Assembly: GCF_021502575.1 (NCBI RefSeq)
Contig: NZ_JAKFGN010000001.1
Span: 310,001-374,000, forward strand
Source: Bradyrhizobium sp. G127
GTDB lineage: Bacteria; Pseudomonadota; Alphaproteobacteria; Rhizobiales; Xanthobacteraceae
Direction: 5' to 3'
Length of the DNA: 64,000 nucleotides
Made by a program: the position numbers and the translations under genes
Shown: piece by piece, positions 1 to 64,000 of the stretch
Layout: each line of letters begins with the position of its first letter
Position numbering within the stretch: position 1 is the first letter of the stretch
The notes under the pieces: model-generated
Database searches by the model: none
The model's input: the letters and a program-made list of their open reading frames with translations, nothing else
What the model was told of the DNA's origin: nothing

Positions 1-475
1 CGTTCTGGTCGCGGTCATCCAGCACGGAGAACCGCGCCGGCACGTTGGCCTCGAACGGAAACTGCTGAAGCAGCCGCGTGCAGAGCGCGTGAATGGTCTG
101 CACCTTCAGTCCGCCCGGCGTTTCCAGTGCGGCGGCGAACAGCTTTCGCGCCCGCATGCGGGTTTCGGCGTTGGGCTTCGGCGCGCCGATCCGTTGAATC
201 GCGTCGTCCAGTTCGCCGTCAGGCATCCGCACCCAGCGGCCGAGCGTCGCGAATACCCGCTGTGCCATGTTGGCCGCCGCCGCCTTGGTGAAGGTGATGC
301 AGAGAATCTTTTCCGGCTTCACGTCATTGAGCAGCAGCCGGATGACACGGCTGACCAGCACATGGGTCTTGCCCGAACCGGCATTGGCGGCGACGAAGGC
401 CGAGACCTCCGGATTCGAGGCGCGGGCCTGCAGCGCGGTGACAGCCGCGGGAATGTCCTTGCGCGGGGCGCTCAT
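1..475 (-). CDS. addA: AddA helicase-nuclease subunit, N-terminal part (cut by window edge)
   Basis: This is the N-terminal 158 residues of the AddA subunit of the AddAB double-strand break repair helicase/exonuclease; the rest lies beyond position 1. Residues 29-37 read AANAGSGKT, the Walker A site of UvrD-type helicases, followed by the ITFTKAAAANM segment (motif Ia region) and a QTIHALCTRLLQQFP segment typical of AddA. The ATG at 473-475 overlaps the addB stop in an ATGA arrangement, so the two subunits are translationally coupled. The gene is the last visible member of the divL-to-addA run. Confidence 0.93.
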   Translation of the reverse strand, partial: MSAPRKDIPAAVTALQARASNPEVSAFVAANAGSGKTHVLVSRVIRLLLNDVKPEKILCITFTKAAAANMAQRVFATLGRWVRMPDGELDDAIQRIGAPKPNAETRMRARKLFAAALETPGGLKVQTIHALCTRLLQQFPFEANVPARFSVLDDRDQN

Positions 476-3400
476 TCGTCGCCTCCGCCGATGCCCGCGG
501 CGGACCACTCCTTGACGCGGGCGAGATCGTCATAGGTACCGTAGCGGTTGGCCCACATGGTCAGGACGACGGAGCGATAGGCCTGATCCTGGTTTTCGTA
601 GCGGCGAACCAGAGCGGTGAGTTCGCGCAGCGCGTCGTCGGCGGCATCGTCAGGAAACTGCGCCTCGTCGCCGCGATTGGCCTTGAGCTCCAGCACGCGT
701 TCGTCGCCGGCCGGGTTGTTGCCGCTGAGCTTGACATAGGTGAGTTCGCTGACCGACGCGCCGGCCGGAATATCGCCGAAGCCGCCGCCGCGCAGGATCG
801 CGGCTTCCAGCGTGAGCTGCGGAGAGAGGCCGAGATAGACCTGCTTGCTGCTCGGCGGATTGCCGGTCTTGTAGTCGAGCAGCGCGAACGTGCGGTCGCT
901 GCGGTGCTCGATGCGGTCGGCGCGCGCGGTGAGTCTAAACTTGCGCCCGTTGTCGAGGGGAATGTCGATCTTGCCGGAAATCTCCGCTTCGATACGCGCG
1001 ATATTTAAGCGCCGGTCCTGTTCCCACCCCGAAAACCACGATGCGATGCGCAGGAAACGCGGCCACCACAGCGCGCGCGCTTCGGGGCGATCCATCAGCG
1101 GCGCGAAATGCGCCTCGCCAATCCGGCGCAGTGCTTGCGCGGGGTCATCCGGCAGGGTGGTTGAAAATGTGGTGGTGAATTCGCCCAGCGCCTCGTGGAT
1201 GGCCGAGCCGCGATCCGCGGCGGTCAGCGGCATGTCCACCGGATCAAGCGGGGTCAGTTTCAGAATGCGCTTGGCATAGATCGTATAGGGATCGCGCAGC
1301 CAGTCCTCGATCTCGGTGACCGACATGCGCATCGGCCGCAGGGCGACGGCGGGCTTCGGCATCGGCTGCGGCGCGGGCGCGACGACGGCAGGCCGGTCGA
1401 GTGCGTCGGCCCAGTGCGTATAATTTTCGCCGCGCTGTCTTGCTTGCTTCCAGAGTTTCTCCCCGGCCACGGCTTCGAGCCGGTGCAGGAAGCGCGAGGC
1501 GACCGCGGGTGCGCCCCCGACTTTCGCCGCGCGCGACAGGATGACGTCTTTCGCGCCGAGCAATTGCGCGAAGTCATGCGCCGACAGGCCGATGCGCCGC
1601 TCGGGCAGGTCGAGGCCGAGCTGATGCCGCATCGGGCGGCTCAGCCAGGGGTCGACGCGCGGCGCGGGCGGCCACACGCCCTCGACAAGTCCGCCGAGAA
1701 TGACGCGGTTGCTTTCGGTAAGGCGCGCTTCGAGCGGACCGTAGATGCGAAGCTGCGGCGCGCCGTTTGGCGGTCGCCGCACGATTCGGTCGGCGAACGC
1801 GGTCTGGAACACATCCGGATAATCGGCGAGTTGAACCGTTAAGCCGGTCGGAGAAGGTATGTATGGCTTCTCCGAAACACGTTTCTCATCGTGGGCCTTC
1901 GTACCAAAAAGATCATCGAAGCTCTTCGCCAACTCCTTGCCGTCTGCTTCCTGGAATAACGGGAGCATCTTTCGATCATCGGTCGATAGCGCCTCAAGCA
2001 CATCGTAGTGCCGCGCGGCAATCTCCGAGAAATCATGCGGCTTATTTCGGCTGAAATCTTCGAGCGGCTTGAGCGCGAGAGACAGTGTCTTGATGAGTTC
2101 CTGCACCGCATCGAGCGCGACATCGTCAAGCTGTGCCCGGGGCTCCGAGTAGTGGATGGCGGAGGAGTCCCGCCTCCTGAGCTTGCCGAGTTCGTCGCGG
2201 AATCGCGTGAAGTCTCGCGCCAGTCCGTCGCTGCCCGCTGCGGGACGTGTCCCGCGCAGCAGCGCCAGTTCGAGATGGGAGATTGCAGCCGACCAAAATC
2301 CCTGCGCCTTGCCGAGCCGGAACAGCGGGTGCTTGAGCAATGCCAGCAATGCCGGCGGCGCCAGCTCGTCCGCGACAGTTTCTGCCGCGAGCCGCGCAAA
2401 CAGCCCGGCTGGCGTGTCCATCAGCGAGTCGCCGCCGGAATCGTCATAGCCGAGGGACCAGCGATCCAGCGAGGCCATCACGCGGCGCGCCAGCGCGCGA
2501 TCCGGCGTCACCAGTGCCGCGCTCAGATTCCTTTCGCGGGCCTCGCGCATCGCCACCGCGATCGCAAGCGCCTCCATTTCGGGGTTGGCGGCCTCGACCA
2601 AGGCGAGGTTGGTCATGCCGCCGGCGATCCTCGCGGAGATCTCCGGCCTCTCGAGCTGCGTATGCCAGTCCGCGCTCACGCTTGCGGGGCGCATCGCTTC
2701 CGACGCCAGCACTTCGCGGCCGTGGGCTGCGGGTTCGGCAAGCGCGATCACATCGCGGCGTTCGATCCTGAAAACACGCGACAGCAGGTGATGCAGCGCG
2801 AACTGCGGATGGCTCCATGTCGGCGGCGGCGTCGATGCATCGCCGGCGTCGTCGACGTCGCCGATGGAATTCCACGCGGCATCGTCGATATGTGTATCGA
2901 GGCCGGGCAGTACCACCGCGCCCTGCGGCAGTGACGCGATAGCGTGCAGCAGCCGCGCCGTCGTCGGCATCGAACCGGTGGAGCCGGCCGCGATCACCGG
3001 GCCTTTTGGCTTGGTGTTCAGGCGCGCGATTTCTGCTGCGATCAGCAGGTCACGCCGCGCGGCCGGTTCGATACGGCCGATGGCCGTCAGGTAATCCGGC
3101 CAGGTTTCTTTCGCGATCTTGAGAAAAGTCAGCGTGTGCTGCCAGTAGACGTCGAGTTCATCGGGCACGATGCCGTCGAGCGCGTCCCAGCCGACCCCGC
3201 GCGTCACCATGTCATCCATTAGCCGCGCCAGATCCCCGGCCAGCGCCAGTGTCGAGGCAGGGCCGCCGACCACAAGGGACTCGGGCTGACGTTTTGCCCA
3301 TGCGGCCACCAGTCTCGCCAGCGTCAGTTTGCGTTCGAGATCGTCCAGTTTCGGCGGCAGGTTCGACGCTTCCGCACCGCCCAGTTGCGCGGCATCGGAA

Positions 3401-3654
3401 AATTCCAGTTCGTCCTCGTCGACGCTGCCGAGCGCCACGATGCGCGGCAGCACCACCGCATCGGTCTTCAGCACATCAAGGAAAATCTCGCGCGCGAGCC
3501 GTCCGGCGCGTCGTGTCGGAAGATAGAGCGTGGCGTCGGCCAAAAGTTCGGGATTGGCGCGCGCATCAAACCCCGCGACCAGACGGCCGTCCACGAGGGC
3601 TTCGATCACCGTGTGAAGAAACGGCGCCGATGAGGGAATGTTAAAAATGCGCAT
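472..3654 (-). CDS. addB: AddB, double-strand break repair protein
   Basis: A 1060-residue AddB of the alphaproteobacterial type, partner of AddA in resecting double-strand ends before RecA loading. The N-terminus reads LYLPTRRAGRLAREI, the position where other AddB proteins have a helicase-like motif but without a recognisable Walker A. The C-terminal quarter is a PD-(D/E)XK nuclease, seen as RGSAIHEALGEF and then LLDYKTGNPP with downstream QLTLEAAIL. I see no cysteine in the whole protein, so the iron-sulfur cluster known from Firmicute AddB cannot be present. The stop overlaps the addA start by four bases. Confidence 0.93.
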   Translation of the reverse strand: MRIFNIPSSAPFLHTVIEALVDGRLVAGFDARANPELLADATLYLPTRRAGRLAREIFLDVLKTDAVVLPRIVALGSVDEDELEFSDAAQLGGAEASNLPPKLDDLERKLTLARLVAAWAKRQPESLVVGGPASTLALAGDLARLMDDMVTRGVGWDALDGIVPDELDVYWQHTLTFLKIAKETWPDYLTAIGRIEPAARRDLLIAAEIARLNTKPKGPVIAAGSTGSMPTTARLLHAIASLPQGAVVLPGLDTHIDDAAWNSIGDVDDAGDASTPPPTWSHPQFALHHLLSRVFRIERRDVIALAEPAAHGREVLASEAMRPASVSADWHTQLERPEISARIAGGMTNLALVEAANPEMEALAIAVAMREARERNLSAALVTPDRALARRVMASLDRWSLGYDDSGGDSLMDTPAGLFARLAAETVADELAPPALLALLKHPLFRLGKAQGFWSAAISHLELALLRGTRPAAGSDGLARDFTRFRDELGKLRRRDSSAIHYSEPRAQLDDVALDAVQELIKTLSLALKPLEDFSRNKPHDFSEIAARHYDVLEALSTDDRKMLPLFQEADGKELAKSFDDLFGTKAHDEKRVSEKPYIPSPTGLTVQLADYPDVFQTAFADRIVRRPPNGAPQLRIYGPLEARLTESNRVILGGLVEGVWPPAPRVDPWLSRPMRHQLGLDLPERRIGLSAHDFAQLLGAKDVILSRAAKVGGAPAVASRFLHRLEAVAGEKLWKQARQRGENYTHWADALDRPAVVAPAPQPMPKPAVALRPMRMSVTEIEDWLRDPYTIYAKRILKLTPLDPVDMPLTAADRGSAIHEALGEFTTTFSTTLPDDPAQALRRIGEAHFAPLMDRPEARALWWPRFLRIASWFSGWEQDRRLNIARIEAEISGKIDIPLDNGRKFRLTARADRIEHRSDRTFALLDYKTGNPPSSKQVYLGLSPQLTLEAAILRGGGFGDIPAGASVSELTYVKLSGNNPAGDERVLELKANRGDEAQFPDDAADDALRELTALVRRYENQDQAYRSVVLTMWANRYGTYDDLARVKEWSAAGIGGGDE

Positions 3655-3723
3655 GAAAGGCCCGATTCGCGATCGGTGGCATCATGGCATGCGAAGGGCG
3701 GCCGAGGGGAGTCTTGTGCGTGG

Positions 3724-4446
3724 TTACGCCACGCTGGCGAGCAGGGCTTCTTCTGCCGCATGAACCGCGTCAGGTGTGCCGACATGCATCCAGAGGCCGT
3801 CGAGCCGCAGCCCGAACAGCCGTTCCTGTTCGTTGGCGGCATCGAACATCTTCGTCAGCGAGAATTCGCCGGAGGGGGCATCCTTGAAGACCGTGGGCGA
3901 AATGATCGCCGCGCCGGCGTAGACGAACGGCACCACCTGATGCTCCTTGCGCTTGCGCAGCGCGCCGTCGGTCAGCATCGCGTAATCGCCGCTTCCGGCA
4001 TAGCCGATGCTGTTTGCGGTCGGCGCCATCAGCAGCAGGATGTCCATCCGCGCCGGATCGAATGCTTCCGCAAGGCGAAGCAGGTTGGGCTGCACGCCGT
4101 CGATCCACATCGTGTCCGCGTTGAGATGATAGAAGGGTGCATCGCCCAACAGGGGCAGCGCCTTGACCACGCCGCCGCCGGTGCCGAGCACGACGTCGCG
4201 TTCGTCAGAAATGATCACATGCGGCTTGGCACGGCCCTTGACGTGATCCACGATTTGGTCGGGCAGGTAGTGCACATTGACCACGGCGGTTGTGACGCCG
4301 GCTTCCGCCAGCCGGTCGAGCGCATGATCGAGCAGCGGCTTTCCGCCGACCGCAACCAGCGGCTTCGGCATCTTGTCGGTCAGCGGCCGCATCCGCGTGC
4401 CGAGGCCGGCGGCAAGAACCATGGCTGAAGCGGGTTGGGTTGGCAT
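3724..4446 (-). CDS. murU: MurU-like N-acetylmuramate-1-phosphate uridylyltransferase
   Basis: A sugar-1-phosphate nucleotidyltransferase of about 240 residues. It shows AMVLAAGLGTRMRPLTDKMPKPL, the nucleotide-binding signature with the following Lys, a GTGGGVVKAL segment and a FYHLNADTMW metal-binding Asp region. Together with the AmgK-type kinase domain encoded upstream in the same run, the best reading is MurU, which turns MurNAc-1-phosphate into UDP-MurNAc in the peptidoglycan recycling route that bypasses MurA and is known from Pseudomonas. A GTG at 4479 would add 11 residues; I prefer the ATG at 4446. A general mannose-1-phosphate guanylyltransferase role cannot be excluded from sequence alone. 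Confidence 0.82.
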   Translation of the reverse strand: MPTQPASAMVLAAGLGTRMRPLTDKMPKPLVAVGGKPLLDHALDRLAEAGVTTAVVNVHYLPDQIVDHVKGRAKPHVIISDERDVVLGTGGGVVKALPLLGDAPFYHLNADTMWIDGVQPNLLRLAEAFDPARMDILLLMAPTANSIGYAGSGDYAMLTDGALRKRKEHQVVPFVYAGAAIISPTVFKDAPSGEFSLTKMFDAANEQERLFGLRLDGLWMHVGTPDAVHAAEEALLASVA

Positions 4447-4621
4447 CGTCACAGGTATCTCAGATTGTTTTGCGGACACTCGGCGACACCGTTGCGAACA
4501 TCAGGGGCGCTGTGAGCATAGCATCCGAATCGGTCGAACGCGCGGGTTGCTCAAGGCTGTAGTCGCTCTTTGTGACAGCGGTGCGACTCGGGATCACCCC
4601 TGACGGTCGGCGAAGGACTGT

Positions 4622-4945
4622 CTAGACTTCGATGATCTGGTCGCCGGTGTTGCGGCGAGCCGGCCTTTTCTTGGCGTCCGACGGCTTCAGGAAGGTGGCG
4701 CCGATCTGTCCGCCATTGACCCAGGCCAGTTCGCAGCGGCGGTAGGCCAGTCCGGTGGACGACAGCAGCAGGAAGAATTCCTTGAGATTCAGGCCCTCGA
4801 CCGAGCCTTCGACGGTCAGCTTTGCGCCGGTCTCGGAAACGTCCTCGACCAGGCAGTTGCGTCGCCATGTTCCATCGATGCCCATCAGATGAGCCGCAAA
4901 ACCGCGCTCGAAAACCACGCGGTCTCCACGTTGCCGTTCCGCCAT
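4622..4945 (-). CDS. PilZ domain protein
   Basis: A 107-residue single-domain protein. It begins MAERQRGDRVVFERG and contains EDVSETGAKLTVEG, the D-x-S-x-x-G element of PilZ domains, preceded by an arginine-rich start that may serve as the RxxxR part of the cyclic di-GMP site, although the spacing is not canonical. The ATG at 4945 has GAGGAG six bases upstream, so the longer reading frame to 5014 is rejected. It lies between the TsaE-AmgK gene and murU on the same strand, an unusual place for a second-messenger receptor. Confidence 0.75.
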   Translation of the reverse strand: MAERQRGDRVVFERGFAAHLMGIDGTWRRNCLVEDVSETGAKLTVEGSVEGLNLKEFFLLLSSTGLAYRRCELAWVNGGQIGATFLKPSDAKKRPARRNTGDQIIEV

Positions 4946-5069
4946 CAGCCGCTCCTCGCTTCCACCAAAGCCGTGCACCGCAGCCCCGGCCGCGCAGCAG
5001 TCATCGGGATGCAAATTACCGGCTGGCTGGCTAACAGGCGGTAAAGGGAACTTGTGCGAAGTTAGGCTT

Positions 5070-6593
5070 TCAGGGCGCGGGTGGAGGGATGTGGGCGATG
5101 CTCCATTCCCGGAAGGTTTCCAGAGCCGGATGGGCCAGGGCGCGGTTGAGGTAGGTCCACACCCGGGGCTGATGCTTCAGATATTGCGGCTTGCCGTCCC
5201 GCCGGTTGAGGCGGGCAAAGGTGCCCAGCAGCCGGGTATTCCGCTGCGCCGACATGATGGCGTATTGCTGCACGAAGGCGGCGGGCTCGAAGCCGGCATC
5301 CGCGGCCTTTCGTTCCTTCGCATAGCGGGCGAGCATCGCGATCTCGACGCTTTCCGGAATGTCGATCCGGGCATCCTGCAGCAGCGAGACCAGATCGTAG
5401 GCCGCCGGTCCCATCACGGCGTCCTGGAAATCCAGCAGGCCGACCCGGCCGATGTCCTTGCGGTGCGCGAGCCAGATCAGGTTGGGCGAATGGAAATCAC
5501 GCAGCATCCAGGTCCGCGGCGCGTCGGCGACCTTGGCGAACAGGTCCTGCCAGATCAGCAGGAAGTCCGCCTGCATGTTGCTGGTCAGCGTCACGCCTTT
5601 ATCGGGCAGATACCATTCCGGCATCAGACCGACCTCGATCATCATCGCATTGTCGTCGAACGGCGGCACCGTGTAGTCGAGGTGCGGCGCGAGCGGCAAA
5701 ATGTCCGGCAATTGCTCCTGGTGCAGCGCGGCCAGCATGTCCACCGCAATCTGGTAGCGCTCGACGATGGGCTTCGGCGGAGTGCCTTCGATGAACAGGT
5801 CGCGGCCAAAATCTTCGGTAATCAGAAAGCCGTCTTCCAGATCGGCGTGGTGGATCGCAGGCGCGGAATAGCCGCGCTCGCGCAATCCGTTGGCGATGGC
5901 GACGAACGGCTTGACGTCCTCGGCGAGATGCACCGCCTCGCTGTAGGACTTGCCGTCGTACAGGGCCGGGCCGTCGGGCCGCCGCGGCGAATTCATCAGT
6001 ATGGTGGACTGATCGCCTTTGATCAGCCGCGCGTAGGAGCGCGTCGAAGCATCGCCCGGCATGCGCTGGCGCTTGACGTCGAGGCTGCCCGCGAGTTCGA
6101 GAAAGCGGCGCAATGCGGCAAGGCGCTCGACTTTCCCGGCCAGTTTTCCGAAGCCCGTGATTTCGGCGGCGCGTGCGCCGGAGCCGAGCGACGGCCGATG
6201 GCTGAGTGCGATGTCGATACGATCGGGCGGCAGCATATCCGGGGCGCGCTCGGGCCATTCGATCAGCGCTACCGTGCCGTCCGGCAGTGGCGACAATCCG
6301 ATTTCTTCCAGTTCGTCGGGATCGTTGACGCGATAGAGATCGGCATGCAGCACCGGAAAGGGTGACATGTCGTAAGTTTGCGCCAGCGTGAAGGTGGGGC
6401 TGGGCACTTCGAGTTCGTCGTCCTGCGCCAGATACCGTATCAGCGCGCGAGCGGCGGCAGTTTTGCCCGCGCCGAGATCGCCGGTCAGCGTGATGACGTC
6501 GCCCGCGCTCAACAGCAACGCAAGGTCGGCCATCAACTGCGCAGTCGCAGCCTCATTGGCGAGGGCAGTCTGGAATGTCGAGGGTTCGTTCAT
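5070..6593 (-). CDS. tsaE/amgK: TsaE-AmgK fusion: t6A ATPase plus cell-wall sugar kinase
   Basis: A 507-residue two-domain protein. The first part (about 1-150) is TsaE, the ATPase of the tRNA threonylcarbamoyladenosine complex, with GDLGAGKT at 38-45 and PSPTFTL. The second part (about 160-507) is an aminoglycoside-phosphotransferase-like kinase with MPGDASTRSYARL, the catalytic-loop motif LRDFHSPNLIWL and the metal-binding motif LLDFQDAVMGP; it matches AmgK, the anomeric kinase of MurNAc/GlcNAc recycling. MurU, the next enzyme of that route, is encoded downstream. The ATG at 6593 overlaps the divL stop in ATGA, which rules out the much longer open frame upstream. Such fusions are known in alphaproteobacteria. 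Confidence 0.9.
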   Translation of the reverse strand: MNEPSTFQTALANEAATAQLMADLALLLSAGDVITLTGDLGAGKTAAARALIRYLAQDDELEVPSPTFTLAQTYDMSPFPVLHADLYRVNDPDELEEIGLSPLPDGTVALIEWPERAPDMLPPDRIDIALSHRPSLGSGARAAEITGFGKLAGKVERLAALRRFLELAGSLDVKRQRMPGDASTRSYARLIKGDQSTILMNSPRRPDGPALYDGKSYSEAVHLAEDVKPFVAIANGLRERGYSAPAIHHADLEDGFLITEDFGRDLFIEGTPPKPIVERYQIAVDMLAALHQEQLPDILPLAPHLDYTVPPFDDNAMMIEVGLMPEWYLPDKGVTLTSNMQADFLLIWQDLFAKVADAPRTWMLRDFHSPNLIWLAHRKDIGRVGLLDFQDAVMGPAAYDLVSLLQDARIDIPESVEIAMLARYAKERKAADAGFEPAAFVQQYAIMSAQRNTRLLGTFARLNRRDGKPQYLKHQPRVWTYLNRALAHPALETFREWSIAHIPPPAP

Positions 6594-9106
6594 TCCGCGG
6601 CATTGCGATAGGACTGGTCGACGGGAAACTCGCAGATCACCGTGGTGCCCTTGCCGACCACGGAGTCGACATGGACCTTGCCGCCGTGCAGTTCGACAAA
6701 CGACCGGACCAGCGAGAGGCCCAGTCCGGCGCCGCGATGACGCGAGCCATTGGCATGGCTCTCGAACCAGTCGAACACCTTGTCCTTGACCTCTTCGGGA
6801 ATGCCGGGGCCGCTGTCGGACACGGAAAACACCACATTGCCGGCGTTGCGCCGTGCGCGCAGCATCACTGTGCTGTTCGGCGGCGAGAAACCGACCGCGT
6901 TGGCAAGCAGATTGTAGAGCACCTGAACGATGCGGCGCTCGTCGGCGATGAAATCGCCGATCGCGGGATCGATCTCGACGTCGAGCCGGATGTTTTCCTG
7001 GGCAAGGCGATCCTTGATGCCGGCGGTTGCTTCTTCCACGGTCTTGCGCAGATTCACCGGCCCGAGATTGAGCTTCATGGCACCGGCATCGATGGTGGCG
7101 AGATCGAGGATGTTGTTGCTGATGGCGAGCAGCGCATCGGTCGACGTCGTGATGTAGCCCAGATACTCGCTTTGCTTCGATGTCATCGGTCCGGTCGAGG
7201 GATCGCTGAGGAAGTGCGCAAAGCCGATGATCGATGTCAGCGGCGCGCGCAACTCGTACGACATGTGATGGACGAAATCGATCTTCATCTGATCGGCGGT
7301 TTCCAGCGCCTCGTTGCGCTCGCGCAGCGCGCGTTCGACATTTACGGTGTCGGTGACGTCCTGGAAGGTCAGCATGGTCGCGCCGTCGGGCAGCGGGATG
7401 GTGGTGCAATCCAGCACGCTGCCGTCCTTGCGTTCGAGCTTGAGCGGAACGGAGATGCGGTCGTCGATGCCGGTGATGGCGGCGCGCAGCGTCTGCCATG
7501 TCGCGTTGTCGTCGAACAGCGGCCGGCACAACTGTTCGATGGTTTCGATATGCGGCTGCTGCGCCAGCACCTCGGGCGACAGTTTCCACATCCGGGCAAA
7601 TGGCGGGTTGAACAGTTGTGCGCGGCCGTTGCTGCCGAACACGGCAACGGCTTCCGCCAGATTATCCAGCGTCTCGCGCTGCACCCGGATCAGGCCGTCA
7701 TTCTGCCGCGCCAGCTTCAGGCCTTCGGTGACGTCGTCGAACAGATAGGTGACCCCGCCTTCCGGATTGGGTGTGGTGACGACGCTGAGCGCGCGGCCGT
7801 CCGGCAGATACCAGGTGTCCTTGGCCGGCTCGATGGCGCGATACGCTTCGAACAGCTTGTTCTTCCAGGCGCGGAAATCGGGCTGCTCGGGAATCTTGCG
7901 CGCGACGCGGAGCTTGTCGAGTACGCTGGAATCGTCGGGATTGTCGTCGAGAAAGGCGCGGTCGAAATCCCAGAGCCGGCGATAGGAATCGTTGTAAAAG
8001 GTCAGCCGCCGCGACGCGTCGAACACGGCCACGCCGGACGAAAGCTGGTCGAGCATGCGGCGGTGTGCTTCCGCCATCCGCTCCAGCGCGGCGCGCAGGT
8101 TGGTGGCCTCGGTCACGTCGACGGCAATCCCGGCGCTGCCGCCTGCCACGTTGATCGCGTGAATGTCGAAGATGTGCCGCTGGCCACCGGTGACCACGGG
8201 AACGCGGGCCTGAAAGACATTCCCGCCGGCCAGCGCTTGCGTCATGTGGCCGCGATCGTCATGGTCGAGCAATTCGAGATTGCGCTCGATGGCGTCCGCC
8301 GCCGAACCTGCATCGGCGGCCCGCGCATAAGCCGCGTTGGCGAAACTCAGCGTGCCGTTGCTGCGCCGCGCCCATACCGGAAGCGGCACGGCGGCGGCAA
8401 ACGCGCTGAGCGCTCTGGTTTCTTCCAGCAGACGATTGTGGCGGATGCCGAGCTCGGCCAGCTCCATCCGGACCCCGGAGAGTTCACGAATCCGGACGAT
8501 CGCTTGTCCGCCGATGGCGCGGCCCATCGCCTCGATGGAGCGCCCCGCCGCAGTGGAGAGATTGAGCACGAACCCTTCGCCTGCCTCCCGCAGCTTGTCG
8601 ACGGCGTGGTCCATGGCGAGCGCTTGCTCGGGCAGCAGCCAGCTTCCAAAGGCGAGCACACGCTGCGGGCTGTACTGGTCGGAGCCATTCGGCATCAGCA
8701 GCGAGACGTCGCCAGAGATATCGGGGCGGTCTTCGCCCGCTGCCCATGAAATCAGAACCTGCGGCTCGGCGAACAGTAGCGCGCGGAAGCGGTCGGCTTC
8801 GAGCTGGAGCGCTTGGTTGTCAGACAGCAGCCGGGACTCGATGCGCGCCGCGCGCAGGCGCGTCCGCATCAGAAGGATGGCGGCAACCACCGAGAACCCG
8901 AGGACCGCCGCGGCGAGGCTGAGTGCTGCAATTTCCTGCCGGTCAAAACCCGACACGAGGGATAACGCGCTGTCGAGGATACCATCGCGTGCGAAAGCCG
9001 GCGCGCCGCCGAACAATGCGGCCGCCCCAAGGCCGATCGCGCCTCCGCGCACAATCGAAGTGCACGACAGCAAGGTCCGCCGCATCCCCTCGATCACGCC
9101 TAACAT
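6590..9106 (-). CDS. divL: DivL-type PAS sensor kinase with Tyr in place of the phospho-His
   Basis: An 838-residue membrane-anchored kinase-like protein with a hydrophobic segment near residues 56-80, several PAS-like regions (about 225-590) and a C-terminal HisKA-HATPase unit. The H-box reads FVHHMSYELRAPL, so the phospho-acceptor position is Tyr617 (codon 7256-7258, TAC). The ATPase domain looks intact: NLLANAVGFSP (N box), SDSGPGIPEE (G1) and GAGLGLSLV (G2). Tyr here is the hallmark of Caulobacter DivL, which controls CckA and CtrA through DivK. Its place upstream of tsaE also fits. It probably acts at a cell pole, not as a conventional kinase. Confidence 0.86.
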   Translation of the reverse strand: MLGVIEGMRRTLLSCTSIVRGGAIGLGAAALFGGAPAFARDGILDSALSLVSGFDRQEIAALSLAAAVLGFSVVAAILLMRTRLRAARIESRLLSDNQALQLEADRFRALLFAEPQVLISWAAGEDRPDISGDVSLLMPNGSDQYSPQRVLAFGSWLLPEQALAMDHAVDKLREAGEGFVLNLSTAAGRSIEAMGRAIGGQAIVRIRELSGVRMELAELGIRHNRLLEETRALSAFAAAVPLPVWARRSNGTLSFANAAYARAADAGSAADAIERNLELLDHDDRGHMTQALAGGNVFQARVPVVTGGQRHIFDIHAINVAGGSAGIAVDVTEATNLRAALERMAEAHRRMLDQLSSGVAVFDASRRLTFYNDSYRRLWDFDRAFLDDNPDDSSVLDKLRVARKIPEQPDFRAWKNKLFEAYRAIEPAKDTWYLPDGRALSVVTTPNPEGGVTYLFDDVTEGLKLARQNDGLIRVQRETLDNLAEAVAVFGSNGRAQLFNPPFARMWKLSPEVLAQQPHIETIEQLCRPLFDDNATWQTLRAAITGIDDRISVPLKLERKDGSVLDCTTIPLPDGATMLTFQDVTDTVNVERALRERNEALETADQMKIDFVHHMSYELRAPLTSIIGFAHFLSDPSTGPMTSKQSEYLGYITTSTDALLAISNNILDLATIDAGAMKLNLGPVNLRKTVEEATAGIKDRLAQENIRLDVEIDPAIGDFIADERRIVQVLYNLLANAVGFSPPNSTVMLRARRNAGNVVFSVSDSGPGIPEEVKDKVFDWFESHANGSRHRGAGLGLSLVRSFVELHGGKVHVDSVVGKGTTVICEFPVDQSYRNAAE

Positions 9107-9259
9107 GATCTATCCCAACCGCCGCTCACACGAATCGAACGACAATATCCTCAAGAGGAGTCGCCGGGTAAGAGTCCAGACCGTGAACGTGAATCGCACT
9201 GCGAAATAATGCCCGCGTCAGCGGTTGTGCGGTGCGATTCGACCCTGAATGGAATCTAT
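9107..9259. promoter_or_regulatory. divL upstream region with six GANTC sites
   Basis: The 153 bases between dut and divL hold six GANTC sequences, at 9132-9136, 9158-9162, 9172-9176, 9191-9195, 9236-9240 and 9252-9256. GANTC is the methylation site of CcrM, the cell-cycle methyltransferase of alphaproteobacteria; about 0.6 would be expected by chance in this length. I could not place a convincing -35/-10 pair. Confidence 0.6.
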
Positions 9260-9718
9260 CTACCTTCCGGTGGAACCAAACCCGCCGCTGCCGCGATCCG
9301 TAGACGACAGCGCCGATACCTCCACCAGATTTGCCTGCGTCACCGCAGCGATGACAAGCTGGGCGATGCGTTCGCCGCGCCGGATCGTGAACGGCTCGTC
9401 GCCGTGATTGATCAAAAGCACTGAAACTTCGCCGCGATAGTCGGCGTCCACCGTGCCCGGCGCGTTGAGAACGGTCACGCCGTGCTTGAGCGCGAGGCCA
9501 GAGCGCGGCCGGACCTGCGCCTCGTGGCCCGGCGGCACCGCGATCATCAGCCCGGTCGGCACCAGCGCGCGTTGCCCGCGCGCCATCGTCAGCGGCCTGT
9601 CCTGTGGAACCGCAGCAAGCAGGTCGAGACCGGCAGCATGGGCGCTCTGATAGGCCGGCAGCGTGAGGCCTTCGGCGTGCGGCAGGCGCTGAATCTCGAC
9701 GGTGATGCTCAATGTCAT
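9260..9718 (-). CDS. dut: dUTP diphosphatase
   Basis: A 152-residue trimeric-type dUTPase that hydrolyses dUTP to dUMP and keeps uracil out of DNA. All five family motifs are visible in order: [45 protein letters not shown] and the flexible C-terminal [10 protein letters not shown]. Length is normal. The start at 9716-9718 overlaps the coaBC stop in ATGA, so dut is translated from the coaBC message and should share its control. Confidence 0.97.
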
Positions 9719-11151
9719 GCGGGCTGTTGTCCTGCGGTCGTCACGATCTTCGCCACGAGGGCGTCGGCGACCTCCTCTTTGGTCATCACCGGCCAGGAAT
9801 CAATAGCGACATCAACAGCGACGTCGGCTTTATCCAGCGTAAGAACGTGGACCGTGTTGCGGTCGCCGCCCATGACGCCGGTTGCCGGCGACACATCGTT
9901 GGCGACGATCCAGTCGCAGCCCTTGCGTTTCAGCTTCGCGGTGGCGTTCTCGATCAGGTTCTGGGTCTCCGCTGCAAACCCGATCACAAGTTGCGGCCGG
10001 TTTTGCTTGAGTTTCGACACAGTGGCGAGAATGTCGGGATTCTCCACCAGTTGCAGGGGCGGCATGCCAGCGGATGTCTTCTTGATCTTCTGGTCGCCGG
10101 CATTGGCGACGCGCCAATCGGCTACCGCGGCGGCAAAGATTGCGATGTCCGCCGGCAGCGCAGCCTCGACCTGCGCCAGCATGTCGCGCGCGGATTCCAC
10201 ACGGATGACGCGAACGCCGGGAGGATCGTCGAGATCGACCGGGCCTGAGACCAGCGTGACGTCGGCGCCCGCATCCGCCGCGGATGCGGCAATGGCATAG
10301 CCCTGTTTGCCGGATGAGCGGTTGGCGATGTAGCGCACTGGGTCGATCGGCTCGTGGGTCGGCCCTGCGGTGATCAGGATTTTCTTGCCTGCCAGAGGTT
10401 TCGGCTGCGGCGGGCGAAGCATGGCGTCGGCAGCAGCGGCGATTTCCAGCGGTTCGGACATGCGGCCGACCCCGGCCTCGTTGGCCTCCGCCATCTCGCC
10501 GGAATTCGGGCCGATGAAATGGATGCCGTCACGCGCGAGCTGCGCGACGTTGCGCCTGGTGGCGGCATTGGCCCACATCAGGGGGTTCATCGCGGGTGCC
10601 AGCAGCACCGGTCGGTTGGTCGCCAGCAGGATCGCGGTGGCGAGATCGTCGGCATGGCCCTGCGCCATTTTTGCCATCAGGTCGGCGGTGGCGGGGGCCA
10701 CGACAATCAGGTCGGTGTCGCGGGCGAGGCGGATGTGGCCGGCGTCAAACTCGCTCTGGGCATCGAACAGGTCCGTGTAGCAGCGCTCGTCGGCCAGTGC
10801 AGAAGCTGTGAGCGGTGTGACAAACTGCTGCGCGGCGCGGGTCATGACGCAGCGGACATGGACGCCGCGATCCCTGAGCCTCCGGATCAGATCAAGCGCC
10901 TTGTAGGCAGCGATGCCGCCGCCGATGATGAGCGTGACGCGGGGCTTGTCTGTCACGGTGTGCGCGCGCTGCGGCCTGAGGGCTGACTTCACTTCGGGAG
11001 CCCTCGGCGCCGTAACGTCCGCGTGTCCTTCCGTGGCCCCGCGCAGGATCACCCGCACCTCGTCCTCGACTGAGCGGCCGTTTTGGGCGGCGCGCAACCG
11101 GAGGCTGGCTTTGAGGGCTTCGTCGAGCTTCCGGACGGTCAGACTGGCCAT
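9715..11151 (-). CDS. coaBC: CoaBC with an N-terminal ribbon-helix-helix domain
   Basis: A 478-residue protein with three parts. Residues 1-37 ([20 protein letters not shown] then [17 protein letters not shown]) look like an FitA/Arc-type ribbon-helix-helix DNA-binding domain of toxin-antitoxin systems. After a linker (38-70), residues 71-245 are CoaC, the flavin-dependent phosphopantothenoylcysteine decarboxylase, with GGGIAAYK, His139 in GHIRLAR and PAMNPLMW. From about 255 on is CoaB, the cysteine ligase, with [22 protein letters not shown] and the KIKK segment. The two enzymes make phosphopantetheine for coenzyme A. The ATG has GGGAG upstream and a promoter with palindromes 22 bases further. 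No toxin gene is adjacent. Confidence 0.93.
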
Positions 11152-11172
11152 AAAATGCTCCCGTACGAGCAG

Positions 11173-11222
11173 TTTATAGCAAATGATTGCAATGCAATCA
11201 AATCATGACTGCAATGCTATCA
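11173..11222 (-). promoter_or_regulatory. coaBC promoter with two operator-like palindromes
   Basis: On the minus strand a -35 TTGATT (11196-11201) and a -10 TATAAA (11173-11178) are 17 bases apart, giving a short leader to the ATG at 11151. The palindrome TGATTGCAATGCAATCA at 11184-11200 has perfect 8-base arms and overlaps the -35 and spacer. A second, imperfect copy, TGACTGCAATGCTATCA, is at 11206-11222, centred 22 bases away (about two helical turns). This is how ribbon-helix-helix autorepressors usually bind. Confidence 0.7.
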
Positions 11223-11224
11223 GT

Positions 11225-12793
11225 TTAGCGAATGATCCAGAGAATGGCCATCAACGTCAGCGCGATCGCCCAGAGTGCCACTGTTTGCCAACGATTGCGC
11301 TGGGCTTCGGCCTTGCCGATGGCGGCGACCGTTTCGGGCGCCAGCACCAGCCCGTTGCGGGTCATGTCCTCGAACTGGTTCAGCACCGCGATCGAGCGCG
11401 CGGCAATCGCCGGCAGCCCGGACAGCACGCGGCCGAGTTCGCCCGCGCCCGCCACCGCGCCTTCGATCTTGCCTCGCGGTCCGAGATTGCGCTCGATCCA
11501 TTCGCGCACCACGGGATCGGCGGTGGTCCAGATATCGAGTTTGGGGTCGAAGCCGCGGGCCACGCCTTCCACCACCACCATGGTCTTCTGCAGCAGGATC
11601 AGTTCGGGCCGCGTGCGCATGTCGAACAGGCCGGTGACTTCGAGCAGCAGCGACAGCAGTTTCGCCATCGAGATTTCGTCGGCGGCGCGGTTGTGGATCG
11701 GCTCGCCGATGGCACGGATGGCCTGCGCGAAATTCTCCACCGAGTGATGCGCGGGGACATAGCCCGCCTCGAAATGCACCTCGGCGACGCGGCGGTAATC
11801 GCGCGTGATGAAGCCCAGCAGAATTTCCGCGAGGAAGCGCCGCTCCTTGAGGCCGAGCCGGCCCATGATGCCGAAGTCGACCGCGACCAGACGCCCAACC
11901 TCATCGACGAACAGATTGCCGGGGTGCATGTCGGCGTGGAAGAAGCCGTCGCGCAGGGCGTGACGCAGGAAATTCTGGATCACCTTGCGGCCGAGGTCCG
12001 GCAGGTCGATCTGCGCGGCCTCCAACCTGGCGCGATCGTTCAGTGCGATGCCGTCGATCCATTCCATCGTCAGCACATGATGGCTGGTGCGGTCCCAGTC
12101 CACCGTCGGCACGCGGAAGTCGTGATCGTCGCGGGTGTTCTCCGCCATTTCGGACAGCGCGGCTGCTTCCAGCCGCAGGTCCATTTCCATCGCCACCGAG
12201 CGAGCCAGCGTATCGACGATCTCGACCGGACGCAGGCGACGCGCTTCAGCGGAGACCGCTTCCATCTTGCGCGCGACGAACATGAAATCGCCGAGATCCT
12301 TGCGGAAGCGCCCGCCGACATTGGGGCGCAGCACCTTGACCGCGACCGGCGTGCGCACAGCGTCCTTCTCGACCTCGGCGCGATGCACCTGGGCAATGGA
12401 GGCGGCGGCGACGGATTCGCCGAAGCTTGCAAACACCTGCGCCACAGGCTTGTCGAACGCGGTGACGATCACGGCTTCGGCTTCAGCTTGGGGAAACGGC
12501 GGCAGGCGGTCCTGAAGATTCTCCAGGTCGCGCGCCATGGTGACGCCGACCACATCCGGCCGTGTGGCAAGGAACTGGCCGAGCTTGACGTACGTGGGAC
12601 CGAGCCGCGTCAGCGCGCGGGACAACCGTCCGCTGGTAGCTGCGCCGCGCCGTTCGATCAGCCGCGCGATCCTGATCGGCAGCACCGCCTGCGGCGGCAG
12701 TGACGACGGATCGGCAAAGCCGAACACGCCTTCGCGCGCGAACACGTAAGCCGCGCGCGCCAGCCTTGCGGTATGAGTGAGAGCTGCGATCAC
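11225..12793 (-). CDS. ubiB: UbiB-family protein for ubiquinone biosynthesis
   Basis: A 522-residue ABC1/UbiB atypical kinase, an ATPase-like factor needed for ubiquinone synthesis at the inner membrane. It shows the family KxGQ motif ([13 protein letters not shown]), [23 protein letters not shown], the catalytic-like [14 protein letters not shown] and VDFGIMGRL, and a hydrophobic C-terminal stretch ending [17 protein letters not shown]. The GTG start at 12791-12793 overlaps the ubiE stop (GTGA); the open frame continues upstream out of homology, so that extension is rejected. coaBC follows after 73 bases with its own promoter. Confidence 0.95.
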
Positions 12794-13557
12794 AAACGCC
12801 AGCCTGAATGCAGCGCGACGATGCCGCCGGACATGACGTCGTATTTGACGCGCGAGAAGCCCGCGGCGCGGATCATGTCGGCGAAGGCGTTCGGCTTGGG
12901 AAACTGCCGGATCGATTCCACCAGATAGCGATAGGATTCGGCGTCGCCGGTCACGGCCTTGCCCAGCTGCGGGATCACGTTGAACGAGAACAGGTCGTAG
13001 ATCCTGTCGAGGCCTGGCACATCGACGGACGAGAATTCCAGGCACAGAAAACGCGAGCCGGGTTTCAGCACGCGATAGGCCTCGCTCAAGGCCAAGGGAA
13101 TGCGCGGCACGTTGCGGATGCCGAATGCGATGGTGTAGGCGTCGAAGCTCTTGTCCGGGAAGGCGAGGGATTCGGCGTTGCCTTCGACGAACGACACCTG
13201 ATGATCGAGACGCTGCGCCACGGCGCGCTCGCGGCCGACGGCGAGCATCTCGCCGTTGATGTCGCAGACGGTGGCATGAAATCCGCTGCCGGATGCTTTC
13301 GCCGCGCGGAAGGAAATATCGCCGGTGCCACCAGCCACGTCGAGCAGTGCGAACGGCGCGTCGCCGCGCGGCGGATTCAGCGCGGTGATCATCGCCTCTT
13401 TCCAGAGCCGGTGCATGCCCCCGGACATCAGGTCGTTCATCAGGTCGTACCGCTTCGCCACGCTGTGAAACACCTCGTTCACCAGCGTCTGCTTGTCGCC
13501 GAGCTCCACGTCGCGGAAGCCGAAATGCGTCGTTCCGTCAGGCCGTTCCATACTCAT
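12790..13557 (-). CDS. ubiE: UbiE, demethylmenaquinone/2-methoxybenzoquinol C-methyltransferase
   Basis: A SAM-dependent C-methyltransferase of ubiquinone synthesis, about 255 residues from the ATG at 13557. It has [24 protein letters not shown] at the start of homology, the glycine-rich SAM site [27 protein letters not shown] and the C-terminal [12 protein letters not shown]. An ATG two codons inside (13551) is also possible, and the open frame runs 27 codons further upstream without family similarity. It is coupled to ubiB by a four-base overlap and points away from the glyoxalase-like gene. Confidence 0.95.
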
Positions 13558-13687
13558 CCAATCCAGGCGGCTTTTTGCGGCGGGACCATAGCCTGCCGCG
13601 CGACAGCGCGCTACATACCGCGTCGCGGGCGCATGCACCGAAAATGCCGGGCATCAGGGTTAATGCGCGACATTGAAAGGGACTTTT

Positions 13688-14065
13688 ATGTCTGTTCAAT
13701 TCACCAAAGTCATTCCGATTCTGCGGATGTTCGACATCCGCAAGGCGCGCGAGTTTTATCTGGATTATCTCGGTTTCAAGGTCGATTTCGAGCATCGGCA
13801 CGAGCCTGACTTGCCGCTGTTCATGGGCATTTCGCGTAGCGGCGTTCAGCTGTTCCTGAGCGAGCACCATGGCTCCGGCTCGCCCGGCATACACATCACC
13901 ATCGAAACCGTCGGAGTCGCCGGTTTTCATGCCGAACTCATGGCAAAGGGCTACAACTACATGCGCCCCGGCCTCGAGAAGCAGCCGTGGGGCGCGACCA
14001 CGGTGACCGTGTACGATCCGTTCTCCAATCACATCACCTTCAGCGAGGATGACAACGTCGCATGA
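13688..14065 (+). CDS. Glyoxalase/bleomycin-resistance-like (VOC) protein
   Basis: A 125-residue single VOC-fold protein. FDIRKAREFYLDYLGFKVDFEH is the usual first beta-alpha unit, and PWGATTVTVYDPFSNHITFSE the last. It resembles the bleomycin-resistance branch of the family, but substrate is unknown. AAAGGGA precedes the ATG, so the five-residue longer frame from 13673 is not used. mutM starts nine bases after its stop, suggesting a shared transcript. Confidence 0.8.
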   Translation: MSVQFTKVIPILRMFDIRKAREFYLDYLGFKVDFEHRHEPDLPLFMGISRSGVQLFLSEHHGSGSPGIHITIETVGVAGFHAELMAKGYNYMRPGLEKQPWGATTVTVYDPFSNHITFSEDDNVA

Positions 14066-14074
14066 GCGCAGCCG

Positions 14075-14956
14075 GTGCCTGAATTACCCGAGGTCGAAAC
14101 GGTCCGCCGCGGTCTGCAGCCGGTGATGGAGGGCCAGTGCATTTCACGGCTCGAGACTCGCCGTGACGGTCTGCGGTTTCCGTTTCAGAAGGATTTTGTG
14201 GCGCGGCTGGAAGGCCATGTGGTGACGGGCCTTGGCCGCCGCGCCAAATACCTGATGGCGGATCTCGACAGCGGCGACGTGCTCCTGATGCATCTCGGCA
14301 TGTCGGGGTCGTTCCGCGTGGTGCTGCCCGAAGGCGAGAGCCGGCCGGGCGAATTTCACTATCCACGCAGCGAGAATCGCAACCATGATCATGTGGTGTT
14401 TCACATGGCGTCGGGTGCTGTGATCTCGTTCAACGATCCGCGCCGCTTCGGCTACATGAAGATTGTTGCGCGCAAGGACCTCGATGCGGAGCCGCTGCTG
14501 CGCGGGCTTGGCCCTGAGCCTTTGGGAAACGCGTTCGACGCCGCGATGCTGGCGCATGCCTGCGCGGGAAAGAAGACTTCGCTGAAGGCCGCATTGCTCG
14601 ATCAGCGCGTGGTGGCGGGATTAGGCAACATCTATGTCTGCGAGGCGCTGTTTCGCGCGCATCTGTCGCCGAAGCGCCAGGCGTCGACGCTGGCCGATCG
14701 CAAGGGCGGGCCGACGGATCGCGCGAAACATCTGGTGACGGCGATTCACACCGTATTGAACGCAGCGATCAAGGCGGGCGGCTCGTCGCTGCGCGATCAC
14801 CGCCAGACCGACGGCGAGCTCGGCTATTTCCAGCACTCGTTTCTGGTCTATGATCGCGAGGGCCAGCCATGCACGACGCCGAAATGCTCCGGCACGGTGA
14901 CGCGATTCACGCAGAACGGGCGATCGACGTTCTGGTGCCCGAGTTGCCAGAAGTAA
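14075..14956 (+). CDS. mutM: Formamidopyrimidine-DNA glycosylase
   Basis: A 293-residue Fpg/MutM, removing 8-oxoguanine from DNA by base excision and lyase activity. The protein starts [13 protein letters not shown] after the initiator (GTG at 14075), giving the catalytic Pro2 and Glu3; the beta-hairpin Lys lies in [11 protein letters not shown], and MHLGMSGSF follows. The C-terminal zinc finger is complete: CTTPKC ... FWCPSCQK. Length matches the family in this group. It follows the VOC gene closely. Confidence 0.97.
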
Positions 14957-15152
14957 CAGCGTTCGGTGCAAGCCGGGGGCGGCCGGTTGCGGGATTCGCA
15001 TGGGCTGAATTGCCACACAAACGAAATGTCAAAATGGTGACGGAGTTCAGCGCATAAGGCGGGATGGTGACGATTCCGTGCGCGCTCCTTTCCTGGCCGG
15101 GAGCGCGGGTGATTGCGATGCAACCACGCCAGTTTTGCTGCGAGCGGCCGGA

Positions 15153-16544
15153 TTATTTCCGTACACACACCAGCCGCAGCACCGAGGCTTTCGCATCGAC
15201 TGGCCCTGAGGCAACGGTCACGCCTTTCGCCCGCAAGAATTCGCGCACCGAATCCGCCGGGACCAGCAGCGCCTGCGACGGCAGCGGGATGCCGGCCGGT
15301 CCTGCAACGACGGCGGGCTTCAGCCGCGCGATGCCGGCGAATTTTCCATCGCTGTCGATGGCCGCAGCGCCGGAGAAGCCGACCGCAGGCTCCGGCGACA
15401 GGGTCATGTCGGCGCCGGCGGGCGCGGCCACGGCGGCGAGAGTGGTCACGGCGTTGCGGCCGCCCTGATTTTGCGGATCGGAAATGCCGGTGATGCTGAC
15501 ACTGGATTTTGCTGCGCCATTGCCGGATAGCGCCAGCGGCTTCAATCCGCCGGCACCGTAGATTCGAAGCAGCGCCAGTTCGCGTGCTTCGTCATCGGCA
15601 ATGCGGGTCGCATTGCCATAGCCCGGCACCGCGATGGTCACGCAGCCGTCGGTGGCCTGACGCTCGGCGACGATGGTGCCGTCGGCGCCGACGATAATGC
15701 CGGTGGAGTATTCGACCTTCTTGCGCGGCGGCGGCAGGTTCTGCGCCACGGCATTGCCGGGGAACGGATTGTAGGCGCTCGACATCGCCACGGTGACGGG
15801 AGTCATCGTGCCCTCGGTGGCCTGATCGTACATGATGGTGAGGATGCGGACCTCGTCGTCGCGGGTCTGGCCGCGCACGTAGAATTTCTTCAGGCCCTGC
15901 GATCCGGACAGCACGAAGAAATCCGGCTTCACCACGCTGTAGTCGATCTTGCGCGCGTTGAGCTTCTTCTCCTTGTCGGCGACAGTTGCTGTCGTGGCGC
16001 CGGCTTCCTTGCGGCGGGCAAATTCGATCTGGATGCTGCCGGTGGCGGACGACCATTTGGTGCCTGAAATGTCGCTGACGATCAGCGGCACCAGCTTGGT
16101 CGGCAGGCCGACGCGCGCGCCGCTGGTGGCGTCGCTGACGATTTTCCAGCCGACATTGTCCTGCAGCTTTTTCGCTTCGGCGCGCAGCACGCCGCGTTCC
16201 TGCGGGTTCAGCACGCCGGTCTGTTTGCCGCCGTGATCCTTCTGGAATGTCTTGATGGCGTTGACCATCCGCTCGCTGACTTCGCCGGTGATCGTGCCGT
16301 TATAGAGGCTGACCCAGGCGAGATCCGACTGGATCGCAAGCCGATCGGCCTGCGCCATGGCATTGGCCGTGTCGGCCGGGGTCTGGGTGGCGGGCCGGAT
16401 CGGCACCGTGGCGACGGGCTTCGGCTTGATCGCCGGGGCGGCCGGGGGCGCTTGCCGGGCGGGCGGCGTCTGCGCAGCAGCGGTCCCGAGCAGGGCCGCC
16501 AGCATCGCGGCACTGGCGAGCGGCAGTTTCATGATTGGTCTCAT
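15153..16544 (-). CDS. Secreted trypsin-like protein with degenerate catalytic residues
   Basis: A 463-residue exported protein. Residues 1-25 form a signal peptide (ending GTAAAQ), followed by a Pro/Ala-rich linker, a peptidoglycan-binding-like repeat (about 70-125, ITGEVSERMVNAIKTFQKDHGG) and a trypsin-like half (about 278-440). Aligned by eye with HtrA-like proteases, Ser391 is kept in GFSGAAA, but the His position looks like Gln296 in AERQATDGC and the Asp position like Glu322 in ARELALLRI. It may thus be a binding protein rather than an active peptidase. An ATG at 16532 is an alternative start; the frame upstream of 16544 runs into a repeat. Confidence 0.7.
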   Translation of the reverse strand: MRPIMKLPLASAAMLAALLGTAAAQTPPARQAPPAAPAIKPKPVATVPIRPATQTPADTANAMAQADRLAIQSDLAWVSLYNGTITGEVSERMVNAIKTFQKDHGGKQTGVLNPQERGVLRAEAKKLQDNVGWKIVSDATSGARVGLPTKLVPLIVSDISGTKWSSATGSIQIEFARRKEAGATTATVADKEKKLNARKIDYSVVKPDFFVLSGSQGLKKFYVRGQTRDDEVRILTIMYDQATEGTMTPVTVAMSSAYNPFPGNAVAQNLPPPRKKVEYSTGIIVGADGTIVAERQATDGCVTIAVPGYGNATRIADDEARELALLRIYGAGGLKPLALSGNGAAKSSVSITGISDPQNQGGRNAVTTLAAVAAPAGADMTLSPEPAVGFSGAAAIDSDGKFAGIARLKPAVVAGPAGIPLPSQALLVPADSVREFLRAKGVTVASGPVDAKASVLRLVCVRK

Positions 16545-16571
16545 AGCTGGTAAGAAGCGCGTCTGAGCATA

Positions 16572-16620
16572 GAGCATGATCCCGAAAAGTGGATACCGGT
16601 TTTCGGACAAGATCGTGCTC
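16572..16620. repeat. Dispersed palindrome, GAGCATGATC family
   Basis: A 49-base inverted repeat, beginning GAGCATGATC and ending GATCGTGCTC, with CCGAAAAGTGG and CCGGTTTTCGG between. The same kind recurs at 50198-50245, a half copy lies at 34667-34695 and a diverged one at 45893-45950. It sits upstream of the divergent exported protein and MoeB genes. Confidence 0.8.
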
Positions 16621-16706
16621 CAGTATAATGATGGTTTGTCCCCTGTGATGACGCGCTGGTTCGACAGCCGGGGCAAAATATCTGACGCGAAGGTGACGAC
16701 ACCGGA

Positions 16707-17507
16707 ATGCTGACATCAGAGGAACTGGAGCGGTACGCGCGCCATATTGTGCTGCGCGAGGTCGGTGGTCCCGGTCAGGCGGCGCTGAAGGCGGCGCGGG
16801 TGCTGGTGATCGGCGCGGGCGGGCTTGGCGCGCCGGGCCTGATGTATCTGGCGGCGGCTGGGATCGGTACGCTGGGCGTGGTCGATGACGACGAGGTGTC
16901 GCTGTCCAACCTGCAACGCCAGATCATTCACGCCACGCCGGATGTCGGGCGATTGAAGGTCGACAGCGCCGCCGACCGGATTCTGGCGCTCAATCCGCAT
17001 GTCGTGTTGAGCACCCATGCGGTGCGGCTCAACGCGACGAACGCGATGGATATTATCGGCGGCTACGATGTGATTGTCGACGGCTCGGACAATTTCGCCA
17101 CGCGCTATCTGGTGTCGGACGCGTGCTATCTTGCGAAGAAAACATTGATTGCGGGTGCGCTCGGGGTGTTCGACGCGTCGCTGACCACGGTCCGCGCGCA
17201 CGGCGTAAATGACAAAGGCGAGTTGAATCCAACCTATCGCTGCCTGTTTCCGGAGGCGCCGCCGCCCGGCACCACGCCGACCTGCGAGGAGGCGGGCGTG
17301 CTCGGCGCGCTGGCCGGCGTGCTCGGTTCGATGATGGCGCTGGAAGCGATCAGAGAAATCGTCGGCTTCGGCGAAAGCCTTGTCGGGCGGCTGGTGATGA
17401 TCGATGCTCGCGCGATGCGGTTCGAGACGTTGCGTTACGCGCGCGATCCATCAAACCCGCTGAATGGAGATGCGCCGACGATCACGGATCTGTCGGCGCA
17501 TCGCTGA
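16707..17507 (+). CDS. moeB: MoeB/ThiF-family adenylyltransferase
   Basis: A 266-residue E1-like enzyme that adenylates the C-terminus of a small sulfur-carrier protein (MoaD or ThiS). It shows RYARHIVLREVGGPGQ, the nucleotide site VLVIGAGGLGAPGL, NLQRQIIH with the conserved Arg, and TPTCEEAGVLG, whose Cys is at the position of the family's catalytic thiol. Only three cysteines are visible and none forms a CxxC pair, so the structural zinc of E. coli MoeB seems to be absent. MoeB and ThiF cannot be told apart by sequence alone; no moa or thi gene is nearby. Confidence 0.85.
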   Translation: MLTSEELERYARHIVLREVGGPGQAALKAARVLVIGAGGLGAPGLMYLAAAGIGTLGVVDDDEVSLSNLQRQIIHATPDVGRLKVDSAADRILALNPHVVLSTHAVRLNATNAMDIIGGYDVIVDGSDNFATRYLVSDACYLAKKTLIAGALGVFDASLTTVRAHGVNDKGELNPTYRCLFPEAPPPGTTPTCEEAGVLGALAGVLGSMMALEAIREIVGFGESLVGRLVMIDARAMRFETLRYARDPSNPLNGDAPTITDLSAHR

Positions 17508-17509
17508 TG

Positions 17510-18511
17510 TTATGCGTGGACGCGCTTTTCGCTGTCGAGATGCGCGATCTGTTCGGGCGCGTAGCGCTCACCCTTTGCGACGCCGAGGGGGAAGGCCTTG
17601 TCCAGCGTCGCAAGATGCGCAGGCGACAGTTTCACATTTAGCGCGCCAAGCGCCTCGGTGAGGCGCTCACGCCGCCGCGCGCCGACCAGCGGCACGATGT
17701 CCTGTCCCTGCGTCGCCACCCAGGCGATTGCCATCTGCGCGACCGTGACGCCGAGATCGGCGGCCACAGCGCGCAGCGGTTCGAGCAATGCCAGGTTGGC
17801 ATCGACATTGCCGGCCTGGAAGCGCGGGCTCAGGACGCGGAAATCCTGCGGGCCGCTTGCTTTCGACCAGTGACCGCTGATGAGGCCGCGCGACAGCACG
17901 CCGTAGGCGGTGATCGCGATGCCCAGGTCGCGGCAGGTCGCGAGGATGTCGTTCTCGATGCCGCGTGAGATCAGCGAATATTCGATCTGAAGATCGGCAA
18001 TCGGATGCACGGCATGGGCACGGCGGATGGTCTCGGAGCCGACTTCCGACAGACCGATATGCTTGATGTCGCCGGCCTTCACGAGGTCCGCCATCGCGCC
18101 GATGGTTTCTTCAATCGGGACATTGGGATCGAGTCGCGCCGGACGATAGATGTCGATGGCATCGACGCCGAGGCGCACCAGCGAATAGGCGGCAAAGTTC
18201 TTGATTGCCGCCGGACGGCAATCGATGCCGTTGAAGCCGTAACGGCGGTCGCGTAGCGCGCCGAACTTGACGCTGATCTGGAGATTGTCGCGGCTGCGGC
18301 CGGCGAGCGCTTCGCGGATCAGCAGTTCGTTGTGGCCCATGCCGTAGAAATCGCCGGTGTCGAGCAGGGTAATGCCGGCGTCGAGTGCGGCGTGGATGGT
18401 GGCGATGCTCTCGGCGCGGTCGGCCGGGCCGTAAAAATCCGACATGCCCATGCAGCCGAGACCGATGGCGGAAACCTTGGGACCGGTGGCGCCCAGTCTG
18501 CGAATATCCAT
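17510..18511 (-). CDS. Aldo/keto reductase
   Basis: A 333-residue NADPH-dependent aldo/keto reductase fold: [38 protein letters not shown] with the Asp and Tyr of the active site, and Lys in ISVKFG. Where most relatives have YQHRVDP this protein has YRPARLDP, so the usual catalytic His is replaced by Ala. This RPARLDP variant is, as I recall, shared by a subgroup of the family. GGAGAA precedes the ATG at 18511. It is divergent from the LysR regulator at 18633, its likely controller, and convergent with moeB with two bases between. Confidence 0.88.
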
Positions 18512-18590
18512 GGTGGTTCTCCTTCGTGACGCGGGCCGGTCTCTCCGGCCGCAATGACGAGGCTGATATGAGGCAATCCGCATTAAACGA

Positions 18591-18631
18591 TAAGATAGAC
18601 AATCTTAAATAGCGTGTTCATTATATCGAAC
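18591..18631. promoter_or_regulatory. Operator-like inverted repeats between aldo/keto reductase and LysR genes
   Basis: TAAGAT(N5)ATCTTA at 18591-18607 is a perfect 6-base inverted repeat. A second one, GTTC(N8)GAAC at 18616-18631, almost touches the LysR start. Both fit the dyads bound by LysR-type regulators in divergent promoters. Confidence 0.5.
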
Positions 18632-18632
18632 A

Positions 18633-19544
18633 ATGAAGGATTTTGACCTGCGCGACCTTGAGGCGTTTGTCGCCGTCGCCCGCACCCTGAATTTCCGGCG
18701 GGCGGCGGTGGAGCAGCGCGTCTCGGTGTCGAGCCTCAGTCAGCGCCTGCGCGACATGGAAGAGCGGTTGGGTGTGCGGCTGATGAATCGCACAACGCGC
18801 AGCGTCGCTCTCACCGAGGCCGGCGAACTGTTGCTCGCACGTATCGCGCCTGCGATGCATGATGTCGGCGAGGCGCTGGATCAGGTCAGGGGCCTGCGCG
18901 GCGTGCCGTCCGGCCGGCTGCGCATCAATGCGCCGCTGCCTGCGATCGATCTCGTGATTCAGCCGATGGTCGTGCCGTTTCTGAAGAAACATCCGCAGAT
19001 CGAACTCGAGATCATCGCCGAAACCTCATTCGTCGATATTGTCGCGGCGGGCTTCGAAGCCGGCGTGCGCTATGGCGAGCATCTGGCGCAGGACATGATC
19101 GCGCTCTCGCTCGGCCCGCCGGAGCGTTACGCGGTGGTCGCGTCAGCGGATTACGTCGCGCAGCGGGGCCGTCCGAAAAAGCCGGAAGACCTGCTCGCGC
19201 ATTCATGCCTTCGTACCGTGTTCGCGAGCGGCGCGATGCCGGACTGGGAGTTCGAGAAAGACGGGCGCATGGTCAAGGTGTCGCCGCAGGCGGTGCTGGT
19301 CGGAAACAATCTCCGGCTGATGCTGCAGGCTGTGCATGACGGCGCCGGATTCTGGGCGACGTTTGAAGGCTATGTGCGTGACGACGTGAGGGCGGGCAAA
19401 CTCGTCAGCGTGCTCGAAGACTGGCTGCCGCCGTTCCCGGGGCCGTTCCTTTACTATCCGAGCCGCCGCCAGCCGCCGCCCGCCTTGAGCGCCTTCATTG
19501 CATTCGTGGCGGAGTGGAAGGCGAAGCAGAAACGAAGGCGATAG
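18633..19544 (+). CDS. LysR-family transcriptional regulator
   Basis: A 303-residue LysR regulator. The winged helix is at residues 1-65 (LRDLEAFVAVARTLNFRRAA, SSLSQRLRDMEERLGVRLMNRTTRSVALTEAG), and the ligand domain follows with LRINAPLPAIDLVIQPMV and RLMLQAVHDGAGFWATFEGYV. It is of the group that sits divergent to oxidoreductases and probably governs the aldo/keto reductase at 17510-18511 through the palindromes in between. The inducer is not evident. Confidence 0.92.
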   Translation: MKDFDLRDLEAFVAVARTLNFRRAAVEQRVSVSSLSQRLRDMEERLGVRLMNRTTRSVALTEAGELLLARIAPAMHDVGEALDQVRGLRGVPSGRLRINAPLPAIDLVIQPMVVPFLKKHPQIELEIIAETSFVDIVAAGFEAGVRYGEHLAQDMIALSLGPPERYAVVASADYVAQRGRPKKPEDLLAHSCLRTVFASGAMPDWEFEKDGRMVKVSPQAVLVGNNLRLMLQAVHDGAGFWATFEGYVRDDVRAGKLVSVLEDWLPPFPGPFLYYPSRRQPPPALSAFIAFVAEWKAKQKRRR

Positions 19545-19547
19545 GCG

Positions 19548-20552
19548 TTACGCCACGCCCGGCAGCACGCGGTCCGGCGGACGGTGGCCATCAAGGAAGG
19601 TGCGGATGTTGATCATCACCTTCTCGCCCATCTCGACGCGGCCCTCGATGGTGGCCGAGCCCATATGCGGCAGCAGCACGACCTTGCCGGCTTTCGCCAG
19701 CCGCACCAGTTTGGGATTGACCGCAGGCTCGTTCTCGAACACGTCGAGCGCGGCGCCCGCGATCTCGCCGTCCTCGATCAGTTTGGTCAGCGTCGCTTCG
19801 TCGATGATCTCGCCGCGCGCGGTGTTGATGATGTAGGCATCCTTGCGGATCAGTTTCAGCCGCCGCGCCGAGAGCAGATGGAACGTCGCCGGCGTGTGCG
19901 GACAGTTCACCGAGATGAAGTCCATGCGCGCCAGCATCTGGTCGAGGCTGTCCCAGTAGGTTGCGCGCAATTCTTCCTCGATCTGCGGCGCGACCGGGCG
20001 GCGGTTGTGATAGTGGATCTGCATGCCGAAAGCGTGGGCGCGGCGCGCCAGCGCCTGACCGATCCGGCCCATGCCGATGATGCCGAGCCGTTTGCCGCCG
20101 ACGCGATGGCCGAGCATCCATGTCGGCGACCAGCCGGCCCATTCGCGGCCTTCCATCAGCACGGAGGCGCCCTCGATCAGGCGGCGCGGCACAGCCAGAA
20201 GCAGCGCCATGGTCATGTCGGCGGTGTCTTCGGTCAGAACCTTCGGCGTGTTGGTGACGGTGATGCCGCGTGCGATCGCCGCCGCCACGTCGATGTTGTC
20301 GACGCCGTTGCCGAAATTCGCGATCAGCTTCAGCCGCAGGTCGGACTGGTTGAGAATCTCGGCGGTGATTTCGTCGGAGACGGTCGGAACCAGAATATCG
20401 GCGGCGCGGACGGCTTCGGCCAGTTGGGCCTGCGTCATCGGCGTGTCGTCGAGATTGAGACGGGTATCGAAAAGCTCGCGCATGCGCGTTTCGGTGCTGT
20501 CGGGCAGCTTTCGCGTGACCACCACCAGAGGCCTTTTCTTACCCGGAATCAT
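19548..20552 (-). CDS. D-2-hydroxyacid dehydrogenase (glyoxylate/hydroxypyruvate reductase type)
   Basis: A 334-residue NAD(P)-dependent D-isomer-specific 2-hydroxyacid dehydrogenase. It has LIANFGNGVDNID in the substrate domain, the Rossmann motif GKRLGIIGMGRIGQALARR, and the catalytic set Arg in INTARGEIID, Glu in DVFENEP and His in LLPHMGSAT. The best guess is reduction of glyoxylate or hydroxypyruvate. An AGAGGGGA stretch lies about a dozen bases upstream of the ATG. It converges on the LysR gene with three bases between. Confidence 0.9.
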   Translation of the reverse strand: MIPGKKRPLVVVTRKLPDSTETRMRELFDTRLNLDDTPMTQAQLAEAVRAADILVPTVSDEITAEILNQSDLRLKLIANFGNGVDNIDVAAAIARGITVTNTPKVLTEDTADMTMALLLAVPRRLIEGASVLMEGREWAGWSPTWMLGHRVGGKRLGIIGMGRIGQALARRAHAFGMQIHYHNRRPVAPQIEEELRATYWDSLDQMLARMDFISVNCPHTPATFHLLSARRLKLIRKDAYIINTARGEIIDEATLTKLIEDGEIAGAALDVFENEPAVNPKLVRLAKAGKVVLLPHMGSATIEGRVEMGEKVMINIRTFLDGHRPPDRVLPGVA

Positions 20553-20721
20553 TCTCCCAACGGTCCCCTCTGATTGTTTCCGGCGCTTTCGCCCGGCCGT
20601 TCAGTCCACATTAACCGGCCTGTTCGAAGGTAGGAATTCGCTGCCGGTCCGGTGAGCTTTTCGCAGCTTTTCAGGTCCTTGGCCTCTGGTCCCTCTCTAG
20701 CAGAAGGCCGCGCCAAGACAA

Positions 20722-20776
20722 GAACCCCAAGGTAACCCCCGGAGAACCCAAAGGGTCTTTGCGGGTCTCGGGGTTC
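20722..20776. repeat. Nested inverted repeat in the gap before the SH3 gene
   Basis: GAACCCC (20722-20728) is matched by GGGGTTC (20770-20776), and between them GAACCC and GGGTC segments can also pair. It lies in the 286-base space between divergent genes, about 60 bases before the SH3 protein start. No T tract follows, so it looks like a leader or operator structure rather than a terminator. Confidence 0.4.
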
Positions 20777-20838
20777 CGAAAGCGCGGCATCCGGGCGGCG
20801 GCGGGAGCGGCGTTGGGGACCGCACGAAGGACGATGCT

Positions 20839-21366
20839 ATGGGGTTTGTCAGGAAATTTTCTTCGCTTGCGGCGGTCTGCACGGTCTGGATCGCTTCGTG
20901 TGCGCCGGGTCTTGCCGCGAAAGAGATGGTGGTTGCGGCGAGCGGCCTGCCGGTGCCGCGCTACGTCAGCCTGAAATCCGACCACGTCAACGTCCGTGCC
21001 GGTCCGACCAAGGATCAGGACGTGACCTGGATTTATACCCGCTCGGGGTTGCCGGTTGAAATCACCGCGGAGTTCGAGAACTGGCGGCGCGTGCGCGATT
21101 CCGAAGGCGCGGAAGGCTGGGTCTATCACTCGCTGCTGTCGGGCAAGCGCACCGCGGTCGTCACCATGAAGAAGAAGGATGATCTTGCGCCGATCTACGA
21201 CAATCCCGATTCGTCCAGCGCCGTTGCGGCGAAGCTTCAGGCCGGCGTTGTCGCCACCGTGAGGCGCTGCAACGACGGCTGGTGCCGCGTCACCGGCAAC
21301 GGTTTCGACGGCTGGATCGAGCAGCAGCGCCTGTGGGGCGTCTATGCCGACGAGAAGGTGAACTGA
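20839..21366 (+). CDS. Exported SH3-domain protein
   Basis: A 175-residue protein with a signal peptide (MGFVRKFSSLAAVCTVWIAS through about residue 27) and two bacterial SH3-like units: LKSDHVNVRAGPTKDQDVTWIY to AEGWVYHSLLSG, and PIYDNPDSSSAVAAKLQAG to FDGWIEQQRLWG. Such periplasmic SH3 proteins usually bind cell-wall peptides or guide wall enzymes. GAAGGA precedes the ATG. No functional partner is adjacent. Confidence 0.85.
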   Translation: MGFVRKFSSLAAVCTVWIASCAPGLAAKEMVVAASGLPVPRYVSLKSDHVNVRAGPTKDQDVTWIYTRSGLPVEITAEFENWRRVRDSEGAEGWVYHSLLSGKRTAVVTMKKKDDLAPIYDNPDSSSAVAAKLQAGVVATVRRCNDGWCRVTGNGFDGWIEQQRLWGVYADEKVN

Positions 21367-21400
21367 ACAACGTTCTACGAAGGCTGCCAAATAACGAGAT

Positions 21401-21485
21401 GTCATGCGCGGACTTGATCCGCGCATCCATCACATCAAAAATTTATCCGGGAATGATGGATTGCCGGGTCAAGCCCGGCAATGAC
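21401..21485. repeat. Dispersed palindrome, GTCATG...CATGAC family
   Basis: Two arms, GTCATGCGCGGACTTGATCC onward and the mirror ending in CAAGCCCGGCAATGAC, each with an internal small hairpin, lie between the convergent SH3 and irr genes. Same family as 24166-24254, 31185-31273, 48705-48725 and 60670-60795. Confidence 0.8.
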
Positions 21486-21498
21486 GATTGAACGCGTT

Positions 21499-21996
21499 TC
21501 AGCGCTTCTTGCGCAGGCGCACGACCATGTCGATGCGGCTGATCTCGTAGCCTTCCGGCACGTCCGGCATCTTCTGCAGCACGAGATTCGGGTCCGGAAT
21601 ATCGACCAGCTCGTGATTGCCTTCCATGTAGAAGTGATGATGCGCGCTGGTGTTGGTGTCGAAATAGGTCTTGGTGCCGTCGACGCTGACCTGACGCAGC
21701 AGGCCTGCCTCGGTGAGCTGATTGAGCGTGTTGTAGACGGTCGCCAGCGACACCGGCACCTTGGCGTGGGTCGCTTCTTCGTAGAGCATTTCCGCGGTCA
21801 GATGGCGGCCGCCCTTGCCGAACAGCAGCCAGCCCAGCGCCATGCGCTGACGGGTCGGACGCAGACCGACCGACTGCAGCATTTCATTGACGTCATGCCA
21901 TGGGCAACCGGTGAGAGCCGGCGCATGGCCGTGGCGGCCATCGAGCTCGTCCTGTTTGGTGACGGTGGTCACAACGTCGGTCATCGGATCACTCAA
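21499..21996 (-). CDS. irr: Irr, haem-responsive iron regulator of the Fur family
   Basis: A 165-residue Fur-family regulator matching Bradyrhizobium Irr. Cys31-Pro32 in GCPWHDVNEML is the haem regulatory motif that makes Irr unstable when haem is plentiful. The winged helix is around 45-100 (LRPTRQRMALGWLLFGKG, SLATVYNTLNQLTEAGLLR), and His119-121 (HHHFYMEGNHELVDI) form the second haem/metal site. It represses haem synthesis and iron-storage genes under iron limitation. The gene is divergent from fabA and has a good promoter with Fur-like hexamers. Confidence 0.96.
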   Translation of the reverse strand: MSDPMTDVVTTVTKQDELDGRHGHAPALTGCPWHDVNEMLQSVGLRPTRQRMALGWLLFGKGGRHLTAEMLYEEATHAKVPVSLATVYNTLNQLTEAGLLRQVSVDGTKTYFDTNTSAHHHFYMEGNHELVDIPDPNLVLQKMPDVPEGYEISRIDMVVRLRKKR

Positions 21997-22046
21997 TACT
22001 TACCGGGCGCCACGTATCCGCCCGCAATTAAGGTCTGTTGCAAGGC

Positions 22047-22075
22047 ACTATAGGAAAGGATGCACTTACATGCAA
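22047..22075 (-). promoter_or_regulatory. irr promoter with TGCATC-like hexamers
   Basis: On the minus strand, TTGCAT (22070-22075) and TATAGT (22047-22052) are 17 bases apart. The spacer contains TGCATG (22069-22074) and TGCATC (22059-22064). Hexamers related to TGCATC are, as I recall, the reported binding element of Bradyrhizobium Fur in its irr promoter. Confidence 0.55.
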
Positions 22076-22217
22076 GTTTTTCGCAACTGGCGGCGGGGGC
22101 TTTTGGTTAAAAACGGCCCCGAATCGGACCCCGACGGGCCACTTTGACCCATCGTAGGCCTATGTTAGACGACCGCGGGGCCGCCGCAGGACCGGCATGT
22201 CAAAATAAGGGATCAAG

Positions 22218-22748
22218 ATGAAAGACCGCCGGAACAGCTATTCCTATGAAGAACTCCTGGCCTGTGGCCGGGGTGAGCTGTTCGGAGCCGGCAATGCCCA
22301 GCTGCCGCTGCCGCCGATGCTGATGTTCGACCGGATCACCGAGATCAACGAGACCGGCGGGGAAAGCGGCAAGGGTCTGATTCGCGCGGAGCTGGACGTC
22401 AAACCGGACCTCTGGTTTTTCGGCTGCCATTTCAAGGGCGATCCGGTGATGCCGGGATGCCTCGGCCTCGACGCGCTGTGGCAGATGGTCGGCTTTTATC
22501 TCGGCTGGACCGGCGGCCTCGGCCGCGGCCGGGCGCTGGGTTTGAGCGAACTCAAGTTTACCGGGCAGGTTCTGCCGAATGTCACCAAGGTTGTGTACAA
22601 CATCGACATCAAGCGCGTCATGCGTTCGAAACTGGTGCTGGGCGTGGCGGACGGAACGCTTTCCGCCGATGGCGAGATCATCTATCGCGCCAAGGATTTG
22701 AAGGTCGGGTTATTCCAGCAAGATGCCGCATTGCAGCCGGGAACATGA
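22218..22748 (+). CDS. fabA: FabA, 3-hydroxydecanoyl-ACP dehydratase/isomerase
   Basis: A 176-residue bifunctional dehydratase/isomerase that introduces the cis double bond of unsaturated fatty acids at the C10 stage. The active site is His71 and Asp85 in [23 protein letters not shown]. Length and motifs are those of FabA rather than FabZ. It forms a unit with fabB and fabI downstream, the anaerobic pathway for unsaturated fatty acids, and is divergent from irr. Confidence 0.97.
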
Positions 22749-22865
22749 TGCAGGATTGTTGAGCCCGTGAGGAATCGGGCTTCGGAGTTGCCGGCGATCA
22801 GGGCCGGCATTGGGGCAATCAAAAGCGCGGACTTCCAAGCGCAACATTAGCAAGGACGAGAAATC

Positions 22866-24089
22866 ATGAGGCGGGTTGTCATCACGGGGATGGGCATTGT
22901 CTCGTCCATCGGTAACAACACTCAGGAAGTGCTCGCGAGTCTCTACGAGGCCAAGCCGGGAATTTCGCGGGCGGAAGATTACGCCAAGCTCGGATTCCGT
23001 TCCCAGGTTCACGGCGCGCCAAGCCTCAATCCATCGGAAGTGATCGACCGCCGCGCCATGCGCTTTCTTGCCGAGGGCGCGGCCTGGAATCACGTGGCGA
23101 TGGAGCAGGCCATCCAGGATTCCGGACTTGAGCCGTCGGACGTCTCCAACATCCGCACCGGCATCATCATGGGATCGGGCGGCCCAAGCGCGCGCACCAT
23201 TGTCGAAGCCGCTGACATCACGCGCACCAAGGGTCCGAAACGCGTCGGACCGTTCGCGGTGCCGAAGGCCATGTCGTCCACGGCGTCGGCCACGCTCGCG
23301 ACCTGGTTCAAGATCAAGGGCGTGAACTACTCCATCTCGTCGGCCTGCGCGACGTCGAACCACTGCATCGGCAACGCCTACGAGACCATCCAGATCGGCA
23401 AGCAGGACATCATCTTCGCCGGCGGATGCGAGGAACTCGACTGGTCGCTGTCCGTGCTGTTCGACGCCATGGGCGCGATGTCCTCGAAATACAACGCAAC
23501 ACCGACCACCGCTTCCCGCGCCTATGACGTCAACCGCGACGGCTTCGTCATCGCCGGCGGCGCGGGCGTGGTCGTGCTGGAAGAGCTCGAACATGCCAAA
23601 GCGCGCGGCGCGCGGATCTACGGCGAAATCGTCGGCTACGGCGCGACATCCGATGGCTACGACATGGTCGCGCCGTCCGGCGAAGGCGCGGAGCGCTGCA
23701 TGCGTATGGCGCTCGAGACGGTGAAGACGCCGATCGACTACATCAATCCGCACGCCACCTCGACGCCGGCCGGCGATCCGCCGGAAATCAACGCCATTCG
23801 CGCCGTGTTCGGCGCGGGCGACAAGTGCCCGCCGATTTCCGCGACCAAGTCGCTGACCGGGCATTCGCTCGGCGCCACCGGCGTGCAGGAAGCGATCTAT
23901 TCGCTGCTGATGATGAACAACGGCTTTATCTGCGAGAGCGCCAACATTCAGGAGCTCGATCCGGTGTTCGCCGACATGCCGATCGTGCGCAAGCGCATCG
24001 ACAATGTGAAGGTCGGCACGGTGCTGTCGAACTCCTTCGGCTTCGGCGGCACCAACGCGACGCTGGTGTTCAAGCGGATGGATGCGTAG
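22866..24089 (+). CDS. fabB: FabB, 3-oxoacyl-ACP synthase I
   Basis: A 407-residue KAS I condensing enzyme. The catalytic triad is Cys161 ([10 protein letters not shown]), His296 ([11 protein letters not shown]) and His333 (TGHSLGATG); the C-terminal [16 protein letters not shown] is also typical. It elongates the cis-3-decenoyl product of FabA, so the pair feeds unsaturated membrane lipids. It starts 117 bases after fabA, and fabI follows beyond a palindromic repeat. Confidence 0.97.
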
Positions 24090-24165
24090 TTGTCTCAATG
24101 CAGTCTGTCGAAGAATGCGGTCTGTCGAAGATCGGCACATTGCAACGATGATCGACGTAAATTTT

Positions 24166-24254
24166 GTCATGGCCGGGCTTGTCCCGGGCATCCACGTCTT
24201 TAATCCTGTCCACGTTCGGAAGACGTGGATGCCCGGGACAAGGCCGGGCATGAC
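24166..24254. repeat. Dispersed palindrome between fabB and fabI
   Basis: Arms of about 35 bases start GTCATGGCCGGGCTTGTCCC and end with its near mirror, meeting around CACGTCTT / AAGACGTGG. The element ends 12 bases before the fabI start and creates a false 14-codon extension of that reading frame. Confidence 0.9.
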
Positions 24255-24266
24255 GGAGTCAAATTG

Positions 24267-25073
24267 ATGAATGGACTGATGCAAGGCAAGCGCGGGCTCA
24301 TCATGGGCGTCGCCAACGATCATTCGATCGCATGGGGCATCGCGAAAGCGCTGCACGCGCAGGGCGCCGAACTCGCCTTCACCTATCAGGGCGATGCGCT
24401 CGGCAAGCGCGTCAAGCCGCTGGCGGAGTCGCTGAACGCTGCGCTGGTCCTGCCCTGCGATGTCGAGGACATTGCCAGCGTCGATGCCACTTTCGCTGCG
24501 ATGAAGGAGAAGTGGGGCTCGATCGATTTTCTGGTCCACGCCATCGGGTTTTCCGACAAGAACGAGCTGAAGGGCCGCTACGCCGACACCACCCGCGCGA
24601 ATTTCTCACGGACCATGGTGATTTCTGTTTTCTCCTTTACTGAAGTGGCCAAGCGCGCGTCGGAGATGATGCCGAACGGCGGCTCGATCGTGACGCTGAC
24701 CTTCGGCGGCTCGACCCGCGTGATGCCGAACTACAACGTGATGGGCGTGGCCAAGGCGGCGCTGGAAGCCTCGACGCGCTATCTCGCTGCGGACTTCGGC
24801 CGCCAGGGCATTCGCGTCAATGCGATTTCCGCAGGCCCGGTGCGCACGCTGGCGGGTTCGGGCATTGGCGATTCGCGCGCCATGTTCTCCTTCCAGCAGA
24901 AGCACTCGCCGCTGGGACGCGGCGTCACGCTCGATGAACTGGGCGGCACCGCGCTTTATCTGTTGTCGGATATGTCCGGCGGCGTCACCGGGGAAATTCA
25001 CTTCGTCGACTCCGGCTACAACATCATCTCGATGCCGCATCCGGATGCGCTGAAGGCGTCCGATAGTGAGTAG
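24267..25073 (+). CDS. fabI: FabI, enoyl-ACP reductase
   Basis: A 268-residue NADH-dependent enoyl-ACP reductase that completes each elongation cycle. It has GLIMGVANDHSIAWGIAKAL at the cofactor site, Tyr156 and Lys163 in YNVMGVAK (the Tyr-x6-Lys signature), and the C-terminal GEIHFVDSGYNI. The ATG at 24267 is used; the open frame from 24225 is repeat sequence. An ATG four codons inside is the other option. It is the third gene of the fabA-fabB-fabI set. Confidence 0.95.
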   Translation: MNGLMQGKRGLIMGVANDHSIAWGIAKALHAQGAELAFTYQGDALGKRVKPLAESLNAALVLPCDVEDIASVDATFAAMKEKWGSIDFLVHAIGFSDKNELKGRYADTTRANFSRTMVISVFSFTEVAKRASEMMPNGGSIVTLTFGGSTRVMPNYNVMGVAKAALEASTRYLAADFGRQGIRVNAISAGPVRTLAGSGIGDSRAMFSFQQKHSPLGRGVTLDELGGTALYLLSDMSGGVTGEIHFVDSGYNIISMPHPDALKASDSE

Positions 25074-25075
25074 CT

Positions 25076-25187
25076 CGTCGTCATCCTGAAGGGCGAGGCG
25101 TTCTTCACGCCAGGCCTCGAAGGATGATGATTGTGAATTCCGCCATCCTTCGAGGCGCGCAAGTGCGTGCACCTCAGGATGACGACG
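25076..25187. repeat. Dispersed palindrome between convergent fabI and glutathione transferase genes
   Basis: Perfect 14-base outer arms, CGTCGTCATCCTGA (25076-25089) and TCAGGATGACGACG (25174-25187), with inner pieces around CTTCGAGG. It belongs to a third repeat kind, with GTCATCCTGA ends, and could act as a two-way terminator. Confidence 0.85.
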
Positions 25188-25202
25188 TGGTATGGCTGAT
25201 CG

Positions 25203-25799
25203 TCATCCTGCCGCAAGTTCGGTCGCGCGCTGGAATGCGGGGCGCGCCGAGCAGGCGTCGATATAGCGATCGAATGACGGACGTGCGGGCACCATCTTGA
25301 ACAGCCGCGTCGCGAAATTCAGTCCCGAGCCGATCATGATGTCCGCGGCTGTGAACATGTCGCCGAGCAGAAACGGTCCCTTTTCGAGCGCGGCATCCAG
25401 CACGTCGAACACCTGGGCCGCGCTGCCCCATGCGGCGGTGGAGGTCGGCACGCTGATCTTTGTGAAAATCTCGATCATCGCAGGCTCGATGCAGCCCGGC
25501 GAGAAGAACAGCCATTGCAGATATTTCGCGCGGCGCGGATCGCCGACGGGCGGCGCGAGCTTGGCTTCGGGATAACGCTCCGCGACATAGGCGCAGATTG
25601 CCGAGGCTTCGGCGACGGTGGCGTCGCCGTCTTTCAGCGCGGGCACCTTGCCCATCGGATTGATCGCAAGAAATTCGGACGTCTTCTGTGCGCCGGTCGT
25701 AATATCGATCAGCGCGCGTTCATAAGGTTGTCCGACTTCTTCCATGAGCCACAAGGCTGAGAACGAGCGGGAACGCGGACACCAGTAGAGTTGCATCAT
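25203..25799 (-). CDS. Glutathione S-transferase
   Basis: A 198-residue cytosolic glutathione transferase. The thioredoxin-like half begins MMQLYWCPRSRSFSALWLMEE and contains NPMGKVPAL and DATVAEASAICAYVAERYP (glutathione-contacting region); the helical half holds LGDMFTAADIMIGSGL, the usual capping-box segment. Substrate unknown. GGAGGA lies upstream of the ATG at 25799; an ATG follows immediately at 25796. The long open frame beyond 25799 has no similarity. Confidence 0.9.
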   Translation of the reverse strand: MMQLYWCPRSRSFSALWLMEEVGQPYERALIDITTGAQKTSEFLAINPMGKVPALKDGDATVAEASAICAYVAERYPEAKLAPPVGDPRRAKYLQWLFFSPGCIEPAMIEIFTKISVPTSTAAWGSAAQVFDVLDAALEKGPFLLGDMFTAADIMIGSGLNFATRLFKMVPARPSFDRYIDACSARPAFQRATELAAG

Positions 25800-25914
25800 C
25801 GAACCACGTCCTCCCGTTTTTTCGTGAGCGTATACGGATTCGATGATGTGGAGAAAAGTTTTCCGTGATGGTACGCTTTGTCGCCGTTGCAGGAATCGAC
25901 GGCTGTCGAAAATA

Positions 25915-25939
25915 AAGGGCGGCCGTGGATGCCGCCCTT
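25915..25939 (-). terminator. Terminator after the superoxide dismutase gene
   Basis: AAGGGCGGC (25915-25923 arm) pairs with GCCGCCCTT (25931-25939); on the minus strand the stem is followed by TATTTT. It lies 27 bases beyond the sod stop. Confidence 0.8.
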
Positions 25940-25966
25940 CATGCCGATGATCTTTTGTCTCGAGAT

Positions 25967-26719
25967 TTACACGCCGAGCGTGCCGGCCTTCGCCGCCGCA
26001 TAGCGCTCGGAAATCTTCGCCCAGTTCACCGTGTTCCACCACGCCTTGAGATAGTCGGCGCGCCGGTTCTGGTAGTTCAGATAATAGGCGTGCTCCCACA
26101 CATCGTTGCCCATCAGCACACGCTTGCCGTCCATGAGCGGCGAATCCTGATTGGGGCGCGTCTCGATGGCGAGCTTGCCTGCCTTCGAGACCGTGACGAA
26201 CACCCAGCCGGAGCCGAACTGGCGTCCGCCGGCGGCGTTGAAATCGGTCTGGAATTTCTCCATGCCGCCGAGATCGCTGGTGATCGCAGCGAGAACCTCG
26301 CCCTCCGGCTTGCCGCCGTTCGGACCCATGATCTCCCAGAACATGGTGTGATTGGCGTGACCGCCGAGATTGTTGCGCACGGTGAATTTAATGCCGTCAT
26401 CCAGGGCGTTGATGTTGCCAAGAATATTCTCGATCGGCGTGGTGCCCAGTTGAGGGTTGGTTTTGGCGGCCGCGTTCATGTTCGCGACATAGGCCGCGTG
26501 ATGCTTGTCGTGATGGATTTCCATGGTCCTGGCATCGATGTGCGGCTCGAACGCGTTGGTCGCGTAAGTCAGCGGCGGCAGGACAAAGGGGCCGGTGGCG
26601 GCGGGCGCTGTTGCGGCGGGGGCTGGCGCCGCCTGGGCGAAGACGGATCGCGGCGCGGCTGCGACGGCGGTGAGGCCTGCGGCTGCGGTCATGAAATGGC
26701 GACGAGACAATGCGGACAT
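25967..26719 (-). CDS. sodM: Tat-exported superoxide dismutase, Fe/Mn family
   Basis: A 250-residue superoxide dismutase with an N-terminal twin-arginine signal (MSALSRRHFMTAAAGLTAV to about residue 29) and a Pro/Ala spacer, so it should act in the periplasm already folded with metal. Metal ligands are His69, His124, Asp206 and His210 (MEIHHDKHH, GGHANHTMFW, DVWEHAYY). Gln191 in NQDSPLM is at the position used by manganese enzymes. GGGAGA precedes the ATG at 26719, so the longer open frame is rejected. The gene ends in a clear terminator. Confidence 0.93.
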   Translation of the reverse strand: MSALSRRHFMTAAAGLTAVAAAPRSVFAQAAPAPAATAPAATGPFVLPPLTYATNAFEPHIDARTMEIHHDKHHAAYVANMNAAAKTNPQLGTTPIENILGNINALDDGIKFTVRNNLGGHANHTMFWEIMGPNGGKPEGEVLAAITSDLGGMEKFQTDFNAAGGRQFGSGWVFVTVSKAGKLAIETRPNQDSPLMDGKRVLMGNDVWEHAYYLNYQNRRADYLKAWWNTVNWAKISERYAAAKAGTLGV

Positions 26720-26824
26720 GAAATCTCTCCCTGGAGATGGTCGATCGGGACGCAGCCGTGATTGGCCGTTTGAACGATACGCCGCCGGCTCAATCCGGTT
26801 TCGCGTTATACCCCCATAACGAAA

Positions 26825-26847
26825 AGGGGCGGCAAAATGCCGCCCCT
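26825..26847 (-). terminator. Terminator after pnp
   Basis: AGGGGCGGC (26825-26833) and GCCGCCCCT (26839-26847) form a 9-base stem with a 5-base loop; on the minus strand TTTTC follows. It closes the rimP-to-pnp operon. Confidence 0.85.
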
Positions 26848-26871
26848 TAGGTAACACATTATTTTGAAAGC

Positions 26872-29016
26872 TTACTCCGCTGCGGAGACGCCTTCGGCCT
26901 TCTGCTTGGCTTCCAGATCTTCGCCGGTCTCCTGATCGACGACCTTCATCGACAGGCGCACCTTGCCGCGATCGTCGAGACCGAGCAGCTTGACCTTGAC
27001 CTTGTCGCCTTCCTTGACGACGTCGGAGCTCTTCTGCACGCGGTTGGACGCGAGCTGGCTGATGTGAACGAGGCCGTCCTTCGGGCCGAAGAAGTTCACG
27101 AACGCGCCGAACTCCATCACCTTCACGACAGTGCCGTCATAGATCTGGCCGACTTCCGGATCGGAGGTGATCGACTTGATCCACTTGATCGCGGCGCGGA
27201 TCGACTCGCCGTTGGCGGAAGCCACCTTCACGGTGCCGTCGTCCTCGATGTTGATCTTGGCGCCGGTCTTTTCCACGATTTCGCGGATTACCTTGCCGCC
27301 GGTGCCGATCACGTCGCGGATCTTGTCGGTCGGGATCTGCAGCACCTCGATGCGCGGCGCATGTTCGCCGAGCTCGGCGCGGGCGTTGGTGAGCGCCTTC
27401 GCCATTTCGCCGAGGATATGGATGCGTCCGTCCTTCGCCTGGGCGAGGGCCTGCTTCATGATCCCTTCGGTGATGCCGGCGATCTTGATGTCCATCTGCA
27501 ACGACGTGATGCCGGTCTCAGTGCCGGCCACCTTGAAGTCCATGTCGCCGAGATGATCCTCGTCGCCGAGAATGTCGGACAGAACCGCGAAACGTTCGCC
27601 CTCCAGGATGAGGCCCATCGCGATGCCCGCGGTCGGCCGCTTCAGCGGAACGCCCGCATCCATCAGCGCCAGCGAAGCGCCGCAAACCGACGCCATCGAC
27701 GATGAGCCGTTCGACTCGGTGATCTCCGAGACGACGCGCAGCGTGTACGGGAATTCGTGCGGCGCCGGGAGCACCGGATGCAGCGCGCGCCAGGCGAGCT
27801 TGCCGTGGCCGATTTCGCGACGCTTGGTGCCGCCGAGGCGGCCGGTCTCGCCGACCGAGTAGGGAGGGAAGTTGTAATGGAGCAGGAAGCGCTCCTTGTA
27901 GGTTCCCGACAGCGAGTCGATGTACTGCTCGTCTTCGCCGGTGCCGAGGGTGGTGACCACCAGCGCCTGGGTTTCACCGCGGGTGAACAGCGCCGAACCG
28001 TGGGCGCGCGGCAGCACGCCGACTTCGGCGACGATCGGGCGGACAGTGCTCAGGTCGCGGCCGTCGATGCGCCGGCCGGTGTCGAGAATGTTCCAGCGCA
28101 CGATCTTGGCTTCGACTTCCTTGAACACGTCGAGGACGCGCAGCTTCTCGTAACGTTCTTCGACGCCGTCCTTGAAGAAATGCTCAAGCAGCTTCTGCTT
28201 GACCGCGCCGACCGCGGCGTAGCGGTCCTGCTTGACGGCGATGCCGTAGGCCTTGCGCAGGTCCTGCTCGACGATGCCGAGAATTTCCTTCTCAAGGTCT
28301 GCGTTGACGGTGGTGACGAGCTCGCGCGGCTCCTTGGCGGCCTTTTCAGCCAGTTCGATGATCGCCTTGATCACCGGCTGGAAGTGCTTGTGGCCGAACA
28401 TCACGGCGCCGAGCATGATGTCTTCGTTCAGTTCCTTGGCTTCCGATTCCACCATCAGCACGGCGGTTGCGGTGCCGGCGACGACGAGATCGAGATTGGT
28501 GTCGGCCATCTCGTCGAGGGTCGGATTGAGGACGTACTCGTCGTTGATGAAACCGACGCGCGCGGCGCCGATCGGGCCCATGAACGGCACGCCGGAGATC
28601 GTCAGCGCGGCGGACGATGCGACCAGCGCCAGAATGTCCGGATCGTTTTCCATGTCATGGGACAGCACGGTGACGATGACCTGGGTTTCGTTGCGCCAGC
28701 CGTCGGCGAACAGCGGACGGATCGGGCGGTCGATCAGGCGGGAAACCAGCGTTTCCTTTTCGGTCGGACGGCCTTCGCGTTTGAAGTAGCCGCCGGGAAT
28801 GCGGCCGGCTGCGTAGGTCTTTTCCTGATAGTCGACGGTGAGCGGCAGGAAGTCGACGCCTTCACGCGGCGACTTGGCGGCGACGACGGTGGCGAGCACG
28901 ATGGTCTCGCCATAGGTCGCGACGACAGCGCCGTCGGCCTGACGGGCGATCTTGCCGGTCTCCAGCTTGAGCGGACGCCCGCCCCAGTCGATTTCGACTG
29001 AATGAGATTTAAACAT
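26872..29016 (-). CDS. pnp: Polyribonucleotide nucleotidyltransferase
   Basis: A 714-residue PNPase, the phosphorolytic 3'-5' exoribonuclease of mRNA decay. Two RNase PH domains are seen ([39 protein letters not shown] with [17 protein letters not shown]), then a KH domain ([26 protein letters not shown]) and an S1 domain ([22 protein letters not shown]). It is the last gene of the operon, 330 bases after rpsO, with a stable hairpin in the space that may be the site of autoregulation known from E. coli pnp. Confidence 0.98.
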
Positions 29017-29066
29017 TGGATCGTTCTTTCATGGGTTTACGAAAGAACGGACGCCTGAAATACAAA

Positions 29067-29139
29067 AACCATGCGCAAGATTGCGGGACGCTGATCGCGC
29101 GAACATATCGCGTCAGCGTCCGGCGATCCTGCCATGGTT
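29067..29139 (-). promoter_or_regulatory. Long leader hairpin upstream of pnp
   Basis: Outer arms AACCATG (29067-29073) and CATGGTT (29133-29139) enclose a strong inner stem: GGACGCTGA (29086-29094) with TCAGCGTCC (29113-29121), plus CGCG with CGCG. It lies 50-120 bases before the pnp start, the place where RNase III cleaves the E. coli pnp leader. The remainder of the 29017-29347 gap holds the rpsO terminator, a GCATGATC(N6)GATCATGC dyad at 29293-29314 and no gene. Confidence 0.55.
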
Positions 29140-29314
29140 CTTGAATTTCGAATGGCGTCCATCCTTCCGATGGTACGGGCGATTTCGAAAATATCGGCCC
29201 GTGCGACGGGCCGTTGCCCGTCTTCGCCCAGCCGCCGGATTGCTGCTGGACACGCCGCGTGGACTTTTCGATTTGTCCGCGCGTTGGTCGACGCATGATC
29301 TGTCCGGATCATGC

Positions 29315-29340
29315 AAAAACGCGCGCAGTGATGCGCGCGT
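29315..29340 (-). terminator. Terminator after rpsO
   Basis: ACGCGCGC (29319-29326) and GCGCGCGT (29333-29340) pair with a 6-base loop; on the minus strand a run of T follows. It starts 8 bases after the rpsO stop and probably lets pnp be expressed partly on its own. Confidence 0.8.
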
Positions 29341-29347
29341 GCTTCCG

Positions 29348-29617
29348 TCAGCGACGGATGTTGTGCTTCTCGAGAAGCGACTTGTAGCGCGCCTCGTCCT
29401 TCCGCTTCACATAGTCGAGAAGCGAACGGCGCGTGGACACCAGCTTCAACAGGCCGCGGCGGGAATGGTTGTCCTTGCCATGGGTCTTGAAGTGCTCGGT
29501 GAGGTTGGCGATGCGTTCCGACAGGATCGCGACCTGAACCTCAGGCGAACCGGTGTCGCCGGTCTTGGTTGCATTCTTCTTGATGACTTCCGCTTTGCGT
29601 TCTGCGGCAATCGACAT
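29348..29617 (-). CDS. rpsO: 30S ribosomal protein S15
   Basis: An 89-residue S15 from the ATG at 29617 ([20 protein letters not shown]); the primary 16S rRNA-binding protein of the central domain. [24 protein letters not shown] and [24 protein letters not shown] are the family signature. A TTG two codons upstream is in frame but inferior. It begins two bases after the truB stop. Confidence 0.98.
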
Positions 29618-29619
29618 CG

Positions 29620-30735
29620 TCAAACACCTTCTTTGCGAACCGGACTGGCAGTCAGTCCGTTCAGGTTGAACACGCGCTTGGGGATGAGTTCGCCATTGCC
29701 AAGTTCGGCGAGGGCCAGAAGCCTTCCTCCGACGGTGACATAGACTGTGCCGTTTGAAATTGGCGCATCCCGTCCGCGCAACAAAACCGCCTGGCCCCTG
29801 TGGAGCCTTGCGGCATCAGCCCGTGTGACGGCCAGTGCCGGGATGTCGTCCAGCGCGGTCTCAACGGGCAAAAGCGCGTCGGCGAGGCTGCCCTCGCCAG
29901 ACGCGGCTCTATCGCACAAAGCCTCCAGATCTGCCAGCGGAATCATGTCTTCTTCAGTGAAAGGGCCGCACAGCGTGCGCCGGAGCGCGCAGATATGGCC
30001 AAAACACCCCAGAATCCGGCCCATATCGCGGGCCAGGGCCCGGACATAGGTGCCCTTGCCGCACTCGGCCTCAAACACCGAACGGTCGTTATCCAGTTGT
30101 TCCACAAGGGTTAATTCGTGAATCTCGACCGGGCGGGGGGCCAGCGCTACGACTTCGCCATCGCGGGCGAGGTCATAGGCCCGCTCGCCCTGGATCTTGA
30201 TGGCGGAATATTGCGGCGGGGTCTGTTCGATGGTTCCCGTGAACTGCGGCAGCAGCGCCCGGATTGCCTCGGGCGTCGGCCGATTGGGGCTGGACTGGGT
30301 GACGCGGCCCTCGGTGTCGTCGGTGTCGCGTTCTTCGCCCCAGCACACCGTGAAGCGATAGCGCTTGCGGCCATCCATCACGAAGGGAACCGTCTTGGTG
30401 GCTTCGCCGAGCGCGATGGGCAATCCGCCGGAGGCCAGCGGATCGAGAGTGCCGGCATGGCCCGCGCGCTTGGCATTGAACAGACGCTTGAGCACGGCGA
30501 CCGCGTGGGTCGAGGTCATGCCGACCGGCTTGTCGAGGCACACCCAGCCGTGAACGTCACGGCGGTCGCGTTTCTGCTGGCCGCCCTGGCGCGGTGGCTT
30601 GCCGCCCTGCTGCTGGCGCGGATCGTTCGGCCGCGCGCCGCCCGTTGCAGAAACATCGGAAAATTTATTTTCGGCAGGCGCATTCGAATCGGCGATTTGC
30701 GGTTCGATCACGCTGTCTGGAGTGGTCACATTCAT
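29620..30735 (-). CDS. truB: tRNA pseudouridine(55) synthase
   Basis: A 371-residue TruB, which makes pseudouridine 55 in the T loop of tRNAs. The catalytic Asp is in [16 protein letters not shown], and [14 protein letters not shown] and [14 protein letters not shown] are also typical. The first 60 residues form a Gln/Arg-rich, low-complexity extension that is not part of the fold. The start base is shared with the end of rbfA (30735), and rpsO follows at two bases. Confidence 0.97.
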
Positions 30736-31160
30736 CAGTCTTGGTCCGAATCTGTCTTGAGGTCTTTTTGAACCGCGGGTGTTCTCAGTAATTTCTCGAT
30801 CCGTTCTGCTTCGTCGAATCGTTCGTCAACGCGGAAGCGAAGATCAGGCGCAAATTTTAAGTTAACGCGATGCGCGACTTCGCCGCGGAGGAACTTCTTG
30901 TTGCGCTCGAGCGCCGCGATCACGTCGTCGATGCCGCGTCCGCCGAGCGGCATCACGTAGATGGTCGCGAGTTTCAGGTCGGGCGACATCCGCACTTCCG
31001 GCACCGTGATGATGTGGCCTTCGAGCGCGGGATCGTGCACGCCGCCCTGCGTGAGAATATCCGCGATGGCGTGGCGGATGATTTCGCCGACGCGCAACTG
31101 GCGCTGCGAGGCGCCGGTCGTACCGCCGCGCGGGTCGCTGTCCTTCTTGCGAGTTGCCAT
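30735..31160 (-). CDS. rbfA: Ribosome-binding factor A
   Basis: A 141-residue RbfA, a small KH-fold assembly factor for the 30S subunit. [18 protein letters not shown] starts the fold, and [12 protein letters not shown]-like [17 protein letters not shown] and [25 protein letters not shown] end it. It ends on the first base of truB. A palindromic repeat separates it from infB. Confidence 0.96.
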
Positions 31161-31184
31161 GATGGTCCTTGCCGAAAATTAATT

Positions 31185-31273
31185 CGTCATGGCCGGGCTT
31201 GTCCCGGCCATCCACGTCCTTGCTGTGAAACTTAGAGAAGACGTGGATGCCCGCGACAAGCGCGGGCATGACG
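31185..31273. repeat. Dispersed palindrome inside the rimP-pnp operon
   Basis: Arms of about 34 bases, CGTCATGGCCGGGCTTGTCC onward and its near mirror ending GGGCATGACG, lie between infB and rbfA. It is the closest relative of the 24166-24254 copy and would form a strong hairpin in the operon mRNA. Confidence 0.9.
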
Positions 31274-31308
31274 TCCCGTATTATTCAGCGCGCCTGTAAG
31301 ACTTGGAC

Positions 31309-33903
<2,595 letters not shown>

Positions 33904-33956
33904 TCAACAGTCCCAATCTCGTTCGTTGCTCGCATGCCGGCCGTGCCGGCGATGCT

Positions 33957-34640
33957 CTAAATCGTCTTGTCCGTCCCGCCGCTGTTGCCGCCGCCGGTCA
34001 TCCGGAATCGGGTGAGCGTCTGGCAACGCGCGAGGAAGGTTTTGCCTGCCGAGCCCGCGAGCAGGGCAGCATGTACCACATTTGCCCGCCCGAGTGCCAA
34101 ATCCAATTCATCGCTGCTCAGGACGCTGACAATGGGCAAATCCACTGATTCCGCGGCGTTTTCCCGCATGATGGCGGCCAGTTTGGCATTCAGCTTGCGA
34201 ATTCCGTCCGGCGCGCCGTCGGTGGCGTGAATCAGGGCGACAGCCTGCCGCCCTTCGATCGCGCTTTCGACCTTGGAGAACCCCGACACCACCTGGCCCG
34301 CCTTTGCGGCCATGGCGAGGGCCTCGGCCACACTCCGGACCATCATCCGCTCGACATCGTCGGCCAGTGTCCTGGACACGTGGACGTCGCGCTTGAAACT
34401 CTTTGCGAAAACATTGCGCCGGGCGGCTTCCGCAACCGCGGCGTGGGACAGCGAGACCCACAATCCGCGTCCGGGCAGCTTGCGCTTCAGATCCGGGACC
34501 GGCTCGCCGGCGGGCGAGACGACGAAGCGGATCAGATCGTCGATCCCCGCGACTTGCCGCGTGACCGCGCACATCCGCTCGGTCCCGGACTTGGTCCGGG
34601 GCCCGTGGTCGAGATCTGCTGGATCAGCAATGGCAAGCAT
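33957..34640 (-). CDS. ylxR: YlxR-family RNA-binding protein (DUF448 plus L7Ae-like)
   Basis: A 227-residue protein. The first 100 residues are the YlxR/DUF448 domain: RMCAVTRQVAGIDDLIRFVVSP and KLPGRGLWVS, the Gly-Arg-Gly nucleic-acid loop. The second half (about 105-200), with AEALAMAAKAGQVVSGFSKVESAI, is an L7Ae-like fold. It is a conserved member of the nusA operon in this class; exact role unknown, presumably RNA binding. Confidence 0.9.
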   Translation of the reverse strand: MLAIADPADLDHGPRTKSGTERMCAVTRQVAGIDDLIRFVVSPAGEPVPDLKRKLPGRGLWVSLSHAAVAEAARRNVFAKSFKRDVHVSRTLADDVERMMVRSVAEALAMAAKAGQVVSGFSKVESAIEGRQAVALIHATDGAPDGIRKLNAKLAAIMRENAAESVDLPIVSVLSSDELDLALGRANVVHAALLAGSAGKTFLARCQTLTRFRMTGGGNSGGTDKTI

Positions 34641-34666
34641 GCGCGGGGCATTTCCTTTAACTCTTG

Positions 34667-34695
34667 ATGAGCATGATGTTGTCCGAAGACCGCGT
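34667..34695. repeat. Half copy of the GAGCATGATC repeat
   Basis: GAGCATGATGTTGTCCGAAG lies in the 64-base gap between nusA and ylxR and resembles one arm of the elements at 16572 and 50198. The other arm is missing. Confidence 0.5.
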
Positions 34696-34704
34696 CATTC
34701 TCGT

Positions 34705-36309
34705 TCAAGCCGGATTTTCTTCGGAAGCGGGCGCTTCCTCGGATTTCTTGGCGAGATCGGCTTCGGTGATCCAGCCGGCGGTGACGCGCGCCTGCATGAT
34801 CAGGGCTTCGGCGTCCTCGCGCGAGATCTCGTTCGCATCGAGAATGCCCGGATGCTTGGTTGTCTCGCCGTCCTTGCGTTCCACCCAACCCACGAGGTCG
34901 TCGGTGGCGCAGCCCGCGAGATCCTCGACGGTCTTGATATCGTTCTCGCCGAACTTGACCAGCATCTTCGAGGTCACGCCCGGCACGGTTGTTAAAGCGT
35001 CTTCCACGCCCAGTTCCTTTCGCTTTGCTTCGAGTTCGGACTCGAGCTGTTCAAGATATTCCCGGGCACGGCTCTGCAGCTCGTTGGCGGTTTCCTCATC
35101 GAAGCCCTCGATGCTGGTGAGTTCCCGCGGGTCCACCAGCGCCAGATCCTCGACCGAACCGAATCCCTCGGACGCCAGCAACTGGCCGACGACTTCATCG
35201 ACGTTGAGGGCTTCCATGAAGACGCGGGTGGAGTTCTCGAAGTCGGCCTGACGGCGTTCCGATTCTTCCTGCTCGGTCAGAATGTCGATATCCCAGCCGG
35301 TGAGCTGCGAGGCCAGACGGACGTTCTGGCCGCGGCGGCCGATCGCAAGGGATAATTGGGTATCGGGCACCACGACTTCAATGCGTTCGCGGTCTTCGTC
35401 GATGACGACTTTCGCGACTTCGGCGGGGGCCAGCGCGTTGACCACGAAGGTGGCGATGTCCGGCGACCACGGAATGATGTCGATCTTCTCGCCCTGCAAC
35501 TCATTGACCACGGCCTGCACGCGCGAGCCGCGCATGCCGACGCAGGCGCCGACCGGATCGACCGAGGAATCGCGGGAAATTACGCCGATCTTGGCGCGCG
35601 AACCCGGATCGCGGGCCACCGCCTTGATCTCGACGATGCCGTCGTAGATTTCCGGAACTTCCTGCGCGAACAGCTTCGCCATGAACTGCGGATGGGTGCG
35701 GGAAAGAAAGATCTGCGGCCCGCGGGTTTCGCGGCGGACGTCGAAGATATACGAGCGCACGCGGTCGCCGTTGCGGAATACTTCGCGCGGCAGCATTTCA
35801 TCGCGCCGCACGATGGCTTCGCCGCGGCCCAGATCGACAATGACGCTGCCGTATTCGACGCGCTTGACCACGCCGTTGACGATCTCGCCGATGCGGTCCT
35901 TGAATTCCTGATACTGCCGGTCGCGCTCGGCCTCGCGCACCTTCTGCACGATCACCTGCTTGGCGCTCTGCGCGGCGATGCGGCCGTATTCCAGCGGCGG
36001 CAGCGTGTCGGCGATGGTGTCGCCGATCTGCGCGCCGGGATTGGCGCGCTGCGCGTCCTTCAGGGAAATCTGGTTGGCGGAATTCTCGACCAGCTCGACC
36101 ACCAGCATGTGGCGGGTGAGCTGCAACTGGCCGGTCTTGGGATGAATCTCGGCATGCACGTCGGTTTCGCTGCCGTAGCGGGCGCGGGCGGCTTTCGCGA
36201 TGGCGTCTTCCATCGCCGCGATCACGATTCCGCGGTCGATCGACTTTTCGCGCGCGACGGCGTCGGCGATCTGCAGCAGTTCGAGTTTATTGGCGCTGAC
36301 AGCGGCCAT
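34705..36309 (-). CDS. nusA: Transcription termination/antitermination protein NusA
   Basis: A 534-residue NusA that binds RNA polymerase and controls pausing and termination. In order: N-terminal domain ([20 protein letters not shown]), S1 domain (about 130-200), two KH domains ([43 protein letters not shown]) and two acidic helix-hairpin-helix repeats at the C-terminus ([18 protein letters not shown]). GGAGAG precedes the ATG, three bases after the rimP stop. Confidence 0.98.
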
Positions 36310-36312
36310 GAC

Positions 36313-37083
36313 TTACTCTCCTTCGTGGTGGTCCGATGTGCCTGCGCGCTTTTTCTTTTCAGCGGCGAGGCGGTGTTCCTTGGTATTGGTGGGTTTCGGC
36401 TTGGGTTTCGGCTTGGGCTTGAAACTCTTGGAAATCGGCAGTTCGGCCCGCGCCTTCTTGGCGTGCTCCGGCGGCGGCGGCGCGAGGCCGAGTTCTTCCT
36501 TGATCTCGCGCGCGGCCGATTTGCCCCGGCGCATCGATTCCGCGATCAACTCATCGGTCAGAACCAGGTTGGCGCTCGCAATGTCTTCCATCGTCAGGAT
36601 CACAAGCGGGTCCTGGTCGGCGCGCACGTCGTCGCGGATGATCCTGATGCCGTTGCCTTCGACGCCGTCGAGCTTGCCGCGGAACCGTTTGCGGCCTTCA
36701 TGCAGCACGGCCATCTCGATTTTCACCAGATGTCCTGCGTAACGTTCGAAATCGGTACGGCGGACCAGCGGCCGGTCGATGCCAGGAGATGAAATTTCGA
36801 GGCGATAGGCGCGCTGGATCGGATCGGCGATATCCATCACCGGCGAAAGCGCCTTGGAGATCGCCTCGCAATCCTCGATCTGCATGGTGCCGTCGGGCCG
36901 CTCCGCCATGATCTGCACCGTGCAGCCGGCTTCGCCCGACACCTTGATCCGCACCAGCCGGTAGCCCATGCCTTCCAGCACCGGTGCCGCAACGGTCGCC
37001 ACGCGCGCGGCGACGCCCGGCTCGACCACAAGGCGCGGTTCGGCAAGCAGCTCGGCATCAAAGGCGTCGTTGGAAGCGGTCAT
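36313..37083 (-). CDS. rimP: Ribosome maturation factor RimP
   Basis: RimP, about 256 residues, needed for 30S maturation; first gene of the operon. [25 protein letters not shown] and [30 protein letters not shown] are the conserved cores. The C-terminal 60 residues are a Lys/Pro-rich tail ([12 protein letters not shown]), usual in this order. The ATG at 37083 is preferred; a GTG at 37101 would add six residues. Confidence 0.95.
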
Positions 37084-37152
37084 GTCCAGGATCGAAAGCA
37101 CTCTTGCGGTTGGCGGTCCGGCCGCGACATGCGGCGCGTGTCATGAGGTAAT

Positions 37153-37182
37153 AAAAAAGAGCGGGTCCCGCGGGGCCCACTC
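37153..37182 (-). terminator. Minus-strand terminator with no obvious gene upstream of it
   Basis: A 12-base stem with one mismatch (37159-37182, loop at the centre) followed on the minus strand by six T (complement of 37153-37158). It lies 70 bases before the rimP start. The minus-strand sequence ahead of it up to 37505 has no recognisable gene, only a short frame ending AAQAKNVYIRGN at about 37211. It may end a small RNA, be an attenuator of the rimP operon, or be a remnant. Confidence 0.6.
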
Positions 37183-37437
37183 TCCTACATGCGCGTATGA
37201 GAATTTATCAGTTGCCGCGGATATAGACGTTTTTGGCCTGTGCGGCAAGGCCTTCCGCGCTCCCGGCCGCCGATTGCGCGGCCGGCTTTTCAGGACAGGC
37301 AGCGGCCTAATTCGTTGAAACGGCAGCGATGCCGTGCCGGCCATCGGCATTTTGGCGGCCGGAGGCCTCTTTTCGGCCGCTACCGTCCAAAGCGAGCTTT
37401 CCGGCTAACCGTTCATTCACCCGGCAGGCCTAGGGTT

Positions 37438-37462
37438 CCATGGCTCCCCGGAGGAGCCATGG
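37438..37462 (+). promoter_or_regulatory. Perfect hairpin in the leader of the DUF2336 gene
   Basis: CCATGGCTCC (37438-37447) and GGAGCCATGG (37453-37462) form a perfect 10-base stem with a CCGGA loop, ending 43 bases before the ATG at 37506. No T tract follows, so it is not a terminator; the arm holds a GGAG. Function unknown. Confidence 0.5.
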
Positions 37463-37505
37463 CGCACCGGTAAACCGCCGCGGCCAGCGATGATCTGAGA
37501 AACGA

Positions 37506-38600
37506 ATGGCAACGGCCTTTTCCCTGATTCCGGAACTTGACGACATCGTCAAGCACGGCACCCCCGAGAGGCGGGCGGAAGCGATCGAGCGGATTTCGGA
37601 CCTGTTCCTGCAAGGGGCGGCGAATTTCGAGACCCAGCATGTCGCGCTGTTCGACGATATTCTGGTCGGTCTGGTGCCGGCGACGGAGGTCGAGACCCGC
37701 GCCGATCTGGCGGAGCGGCTGGCGACGATGGACAACGCGCCGCCGACGCTGGTGAAGCAACTGGCGCGCGAAAACGAAATCAAGATCGCAGGTCCCATTT
37801 TGAGCAAGTCGCCGCTGCTCGATGATCCGACGTTGGTCGATATTGCACAGGGCAAGGGCCAGGAACATCTGGCGGCAATTTCCGGACGACCCACGCTCTC
37901 GCCGTCGGTGACCGATGTGATCGTCCGCCGCGGCGACCGCAACGTGGTGCGCAGTGTGGCGGCCAATGCCGGCGCGCAGTTTTCCGATGACGGCTATTCG
38001 GGGCTGGTGAACCGCGCCACCGACGACGGCATGCTGGCGGTCACCGTCGGCCAGCGCGAGGATCTTCCGGCGGCTTCGCTGAAGCAGTTGCTGTCGAAGT
38101 CGGTCGACATCGTCCGCCGCCGTCTGCTTGAGGCTGCGAAGCCGAAGCAGAAGGCCGCGATCCATCAGGCGATCAACGAGATTTCCGGCGCGCCGAAGAC
38201 GCCGCAGCCGCAGGCCCGCGATTTCGAACCCGCACAGCGCGCCGTCATGGCTTTGCGCAATGCCGGCGGACTTAACGAAGCGGCGCTACTCGACTTCGCC
38301 AGGCAGCACAAATACGAGGAAACGATTGCGGCGTTCGCGGCGCTGACCAGCATGCGGCTGTCGGTGGTTCATCAACTGGTGCAGGGCGATCGCTACGATC
38401 CCGTTCTGCTGCTCGCAAAATCAATCGGGCTGGCATGGTCCACCGTGCGCGCGCTGGTGGTGCTGCGGCTCGGACCGGGGCGGGTTCCCGGCGGTCCGGA
38501 CATTGAAGATGCGCGCCTCAATTACGAGCGGCTGTCTCCTGCAACGGCCCAGCGCGTTCTGGCCTTCTGGCGCACCCGCGACAAGAACCTGCCGGACTAG
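37506..38600 (+). CDS. DUF2336 domain protein
   Basis: A 364-residue soluble, helix-rich protein of the DUF2336 family, common in alphaproteobacteria and without an assigned function. SLIPELDDIVKHGTPERRAEAIERISDLFL, LAERLATMDNAPPTLVKQLARENEIKIAGPIL and SPSVTDVIVRRGDRNVVRSVAANAGAQFS recall HEAT-like repeats. No signal peptide or membrane segment. It overlaps the end of convergent trmB by four bases. Confidence 0.8.
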   Translation: MATAFSLIPELDDIVKHGTPERRAEAIERISDLFLQGAANFETQHVALFDDILVGLVPATEVETRADLAERLATMDNAPPTLVKQLARENEIKIAGPILSKSPLLDDPTLVDIAQGKGQEHLAAISGRPTLSPSVTDVIVRRGDRNVVRSVAANAGAQFSDDGYSGLVNRATDDGMLAVTVGQREDLPAASLKQLLSKSVDIVRRRLLEAAKPKQKAAIHQAINEISGAPKTPQPQARDFEPAQRAVMALRNAGGLNEAALLDFARQHKYEETIAAFAALTSMRLSVVHQLVQGDRYDPVLLLAKSIGLAWSTVRALVVLRLGPGRVPGGPDIEDARLNYERLSPATAQRVLAFWRTRDKNLPD

Positions 38601-39322
38601 GAATTCAGCCGTCTGAAAATCAGGTACGCCGCCTTGCGTCCTTCGCGTGCGGCCTTCTTGCCGTATCGCGTCATGGTGTAGCGCGGCCACGGCAGGCGCC
38701 AGTCGTCGGCGCGTTCCGCGGTCCACAGGAAATCCCGCGCGCGTTGCATGTGCATCAGCGTCCACGCGCAATAATCGTCGATGTCGCAGACGAAGCGGAA
38801 CTCGCCGTCCGGTTTGAGAATGCGCGACATTTCGGAAATCGTCGCGTCCTGCACGAAGCGGCGCTTCCAGTGCCGCCGCTTCGGCCACGGATCGGGATGG
38901 ATCAGATCGATGCGCGCCAGACTCGACGGCTTCGCCCATGCCAGAAGCTCGGCGGCGTCGCCCGCGAACAGACGGATGTTCGTGATGTTGTGCGCCTCGA
39001 TCTGCGCAAGGATTTTCGCCATGCCGTTGACGTAAGGCTCGCAGCCGATGAAGCCGGTGTTCGGAAATGCGAGCGCTTCGGCAATCAGATGTTCGCCGCC
39101 GCCGAAACCGATTTCGAGACGCAACTCATCGATGGGTGAATCGAACAGCGATCCCGGATCGGATGCGTTGGCGTATTCGAGATCGAGCGCAAGATGCGGC
39201 AGCAGGTTGTCGATCAGGTCGGCCTGATGGTTGCGAAGCTTGTGGCCCTTGCGTCGTCCGAAAAATGATCCGTGGCCGTGCTCGGCCGTTTTGCGCAAGG
39301 GCGCGGAGTCATTGTCTGGCAT
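38597..39322 (-). CDS. trmB: tRNA (guanine-N7)-methyltransferase
   Basis: A 241-residue TrmB that methylates G46 of tRNAs. SAM-binding LEIGFGGGEHLIAEAL, and the signature HPDPWPKRRHWKRRFV, are present; the N-terminal FFGRRKGHKLRNHQ is the family opening. It stands beside the PhrR/PraR-type regulator. In many Rhizobiales metK separates these two genes; here only 68 bases do. Confidence 0.96.
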   Translation of the reverse strand: MPDNDSAPLRKTAEHGHGSFFGRRKGHKLRNHQADLIDNLLPHLALDLEYANASDPGSLFDSPIDELRLEIGFGGGEHLIAEALAFPNTGFIGCEPYVNGMAKILAQIEAHNITNIRLFAGDAAELLAWAKPSSLARIDLIHPDPWPKRRHWKRRFVQDATISEMSRILKPDGEFRFVCDIDDYCAWTLMHMQRARDFLWTAERADDWRLPWPRYTMTRYGKKAAREGRKAAYLIFRRLNS

Positions 39323-39390
39323 GGGTCTTTACTCTTGCCGGTCGCAGCCGCGTCGCGATGGCCTTGCCGATCGTGCGTCGCGCGGGGAAT

Positions 39391-39804
39391 TTAGCTTGCG
39401 TCGGATTCGCGCGACGCCATCTGCTCGACAAGCTCCACGATGCTGCGGCGAAGTTTGGCGTCGGTGATGCGCGTGAAAGCCCGGGTCAGCGCCAGCCCCT
39501 CGGAGGTCGCGAGAAAATCCGAAACGTAAGCAGGCGATTGCGCCTCGCTGAAACCCGCCAGTGCATTGGGGCCTGCAGGTCCGCCTTCGAACAGGAATGA
39601 GACCGGCACCTGAAGGATTTCGGAAATCTGCTGGAGACGGCTTGCACCGATCCGGTTGGTTCCCTTCTCGTATTTCTGCACCTGCTGGAATGTCAGGCCA
39701 AGCGACTCGCCGAGTTTTTCCTGGCTCATCCCGAGCATGATCCGCCGCATGCGCACGCGGCTGCCCACATACTTGTCGACGGGATTGGGCGCTTTGGTCG
39801 TCAT
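39391..39804 (-). CDS. PhrR/PraR-type helix-turn-helix regulator
   Basis: A 137-residue Cro/CI-type regulator. Residues 8-70 hold the helix-turn-helix (VGSRVRMRRIMLGMSQEKLG, LGLTFQQVQKYEKGTNRIGASRL), and the C-terminal half ends in a helix likely to dimerise. Sequence and location next to lnt match the rhizobial PhrR (next to actA/lnt) and PraR proteins, which affect acid response, biofilm and host interaction. The ATG at 39804 begins MTTKAPNPVDKY; the longer open frame runs through the promoter and is rejected. Confidence 0.85.
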   Translation of the reverse strand: MTTKAPNPVDKYVGSRVRMRRIMLGMSQEKLGESLGLTFQQVQKYEKGTNRIGASRLQQISEILQVPVSFLFEGGPAGPNALAGFSEAQSPAYVSDFLATSEGLALTRAFTRITDAKLRRSIVELVEQMASRESDAS

Positions 39805-40007
39805 CTGCTGGAGCCGCCTATTCCTGTAAATTGGATGCAGTACGAACGCGGATATTAAATCAAGGCTTCGGAATACGCTGCCGGCGATAACATCGTCAAA
39901 TGCCTGCCCGGCGAATGCTGCATAATCTGCGTTAAACCTTGTGGCGGCATTCGGGCGGCACCTCTCGATACTTGCATTATACCGGATGAGATTGTTCGCT
40001 GAATCGC

Positions 40008-40037
40008 ATAATAGTGCAATAGTGCAAGTCACTTCAA
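40008..40037 (-). promoter_or_regulatory. Promoter of the PhrR/PraR-type gene with tandem repeats
   Basis: On the minus strand TTGAAG (40032-40037) and TATTAT (40008-40013) are 18 bases apart. The spacer is filled by TAGTGCAATAGTGCAA, an 8-base unit twice in tandem (40012-40027 on the plus strand), and ACTTGCATTATA at 39970-39981 is a related inverted copy. This points to autoregulation by the repressor. Confidence 0.55.
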
Positions 40038-40049
40038 AACAGCTACGCG

Positions 40050-41657
40050 CTAAAAAGCTTTTGGTTTCGCGCGCCGTCTGGTCATGAAGATGAACGCTAT
40101 CGCCACCGCGATCGCCGCCGGTGCATCCTGCACGCGCGAGAAAGTCGTATTTTGCAGGGGTTTCGGCAATGCGGAGTCGAGTACGCCTTCGCTGCCGAGA
40201 TCGAGCCGTGCGACGATCCGCCCGAGCGGATCGATCACAGCCGAGATGCCGGTGTTCGCAGCGCGTACAACCGGCAAGCCTTCTTCGATCGCTCTGACCC
40301 GTGCCTGCTGCAAGTGCTGGTAGGGACCGGTTGAAATGCCGAACCAGCCATCGTTGGTCAGATTGATGATCCAGCCGGGACGATCGTCGCGCGGCACAAT
40401 GTCGCCGGGAAAAATCGCCTCGTAGCAGATCAGCGGCAGCACGCGCGGCGCATTCGGCAGCGCCATCGTCCGCCGCCGGTCGCCGGGAATAAATCCGCCG
40501 CGCATCTTTGTGATCTGCACGAAGCCGAGTTTTTCCATCGCGGATTGAAACGGTAGATACTCGCCGAAGGGCACCAGATGCAGCTTGTCATAGATCGACA
40601 GGATCGTGCCGTCGTGATCGATGACGTAGATCGAATTATAGGCGCGCGTCACTTGGGTCCCGGCGGGCTGATCTGGCGGCCGGACAGCGCCGGTAATCAG
40701 CACCGTTCCCTGCGGAAGAAGGCCCGCGATCTGCGCCATGGCGTCGGCTTCGCGCGCGAGGAAAAACGGAAACGCGGATTCCGGCCAGATCAGAATCGTC
40801 GCGTCGCGCACGCCGCTCGATTGCGGGCCGGTCGCGCGATCGGATAGCGACAGGTATTTCTCCATCACCATCCGCCGCGCGGCGTAATTGAATTTCACGT
40901 CCTGCTGCAGGTTCGGCTGCATCAGCCGCAGCTTGACCTTGTCGACGAACTGCGTCGGCTCGCTCGCCAGACGGGCTGCGCCATAGACGCCCATCGCGGC
41001 GAGAACGCAAAGAGAGAGCGTAATCGCAAGCCACGGACGGCGCGTGATCTGGCGGTCGTCGATCAATGTGGCGGGACTCGCGAAGACACAAACGGCGATA
41101 AATGTCAGGCCCCACAGGCCGACCAGCGAAGCGGTCTGCGCGAGCGCCAGCGGTTCGGTCAGCGCATAGCCGAGCGTGTTCCACGGAAAGCCGGTCAGGA
41201 TATGTCCGCGCAGCCATTCGCTGACCGTGAGCGCGCTCGCGAGACTGAGAATCCGGAACGCATCCGCCGTCCAGATCAGGCGCGCCAGCGCAAAGCCGAA
41301 CGCCATGAACAGCGCGAGCAGCGCGGGCAGCCCCATCACCGCAAACGGCAGCAGCCAGGCGAATGTGTCCGCATCGACCAGGAATGCGTAGCCCACCCAG
41401 TAAAGCCCCGCGACGAAATAGCCGAAGCCGAACCACCAGCCGCTCAGTGCGGCGGCGGGAATGCCGCCGAGACGTCCTGCGCCCGCGCCGTCGATCAGCC
41501 AGACCATGACCGGGATTGTCAGAAACAGGATCGGCCACGCGTTGAACGGCGCCATCGCCAGCGCCGAGAGCGCTCCCGCGATCAGCGCCAGCAACGTGCG
41601 TTTCCATCCCCATGACAGGATGATGCCGGAGGCGATGGCACGAAGTGTCGTCCTCAT
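40050..41657 (-). CDS. lnt: Apolipoprotein N-acyltransferase
   Basis: A 535-residue integral membrane enzyme that adds the third acyl chain to lipoproteins. About seven hydrophobic segments fill residues 15-215, followed by the nitrilase-like domain with the catalytic triad Glu (IWPESAFPF), Lys (YDKLHLVPFGEYLP) and Cys (PLICYEAIFP); one more hydrophobic segment ends the protein. The start overlaps the corC-like stop by four bases (41654-41657). Confidence 0.97.
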   Translation of the reverse strand: MRTTLRAIASGIILSWGWKRTLLALIAGALSALAMAPFNAWPILFLTIPVMVWLIDGAGAGRLGGIPAAALSGWWFGFGYFVAGLYWVGYAFLVDADTFAWLLPFAVMGLPALLALFMAFGFALARLIWTADAFRILSLASALTVSEWLRGHILTGFPWNTLGYALTEPLALAQTASLVGLWGLTFIAVCVFASPATLIDDRQITRRPWLAITLSLCVLAAMGVYGAARLASEPTQFVDKVKLRLMQPNLQQDVKFNYAARRMVMEKYLSLSDRATGPQSSGVRDATILIWPESAFPFFLAREADAMAQIAGLLPQGTVLITGAVRPPDQPAGTQVTRAYNSIYVIDHDGTILSIYDKLHLVPFGEYLPFQSAMEKLGFVQITKMRGGFIPGDRRRTMALPNAPRVLPLICYEAIFPGDIVPRDDRPGWIINLTNDGWFGISTGPYQHLQQARVRAIEEGLPVVRAANTGISAVIDPLGRIVARLDLGSEGVLDSALPKPLQNTTFSRVQDAPAAIAVAIAFIFMTRRRAKPKAF

Positions 41658-42775
41658 CCTCTGGCAGCGCCGTCGTTGGACGAAGCCGGGTTGCCCGGAT
41701 CGGTCACCGGGGCTTGTCCGGCATCGTTCGCAGCCTCGCGCCGCCGCGTCTCGCGATGGCGCAGGTTGGAGCGGTCCTTGTGCGTGCCGATGCGCACGCG
41801 CTTGACGCGGCGCGGATCGGCGTCGAGCACTTCGATCTCGAAATCGCCAGGCCCGGAAATGATCTCGCCGCGCACCGGCAGGCGGCCGACCTGCGTGACC
41901 AGATAGCCGCCGAGCGTATCGACATCCTCGCCGGCTTCGCCGGTGTCGAAGGCCTCGCCCACCACCGACGTCACGTCCTCGATACTTGCGCGCGCGTCGG
42001 CGATGAAGGACCCGTCGGATTGTCTGACCACGGAAGGCGTTTCGTCGCTGTCATGCTCGTCGTCGATTTCGCCGACCACCTGTTCGACGATGTCCTCGAT
42101 TGACACCAGGCCGTCGGTGCCGCCGTATTCGTCCACCACCAGCGCGAGGTGAATGCGGGTCGCCTGCATCTGCGCCAGAAGATCGATCGCGGGCATCGAC
42201 GGGGGAACATAGATCAGCTTGCGCATGATGTCGGCGTCGGAGAGCTTCATGCGCAGGTCCACCGCGCGCAGATCGAGCCCGGCGGGGAATGGCTTCTTGC
42301 GCTTGGCGTTGATTTCGTCCGGGACCTTCGCCTTCGCGGTGATGAACGCAAGCAGATCGCGGATATGGACGAAGCCTTCGGGGTCGTCGAGCGTGTCGTT
42401 GTAGACCACGAGGCGCGAATGGGCCGCGCTTTCGAACAAGCTCATCAGTTCGCCGAGAGATATGTCCCGCTTGACCGCGACGATGTCGCCGCGCGGCACC
42501 ATGACGTCGGCGATGCGCCGCTCGTGCAGGCCCAGGATATTGCGCAGCATGGTGCGCTCGACGGTGGTGAAGCTGGTCTCGTCGGGCGCGGTGGCGTCGA
42601 GCACCACCTGCAGATCGGCGCGCGCCGATCCGGCCTTCCATCCGAACAGCGAACGCAGGGCGCGCATCAGCCACAGTTCGGACGACGGGCGCAGCACCTC
42701 GCCGTGGTGCACCGGCACCGGAAGGTTGCCGTGGGATTGCGGCGCGTCGGATTTGTCCGTGTCGGAGTCTGGCAC
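41654..42775 (-). CDS. CorC/HlyC-like CBS-domain protein
   Basis: A 373-residue soluble protein with two CBS domains (about 75-200: ERTMLRNILGLHERRIADVMVPR, LALVVDEYGGTDGLVSIEDIVEQVVGEIDDEHD) and a C-terminal CorC_HlyC transporter-associated domain. Such proteins are linked to divalent cation efflux. It lacks the membrane DUF21 part. The GTG start (42773-42775) abuts the ybeY stop, and the protein lies in the conserved phoH-ybeY-corC-lnt order. Confidence 0.92.
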   Translation of the reverse strand: MPDSDTDKSDAPQSHGNLPVPVHHGEVLRPSSELWLMRALRSLFGWKAGSARADLQVVLDATAPDETSFTTVERTMLRNILGLHERRIADVMVPRGDIVAVKRDISLGELMSLFESAAHSRLVVYNDTLDDPEGFVHIRDLLAFITAKAKVPDEINAKRKKPFPAGLDLRAVDLRMKLSDADIMRKLIYVPPSMPAIDLLAQMQATRIHLALVVDEYGGTDGLVSIEDIVEQVVGEIDDEHDSDETPSVVRQSDGSFIADARASIEDVTSVVGEAFDTGEAGEDVDTLGGYLVTQVGRLPVRGEIISGPGDFEIEVLDADPRRVKRVRIGTHKDRSNLRHRETRRREAANDAGQAPVTDPGNPASSNDGAARG

Positions 42776-43348
42776 CTAAGTCACCTGATCGTCGTGCGCA
42801 TACGGATCGGGAATCCCGAGCTGCGCAAGAATATCGCGTTCGAGACCTTCCATGATCTCGGCGTCGTCGTCGTTCTCGTGATCGTAGCCGACCAGATGCA
42901 GGAAGCCGTGAACCGCCAGATGGCTGAGGTGATGATCGAACGGCTTGTGTTCGGTGTCGGCCTCAGAGCGCGTGGTCTCATAGGCGATCGCGATGTCGCC
43001 CAGCATCCGCGGCGCGTCGTCGTCATCCTTGGCGCCTTCCGGCTGCAGCGCCGGGAACGACAGCACGTTGGTCGGCTTGTCGATGCCGCGCCAGTTCTTG
43101 TTCAGCGTGCGGATGCCGGCGTCGTCGGTCAGCATGATCGCAAGTTCCGCACCGGCGGTGTCGGCGTCGACCATCGCGGCGGCGGCCTCAACGGCGCGAT
43201 GGATCGCGCTCTCCGCGCCGCTCTCGCGGTGCCAGCAGTCAGCCGTGACTAGAATCTCGGTCGCGGGAATGTCGGCGGGCGTCATGATGAAAGATCTTAG
43301 TTCGCTGAACGGGTGTTCGATGGTGTCGGTCGGCTCGGTTGGTGTCAT
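42776..43348 (-). CDS. ybeY: Endoribonuclease YbeY
   Basis: A zinc endoribonuclease for 16S rRNA 3'-end maturation and ribosome quality control. The zinc motif HLAVHGFLHLVGYDH is complete, and RTLNKNWRGIDKPTNVLSFP is typical. The ATG at 43348, 13 bases after the phoH stop, gives 190 residues; the ATG at 43285 gives 169, nearer the usual length. The position in the operon favours the first but does not prove it. Confidence 0.94.
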   Translation of the reverse strand: MTPTEPTDTIEHPFSELRSFIMTPADIPATEILVTADCWHRESGAESAIHRAVEAAAAMVDADTAGAELAIMLTDDAGIRTLNKNWRGIDKPTNVLSFPALQPEGAKDDDDAPRMLGDIAIAYETTRSEADTEHKPFDHHLSHLAVHGFLHLVGYDHENDDDAEIMEGLERDILAQLGIPDPYAHDDQVT

Positions 43349-43361
43349 CGATAGCAATACA

Positions 43362-44417
43362 TCAGGGCTTGCCGGCGCCGTTCTGCTTCGGCGTGCCTTC
43401 GTAGGCAGCGACGATCCGCGCCACCAGCTCGTGGCGGATCACGTCCTGCGCGGTGAATTTCACCTGCGCGATGCCCTCGACGCCGTCGAGCAGCTTGGCG
43501 GCTTCCGCCAGACCGGACGGTTGGCCGTTGGGCAGATCGACCTGGCTCGGATCGCCGGTGATAATCATGCGGCTGTTCTCGCCCAATCGCGTCAGGAACA
43601 TCTTCATCTGCATCGATGTGGTGTTCTGCGCCTCGTCGAGGATGATCGCCGCGTTGGCGAGCGTGCGGCCGCGCATGAAGGCCAGCGGCGCGATTTCGAT
43701 TTCGCCGCTTTGCAGTCCGCGTTCGACCACGCGCGAATCCATCAGGTCGTACAGCGCGTCGTAGATCGGCCGCAGGTAAGGATCGACCTTCTCGCGCATG
43801 TCGCCCGGCAAAAAGCCCAGCCGTTCGCCGGCCTCAACCGCCGGACGTGACAGGATGATGCGGTCGACTTCCTTGCGCTCGAACAGCTGACAGGCCTGCG
43901 CCACCGCAAGCCAGGTCTTGCCGGTGCCGGCGGGACCGATACCGAAAACAAGCTCGTGGCGCTTCAGCGCGCGGATGTAGGAATCCTGCGCGGCGGTGCG
44001 GGCGCGTACCGGGCGCTTGCGCAGGTTGATTTCCTCGAATTGCGATTTTGCCGCCTTCGGATCGAACTCGAACAGCGACCCCTGCGCGATGACGGCGCGG
44101 ATCGCGCCTTCGACATCGCCCTGCGCAACGTCCTGACTGCGCGTGGCCTGTTCGTAGAGCATTTCGAGCACGCGCCGCGCGGCGTCGCAGCCGTCGCGCG
44201 ATCCGGCCACCGTGATGTGATTGCCGCGCGAGTCGGCAACCACGCCGAGTCGGCGTTCGATCAGGGCGAGGTTCTGTCCATAGGGACCGACCAGAGCCGA
44301 CGCCGCGCCGTTGTCGTCGAAGGCGACGACGATCTGGGCTTCGTGCGGGGATTGAACGTCTCGGTCGTGCTTGCGGCCTGGGGCGAGGGTCGGCGAATCC
44401 GCTGCGCTTTTTGGCAA
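43362..44417 (-). CDS. phoH: PhoH-family ATPase (PhoH-like, YbeZ type)
   Basis: A 351-residue PhoH/YbeZ ATPase that works with YbeY in RNA processing. Walker A is GPAGTGKT at residues 161-168, Walker B IILDEAQN, and MIITGDPSQVDLP follows. The first 110 residues include a KH-like region (ALIERRLGVVADSRGNHITV). The start codon is TTG at 44415-44417, preceded by GGAG and four bases after the miaB stop. Confidence 0.95.
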   Translation of the reverse strand: MPKSAADSPTLAPGRKHDRDVQSPHEAQIVVAFDDNGAASALVGPYGQNLALIERRLGVVADSRGNHITVAGSRDGCDAARRVLEMLYEQATRSQDVAQGDVEGAIRAVIAQGSLFEFDPKAAKSQFEEINLRKRPVRARTAAQDSYIRALKRHELVFGIGPAGTGKTWLAVAQACQLFERKEVDRIILSRPAVEAGERLGFLPGDMREKVDPYLRPIYDALYDLMDSRVVERGLQSGEIEIAPLAFMRGRTLANAAIILDEAQNTTSMQMKMFLTRLGENSRMIITGDPSQVDLPNGQPSGLAEAAKLLDGVEGIAQVKFTAQDVIRHELVARIVAAYEGTPKQNGAGKP

Positions 44418-44421
44418 GGGT

Positions 44422-45852
<1,431 letters not shown>

Positions 45853-45892
45853 CGAAACCTTGCAGTTCAGCGGCCCCGGTTCGGCCGCTCCA

Positions 45893-45950
45893 AAATGTCA
45901 TGTGGCGCGTATTCTGGTCGCAGAACCGGTATCCACTTCTGCGGAACACG
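45893..45950. repeat. Diverged palindrome between HAD and miaB genes
   Basis: CGCGT ... CGCAGAA and TTCTGCG ... ACGCG arms with CCGGTATCCACTT at the centre recall the core of the GAGCATGATC and AGCGTTTTC repeats. It may be an old copy. Confidence 0.5.
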
Positions 45951-46024
45951 CGCTGCGCTTCAAATATAGATAAAGAGCGCCGAAATCCAGCGACCGGGCC
46001 GCCTCCGGGACGCTCAAAAACGGT

Positions 46025-46723
46025 CTAAATGGCTGTTATTTCATCGCGATTGAGGCTTTGCGCGATGAGATCCGGCAAAGCCCGCATATCGTTGAACGTC
46101 GCATTTGCGCCTGCGGCGCGCAGCGCAACGGATGTGGCGGGCCGGCAGTGACTGCCGCCGTGGAAGCCAAGCACGGTCATTCCGGCGGCGCGGGCGGCCG
46201 TCACGCCGGGCACGCTGTCCTCGATGACGAGGCATCGCGCCGGCGGCGTATTCATCTGTGCTGCGGCAAACAGAAACAGATCGGGCGCGGGCTTGCCGCG
46301 ATCGACCTGCATCGCGGAGAACAGATGCGGCGTGAAGTGGCCGAGCAATCCGGCGGTGCCGAGGCTCCTGCGAATCCGCGTCGGTGTGCCCGACGATGCC
46401 ACGCAGATGCGCGGCGACAATCCGGCCAGTGCGTCGGCGATATAGGGAATGGGTTGCAGCTTTTCGTCGAACACGCGGTCGATCGTTGCCTTCAACTGCG
46501 CGGTATAGGCGTCGGGCAAGGTGCGGCCGAGTTCGCGCTCGACTTCCAGCCGCGCCTCGCGCGCCGAACGTCCGAGAAAGCGGTCATGCACCTGCTCGGC
46601 GGAGATCGGGTAGCCGTGCTGGGTCAGCACTTCGGCATGAACCACGCAGGCCAGCGCTTCGCTGTCGACGAGCACGCCGTCGCAGTCGAAGATCACGAGA
46701 TCGCAAGGGGACGAGGTGGTCAA
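46025..46723 (-). CDS. HAD-family phosphatase, phosphoglycolate/beta-phosphoglucomutase-like
   Basis: A 232-residue HAD hydrolase. VIFDCDGVLVDSE holds the nucleophile and acid Asp (13 and 15), CVASSGTPTRI motif II, GKPAPDLFLFAA the Lys motif and VIEDSVPGVTAARAAGM motif IV with a helical cap in between. Substrate unknown; the cap places it with the phosphoglycolate phosphatase and beta-phosphoglucomutase branch. The ATG at 46723 overlaps the end of fur by four bases, so it is co-translated with the regulator. Confidence 0.9.
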   Translation of the reverse strand: MTTSSPCDLVIFDCDGVLVDSEALACVVHAEVLTQHGYPISAEQVHDRFLGRSAREARLEVERELGRTLPDAYTAQLKATIDRVFDEKLQPIPYIADALAGLSPRICVASSGTPTRIRRSLGTAGLLGHFTPHLFSAMQVDRGKPAPDLFLFAAAQMNTPPARCLVIEDSVPGVTAARAAGMTVLGFHGGSHCRPATSVALRAAGANATFNDMRALPDLIAQSLNRDEITAI

Positions 46724-47184
46724 GTCTTGTCGTCGTCCCTAGTCTTTTCGTCTAACGGCACGCAATACAGCTCCAGCCGGTGATCGACCAGCTTGAAGCC
46801 GAGCTTGCGCGCGATTTCGGTCTGGAGCTTTTCGATTTCCTCGGAGGTGAACTCGATCACCGTGCCGTCGCGCAGGTTGATGAGATGATCGTGATGACTC
46901 TCGGGCACCTGCTCGTAGCGGGCGCGGCCCTCGCGGAAATCATGGCGCTCGATGATGCCGGCGTCCTCGAACAGCTTGACGGTGCGATACACCGTCGAGA
47001 TCGAGATCTTGTCGTCGACCGCGACGCAGCGCCGGTAGAGTTCCTCGACGTCGGGATGATCGGCGGCTTCCGCCAGCACGCGCGCGATGACGCGGCGCTG
47101 CTCGGTCATCCGCATTCCCGCTGCGGCGCAGCGCTTTTCGATGTCCGTATGCTTGCCAGCAGGCATGGATTTGAGAGCGGTCAT
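46720..47184 (-). CDS. fur: Fur/Mur metal-dependent regulator
   Basis: A 154-residue Fur-family repressor. The winged helix is at about 20-85 (MRMTEQRRVIARVLAEAADHPDVEEL, ISISTVYRTVKLFEDAGIIERHD), and His97-His98-Asp99-His100 (ESHHDHLINLRDGTVIEF) form the metal site. In rhizobia this orthologue often answers to manganese (Mur) and represses irr or mntH. irr lies 25 kb away in this window and its promoter has Fur-like hexamers. An ATG at 47166 is another possible start. Confidence 0.94.
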   Translation of the reverse strand: MTALKSMPAGKHTDIEKRCAAAGMRMTEQRRVIARVLAEAADHPDVEELYRRCVAVDDKISISTVYRTVKLFEDAGIIERHDFREGRARYEQVPESHHDHLINLRDGTVIEFTSEEIEKLQTEIARKLGFKLVDHRLELYCVPLDEKTRDDDKT

Positions 47185-47203
47185 AATCGGTTCCGGTGGG
47201 TGC

Positions 47204-47277
47204 TAGTGTCCTGAATCCGATGTTCGCCTGCTTTTGCGGCGCACTCCATAGCGAACTTCGGATTCAAAAGGACACTA
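47204..47277. repeat. Palindrome TAGTGTCC...GGACACTA
   Basis: Outer arms TAGTGTCC (47204-47211) and GGACACTA (47270-47277) with further pairing of GAATCCGA to TCGGATTC inside. It lies just upstream of fur. Confidence 0.85.
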
Positions 47278-47289
47278 GAATCTCTAATT

Positions 47290-47365
47290 CCAGTGTGGTT
47301 TTGGTTCGCAAGTCCTCAAATGGACGGGCCGAGAAATGTTGCGGACTTGCGAACCACCACACTGG
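47290..47365. repeat. Palindrome CCAGTGTGGT...ACCACACTGG
   Basis: Left arm starting CCAGTGTGGT (47290) and containing GGTTCGCAAGTCC, right arm GGACTTGCGAACC ... CACACTGG ending at 47365. It follows the previous palindrome by 12 bases and ends 23 bases after the rimI stop. Confidence 0.85.
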
Positions 47366-47388
47366 CGTCTTTTGCCACCGGCGCGAGC

Positions 47389-47892
47389 TTACAACAAGTC
47401 TCGCCGCATCACTATGGCGTTCAATTCCTGACCGCTGGAGTCCTTGTAATAGCGCTCGCGGCGGCCGACCGTGCGAAATCCGGCGCGTTCATAAAGCGCG
47501 CAGGCGGGCCGGTTGTTCTCCTCGACCTCGAGGAACACGGTTTTCAGGCCGCGCCCGGCAAGGTGTCCCAGATGCGTCCGCAGCAGGTCGCGGGAGAAGC
47601 CGCGTCCGCGATACTTCGGCGCCACGGCGACGGAGAGGATTTCCGCCTCGTCCGCCGCGGTGCGCGACACGATGAAGCCGATGATCGCTCCGCCGAGCCG
47701 AAGCCGGTGGGCGAGGGTGTTGCGCTCGATCAGGATCTGCTCGAATTCGTCGGTGCCCCAGCCGCGATGGAACGATGCCCGATGCAGCCGCGCGAGATGC
47801 GGCGCATCGCGCAGGCTGGCGGGCTCGACCACCGCGTCCGCACGCGTGAAAAGTTTTGCAAACAGTCCGGCGAGAAATGCGGGAATGCGCAT
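47389..47892 (-). CDS. rimI: RimI-type GNAT N-acetyltransferase
   Basis: A 167-residue GNAT enzyme from the ATG at 47892 (MRIPAFLAGLFAKLFTRADA), two bases after the tsaB stop. The acetyl-CoA motif is ILSVAVAPKYRGRGFSRDLL, and VFLEVEENNRPACALYERAGF follows. Adjacent to tsaB, as in most bacteria, where RimI acetylates ribosomal protein S18. The first 20 residues are longer than in E. coli RimI. The open frame beyond 47892 overlaps tsaB and is not used. Confidence 0.92.
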   Translation of the reverse strand: MRIPAFLAGLFAKLFTRADAVVEPASLRDAPHLARLHRASFHRGWGTDEFEQILIERNTLAHRLRLGGAIIGFIVSRTAADEAEILSVAVAPKYRGRGFSRDLLRTHLGHLAGRGLKTVFLEVEENNRPACALYERAGFRTVGRRERYYKDSSGQELNAIVMRRDLL

Positions 47893-47894
47893 GA

Positions 47895-48584
47895 TCAGGA
47901 ACGCGCCGCTGGTTGCGCGTACCCCGCCTTCGGTTTGGCGTCGGGCGGCCGCAGATAAAATGGTTTCGCCGGCGATGTGCCGGGTTCGGTCGTGGCTCCG
48001 AGCCACGCGACCCAGCCGATGTCCGGGCCGGGTTTCGGATCGACCAGCGCCGGCGCTGGGACCTGCTTCGGCCAGCGATCCGCCAGCAATTGCGCGGCAT
48101 TGCCGACCATGCGCAGCGCCCCGAAACGCGCCGCCGCGAACGTGTCCTCGATCGGCGCCACCGCCGGCCGCATCAACGCCGCGCCATTGCCCGCGACAAC
48201 CTGGAAATACACATGGTCATGCCGTGCATCGATCGCGGCGATAATCGGCTGCTCCTGCTTGTCGGCGACCAGCGGCGTCACATAGGCCGACAAGGTGGTG
48301 AGTCCGACGACCGGCTTGTCGGCGGCAAGGCCGATGCCGCGCGCCGCCGAAATGCCGACACGCAATCCAGTGAAGCTGCCCGGCCCCGTGGTCACCGCGA
48401 TGCGGTCGAGGCCGAGATAGGGAAGACCCGAGGCCTTCATGACGCGGTCGATCAGCGGCATCAGTGCTTCGGCATGGCCGCGTTTCATCTCCAGGGTTTC
48501 CTGCGCGATCATGGTCATCGCGCCGGCGTCCAGCACGGCGGCGGCGCAGTAATCCAGCGCGGTATCGATGGCGAGAACGATCAT
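47895..48584 (-). CDS. tsaB: TsaB, tRNA t6A37 biosynthesis protein
   Basis: A 229-residue TsaB, the inactive paralogue that activates TsaD for threonylcarbamoylation of A37. MIVLAIDTALDYCAAAVLD, MKRGHAEALMPLIDRVM and ITTGPGSFTGLRVG-like VTTGPGSFTGLRVGISAARG are the signature. Start at 48584 by homology. TsaE is encoded elsewhere in the window as part of the fusion at 5070-6593; TsaC and TsaD are not here. Confidence 0.95.
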   Translation of the reverse strand: MIVLAIDTALDYCAAAVLDAGAMTMIAQETLEMKRGHAEALMPLIDRVMKASGLPYLGLDRIAVTTGPGSFTGLRVGISAARGIGLAADKPVVGLTTLSAYVTPLVADKQEQPIIAAIDARHDHVYFQVVAGNGAALMRPAVAPIEDTFAAARFGALRMVGNAAQLLADRWPKQVPAPALVDPKPGPDIGWVAWLGATTEPGTSPAKPFYLRPPDAKPKAGYAQPAARS

Positions 48585-48622
48585 GGAGATAGCTTTAGCA
48601 GTGATGGATACGGAAATCTTGC

Positions 48623-48657
48623 TTCTTCCCCTCTCCCACAAGGGGAGAGGGGAAGAA
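48623..48657. repeat. TTCTTCCCCTCTCCC inverted repeat
   Basis: TTCTTCCCCTCTCCC (48623-48637) and its exact reverse complement (48643-48657) give a 15-base stem and a 5-base loop between nfuA and tsaB. It has no T tract, but is a widely seen intergenic hairpin. Confidence 0.8.
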
Positions 48658-48704
48658 AGCAGTATTCACAGCACGCTTTAATTCACAGCACGTCGCAAAT
48701 GAAA

Positions 48705-48725
48705 ATGGCCGGGACAAGCCCGGCC
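48705..48725. repeat. Single arm of the GGCCGGG repeat
   Basis: TGGCCGGGACAAGCCCGGCC and one more base form a small hairpin with CATGAC following, that is one arm of the 24166 and 31185 type. It lies 40 bases past the nfuA stop. Confidence 0.7.
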
Positions 48726-48764
48726 ATGACAATCTGAAAAATGTGAGAACGAACTGAGATAAAC

Positions 48765-49337
48765 TCAGCCGTTCATCGGCCGGACTTCGACCACGTCCGG
48801 AATGAAGTGCTTCAAGAGGTTCTGAATGCCGTGCTTCAGCGTCGCCGTCGAGGACGGGCAGCCGGCGCAGGAGCCCTTCATGTCGAGATAGACGATGCCG
48901 TCCTTGAAGCCTCGGAAGGTGATGTCGCCGCCGTCGCTGGCGACCGCCGGGCGAATCCGCGTTTCCAGCAGATCCTTGATGATCGCGACCGTCTCGGTGT
49001 CGGCCTCGTTGAAGAACTCGTCGGCATGGGGTGCATCGCCGTCCGCCACCTGACCGTCGGCCAAGAGCGGCGCGCCCGACATATAGTGCTCCATGATGAC
49101 GCCGAGGATCGCGGGCTTGAGATGCTGCCAGTCGCTGTCGTCCTTGGTGACGGTCACGAAATCGGAGCCGTAGAAAACGCCGGTGACGCCCGGCACGCCG
49201 AACAGCCGCTCGGCCAGCGGCGAGCGGGTGGCGGCGTCGCGGTCGGCGAATTCCATGGTGCCGCTGTCGAGCACGGCGCGGCCGGGAATGAACTTCAGGG
49301 TGGCGGGATTGGGGGTCGCTTCGGTCTGGATAAACAT
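48765..49337 (-). CDS. nfuA: NfuA/NifU-like iron-sulfur carrier protein
   Basis: A 190-residue iron-sulfur scaffold/carrier. The N-terminal Nfu domain (MFIQTEATPNPATLKFIPGR) is joined to a NifU C-terminal domain (RPAVASDGGDITFRGFKDGIVYLDMKGSCAGCPSSTATLKHGI) whose CxxC at CAGC binds a cluster at a dimer interface. GGAGAA precedes the ATG. A repeat, then the stress protein gene, lie upstream. Confidence 0.95.
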   Translation of the reverse strand: MFIQTEATPNPATLKFIPGRAVLDSGTMEFADRDAATRSPLAERLFGVPGVTGVFYGSDFVTVTKDDSDWQHLKPAILGVIMEHYMSGAPLLADGQVADGDAPHADEFFNEADTETVAIIKDLLETRIRPAVASDGGDITFRGFKDGIVYLDMKGSCAGCPSSTATLKHGIQNLLKHFIPDVVEVRPMNG

Positions 49338-49469
49338 TTGATTCTCCGGCGCATCGCCGGTTCAAGGCCGGCGCGAACGGGTTAAGTGTGCGGTTCCTAT
49401 AGCACAGATAGCGCCTCAAAAAGCACCATCAAGGGCGCATGAGGGGTGTTCCGAGCCGCGAACGGGGTT

Positions 49470-49575
49470 CCGGGTCGTCTCCGCGAAAGCGGGACCCCAT
49501 ACTCCCCGGCTTACTGCAGCAATCCGACGTGAATCCTGTGGTTATGGGTCCCGGCCAGCGCCGGGACGGCGCGGT
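49470..49575. repeat. Composite palindromic repeat upstream of nfuA
   Basis: CCGCGAAAGCGGGACCCCAT on one side and ATGGGTCCCGGCCAGCGCCG on the other are small hairpins in mirror order around 49500-49545. The 260-base gap 49338-49597 holds nothing else I can identify. Confidence 0.65.
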
Positions 49576-49597
49576 GCGTGATCTAAAGTGCGTGATC

Positions 49598-50092
49598 TTA
49601 CGACAAAGCGTCGATGTCGGTGTCGCTGAGGTTGCCGGGCACGATGGTCATCGGGACCGGGAATGTCCCCGCGGCATTTGCCAGCAGGGTGATGATCGGC
49701 CCCGGTCCCTCCGCGCCCGCGCTCGCGGCCAGCACGATCATGGCGATATCGACATCCTTGTCGATGACATCGAGGATCTGCTCGCCGGGATCGCCTTCAC
49801 GGATGACGCGCTCGGGCGTAATGGCGGCAATGCCATTGGCGCGGCCCGAGGCGCGGTCGAGTGCCGCGTTCGCGGTTTCCTCGGCTTCGGCCTGCATGAT
49901 TTCGGCAACGCCAAGCCATTGCTGATTGCGGTCGCCGGTATCGATGACACGCAGCATCACCACGCCGCCGCCGACGCGCATCGCCCAGCGGCTCGCATAA
50001 TAAACCGCACGATCGCCTTCCGCGGTGTCGTCAACGACGACCAGACATTTCGGCTTGTGACCCTGCTCGTAACTTCGTCGCTGGCTGCTCAT
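49598..50092 (-). CDS. Universal stress protein family protein
   Basis: A 164-residue UspA-fold protein starting at 50092 (MSSQRRSYEQGHKPKCLVVV). KCLVVVDDTAEGDRAVYYAS is the first beta-alpha unit and IAMIVLAASAGAEGPGPIITLLANAAGTFPVPMTIVPG the last, but the usual G-x2-G-x9-G-S/T ATP loop is not exact. Likely a stress-related protein of the non-ATP-binding or weak-binding type. No partner gene adjacent. Confidence 0.85.
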   Translation of the reverse strand: MSSQRRSYEQGHKPKCLVVVDDTAEGDRAVYYASRWAMRVGGGVVMLRVIDTGDRNQQWLGVAEIMQAEAEETANAALDRASGRANGIAAITPERVIREGDPGEQILDVIDKDVDIAMIVLAASAGAEGPGPIITLLANAAGTFPVPMTIVPGNLSDTDIDALS

Positions 50093-50197
50093 GCATGTCC
50101 CGGATGATGAACCGGGATCATGCTGCCACGCGCGAGGGCGCGCCGACAAGACGAGAAGAGGCTTGACGGAACCCGATTCGCGACGAGTCATCCAAGG

Positions 50198-50245
50198 GGC
50201 ATGATCTGGTCCGAAAACCGGCTGCCACTTTTCGGGATCATGCTC
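50198..50245. repeat. Dispersed palindrome, GAGCATGATC family
   Basis: GGCATGATC ... CCGAAAACCGG on one side and TTTTCGGGATCATGCTC on the other, the mirror of 16572-16620. It ends on the trpS stop codon. Confidence 0.8.
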
Positions 50246-51282
50246 TACCGCTTGCGAATGAATCCGACGATGTCCTTTACCGCGTTCATGGTCTCCGACG
50301 CGATGACGCGCGCGCGATTCGCGCCGTCAACCAGCACCGAGTCCACGTAGGCGTGATCCTGCGTCAGCTTCTTCATCTCCGCGCCGATCGGGCCGAGCTT
50401 TGCCACCGCGAGATCGACCAGCGTGGACTTGAAGCCGGAGAACTGTCCGCCGCCGAATTCGCGCAGCACGTCAGGCTTGGATCGACCGGAGAGCGCGGCG
50501 TAAATGCCAACGAGGTTGTCCGCTTCGGGGCGCGTCTTCAGGCCCTCTTCCTCGCTCGGCAGCGGCTCCGGATCGGTCTTGGCCTTGCGTACCTTCTGCG
50601 CGATCGCGTCGGCGTCATCGGACAGATTGATGCGCGAATAATCCGATGCGTCCGACTTCGACATTTTCTTGGAGCCGTCGCGCAGCGACATCACGCGCGT
50701 GGCGGGGCCGGTGATCAGCGGCTCCGGCAGCGGGAAGAATTTTTCATCGAAACTGTGCGCGCGAATCGAGTCCGAAAAATCGTTGTTGAACTTCTGCGCG
50801 ATGTCGCGCGCCAGTTCGAGATGCTGCTTCTGGTCTTCGCCGACCGGCACATGGGTGGCGCGATAGACCAGAATGTCGGCGGCCATCAGGTTCGGATAAG
50901 CGTAAAGACCCACGGATGCGTTCTCGCGGTCCTTGCCGGCCTTCTCCTTGAACTGGGTCATGCGGTTGAGCCAGCCCAGCCGCGCCACGCAGTTGAACAC
51001 CCAGGCGAGCTCCGCATGTTCGGAAACCTGGCTCTGGTTGAAGACGATGTGCTTCTTCGGATCGATGCCGGCGGCGATGAAAGCGGCCGTGACCTCGCGG
51101 ATGTTGCGTGTCAGCTCAGTGGGGTCCTGCCAGACCGTGATGGCGTGCAGGTCCACCACGCAATAGATGCAGTTGTGGGTGTCCTGAAGTTTGACGAAGT
51201 TGACGATGGCGCCGAGATAATTGCCGAGGTGCAGATTGCCCGTCGGCTGGACGCCTGAAAACACCAGTTCTTTTGCAGCCAT
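50245..51282 (-). CDS. trpS: Tryptophan-tRNA ligase
   Basis: A 345-residue class I tryptophanyl-tRNA synthetase. The HIGH-type motif is [19 protein letters not shown] and the KMSKS motif is [29 protein letters not shown] is conserved. Next to murJ as in other Rhizobiales. Its stop touches a dispersed palindrome. Confidence 0.98.
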
Positions 51283-51341
51283 TTTTACTCGTTCCTGTGC
51301 CGCCGCCGCCCGGCAGCCGTCCCAAAGATGCGCGTCTTTAT

Positions 51342-51386
51342 AGCGTTTTCGGGCGAGGTGGATACCGGTTCGCGTGAGGAAAACGT
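51342..51386. repeat. Palindrome AGCGTTTTC...GAAAACGT
   Basis: AGCGTTTTCGGGCGAGGTGG, GATACCGGTTCGCG and GGAAAACGT form an inverted repeat between murJ and trpS, in the gap 51283-51411. The GTGGATACCGG core is shared with the GAGCATGATC family. Confidence 0.75.
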
Positions 51387-51411
51387 ATGAAAATACCGAG
51401 TCCTGCGAGGG

Positions 51412-52968
51412 TTACTCACGCAAGCCGCTATCGCGCAAATTGCCGATGGCTTCGCCCCAGCTGACCACGCCGAACAGATCCAGCAACAGGCCGTAGAACG
51501 AGACCCCCGCTGCCACCAGCCCGCCGAGGATGGTGATCTCGGCTGCAAAGCCCGCATTCGCCGTCACGGGAGCCACGAAGGATTCGGCAAGGAACAGCAT
51601 GGCTCCCATCGCCGCTGCGCAGGCGGCGATCCGCGGCAGCCGCCGCCGCGCCACGGCGTCGATGGAGAAGCCGAAGGTGGCGGCCCCCCGCCAGCCGAGC
51701 ACGGCCGCGCAGAACCATGCGCCGAGCGAGATGCTGGCGGCGACCCCGCTTGCGCCATAGACGTGTCCGAACACCAGTCCGCAGATCACCGCGACGATGA
51801 CGCCGAGGATGGTCGCCACCAGCGGCGTCCTGGTATCCTCGCGCGCAAAGAAGGCGGGCGACAGCACCTTCACCAGAACATGCGCGGGCAAGCCGAGCGC
51901 GAGAATGGAAAGCGCCTGCGCGGTGGCGGCGGTGTCCGCCGCGGTGAACGCCCCATGCTCGAACAGCACGCGGATGATCGGTTGGCTCAGGATGAAAAGG
52001 CCGAGCGTCGCCGGCAGCACGAGGCCGGTGGCAAGTTCCAGCCCGCGGGATTCCGCCTGCATCAATGCGGGCTTGTCCCCGCTGCGAATCGCGCGGGTCA
52101 TTTCCGGCACCAGCACGGTGCCCATCGCTACGCCGACCATGCCGAGCGGCAATTCGATCAGACGGTTGGCGAAATAAAGCCACGACACCGCGGCGGGGGA
52201 ACGGGAGGCGATGATCGCGCCGCCGACGATCAGGAATTGCGGTCCGGCGTTGGCGATCATGCCGGGAATGCCCTTGCGGAAGAAGCCGCGAATCTGCGGA
52301 TCGAACGAAATCCTGATCGGCGTCGCGACGCCGTCGCGCCACGGTCTGCGCTGCACGAGGATCAGCATTTGCAGGCATCCTGCGACGCCGACCGCGCCGG
52401 CGATCACCGTGGCCGAAAACAGCGGATCGTGCCGCCACACCAGCAGCACGATGAGCACAGTAATCATGGTGATATTGAACAGCACCGGCGAAATCGCGGT
52501 CAGCATGAAGCGATGCTCGGCGTTCAGCACGCCCATCATCACGATGGACGGTCCGACGAAGGCAAAATACGGCATCATCAGCCGGGCGTCGGTGACGGCG
52601 AGTTGCAGCGTCTCCTGCCCGATGAAGCCCGGTGCAAGCGCCGAGATCACGAGCGGCATCAGCAGGCCGAGCAGGAGCGCGATGCCGATCAGAATGAGAC
52701 TGACGCTGCCGAGCACCCGGCCTGCAAACGCCGAGGCGGCGATCGCGCCTTCGGTTTCGCGCACCCGCAGATAGTCCGGCACCAGCGCCGCGTTCAGCGC
52801 GCCTTCGGTGAACGAGCGCCGCGTCACGTTGATGAACTGGAACGCCACCAGAAACGCATCCGCGATCGGGCCTGCGCCGAGCAAGGCTGCGACCAGCGCG
52901 TCGCGCGTGAATCCCAGCGCGCGCGACGTCAGCGTTCCGGTGGATACGGTCAGGATATGACGGATCAT
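51412..52968 (-). CDS. murJ: MurJ, lipid II flippase
   Basis: A 518-residue membrane protein with about 14 hydrophobic segments, of the MurJ/MviN family, which carries lipid II across the inner membrane. The N-terminus MIRHILTVSTGTLTSRALGFTRDALVAALLGAG and GLLNAEHRF-like MGVLNAEHRFMLTAISPVLFN are typical. Start at 52968 by homology; the open frame continues to 53214 without similarity. It is divergent from the adenosine kinase gene. Confidence 0.96.
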   Translation of the reverse strand: MIRHILTVSTGTLTSRALGFTRDALVAALLGAGPIADAFLVAFQFINVTRRSFTEGALNAALVPDYLRVRETEGAIAASAFAGRVLGSVSLILIGIALLLGLLMPLVISALAPGFIGQETLQLAVTDARLMMPYFAFVGPSIVMMGVLNAEHRFMLTAISPVLFNITMITVLIVLLVWRHDPLFSATVIAGAVGVAGCLQMLILVQRRPWRDGVATPIRISFDPQIRGFFRKGIPGMIANAGPQFLIVGGAIIASRSPAAVSWLYFANRLIELPLGMVGVAMGTVLVPEMTRAIRSGDKPALMQAESRGLELATGLVLPATLGLFILSQPIIRVLFEHGAFTAADTAATAQALSILALGLPAHVLVKVLSPAFFAREDTRTPLVATILGVIVAVICGLVFGHVYGASGVAASISLGAWFCAAVLGWRGAATFGFSIDAVARRRLPRIAACAAAMGAMLFLAESFVAPVTANAGFAAEITILGGLVAAGVSFYGLLLDLFGVVSWGEAIGNLRDSGLRE

Positions 52969-53113
52969 CGGGCTGTTCTGCGGGTCACATGCTTGCTGGC
53001 GGACGTGGTGTCGTGATAGGTCGCCGGTTGCTCCAACGATCTGGAACTGGCGGCATTCTCCCTGAAATACCAGCTTTTGCCGGTTTTGCTCCTTTCCTAC
53101 AGGAATATCATTA

Positions 53114-54115
53114 ATGACCGCAGCGACATACGACGTTCTCGGCATCGGCAACGCCATCGTCGATATTCTGGCGAAGACCGAGGACGGCTTCCTCGCGGAA
53201 CAGGGCATGACCAAGGGCGCGATGGCGCTGATCGACGAGGCGCGGGCCGCGGCGATCTATCAGGCGATGGGACCGGCCATCGAGATTTCGGGTGGCTCGG
53301 CCGCCAATACCATTGCCGGTCTCGCCGATCTCGGCGCCCGCACGGCGTTCGTCGGCAAGGTCCGCGACGATCAGCTCGGCCATGTCTTCAGCCACGACAT
53401 CCGCGCCGCGCAGGTGGCGTTCGCGACCCGTCCCGCATCAAACGGTCCCGCAACGGCGCGCTGCTATGTACTGGTATCGCCGGACGGCGAGCGCACCATG
53501 AACACCTATCTCGGCGCCGCACAGGACCTGTCGCCCGCCGATATCGACCCGGCGCAGATCGCGGCCTCGTCGATCGTCTATCTCGAAGGCTATCTGTGGG
53601 ACCCGGCCAACGCGAAAGAGGCATTCCTGAAAGCCTCGCAGATCGCCCACGACAACAAGCGCAGCGTGGCGCTGACATTGTCCGATGCGTTCTGTGTCGG
53701 CCGCTACCGCGACGAGTTCCTCGATCTCATCCGCAGCAAGACCGTCGATCTGGTGTTCGCTAATGAGGCCGAGCTGTCATCGCTGTATCAGACCGACGAC
53801 TTCGACAAGGCGCTGGCGCAACTGCGTGCCGATGCGTCGCTCGCCGTCGTCACCCGCAGCGAGAAAGGCTGCGTGGTTGTTTCCAGGGACAAGGTGACAG
53901 CGGTTCCGGCATTTCCGGTGAAACAGGTCGTGGACACCACCGGCGCGGGCGATCTGTTCGCGGCGGGATTTTTGTTCGGCACCGTGCGTGGCCTCAGCCA
54001 TGAGCAGTGCGGACGGCTCGGTGCGCTGGCCGCCGCCGAGGTCATCCAGCATATCGGCGCGCGACCGCAGACTTCGCTGAAGGCGCTGGCAAAGGACGCC
54101 GGGTTGCCGGTGTGA
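53114..54115 (+). CDS. PfkB-family adenosine kinase
   Basis: A 333-residue PfkB sugar/nucleoside kinase. ISGGSAANTIAGLADLGARTAFVGKVRDDQLG is the first signature and DTTGAGDLFAAGFLFG the second, with the catalytic Asp. It is of the group that clusters with adenosine kinases in alphaproteobacteria; the substrate is inferred. Divergent from murJ; about 230 bases of gap follow, with TCACCA-TC-TGGTGA at 54152-54165. Confidence 0.9.
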   Translation: MTAATYDVLGIGNAIVDILAKTEDGFLAEQGMTKGAMALIDEARAAAIYQAMGPAIEISGGSAANTIAGLADLGARTAFVGKVRDDQLGHVFSHDIRAAQVAFATRPASNGPATARCYVLVSPDGERTMNTYLGAAQDLSPADIDPAQIAASSIVYLEGYLWDPANAKEAFLKASQIAHDNKRSVALTLSDAFCVGRYRDEFLDLIRSKTVDLVFANEAELSSLYQTDDFDKALAQLRADASLAVVTRSEKGCVVVSRDKVTAVPAFPVKQVVDTTGAGDLFAAGFLFGTVRGLSHEQCGRLGALAAAEVIQHIGARPQTSLKALAKDAGLPV

Positions 54116-54345
54116 GCCGCCACCCCCGGCGCCATTCACCATGCCAATTGTTCACCATCTGGTGACCGCCGGTTAACCGCGATTGCGCTTGAAGCCCGTC
54201 GTGCCCGCATCCATATGGCGAGTAGAGCGTTCCTGCCGGAACTTTTTCCGGCCGAATTCGTTCAGTCGTTCGTCCGTGGCAAGTGCGCGGACCAGAAGCC
54301 AATATTCAAGAGCAGACCCGCGCGTGCGGCGGGAAGAAGGGCGCT

Positions 54346-54675
54346 ATGACCTCGACCTGGAGCGAATGGAAACGTTATCCGAAAGCCGCACGCGGCGAGA
54401 AGCTGGAAGCGCCCATTGGACCCGGGGTTTTTGAGGTGAGGCACACGTCCTCCGGAGCGCTGTTCGCTTTCGAGGCCGTCGATAACCTGGCACTGGCATT
54501 GTCGTCGATCACGTCGACGCCGAAGTCATTTGCGTCGTGGTTCGGCAAGCGCGATCCGGTCACATCACCCGATCTGGAATATCGCACTTATGCGACGTCG
54601 ACGCGCGAAGAGGCCAAGGTCGCGGCAGAGCGCATGATCGGCCGCCGCGAAGCTTTCATGAGCCACGTTGCCTGA
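54346..54675 (+). CDS. Conserved hypothetical protein, 109 residues
   Basis: A 109-residue soluble protein (MTSTWSEWKRYPKAARGEKL), with GPGVFEVRHTSSGALFAFEAVDNLALALSS and SPDLEYRTYATSTREEAKVAAERMIGRR. GAAGG precedes the ATG at 54346; the frame runs 21 codons further upstream without good cause. I do not recognise the family. It converges with the SulP gene at 13 bases and may be controlled by the palindrome upstream. Confidence 0.75.
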   Translation: MTSTWSEWKRYPKAARGEKLEAPIGPGVFEVRHTSSGALFAFEAVDNLALALSSITSTPKSFASWFGKRDPVTSPDLEYRTYATSTREEAKVAAERMIGRREAFMSHVA

Positions 54676-54688
54676 TTTTCCGCGGAAG

Positions 54689-56899
54689 CTATCGCCGCAG
54701 CACGCCGATCATGCGGCTGGCGAATGTCAGCCGCTCGGCCATCACTGACATGAAATAGGTCAGTAGCTTCTGGCCCAGAGCCGGATTGTCGGTCGTGATC
54801 GCTTTGAACGCGTCCGCGCGCAGCATGTAGAGCACGCTGTCGACTTCCGCCTGGATCGTGGCGCTGCGCGGCTGGCGCGCAACGAGGCCCATCTCGCCCA
54901 CCGTGGTATGACGGCCCAAACTGCGGACGCGTGTGGTGCGGCCCTCGCCGGCATCCACCATGACGCCGACCCTGCCGTTCAGAATAAACAGCATCGAATC
55001 CGCCGGCTCGCCCGCGCGCGCGATGATCTCGAACGCGCCGACCTCGATGCGCTGGCAGCGCCGCGCCAGGTCCGCGGCGTCCTGGTCGCTGCCGAGGATG
55101 GCCGCGAACCAGCCTTGCAGATCGCCTTCTTCCTGCGCCAGCCCGCGATGCCGGGCGATGATCTCGTTCTCGCACCACTCCAGCGCGTGATCGAGCTCCG
55201 GCATCACCAGCACATCGCCCGACAGAAACTCTCCCGACCGCAGCATCTTTTCGGTGGCGGGCGGCAGATTGACCACAACCAGCTTCACGCCGCTCTCGAT
55301 TGCCGAGCGCCGGATCTGCGCGAAGCTGTAGGCTGCCGATGAATCGATGCCGGTCACCAGTCTGAAATCGAACACCAGATAGCGGCACTCGGGATGGTGC
55401 AGCAGCAGCGCTTTGACATGCTGATAGAGACGGTTGGCCGAACCGAAGAACAGATAGCTTTGCAGGTTGAGCCCGTGGATTTCCTTGCCGTGGCTGGCCA
55501 GCAGCGCCAGATCATCACGCGAGCGATCGAGCGAACTGCGGTACTCGGCGCCGTTGAAGCCGAATTTGATCGAGCTGATGCGCGAGGCGCTCAAGGCGAA
55601 TGTCGCGCAGCCGATGATGGTTCCGATCACCACGCCGGCGACGAAGCCCCACTTCACGATGATGAAGATAATCGCGAGCAGCGACAGATATTCGATGGTG
55701 GACAGCCGTCGCCGCGATTCGACAATCCAGCGGTTGAGCTGATCGACTCCGAGATAGATCAGCAGCCCGCCGAGAATGAATTTCGGCATGTAGCTGAGCA
55801 GTGCCGGGTCGGCCACCAGCATCAGCACGGCGATCGCCGACACCGTCAGCCCGGAGAGGCGGCCGGTTGCGCCGCTGCTGGCATTGAGCAGCGACCGGCT
55901 GAGCGAGATGCATCCCGCATAGCCGCCGAAAAGCCCGGACAAAATGTTGGCGGCTCCCGCGACATTCAGCTCGCGCTCGAGATTCGCCTCGCGATTGGTC
56001 GCAACCTCTATGCCGGTGGTATTGAACAGCGTGCTGATCGCGGTGACGAAGATGACGGCGATGAGATTGCCGATCAGTCCCGGCAGCGCCTGCCACGGAT
56101 AGTTTCCGATGTCGTCCAGGTGCCATGGCATCGTCAGGCTGGCGCGCGGCAGCGACTTGAATGTCCAGCCCAGTGCCTGGGCCTGTTCCACCGAGAGGCC
56201 CGCGAAGGCGAAGACGATATGGGTCACCACGATGCCGGCAATCAGGATCGCCGGTAGCGCAAGCGGATTACGGGAGCGGTGCCACGTCCGATAGATCGTG
56301 AATGCCAGTGCGCATCCGGCGAGAAGCTCGTACACCGTCATGGCATTTGCGAACGAGGGCAGGGTATCGAGCCGCACCGAAAGGCCGGTAATGACCCGGA
56401 CTCCGCCCAGCGCGATCAGCAGAGCCGTCGCGCCGAGAAAGCCGCCGATTACGGGGTAAGGCACATAGCGGATCGCATGGCCGATCCGGGTTAACCCCAG
56501 ACTGCAGAGCACCACGCCGGTGATGATGGTGGCGGCGGACAGCGTCAGCAGCACCGGGCCGAGCAGCGGGGCGGACGGGTCGGCTGCCGCGATATGTTCG
56601 ACCAGCGACGCCGCCAGAATGGCGGTAACCGCCGCGGTGGATGTTTCCGGGGCTCCGATCGCGAAGGGAAAGGTGCTGCCCAGCGCGACCACCGCCGCGA
56701 TGATCGCGGTTGCCGTGAACGTCGCCGCGATGCCGTAGGGCAGGTACGCCACCAGCGGTCCGGAGAAGATCAGCACGGAATAGGACAGGCCGAAGGCTAT
56801 GGTCAGAACGGCGGGGGCTGCGCTCGCGATCATGTCGTTCAGCCGGGCGCGAAAGGTCGCGTCCGGGCCGAAGACGGGGTTGGTGGAGGGGAAAGCCAC
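54689..56899 (-). CDS. SulP-family transporter with STAS and cyclic-nucleotide-binding domains
   Basis: A membrane protein of about 736 residues. Residues 20-425 are the SulP/SLC26 anion transporter core with 10 or more hydrophobic segments (GGFLGATALLIALGG, GGLLIYLGVDQLNRW). Then comes a STAS domain (CRYLVFDFRLVTGIDSSAAYSF) and a cNMP-binding domain (GEPADSMLFILNGRVGVMVDAGEG, TTVGEMGLVARQPRSATI). Substrate may be sulfate, bicarbonate or a dicarboxylate; not decidable. The GTG at 56897-56899 is my choice of start; a TTG at 56974 or ATG at 56833 are others. Confidence 0.88.
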   Translation of the reverse strand: MAFPSTNPVFGPDATFRARLNDMIASAAPAVLTIAFGLSYSVLIFSGPLVAYLPYGIAATFTATAIIAAVVALGSTFPFAIGAPETSTAAVTAILAASLVEHIAAADPSAPLLGPVLLTLSAATIITGVVLCSLGLTRIGHAIRYVPYPVIGGFLGATALLIALGGVRVITGLSVRLDTLPSFANAMTVYELLAGCALAFTIYRTWHRSRNPLALPAILIAGIVVTHIVFAFAGLSVEQAQALGWTFKSLPRASLTMPWHLDDIGNYPWQALPGLIGNLIAVIFVTAISTLFNTTGIEVATNREANLERELNVAGAANILSGLFGGYAGCISLSRSLLNASSGATGRLSGLTVSAIAVLMLVADPALLSYMPKFILGGLLIYLGVDQLNRWIVESRRRLSTIEYLSLLAIIFIIVKWGFVAGVVIGTIIGCATFALSASRISSIKFGFNGAEYRSSLDRSRDDLALLASHGKEIHGLNLQSYLFFGSANRLYQHVKALLLHHPECRYLVFDFRLVTGIDSSAAYSFAQIRRSAIESGVKLVVVNLPPATEKMLRSGEFLSGDVLVMPELDHALEWCENEIIARHRGLAQEEGDLQGWFAAILGSDQDAADLARRCQRIEVGAFEIIARAGEPADSMLFILNGRVGVMVDAGEGRTTRVRSLGRHTTVGEMGLVARQPRSATIQAEVDSVLYMLRADAFKAITTDNPALGQKLLTYFMSVMAERLTFASRMIGVLRR

Positions 56900-57029
56900 G
56901 CGGGATGTCCATGCAGGAAGGCAGGCCTGTCCTAGACGACCGCAACGCTGACGTAAAAGAGAATCTTGTGACAATTATTTTTACGGGCGGCGCTTGCGCG
57001 CAATGAGAATGCGCGGCGCGATTCAAGGC

Positions 57030-57059
57030 AAAGGCCGCGCCGTTTCCGGCGCGGCCTTT
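57030..57059 (-). terminator. Hairpin after the enoyl-CoA hydratase gene
   Basis: AAAGGCCGCGCCG (57030-57042) and CGGCGCGGCCTTT (57047-57059) make a perfect 13-base stem with a 4-base loop, 30 bases past the stop of the gene at 57090. On the minus strand only TTT follows, so termination is likely but not textbook. Confidence 0.7.
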
Positions 57060-57089
57060 GCCGTGTTCGTGAATGTCTGCCGGTGCGGC

Positions 57090-57881
57090 TTAGCGTCCCG
57101 TGAACTTTGCCGGGCGCTTTGCGAGGAAGGCGCCGACGCCTTCCTTGAAATCCTCGCTCTTGCCTGCCTTGAGCTGCGAACGCATTTCAAGATCGAGCTG
57201 ATCCTCGAACGAATTGTGCTCGCTTTCCCAGTAAAGCTGGCGGATCAGCGAAAGCGCCACGGTCGGTCCGTTGGCGAGATCGTGCGCGAGCTTCTTGGTT
57301 TCCTCGGCGAGAGCCGCGTCATCGACCACGCGGTTGACCAGTCCCCACTCCAGCGCCTTCTCCGCCGGCAGGCGTTCGCCCAGCAGCGACAGCTCGACCG
57401 AACGGGCCTTGCCGATCAGCCGCGGCAGGATCCAGGTCGAACCGCAATCCGGCACCAGGCCGATGCGGCGGAAGGCCTGCAGGAAGTAAGACGAACGCGC
57501 GCACAGGATGAGGTCGCCCATCAGTGCGAAGCTCATGCCCGCGCCGGCCGCCGGTCCGTTGACCGATGTGACCAGTGGGCAGTGCAGGTTGCGCAGGCGG
57601 CGCAGGAACGGATGAAACACGGTCTCGAGCGACGATCCCGCGGTCTTGCGGCCGGGGCTCTTGTCGTTGCGGCCTTGGAGGTTGGCGCCGGTGCAGAACG
57701 CCTTGCCAGCGCCGGTCAGCACGACGCAACGGACCTCGTCGCGTTTGTCCTCGATGACATCCAGCGCTTCGGTCAGGCCTTCGTACATGTCCGGCGAGAA
57801 GGCGTTCATGACCTCCTGATGGTCGAACATCAGCGTTGCCACCGGTCCGTCGAATTCCAGTCTGCAATGTTTGAACTGCAT
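57090..57881 (-). CDS. Enoyl-CoA hydratase/isomerase family protein
   Basis: A 263-residue crotonase-fold protein. Oxyanion-hole residues lie in GKAFCTGANLQGR and NGPAAGAGMSFALMGDLILC; a Glu/Asp at the usual catalytic position appears in RRIGLVPDCGSTWILPRLIG (Asp). Catalysis on a 2-enoyl-CoA is probable, but substrate unknown. The mature product ends AFLAKRPAKFTGR, common for the family. Divergent from the SDR gene, with 285 bases between them in which I see no feature. Confidence 0.92.
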   Translation of the reverse strand: MQFKHCRLEFDGPVATLMFDHQEVMNAFSPDMYEGLTEALDVIEDKRDEVRCVVLTGAGKAFCTGANLQGRNDKSPGRKTAGSSLETVFHPFLRRLRNLHCPLVTSVNGPAAGAGMSFALMGDLILCARSSYFLQAFRRIGLVPDCGSTWILPRLIGKARSVELSLLGERLPAEKALEWGLVNRVVDDAALAEETKKLAHDLANGPTVALSLIRQLYWESEHNSFEDQLDLEMRSQLKAGKSEDFKEGVGAFLAKRPAKFTGR

Positions 57882-58166
57882 GCGTTCCTCGTTTGATTGA
57901 TTTTGATTGATTGAACGTGACGTCCGGCAGGGCTGCCGTGTTCGTTTCGGAGCGAACTATTCCGGAAAGCAGATGGCGTGTAAACGGCGCGTCTGATCGC
58001 AGGGCGGCTGTCGGACCAGCCATGCACTGCGAACTTTAATTTCGCATGGCGGAAGCGATGCGCGAATCCTTGCGGGTTTGATTTTGCCGGGCCGATTGGC
58101 CAATGTCGCGACGAACGCGGCGCGGCAAATGCGCGACGCCAACCCTACAACCGGAGTGAAACGATC

Positions 58167-58940
58167 ATGGGCATTTTCGATCTGAGCGGCCGCGTGGCGG
58201 TGGTGACCGGCGGCAATGGCGGCATCGGCCTTGGCATCGCGCAGGCGCTTGGCGAGGCCGGCTGCACCGTGTCGATCTGGGGCCGCAATGCCGAGAAGAA
58301 CGCGCGGGCGGCGGCAACGATCAAGGGCGGCAAGGTCGAAACGCGTGTCTGCGACGTGACCGACGCCGCCTCGGTGAAGGCCGCGATGACGGCGACGCTG
58401 GACAAGTTCGGCCGCATCGACGGCTGCTTTGCCAATGCCGGTATCGGCGGCGGCGGCCGGCATGCGTTCATCGACCGCACCGAAGAAGATTGGCGCAAGA
58501 TGTTCGCCACCAATCTCGACGGCGTGTTCCATGTATTTCAGGCGGCGGCGCGGCACATGACCGAGCGCGCGGAGAAGGGCGACGCGTTCGGGCGGCTGGT
58601 CGCGACATCGAGCATGGCGTCGCTGTTCGGCACGGCGCGCAACGAACACTATGCGGCGACCAAATCCGCCATCAATGCCGTGGTCCGCGCGCTTGCGGTC
58701 GAACTGGCGCGCTACGGCGTCACCGCCAACGCGATCTTGCCCGGCTGGATCAAGAGCGACATGACGGAAGGGCTGATGGCCAACGACAAGTTCGTCGGCA
58801 ACGTGATGCCGCGCATCCCGATGCGCCGGTTTGGCGAGCCGTCGGATTTCGGCGGCATCGCGGTGTACCTGATGAGCAAGGCATCGTCCTATCACACCGC
58901 CGACATGATCGTGATCGACGGCGGTTATACGGTGTTCTGA
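58167..58940 (+). CDS. Short-chain dehydrogenase/reductase
   Basis: A 257-residue classical SDR. Cofactor motif VVTGGNGGIGLGIAQAL, CFANAGIGGGG (NAG motif), Ser in VATSSMASLFG and Tyr/Lys in YAATKSAINA; C-terminal ADMIVIDGGYTVF. Probably NAD(P)-dependent reduction of a keto group; substrate unknown. It ends just before a palindromic repeat shared with the convergent gene at 59058. Confidence 0.93.
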   Translation: MGIFDLSGRVAVVTGGNGGIGLGIAQALGEAGCTVSIWGRNAEKNARAAATIKGGKVETRVCDVTDAASVKAAMTATLDKFGRIDGCFANAGIGGGGRHAFIDRTEEDWRKMFATNLDGVFHVFQAAARHMTERAEKGDAFGRLVATSSMASLFGTARNEHYAATKSAINAVVRALAVELARYGVTANAILPGWIKSDMTEGLMANDKFVGNVMPRIPMRRFGEPSDFGGIAVYLMSKASSYHTADMIVIDGGYTVF

Positions 58941-58963
58941 GGTGCGAGGAAACCGAGCTACAA

Positions 58964-59044
58964 GCGTCATTGCGAGAAGCACTCGCGACGAAGCAATCCA
59001 GTTTTTTTGATTCAAAGACTGGATTGCTTCGCTCGCAATGACGC
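58964..59044. repeat. Palindrome GCGTCATTGCGAG...CTCGCAATGACGC
   Basis: Perfect 13-base outer arms (58964-58976 and 59032-59044) and inner AGCAATCCAGT / ACTGGATTGCT, with seven T in the loop. It sits between convergent genes and may stop transcription both ways. Confidence 0.9.
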
Positions 59045-59057
59045 GGAGACGAAGCCG

Positions 59058-59654
59058 CTATTTGCCCTGACCTCGTTCCGGATGGCCATACTTCTTGCGG
59101 AACGTCTCGGCATCGCCGAAATCGGCGAAACCGATATAGTGCTGGTGCGCCGAGACCGCTTTGCGGGCATGCTTGATCGGGCACCAGTACTGCTCGGTGC
59201 GGCCGGCGATCTCGCCCGCATAGGCCATCAGGCCGTTGCCGTAGGAACAATAAGCGCAGTTGAGCGCTTCCAGAATGTTCAGATAGGCGAGGTGAGCGCG
59301 GTCGAAGATGAAATAGTCGCTGCGTTTCACCTTCTCGATGCCGTAGACCGGAAAGCAGATCCACTGGTAGAGCGTGATCGTGAGATCGAGGATCACGAAC
59401 GGCACGATCATGCCGTAGATCACCGGCGCGGTAACGACCGTCATCAGGTTCGCATTGAAGACATATTTTGCGAGACTTACGCGCAACTCGCGATGGGCGC
59501 GCAGGATCTCTTCTTCGAACACCGCGCGCTTGCCTTGCAGGGTGTAACGCAGCTTGGCGCGGCGGATCGCGAACTCCGCCTCAAGCTCGCCCTGAAGCAG
59601 CTTGATCTGCGCGGCGAGACGATCGATGTTGTCGCTCATTGAAAATTCGCTCAT
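59058..59654 (-). CDS. Unrecognised protein with membrane segments and a CAYC...WCPIKHA motif
   Basis: A 198-residue protein. A helical N-terminal half (ELEAEFAIRRAKLRYTLQGK, likely coiled coil) is followed by two hydrophobic stretches (VTAPVIYGMIVPFVILDLTITLYQW) and a Cys-rich C-terminal part: ALNCAYCSYGNGLMAYAGEI and EQYWCPIKHARK. The CxxC plus WCP suggests a metal or redox site at the membrane surface. I do not know the family. An ATG at 59639 (five codons in) is an alternative start. It stands alone, convergent with the SDR. Confidence 0.75.
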   Translation of the reverse strand: MSEFSMSDNIDRLAAQIKLLQGELEAEFAIRRAKLRYTLQGKRAVFEEEILRAHRELRVSLAKYVFNANLMTVVTAPVIYGMIVPFVILDLTITLYQWICFPVYGIEKVKRSDYFIFDRAHLAYLNILEALNCAYCSYGNGLMAYAGEIAGRTEQYWCPIKHARKAVSAHQHYIGFADFGDAETFRKKYGHPERGQGK

Positions 59655-59731
59655 GAAGAGATCTGCTTTCGGAGAAGAGTCTTAGGAATATCTGTTCGGG
59701 GAATTGCCGGCGCGAAGCGTGTCCGCGCGCG

Positions 59732-60649
59732 TCACTCCGGCAGTGGAATGAACTCCTGCTCGTCGGGCACATGGGCGAAACGCCCGGTCTTCCAGTCGGC
59801 CTTGGCTTGCTCGATGCGATCCTTGCTGGAGGAAACGAAATTCCACCAGATGTGGCGCGGGCCTTCCAGCGCGGTGCCGCCGAGAAACATCATCCGCGCC
59901 GGGCGCGTCGCCTTCACGGTGATGCGGTCGCCCGGACGAAAGATCAGCAGCCGCGGCCCTTCGAATCGTTCATTGGCGATCTCGATTTCGCCGTCGACCA
60001 CGTAGATCGCGCGCTCTTCATGATCGGCATCGAGCGGCACGCGCATGCCTTCGTCGAGTGCGACTTCGGTGTAGAACCACTCCGACACCATATCGACCGG
60101 CGATGTCACGCCGAACGACGAGCCTGCGATGACCCGCGCCTTGAATCCCGTGTCCTGCACTTCCGGCAGCGTGGCGGCGGCGAAATGCTGGAACGACGGC
60201 GCGATCTCTTCCTTGCCCGCAGGCAGCGCGATCCAGCTTTGCAGGCCGAGCATCTTCTGGCCGTTGGCGCGCTGCACGTCCGGCGTGCGCTCGGAATGGG
60301 CGATGCCGCGGCCCGCCGTCATCAGGTTCATCGCGCCGGGCTGGATCTCCTGAATGTTGCCCTCGCTGTCGCGATGCATGATGCTGCCGTCGAACAGGTA
60401 GGTGACAGTGGCGAGACCGATATGCGGATGCGGCCGCACATCCATGCCCTTGCCGGCGACGAACTGCACCGGGCCGAAGTGATCGAAGAAGATGAAGGGG
60501 CCGACCATTTGCCGCTTGCCGTGCGGCAGCGCGCGGCGCACCGCGAAGCCGTCGCCGAGATCGCGGGTGCGCGGCACGATGATGAGTTCAAGCGCGTCGC
60601 AGGTCTGCGGGTCGCCGAGGATCGGATCGTTCGAGGGCATCCAGCTCAT
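59732..60649 (-). CDS. Pirin family protein
   Basis: A 305-residue bicupin of the pirin family. The metal site is in RPHPHIGLATVTYLFDGSIMHRDS, with the second cupin carrying LLIFRPGDRITVKATRPARMMFLGG. Some pirins are quercetin 2,3-dioxygenases, others regulators; the role here is open. GGAGA precedes the ATG at 60649. The neighbouring repeat separates it from the malonyl-CoA decarboxylase gene. Confidence 0.92.
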   Translation of the reverse strand: MSWMPSNDPILGDPQTCDALELIIVPRTRDLGDGFAVRRALPHGKRQMVGPFIFFDHFGPVQFVAGKGMDVRPHPHIGLATVTYLFDGSIMHRDSEGNIQEIQPGAMNLMTAGRGIAHSERTPDVQRANGQKMLGLQSWIALPAGKEEIAPSFQHFAAATLPEVQDTGFKARVIAGSSFGVTSPVDMVSEWFYTEVALDEGMRVPLDADHEERAIYVVDGEIEIANERFEGPRLLIFRPGDRITVKATRPARMMFLGGTALEGPRHIWWNFVSSSKDRIEQAKADWKTGRFAHVPDEQEFIPLPE

Positions 60650-60669
60650 GGCGCGTCTCCGGGTTGTTG

Positions 60670-60795
60670 TGTCATTGCCGGGCATCGCCGTTCAAAGAAC
60701 GGCGTCGCTTCCGCTCGCCTATGACCCGGCAATCCATCGTTCAAGAAAATTCACTTATGGTGGATACGCGGGTCAAGCCCGCGTAGGACAATCGA
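60670..60795. repeat. Composite palindromic repeat upstream of pirin gene
   Basis: GTCATTGCCGGGC, AACGGCG, then GACCCGGCAATCC and TACGCGGGTCAAGCCCGCGTA are nested hairpins of the GTCAT...ATGAC kind. It fills the gap to the malonyl-CoA decarboxylase stop. Confidence 0.75.
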
Positions 60796-60817
60796 AATTG
60801 GTGTGCTGTTTGTCGCC

Positions 60818-62194
60818 TCAGGCGCTGGCCGGGGTCTCCACGATTGCACGCGCGGGCAGCATCTTACGAACCGCCGGAGATGATGCAACCTGCCCCTTTT
60901 CGGCGTAGGCCTCGTGATTGGTCTCGATCTTGTCGAGCGCATAGAGGTAGTTGACCATCAGCCCGTGCGACTGCTGCATGCCCTTGTCGGAGCGGTCGCC
61001 GAGGAAATTCAGCCGCTCCAGCTGGGCGCCGTTGCCGAGATGGAACCGCGCCACCGGATCGACAGGATGTCCGCGCGGGCCTTTGACTTCGAGGAAGTAA
61101 TACGCCGCCAGCGGCAGCAGCGTGGCTTTGACCTGTTCGGCGATGGCCGCGTCATCGGCCCAGTCCGCCCGATCGAGCGCATCGAGTGTCGCGCGCGCCG
61201 CCGCATCGAGCAGCGTCGAACTCTCCTCCGCGCGTTCGCGCTTCAGCCAGGCCGCGAAGCCGGGCACCGGCGAGAGCGTCACGAAGGTCTGCACGTTGGG
61301 CAGTTCGCGCTTGATGTCCTCGACCACCTGCTTGATCAGGAAATTGCCGAAGGAAATGCCGCCAAGCCCGCGCTGCGTGTTCGAGATCGAATAGAAGACT
61401 GCCGTGGTGGCCTCCGATGCCGCGATCGGCGTGCGCGTTAGATCCAGCAGCGGCGCGATCGCTGCGGGACTCTCGCGGGTCAGCGCCACCTCGACGAAGA
61501 TCAGCGGCTCATCGACCAGTTGCGGATGGAAGAATCCGTAGCAGCGGCGGTCCGACGGGGCGAGGCGGCTGCGCAGGTCGTCCCAGTTCGAGATCGCATG
61601 CACCTGCTCGTAGCGGATGATCTTTTCCAGAATGTTGGCAGGCGTGGTCCAGTCGATCCGTTGCAGCACGAGAAAACCTCTGTTGAACCACGACGAGAAC
61701 AGATGCACGAAATCGCCATCGACATGCTTGAGCGCGGGATGATCGGCGATATGCGCCAGCAGCGCCTCGCGCATCCGCACCAGCGACGCGGTGCCGCCGG
61801 GCGCAAGATTAAGCCGCCGGATCAGTTCCTGGCGGCGCGGCTCGGCAGCCTTCAATAATTTGCTTACGGTGTCCGGCGAGGTGCCCTTGTCGCGCACGGC
61901 GTCCATTGCCGCGTTGAGTTCGGCCATGTCCGGCCCGAACAGATCGGCAAGCGCATTGAGAAAGGCGAGCTGGTCGTCCTCGCTCGCCGCCGCATAGCCG
62001 GCCAGCAAGGTGTTGGCGAGCGCGACGCCGCTGGCCTCGCCGCGCCGGGACAGCAGCGTTTCGCCGAGCGTGACCAGTTCGGCTTTCGACATCGCGTCCG
62101 AACCGCTCGACAGGCCGAGCAGGCTGCGGCCGCGTGTGGTCAGCGTGTTGAGAAGATTGCCCAGAAAGGCGCGATCCAGTCCCAGTGTCGCCAT
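60818..62194 (-). CDS. Malonyl-CoA decarboxylase
   Basis: A 458-residue malonyl-CoA decarboxylase (MatA/MLYCD family), making acetyl-CoA from malonyl-CoA. It has the N-terminal helical domain and the C-terminal acetyltransferase-like domain: AVFYSISNTQRGLGGISFGNFLIKQVVE, PVPGFAAWL, FHLGNGAQLERLNFLGDRSDKGMQQSHGLMVNYLY with the His of the active site. In rhizobia this gene lies with matB and matC; neither is here. It shares no overlap with prpD-like gene upstream. Confidence 0.93.
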   Translation of the reverse strand: MATLGLDRAFLGNLLNTLTTRGRSLLGLSSGSDAMSKAELVTLGETLLSRRGEASGVALANTLLAGYAAASEDDQLAFLNALADLFGPDMAELNAAMDAVRDKGTSPDTVSKLLKAAEPRRQELIRRLNLAPGGTASLVRMREALLAHIADHPALKHVDGDFVHLFSSWFNRGFLVLQRIDWTTPANILEKIIRYEQVHAISNWDDLRSRLAPSDRRCYGFFHPQLVDEPLIFVEVALTRESPAAIAPLLDLTRTPIAASEATTAVFYSISNTQRGLGGISFGNFLIKQVVEDIKRELPNVQTFVTLSPVPGFAAWLKRERAEESSTLLDAAARATLDALDRADWADDAAIAEQVKATLLPLAAYYFLEVKGPRGHPVDPVARFHLGNGAQLERLNFLGDRSDKGMQQSHGLMVNYLYALDKIETNHEAYAEKGQVASSPAVRKMLPARAIVETPASA

Positions 62195-62326
62195 CGCGTC
62201 AGTCAGCTCCCGTGCGATCCGGCCTTGTCGGCGAATGATACGCAGGGAATGCGACCGATTCCAGACGCTGCGTCCCCGACTTTCGTCCGGGAATGCCCGA
62301 TGTGCGGGCGTTTCGGATGGTGCGGC

Positions 62327-63694
62327 TCAAAGCCGCGCGAGCGATGTGACCCGGTCGATGCGGTCGAACTTCTCCAGCGACAGCACCGCGTCGGCAAAGC
62401 GGTCCGCGCGTTCGTGCAACACCGGCCGCGCCAGTTGCAGGAACTTTTGCTGCATCGCCGCCGCATCGGGAAACAGCGACGGCTCGCCGGACGGATCGGG
62501 AATGATGCGCTCCAGCGTGCCTTCGCCGCTTTCGATCGAGACGCGCGCGCCGAACGGATGGCTTTTGCCTTCCAGCCGGGCGTCCTGCACCACCTCGATC
62601 CGGTCGGCGAGCGCCTCGATGGCGGGATCGCCGAGCCGCTTGTAGTCGTCCCAGCCGAACGAGCCCTGATCCAGCGCCAGCGCGCCGGTGAAGAACATCG
62701 AGAACTGTCCGCCGACCACGCTGCGGGCGTGGCGCTTGGTGGCGGCGTCGCCGGTCAGCGTGATGCCGTTGCGGTGCAGGCCGATCTCGACACTTTTAAT
62801 GTTTTCCGGCGTCAGGTTGTGCTCGCGGCGCATGGCGATCAGTGCGTCGATGGCGGCGTGGGTGTAGCGGCAGCTGGGATAGGGCTTCACGCCGATCTTC
62901 ATGGTCTCGTAGACGTGGCCAAGGTCTGCCGTGGCTTTCTCGGGATGCGGGTCATCGGTGTAGCCCACAAGCAGGCCGTGCTTGCCTTCGACCGATTCGG
63001 TGGAGCCGATGAAACCTTCACGCGCCAAGGAAGCTGCGACCACGCCGTTCATCGCGGCGGCGCCGACCTGATAGCGCTTGTTCCACGCCCCGTTGACGAG
63101 AAATTGCAGCGAGCCCGCGGCCTGACTGCCCGACACGCCGAATGCCGCGACGATCTGGTCCGCGCTGAGCTTGTAGAGCTTCGCCGCCGCCGCCGCCGCG
63201 CCATAGGTGCCGGCGGTGGCGGTGGGGTGAAAGCCCTTTGCGTAATGCGATGTCGGATCGAGCGCGTTGCCGAGGCGGCAGCAGACTTCATAGCCCGCGA
63301 CGATAGCGGTCAGCACGTCGCGTCCGCTCGATCCCAGAATTTCACCCACCGCGAGCGCGGCCGGCACCACCGGCGCGCTGGGATGCAGCGAGGAATCGGC
63401 ATGGGTATCGTCGAAATCGAGCGAATGGCCGAGCGCGCCGTTGAGCAACGCCGCGATGGCCGGCGTGTAAGTCTTGGCGTCGCCACAGACGGTGGCATTG
63501 CCCTTGCCGTCGAGACCGAGCGTGGCGAGCATCGCCAGCAGCGACGGCGTCGATTCCGCTTCGCTGCGCGCCCGCACGGCGCTGCCGAGAAAATCCAGCG
63601 TCAGCCCCTTGGCGCGCTCCAGCACTTCGGACGGAATATCCTCGTATTTCAGGTTCGCGACGTAAGCGGCCAGCGTTGCGGTTTCATTCGCCAT
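62327..63694 (-). CDS. MmgE/PrpD family protein
   Basis: A 455-residue protein of the MmgE/PrpD (2-methylcitrate dehydratase/cis-aconitate decarboxylase) superfamily: LDFLGSAVRARSEAE, LNGALGHSLDFDDTHADSSLHPSAPV and SQAAGSLQFLVNGAWNKRYQVG. The reaction is unknown; no prpB or prpC is nearby. GGAGA lies upstream of the ATG. A GCCCG(N5)CGGGC hairpin lies past its stop at about 62295-62309. Confidence 0.88.
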   Translation of the reverse strand: MANETATLAAYVANLKYEDIPSEVLERAKGLTLDFLGSAVRARSEAESTPSLLAMLATLGLDGKGNATVCGDAKTYTPAIAALLNGALGHSLDFDDTHADSSLHPSAPVVPAALAVGEILGSSGRDVLTAIVAGYEVCCRLGNALDPTSHYAKGFHPTATAGTYGAAAAAAKLYKLSADQIVAAFGVSGSQAAGSLQFLVNGAWNKRYQVGAAAMNGVVAASLAREGFIGSTESVEGKHGLLVGYTDDPHPEKATADLGHVYETMKIGVKPYPSCRYTHAAIDALIAMRREHNLTPENIKSVEIGLHRNGITLTGDAATKRHARSVVGGQFSMFFTGALALDQGSFGWDDYKRLGDPAIEALADRIEVVQDARLEGKSHPFGARVSIESGEGTLERIIPDPSGEPSLFPDAAAMQQKFLQLARPVLHERADRFADAVLSLEKFDRIDRVTSLARL

Positions 63695-63792
63695 TGTTCA
63701 TTCGTCTCCCGGAACTGGCCGGGAGGCTATGCGGCCCACGCCCCGCATTCAAGCCGGGCTGGTGCATGGCGCGGCTGTGCAACGGGGTGATC

Positions 63793-63818
63793 GGCGTCCC
63801 GATCTGAGCCGGGACGCC
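63793..63818 (-). terminator. Hairpin after the partial gene at the window end
   Basis: GGCGTCCCG (63793-63801) and CGGGACGCC (63810-63818) form a 9-base stem, 22 bases past the stop at 63840. There is no T run on the minus strand, so termination is only probable. Confidence 0.45.
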
Positions 63819-63839
63819 TTACCGGTAAGTCCGGACCGC

Positions 63840-64000
63840 TCAATCGTGGGGTATGATGGCGTAGGGCGTCGCATAGGGTTCGACGCGCAGCGACGTATTG
63901 GCGATCAGGCCGATCTTCGCGGTGGGCGCTTGCAGCATCTCGCCGTTCGCGCCGCGCTTGACGTTGTATTGCCAGACCGTGATGTCGCCTTTCTGCGTCA
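63840..64000 (-). CDS. C-terminal end of an unrecognised gene (cut by window edge)
   Basis: The last 52 codons or so of a minus-strand gene, ending ATPYAIIPHD with a TGA at 63840-63842. The visible part reads as a soluble, beta-rich tail (GDITVWQYNVKRGANG). I cannot name the family from it. It lies upstream of the MmgE/PrpD gene with 145 bases between. Confidence 0.6.
   Translation of the reverse strand, partial: TQKGDITVWQYNVKRGANGEMLQAPTAKIGLIANTSLRVEPYATPYAIIPHD

Follow-up and report, generated by a model that had tools for sequence, protein, structure and literature searches.

The coaBC gene and its N-terminal extension

In the window, by which we mean the whole 64,000-nucleotide stretch of DNA that was analysed, the gene for the bifunctional flavoenzyme CoaBC of coenzyme A (CoA) synthesis lies between ubiB and dut. 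Its open reading frame begins with an ATG that has GGGAG 6 nt upstream and encodes an enzyme with an additional domain at the N terminus. The genes and protein domains are as follows.

9260 to 9718, reverse strand: dut (dUTPase), its start overlapping the coaBC stop (ATGA)
9715 to 11151, reverse strand: coaBC fusion gene, 478 residues; FitA-like ribbon-helix-helix (RHH) domain, linker, CoaC and CoaB
9742 to 10395, reverse strand: CoaB (phosphopantothenate-cysteine ligase) domain, residues 253-470; Pfam PF04127, alignment to 6tgv and 1u7u
10447 to 10944, reverse strand: CoaC (phosphopantothenoylcysteine decarboxylase) domain, residues 70-235; Pfam PF02441, alignment to 6tgv
10945 to 11034, reverse strand: linker, residues 40-69; pLDDT, dN/dS, variable length, comparison with the FitA tail
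11035 to 11148, reverse strand: FitA-like RHH domain, residues 2-39; Pfam PF22513, PDB match, AlphaFold (AF2) and Foldseek, dN/dS
11225 to 12865, reverse strand: ubiB (ABC1/UbiB kinase-like), upstream neighbour of coaBC; Pfam ABC1, E = 7.5e-75, 5' boundary putative

Because the start of dut overlaps the stop of coaBC, the two genes are probably co-transcribed and co-regulated.

The enzyme part resembles that of other bacterial CoaBC (Dfp) proteins, such as those of M. smegmatis (6TGV) and E. coli, in that both catalytic domains are complete. The NCBIfam model coaBC_dfp covers residues 71-469 (E = 1.2e-120; 403 bits versus a cut-off of 220), the Pfam models Flavoprotein (PF02441) and DFP (PF04127) match residues 71-232 and 253-436, respectively, the K-X-K-K motif is conserved (KIKK, residues 355-358), and the enzyme part aligns lengthwise with 6TGV. 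The CoaC clamp (window 10447-10515, residues 218-231) is without cysteine, like that of M. smegmatis CoaBC and of unfused relatives, and is not specific to the fusion. What distinguishes the window's CoaBC from these enzymes is the added N-terminal domain of a DNA-binding type, together with a FitA-type candidate operator upstream of the gene.

The first-pass annotation, made from the sequence alone, had described a FitA/Arc-type RHH domain joined by a linker of 33 residues to a complete CoaBC, and our analysis bears out this architecture, with the linker at about residues 40-69. The Pfam model PF22513 (FitA-like_RHH) matched residues 2-39 over positions 1-38 of its 39 (E = 1.9e-16; 60.2 bits versus a curated cut-off of 27). 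When residues 1-74 were compared with all PDB chains, the only sequence match was gonococcal FitA (2h1o, 2bsq; E = 0.005, ungapped over 41 residues). Consistent with these matches, AlphaFold predicted the two RHH helices at residues 11-24 and 28-41 with a mean pLDDT of 80, in a model that is a monomer, whereas the RHH ribbon forms only in the dimer. Foldseek placed DNA-bound FitA first among PDB structures, followed by Arc, CopG, AmrZ and NikR (probability 1.00, TM 0.77); its E value of only 0.07 is weak for a short model of 49 residues, and the leading matches were all RHH or near-RHH proteins. Thus, the extension is like FitA of the N. gonorrhoeae FitAB (VapBC-type) system in both sequence and predicted fold. 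It differs from that system in that the RHH domain is covalently attached to a metabolic enzyme, at a locus that lacks both a toxin gene and the toxin-binding tail. This C-terminal tail of FitA (…DPIGGvelE…PRFDD), which is present in the intact FitA proteins of relatives, is absent from the fusion, where an unrelated Pro/Ala-rich linker is found instead. The linker is predicted to be disordered (pLDDT below 50 at residues 43-63), varies in length and evolves fast, and the enzyme part is modelled with confidence.

Among Afipia genomes, median dN/dS was 0.116 for the RHH domain, 0.107 for CoaC, 0.147 for CoaB and 0.62 for the linker. The RHH domain is therefore under purifying selection comparable to that on the enzyme part. 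Moreover, M1, R7, S27 and E29 are invariant across 45 diverse fused RHH domains, and by this sequence evidence the domain is in use. We also considered whether the extension is a mis-called start, the true start lying near residues 66-72. An Afipia metagenome-assembled genome offers something of the kind: at 1364-1582 of its locus (L013, from the same genome as L143), a linker frameshift at a C homopolymer parts the RHH domain (53 residues) from a GTG-started CoaBC, which may reflect either a sequencing error or a natural split. This reading was rejected by the dN/dS of 0.12 in residues 2-39 and by the presence of the extension across families, to which the ribosome-binding site before the ATG may be added, and we give it next to no credence.

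The extension is widespread in relatives, with strong conservation of the residues ahead of position 60. It was present in every examined member of the window's genus, in 27 of 45 further genera sampled from the family (one genome per genus) and in Bradyrhizobium and Rhodopseudomonas records. Beyond the family, we found the fusion in Mesorhizobium, Phyllobacterium, Nitratireductor, Zhengella and one genome named Brucella. No fusion was seen outside the order among 289 genomes of the class, searched with a 125-residue query by a BLAST-type method that distant RHH types could escape; the sampled Alphaproteobacteria outside the order have CoaBC without an RHH domain.

FitA-type operator units upstream of coaBC

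The 50 bp from 11173 to 11222 before coaBC contain two palindromes, one of which is overlapped by a putative promoter.

11173 to 11201, reverse strand: putative coaBC promoter, TTGATT (11201-11196), 17-nt spacer, TATAAA (11178-11173), read by eye
11184 to 11200, reverse strand: candidate operator B, TGATTGCATTGCAATCA, a pair of 8-mer units with 9-bp spacing, between the putative -35 and -10
11206 to 11222, reverse strand: candidate operator A, TGATAGCATTGCAGTCA, a pair of 8-mer units beginning 3 bp past the ubiB stop and located 22 bp upstream of operator B

The promoter assignment stays putative, a formal consensus scan having rejected it on account of the last -10 base, which is A.

The unit of both palindromes is an 8-mer, TGMNNKCA, in a 9-bp register. 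We compared the upstream regions of 140 fused coaBC genes, 64 unfused ones and 6 in which the RHH domain is separate. Units occurred at 3.12 per 120 bp upstream of fused genes and at 0.17 upstream of unfused genes, compared with about 0.11 expected by chance, and the prevailing spacing upstream of fused genes was 9 bp, followed by 22-23 bp. Similarly, the 17-bp pattern TGATTGCANTGCAATCA, with up to 3 mismatches allowed, was found upstream of 115 of the 140 fused and 2 of the 6 separate-RHH genes, of none of the 64 unfused genes and in none of 700 shuffled upstream sequences. A chance palindrome was thereby rejected. About 7% of the fused genes have one unit or none (for example L055, L061 and L164). 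The 9-bp phasing fits adjacent RHH dimers on DNA, as in the Arc, MetJ and CopG repressors, and the gonococcal FitA operator probably uses TGCTATCA/TGATAGCA as well.

In two genera with mixed composition (g19 and g26), the members that lack the domain also lack the operator. On supported branches, only five independent pairs could be formed; domain and operator changed jointly in about four of them and never apart, a result that by itself falls short of significance (sign test, p 0.06-0.5), related sequences being non-independent. Stand-alone relatives of the RHH domain, encoded elsewhere than at coaBC in related genomes, served as a positive control: 14 of 16 carry 8-mers of the TGMNNKCA type upstream, and at least 12 of these genes directly precede the start of a PIN-type toxin. 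Their units are arranged as TGATAGCA-N12-TGCTATCA in some and as three units in 9-bp register in others, and FitAB modules of relatives thus have TGATAGCA/TGCTATCA-type operator 8-mers in common with the coaBC promoter. Overall, the unit statistics establish the motif as real, whereas its specific binding by the RHH domain of the enzyme is what we infer from the co-occurrence of domain and operator. The chance that the palindromes serve some other factor appears trifling.

Two readings would uncouple the palindromes from the domain. In the first, they form the transcription terminator of ubiB and have no connection with RHH; a terminator scan did flag 11200-11184. Such a hairpin would have only three G-C pairs, its T run is interrupted, and the units are absent from every unfused coaBC downstream of ubiB. 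Further, many relatives carry the units as direct repeats with a 9-bp period (e.g. TGATTGCATTGATTGCA), which form no hairpin, and a terminator is very unlikely. In the second, the RHH domain has lost DNA binding and is retained only to help the enzyme dimerise or assemble. RHH domains dimerise, and in PutA the RHH domain is responsible for dimerisation (PMC5293562). However, CoaBC already oligomerises without RHH (PMC7794376), and this reading, which we regard as improbable, leaves unexplained both the invariant ribbon residue R7 and the operator units that track the domain.

Genome-wide, a degenerate form of the motif had two matches in 4.76 Mb, both at coaBC, and a wider regulon was rejected on this basis. 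Allowing 3 mismatches added six scattered sites, about the chance level. One of them, the operator-like TGATTGCGATGCAACCA at window 15110-15126 (2 mismatches), lies between a mutM-like gene and a convergent gene at 15153-16676; chance alone would yield about one site of this kind.

A toxin-antitoxin module at the same position in relatives

Capture of the domain from a toxin-antitoxin module, which had been suggested from the sequence of the window, is substantiated by relatives that carry intact and decayed fitA-fitB modules at the same spot. In genome G118, the interval between ubiB and coaBC holds a perfect operator, a fitA gene for 93 residues and an undamaged gene for the PIN toxin, in the order operator-fitA-fitB-coaBC, and the order fitA-fitB-coaBC was also found in G083, G113 and G134. 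G088 has the operator, a complete fitA and a scar of fitB, of which the first and last codons are left, followed by coaBC; G049 has fitA, a similar fitB scar and then coaBC. These arrangements were checked with Pfam. Genus g19 holds G088, one fused genome and one genome with neither, and g26 holds G118 and G049 together with genomes with neither. In genus g60 (L088, L104 and L105), intact fitA-fitB lies directly upstream of coaBC and FitA is N-terminally extended. The operator units of these three modules are weak or absent, and they perhaps represent an independent insertion.

The remark in the first-pass annotation that no toxin gene is adjacent holds for the window, where no PIN toxin gene adjoins coaBC, and not for these relatives, in which the toxin is adjacent. 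The only FitA-like RHH domain in the window's genome is the one fused to CoaBC, and the whole genome gave no match to FitB, a weak negative as the search had no positive control in that genome. With respect to a fused domain that still acts as antitoxin to some FitB-type toxin encoded at another place in the genome, its likeness to FitA speaks for such a role, and the missing FitB match and the replacement of the toxin-binding tail by the Pro/Ala-rich linker speak against it; we consider the role highly improbable.

By comparison of these loci, on the simplest path the toxin gene would have been deleted first, after which the antitoxin was fused and its tail lost. A tree of the CoaBC core requires at least four supported changes of state and does not distinguish gains from losses; the fusion may have arisen once with later losses or several times, both of which fit the tree.

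Proposed autogenous repression of coaBC-dut

We propose, with a probability of roughly 0.8, that, through the domesticated antitoxin domain, CoaBC represses its own operon, coaBC-dut, in the manner of PutA. That the enzyme itself could shut its promoter had been raised in the first reading of the sequence, and the idea gains support from the FitA-type operator units, which go with the domain and are lacking in front of unfused coaBC genes. A FitA once paired with a FitB toxin between ubiB and coaBC would have lost its partner by deletion and, minus its toxin-binding tail, would have been joined to the front of CoaBC. The fused RHH domain would still dimerise and read the ancestral operator (TGMNNKCA units 9 bp apart) over the putative -35 and -10 of coaBC. 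When CoaBC is plentiful, RHH dimers from the enzyme oligomer would fill the tandem sites, shutting out RNA polymerase. Because mycobacterial CoaBC is a dodecamer with CoaC trimers at its vertices (PMC7794376), a particle could present as many as six RHH dimers, which, speculatively, might bind the tandem sites cooperatively. The domain, its purifying selection, the operator with its co-occurrence and the toxin-antitoxin intermediates are shown computationally; DNA binding, repression, cooperativity through enzyme oligomers and the order of the evolutionary steps are what we infer.

PutA (trifunctional in, e.g., E. coli) is likewise a bifunctional flavoenzyme with an N-terminal RHH domain, and it represses its own operon (PMC5293562); such autogenous repression is established for PutA and proposed for CoaBC, which has the N-terminal RHH fusion and candidate operator sites in its own promoter. 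Unlike CoaBC, PutA is an enzyme of proline breakdown, and the two are unrelated: Pfam found no PutA domains in the CoaBC fusion, so that the likeness would be one of working and not of homology. In addition, the RHH domain of CoaBC belongs to the FitA type, its locus shows toxin-antitoxin intermediates, and ligand switching, known for PutA, is hypothetical for CoaBC.

Such switching, which the first-pass annotation had raised for flavin or substrate, would turn CoaBC into a metabolically gated repressor, in which CoA, acyl-CoA, the state of FMN, substrate or a change of oligomer toggles the enzyme between DNA and catalysis and thereby senses CoA demand. PutA provides a precedent, as it moves between DNA and membrane according to substrate (PMC5293562), and mycobacterial CoaBC offers both a feedback signal, being inhibited by CoA thioesters, and a multivalent particle, the dodecamer (PMC7794376). 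However, dosage-dependent autorepression suffices without gating, and the disordered, poorly conserved linker seems ill suited to passing on a conformational signal tightly, which leaves gating a tentative proposal. Slightly more tentative is its extension to many Hyphomicrobiales, whose CoaBC would be a metabolically gated transcription factor, the CoA-making particle sensing CoA status and setting the transcription of coaBC and dut.

To our knowledge, few metabolic enzymes have a DNA-binding domain of their own. Discussion of how CoA synthesis is controlled centres mostly on enzyme feedback, and the fusion points to transcriptional control. Here the source of the domain is visible, in that a toxin-antitoxin module beside an essential gene is seen intact, decayed and fused in relatives, providing a testable case of a selfish module turning into a housekeeping regulator. 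In the open-access literature searched, we found no published description of the fusion: no paper joined CoaBC with ribbon-helix-helix, and CoaBC with antitoxin gave unrelated papers only. Beyond what had been noted from the window's sequence, the analysis adds the FitA-type candidate operator in the putative coaBC promoter and the apparent stepwise intermediates in relatives. The fusion occurs in Bradyrhizobium, Mesorhizobium and further genera that are well studied. It was also found in two genomes of 1.5 Mb in the same family as Mesorhizobium (L224 and L227; f24 g140), reduced genomes in which the RHH-CoaBC fusion persists and the units have diverged (TGAAATCATTGAAATCA).

Follow-up and report, generated by a model that had tools for sequence, protein, structure and literature searches.

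FitA-type operator boxes at the coaBC promoter of Bradyrhizobium sp. G127 and the likely domestication of an antitoxin by CoaBC

Two similar palindromes lie over the predicted promoter of coaBC in Bradyrhizobium sp. G127, and the question is which protein reads them and where this arrangement came from. The locus was studied in a window of 64,000 nucleotides, i.e., the whole stretch of DNA that was analysed, and its features are collected in Table 1. The palindromes are likely the operator of a ribbon-helix-helix (RHH) domain fused to CoaBC itself. CoaBC would then repress its own operon by means of a domesticated FitA antitoxin. That CoaBC binds the sites, does so cooperatively, represses, and needs no ligand is inferred, as there are no binding or expression data.

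Table 1 Features around the coaBC promoter (positions in the window)
Feature	Position	Strand	Description
proximal operator	11184..11200		boxes TGATTGCA and TGCAATCA, arranged TGATTGCA-A-TGCAATCA; full sequence TGATTGCAATGCAATCA
distal operator	11206..11222		boxes TGACTGCA and TGCTATCA (TGATAGCATTGCAGTCA on the coding strand), arranged TGACTGCA-A-TGCTATCA; full sequence TGACTGCAATGCTATCA
predicted promoter TTGATT-17-TATAAA	11173..11201	-	from the sequence; GCTA conserved in the Afipia alignment
coaBC	9715..11151	-	FitA-like RHH (aa 2-39), disordered linker (about 42-68), CoaC (71-232), CoaB (253-436)
RHH coding segment	11035..11148	-	sole PF22513 match in the genome
dut (dUTPase)	9260..9718	-	start overlaps the coaBC stop (ATGA)
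ubiB	11225..13045	-	open reading frame as listed; true start possibly further in

The proximal operator is a 17-bp palindrome with 8-bp arms that are 100% complementary, and it overlaps the predicted -35 and the spacer of coaBC. On the minus strand, TTGATT (11201-11196) is followed by a 17-nt spacer, TATAAA (11178-11173), and the coaBC ATG at 11151. The distal operator, which adjoins the stop codon of ubiB, is 89% identical to the proximal one in register, at a centre-to-centre distance of 22 bp. The preliminary description, made from the sequence alone, had claimed a perfect-arm 17-base palindrome over the -35 and spacer of a TTGATT-17-TATAAA promoter and an imperfect second copy 22 bases away. 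Both claims held, the promoter itself being predicted. The phasing of 22 bp held in part, since it is typical of the relatives and not universal. A generic sigma-70 scan passed over this promoter, whose -10 does not end in the T that the scan requires. The -10 can alternatively be read as GCTATAAA, a sequence that fits the alphaproteobacterial -10 type.

The palindrome pair is genuine and far beyond chance. When the 4.76-Mb genome was searched with up to 3 mismatches, the sole perfect match and one of the two matches with 2 mismatches were these palindromes, both within the top three. The reversed pattern, used as a control in the same whole-genome search (up to 3 mismatches), gave zero matches. 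Across 29 Afipia promoters, conservation peaks at the proximal palindrome, with a mean major-base frequency of 0.90 versus 0.42 in the 5' leader. The third match, TGATTGCGATGCAACCA (window 15110-15126, 2 mismatches), stands between a mutM-like gene and a trypsin-like gene that converge on it. As it is the one further site with up to 2 mismatches, a wider regulon in this genome was rejected.

The unit of the operator is the 8-bp box TGNNNNCA, with variants including TGATTGCA, TGATATCA, and TGATAGCA. Counted over 68 promoters, 232 boxes were present versus 54 in shuffles. Spacings of 9 bp were observed 92 times (0.3 in shuffles) and spacings of 22 or 23 bp 74 times (0.5 in shuffles); those of 13/14 and 31/32 bp, also present, are the differences and sums of the two. 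The usual promoter carries two box pairs; the boxes of a pair are 9 bp apart, and the pairs are 22 or 23 bp apart. Some other genera have a compact TGATTGCATTGATTGCAATGCAATCA form with boxes 9 bp apart. The arms are complementary in 29 of the 92 nine-spaced pairs. The other 63 are without complementarity, each box still matching TGNNNNCA, and it is therefore DNA recognition that is conserved and not an RNA hairpin. By analogy with other RHH proteins, each box would take one RHH dimer. Elsewhere in the order, two genomes (G288 and G050; loci L068, L069, L076, and L077) each contain several dispersed, near-identical 17-bp palindromes with no detected FitA gene nearby, possibly repeats or another regulon. 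Further palindromes in the order, exact or near, were set aside, no FitA being detected near them.

The candidate reader is encoded by the downstream gene. The N-terminus of CoaBC (aa 2-39) is a FitA-like RHH domain of family PF22513 (E 1.9e-16; 60.2 bits versus a Pfam cut-off of 27), as the preliminary description had claimed in more general terms. The only solved structures of note related to it by sequence are those of gonococcal FitA (2h1o and 2bsq). A genome search for further PF22513 proteins found none, which leaves CoaBC as the one protein of the FitA type detected there to read an operator of that type. The AlphaFold2 model contains confident RHH helices and a confident enzyme, divided by a disordered linker of about 25 residues, spanning residues 42-66 (pLDDT under 50). 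When the RHH monomer model was searched for related folds, no match was significant, as can be expected of a fold whose sheet forms only in the dimer. The C-terminal tail with which FitA neutralises its toxin is absent from CoaBC, and the linker stands in its place. In Afipia, pN/pS was 0.20 for the RHH domain, 0.20 for CoaB, 0.15 for CoaC, and 0.77 for the linker. The RHH domain is thus constrained like the catalytic domains, i.e., under purifying selection, and the linker is nearly neutral.

No PIN toxin gene is adjacent to coaBC here, with ubiB directly upstream and dut downstream. The coupling of dut to coaBC, also part of the preliminary description, was confirmed as an ATGA overlap (9718-9715), and the same -4 overlap occurs in 84 of 113 fused loci. 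The joint control of both genes that had been deduced from it rests only on this overlap, a common arrangement. At two loci (L021 in the Afipia MAG G025, and L199), a frame change separates the RHH part, as a peptide of 53 aa, from the coaBC frame, while the operator is unaffected. The split is either natural or an artefact of assembly.

Across genomes, the operator tracks the RHH domain. The 29 Afipia homologues have recognisable boxes in front of the gene. Outside Afipia, a matrix trained on Afipia only detected the operator upstream of 40/41 RHH-coaBC fusions from other genera versus 0/75 coaBC genes that had neither the RHH domain nor toxin-antitoxin genes (Fisher p 1.9e-30, genomes counted as independent). 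Tree contrasts on well-supported branches left three independent usable cases, of which about 2.8 agree on average and none oppose, too few for significance. In a separate scan of GTDB genomes with an RHH alignment, 74 of the best 80 RHH relatives were fused to CoaBC, and all 74 had operator matches. These fusions occur in Afipia, Bradyrhizobium, Rhodopseudomonas, Tardiphaga, Pseudolabrys, Rhodoplanes, and MAGs with other labels. One fusion (G070, L094) has no recognisable operator within 200 bp, and its leader looks occupied by repeat-like sequence. Comparison with related genomes had been suggested in advance as a check on the palindromes; they are kept where the RHH domain is present and absent where it is not. 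The earlier claim of an RHH repressor operator is thus strongly supported in its link to the domain; repression, cooperativity, and the transcription start are inferred. An unfused coaBC of genus g3 (G169, L108 / L296) bears a decayed half operator, CCGCGGCATTGCAATCA, at -47, possibly left over after loss of the domain.

The origin of domain and operator, missed in the preliminary description, is a FitAB locus once situated between ubiB and coaBC. Relatives hold fitAB at this junction, of which ubiB forms the upstream side. Free FitA-like genes whose promoters contain the same boxes are found there and in MAGs labelled as other phyla, and UbiB was confirmed upstream by tblastn in all junction loci with free FitA-like genes. 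FitA and/or FitB material was present in 9 of the 96 unfused coaBC upstream regions surveyed; the background is 0-4 FitA-like genes per genome (20 genomes checked). Several states of the locus survive. An intact fitA-fitB pair immediately precedes coaBC in G425, G250, G370, G456, and G106, as well as in G460 and G444, which were found through the operator. In G037 and G076, fitA is intact and fitB internally deleted; the toxin remnant of G037 comprises 34 aa, in frame, with both toxin ends retained, and its intact fitA has no recognisable site. In G499 and G393, fitA is lost or decayed, and fitB is wholly or partly retained. Fused coaBC genes make up most of family f1 and occur in G468 of family f16 and in G349, G319, G438, and G419 of family f24. 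The linker of the G419 fusion, QELVSGMPLSDKR, corresponds to DNA that G284, where coaBC is unfused, uses as the untranslated leader and start codon of the gene. It is a fusion scar encoding the former 5' leader and start codon, as shown by computation. In G284 itself (L175 / L286, family f24), two FitA-like genes and then a VapC of a different type lie directly upstream of coaBC; the junction possibly attracts toxin-antitoxin systems.

The fusions do not form one group. A single clade of all fused CoaBC was rejected (p-AU 3e-87), and parsimony needs seven state changes. For the four fused CoaBC of family f24, the CoaBC tree does not reject a single origin (p-AU 0.72), although the RHH domains of these proteins resemble two different types of antitoxin. 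Within the order, fusions were seen in three families, and the genomes sampled from outside the order, but within the class, had none. As an intact toxin-antitoxin pair is implausible as the product of a fusion, evolution likely proceeded from the fitAB pair to the fusion. The pair may have been inserted once in an ancestor or several times.

Computation establishes the sites and the domain, the co-occurrence of the two, the selective constraint, the intermediate loci, and the fusion scar. The mechanism proposed on this basis is as follows. FitA-type RHH dimers would bind the TGNNNNCA boxes, four of which are present here. These cover the -35, the spacer, and the upstream edge of the predicted coaBC-dut promoter, so that bound dimers would block RNA polymerase and abundant CoaBC would repress the coaBC-dut operon. 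Indeed, VapBC-type antitoxin complexes bind operators at their own promoters and repress them (PMC3920265, PMC3384007). Because CoaBC cores are dodecamers, one particle would carry several RHH dimers on flexible tethers and could hold several boxes at once. The signal would be the concentration of CoaBC rather than a ligand, which is favoured because the linker is disordered and nearly unconstrained. Through the ATGA overlap, dut would follow the control of coaBC. Domain and operator would stem from a fitA-fitB operon at the ubiB-coaBC junction, the toxin having been deleted and the DNA-binding half of the antitoxin fused to CoaBC in more than one lineage. A bolder reading also appears likely: a lodged toxin-antitoxin operon placed an essential gene under antitoxin control, and repeated toxin loss and fusion then yielded a self-repressing enzyme, as a general route.

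Other readings of the locus can be considered. Dimeric regulators are the usual binders of promoter palindromes, and another factor, e.g., of the FNR/FixK or TetR type, might occupy the sites, the RHH domain being an unrelated passenger. Part of the site, TTGAT...ATCA, does resemble an FNR box. However, the arms are 9 bases apart and do not meet the TTGAT-N4-ATCAA spacing of FNR/FixK, so an FNR/FixK box was rejected. The sites, moreover, follow the RHH domain and vanish without it, free FitA loci bear boxes of the same type, and the domain is under purifying selection. A foreign regulator is therefore very unlikely. The palindrome might instead be an RNA hairpin or the terminator of ubiB, and a scan does flag 11200-11184 on the minus strand as terminator-like. 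Nevertheless, the stem has 3 G-C pairs and the tail reads TTTGC, and the nine-spaced pairs of relatives are mostly non-complementary, their arms not covarying. In the absence of a G+C-rich stem with a T run here, and of arm complementarity in most nine-spaced pairs of relatives, this candidate was rejected and is practically ruled out.

The remaining alternatives accept that the RHH domain binds its operator. It could activate coaBC or merely tether the enzyme to DNA, and AmrZ, an RHH protein, both activates and represses (PMC3325190). This is also very improbable, as the placement of the operator over the predicted -35 and spacer suits repression, and complexes of the VapBC type are repressors of their own operons. 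Finally, autorepression might be switched by a ligand in the CoaB domain (CoA, acyl-CoA, CTP, or 4'-phosphopantothenate), making CoaBC a coenzyme A sensor as BirA is for biotin. BirA and PutA are both ligand-switched, and both CoA and acyl-CoA inhibit the CoaB of M. tuberculosis (PMC7794376). Against this, the disordered, nearly neutral linker of 25 residues offers no obvious path for allostery. The argument is weak, and ligand switching is considered unlikely but not excluded. Autorepression governed by CoaBC concentration remains the preferred reading.

Little is known about how bacteria control coenzyme A synthesis at the level of transcription, and coaBC provides a specific predicted autoregulatory circuit, conserved in Bradyrhizobium, Rhodopseudomonas, Afipia, Tardiphaga, and Pseudolabrys. 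In addition, the ubiB-coaBC junction documents the domestication of a toxin-antitoxin system with unusual completeness, from the intact pair through toxin deletion to antitoxin fusion, with the operator retained throughout. It bears on the fate of chromosomal toxin-antitoxin systems and on the origin of self-repressing enzymes such as PutA. If the proposal is true, the junction preserves each step of a route from toxin-antitoxin systems to self-regulating enzymes. No description of such a CoaBC, of its derivation from an antitoxin, of the conserved operator, or of intermediates surviving in place turned up in the literature searched; coverage was incomplete, and novelty is provisional.

Several known systems resemble parts of this arrangement. 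CoaBC of Mycobacterium (6TGV), a dodecamer inhibited by CoA thioesters (PMC7794376), is the same CoaC-CoaB enzyme without the RHH domain. The biotin ligase-repressor BirA and NadR are cofactor-pathway enzymes whose N-terminal DNA-binding domains repress pathway genes. These domains are of the helix-turn-helix type and ligand-switched. In contrast to CoaBC, they are not known to have a recent toxin-antitoxin ancestry with surviving intermediates. FitA/FitB of Neisseria gonorrhoeae, a VapBC-type system, shares the RHH family PF22513, and its FitA uses RHH dimers to bind the operator of the operon that encodes it (PMC3920265). The boxes here match TGATAGCA, which we take to be the gonococcal FitA half-site. 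In contrast to FitA/FitB, the toxin is missing from the locus, the toxin-binding tail is lost, and the RHH domain resides within an essential metabolic enzyme. That an enzyme can repress its own operon through an N-terminal RHH domain is already known from the metabolic flavoenzyme PutA (PMC5293562). PutA is catabolic, switched by proline and redox state, and associates with the membrane; its RHH domain is not known to have an antitoxin origin. Like trifunctional PutA, CoaBC joins an N-terminal RHH domain to a metabolic enzyme, and its operator overlaps its own predicted promoter, but the operator is a different one, and CoaBC is biosynthetic and essential.
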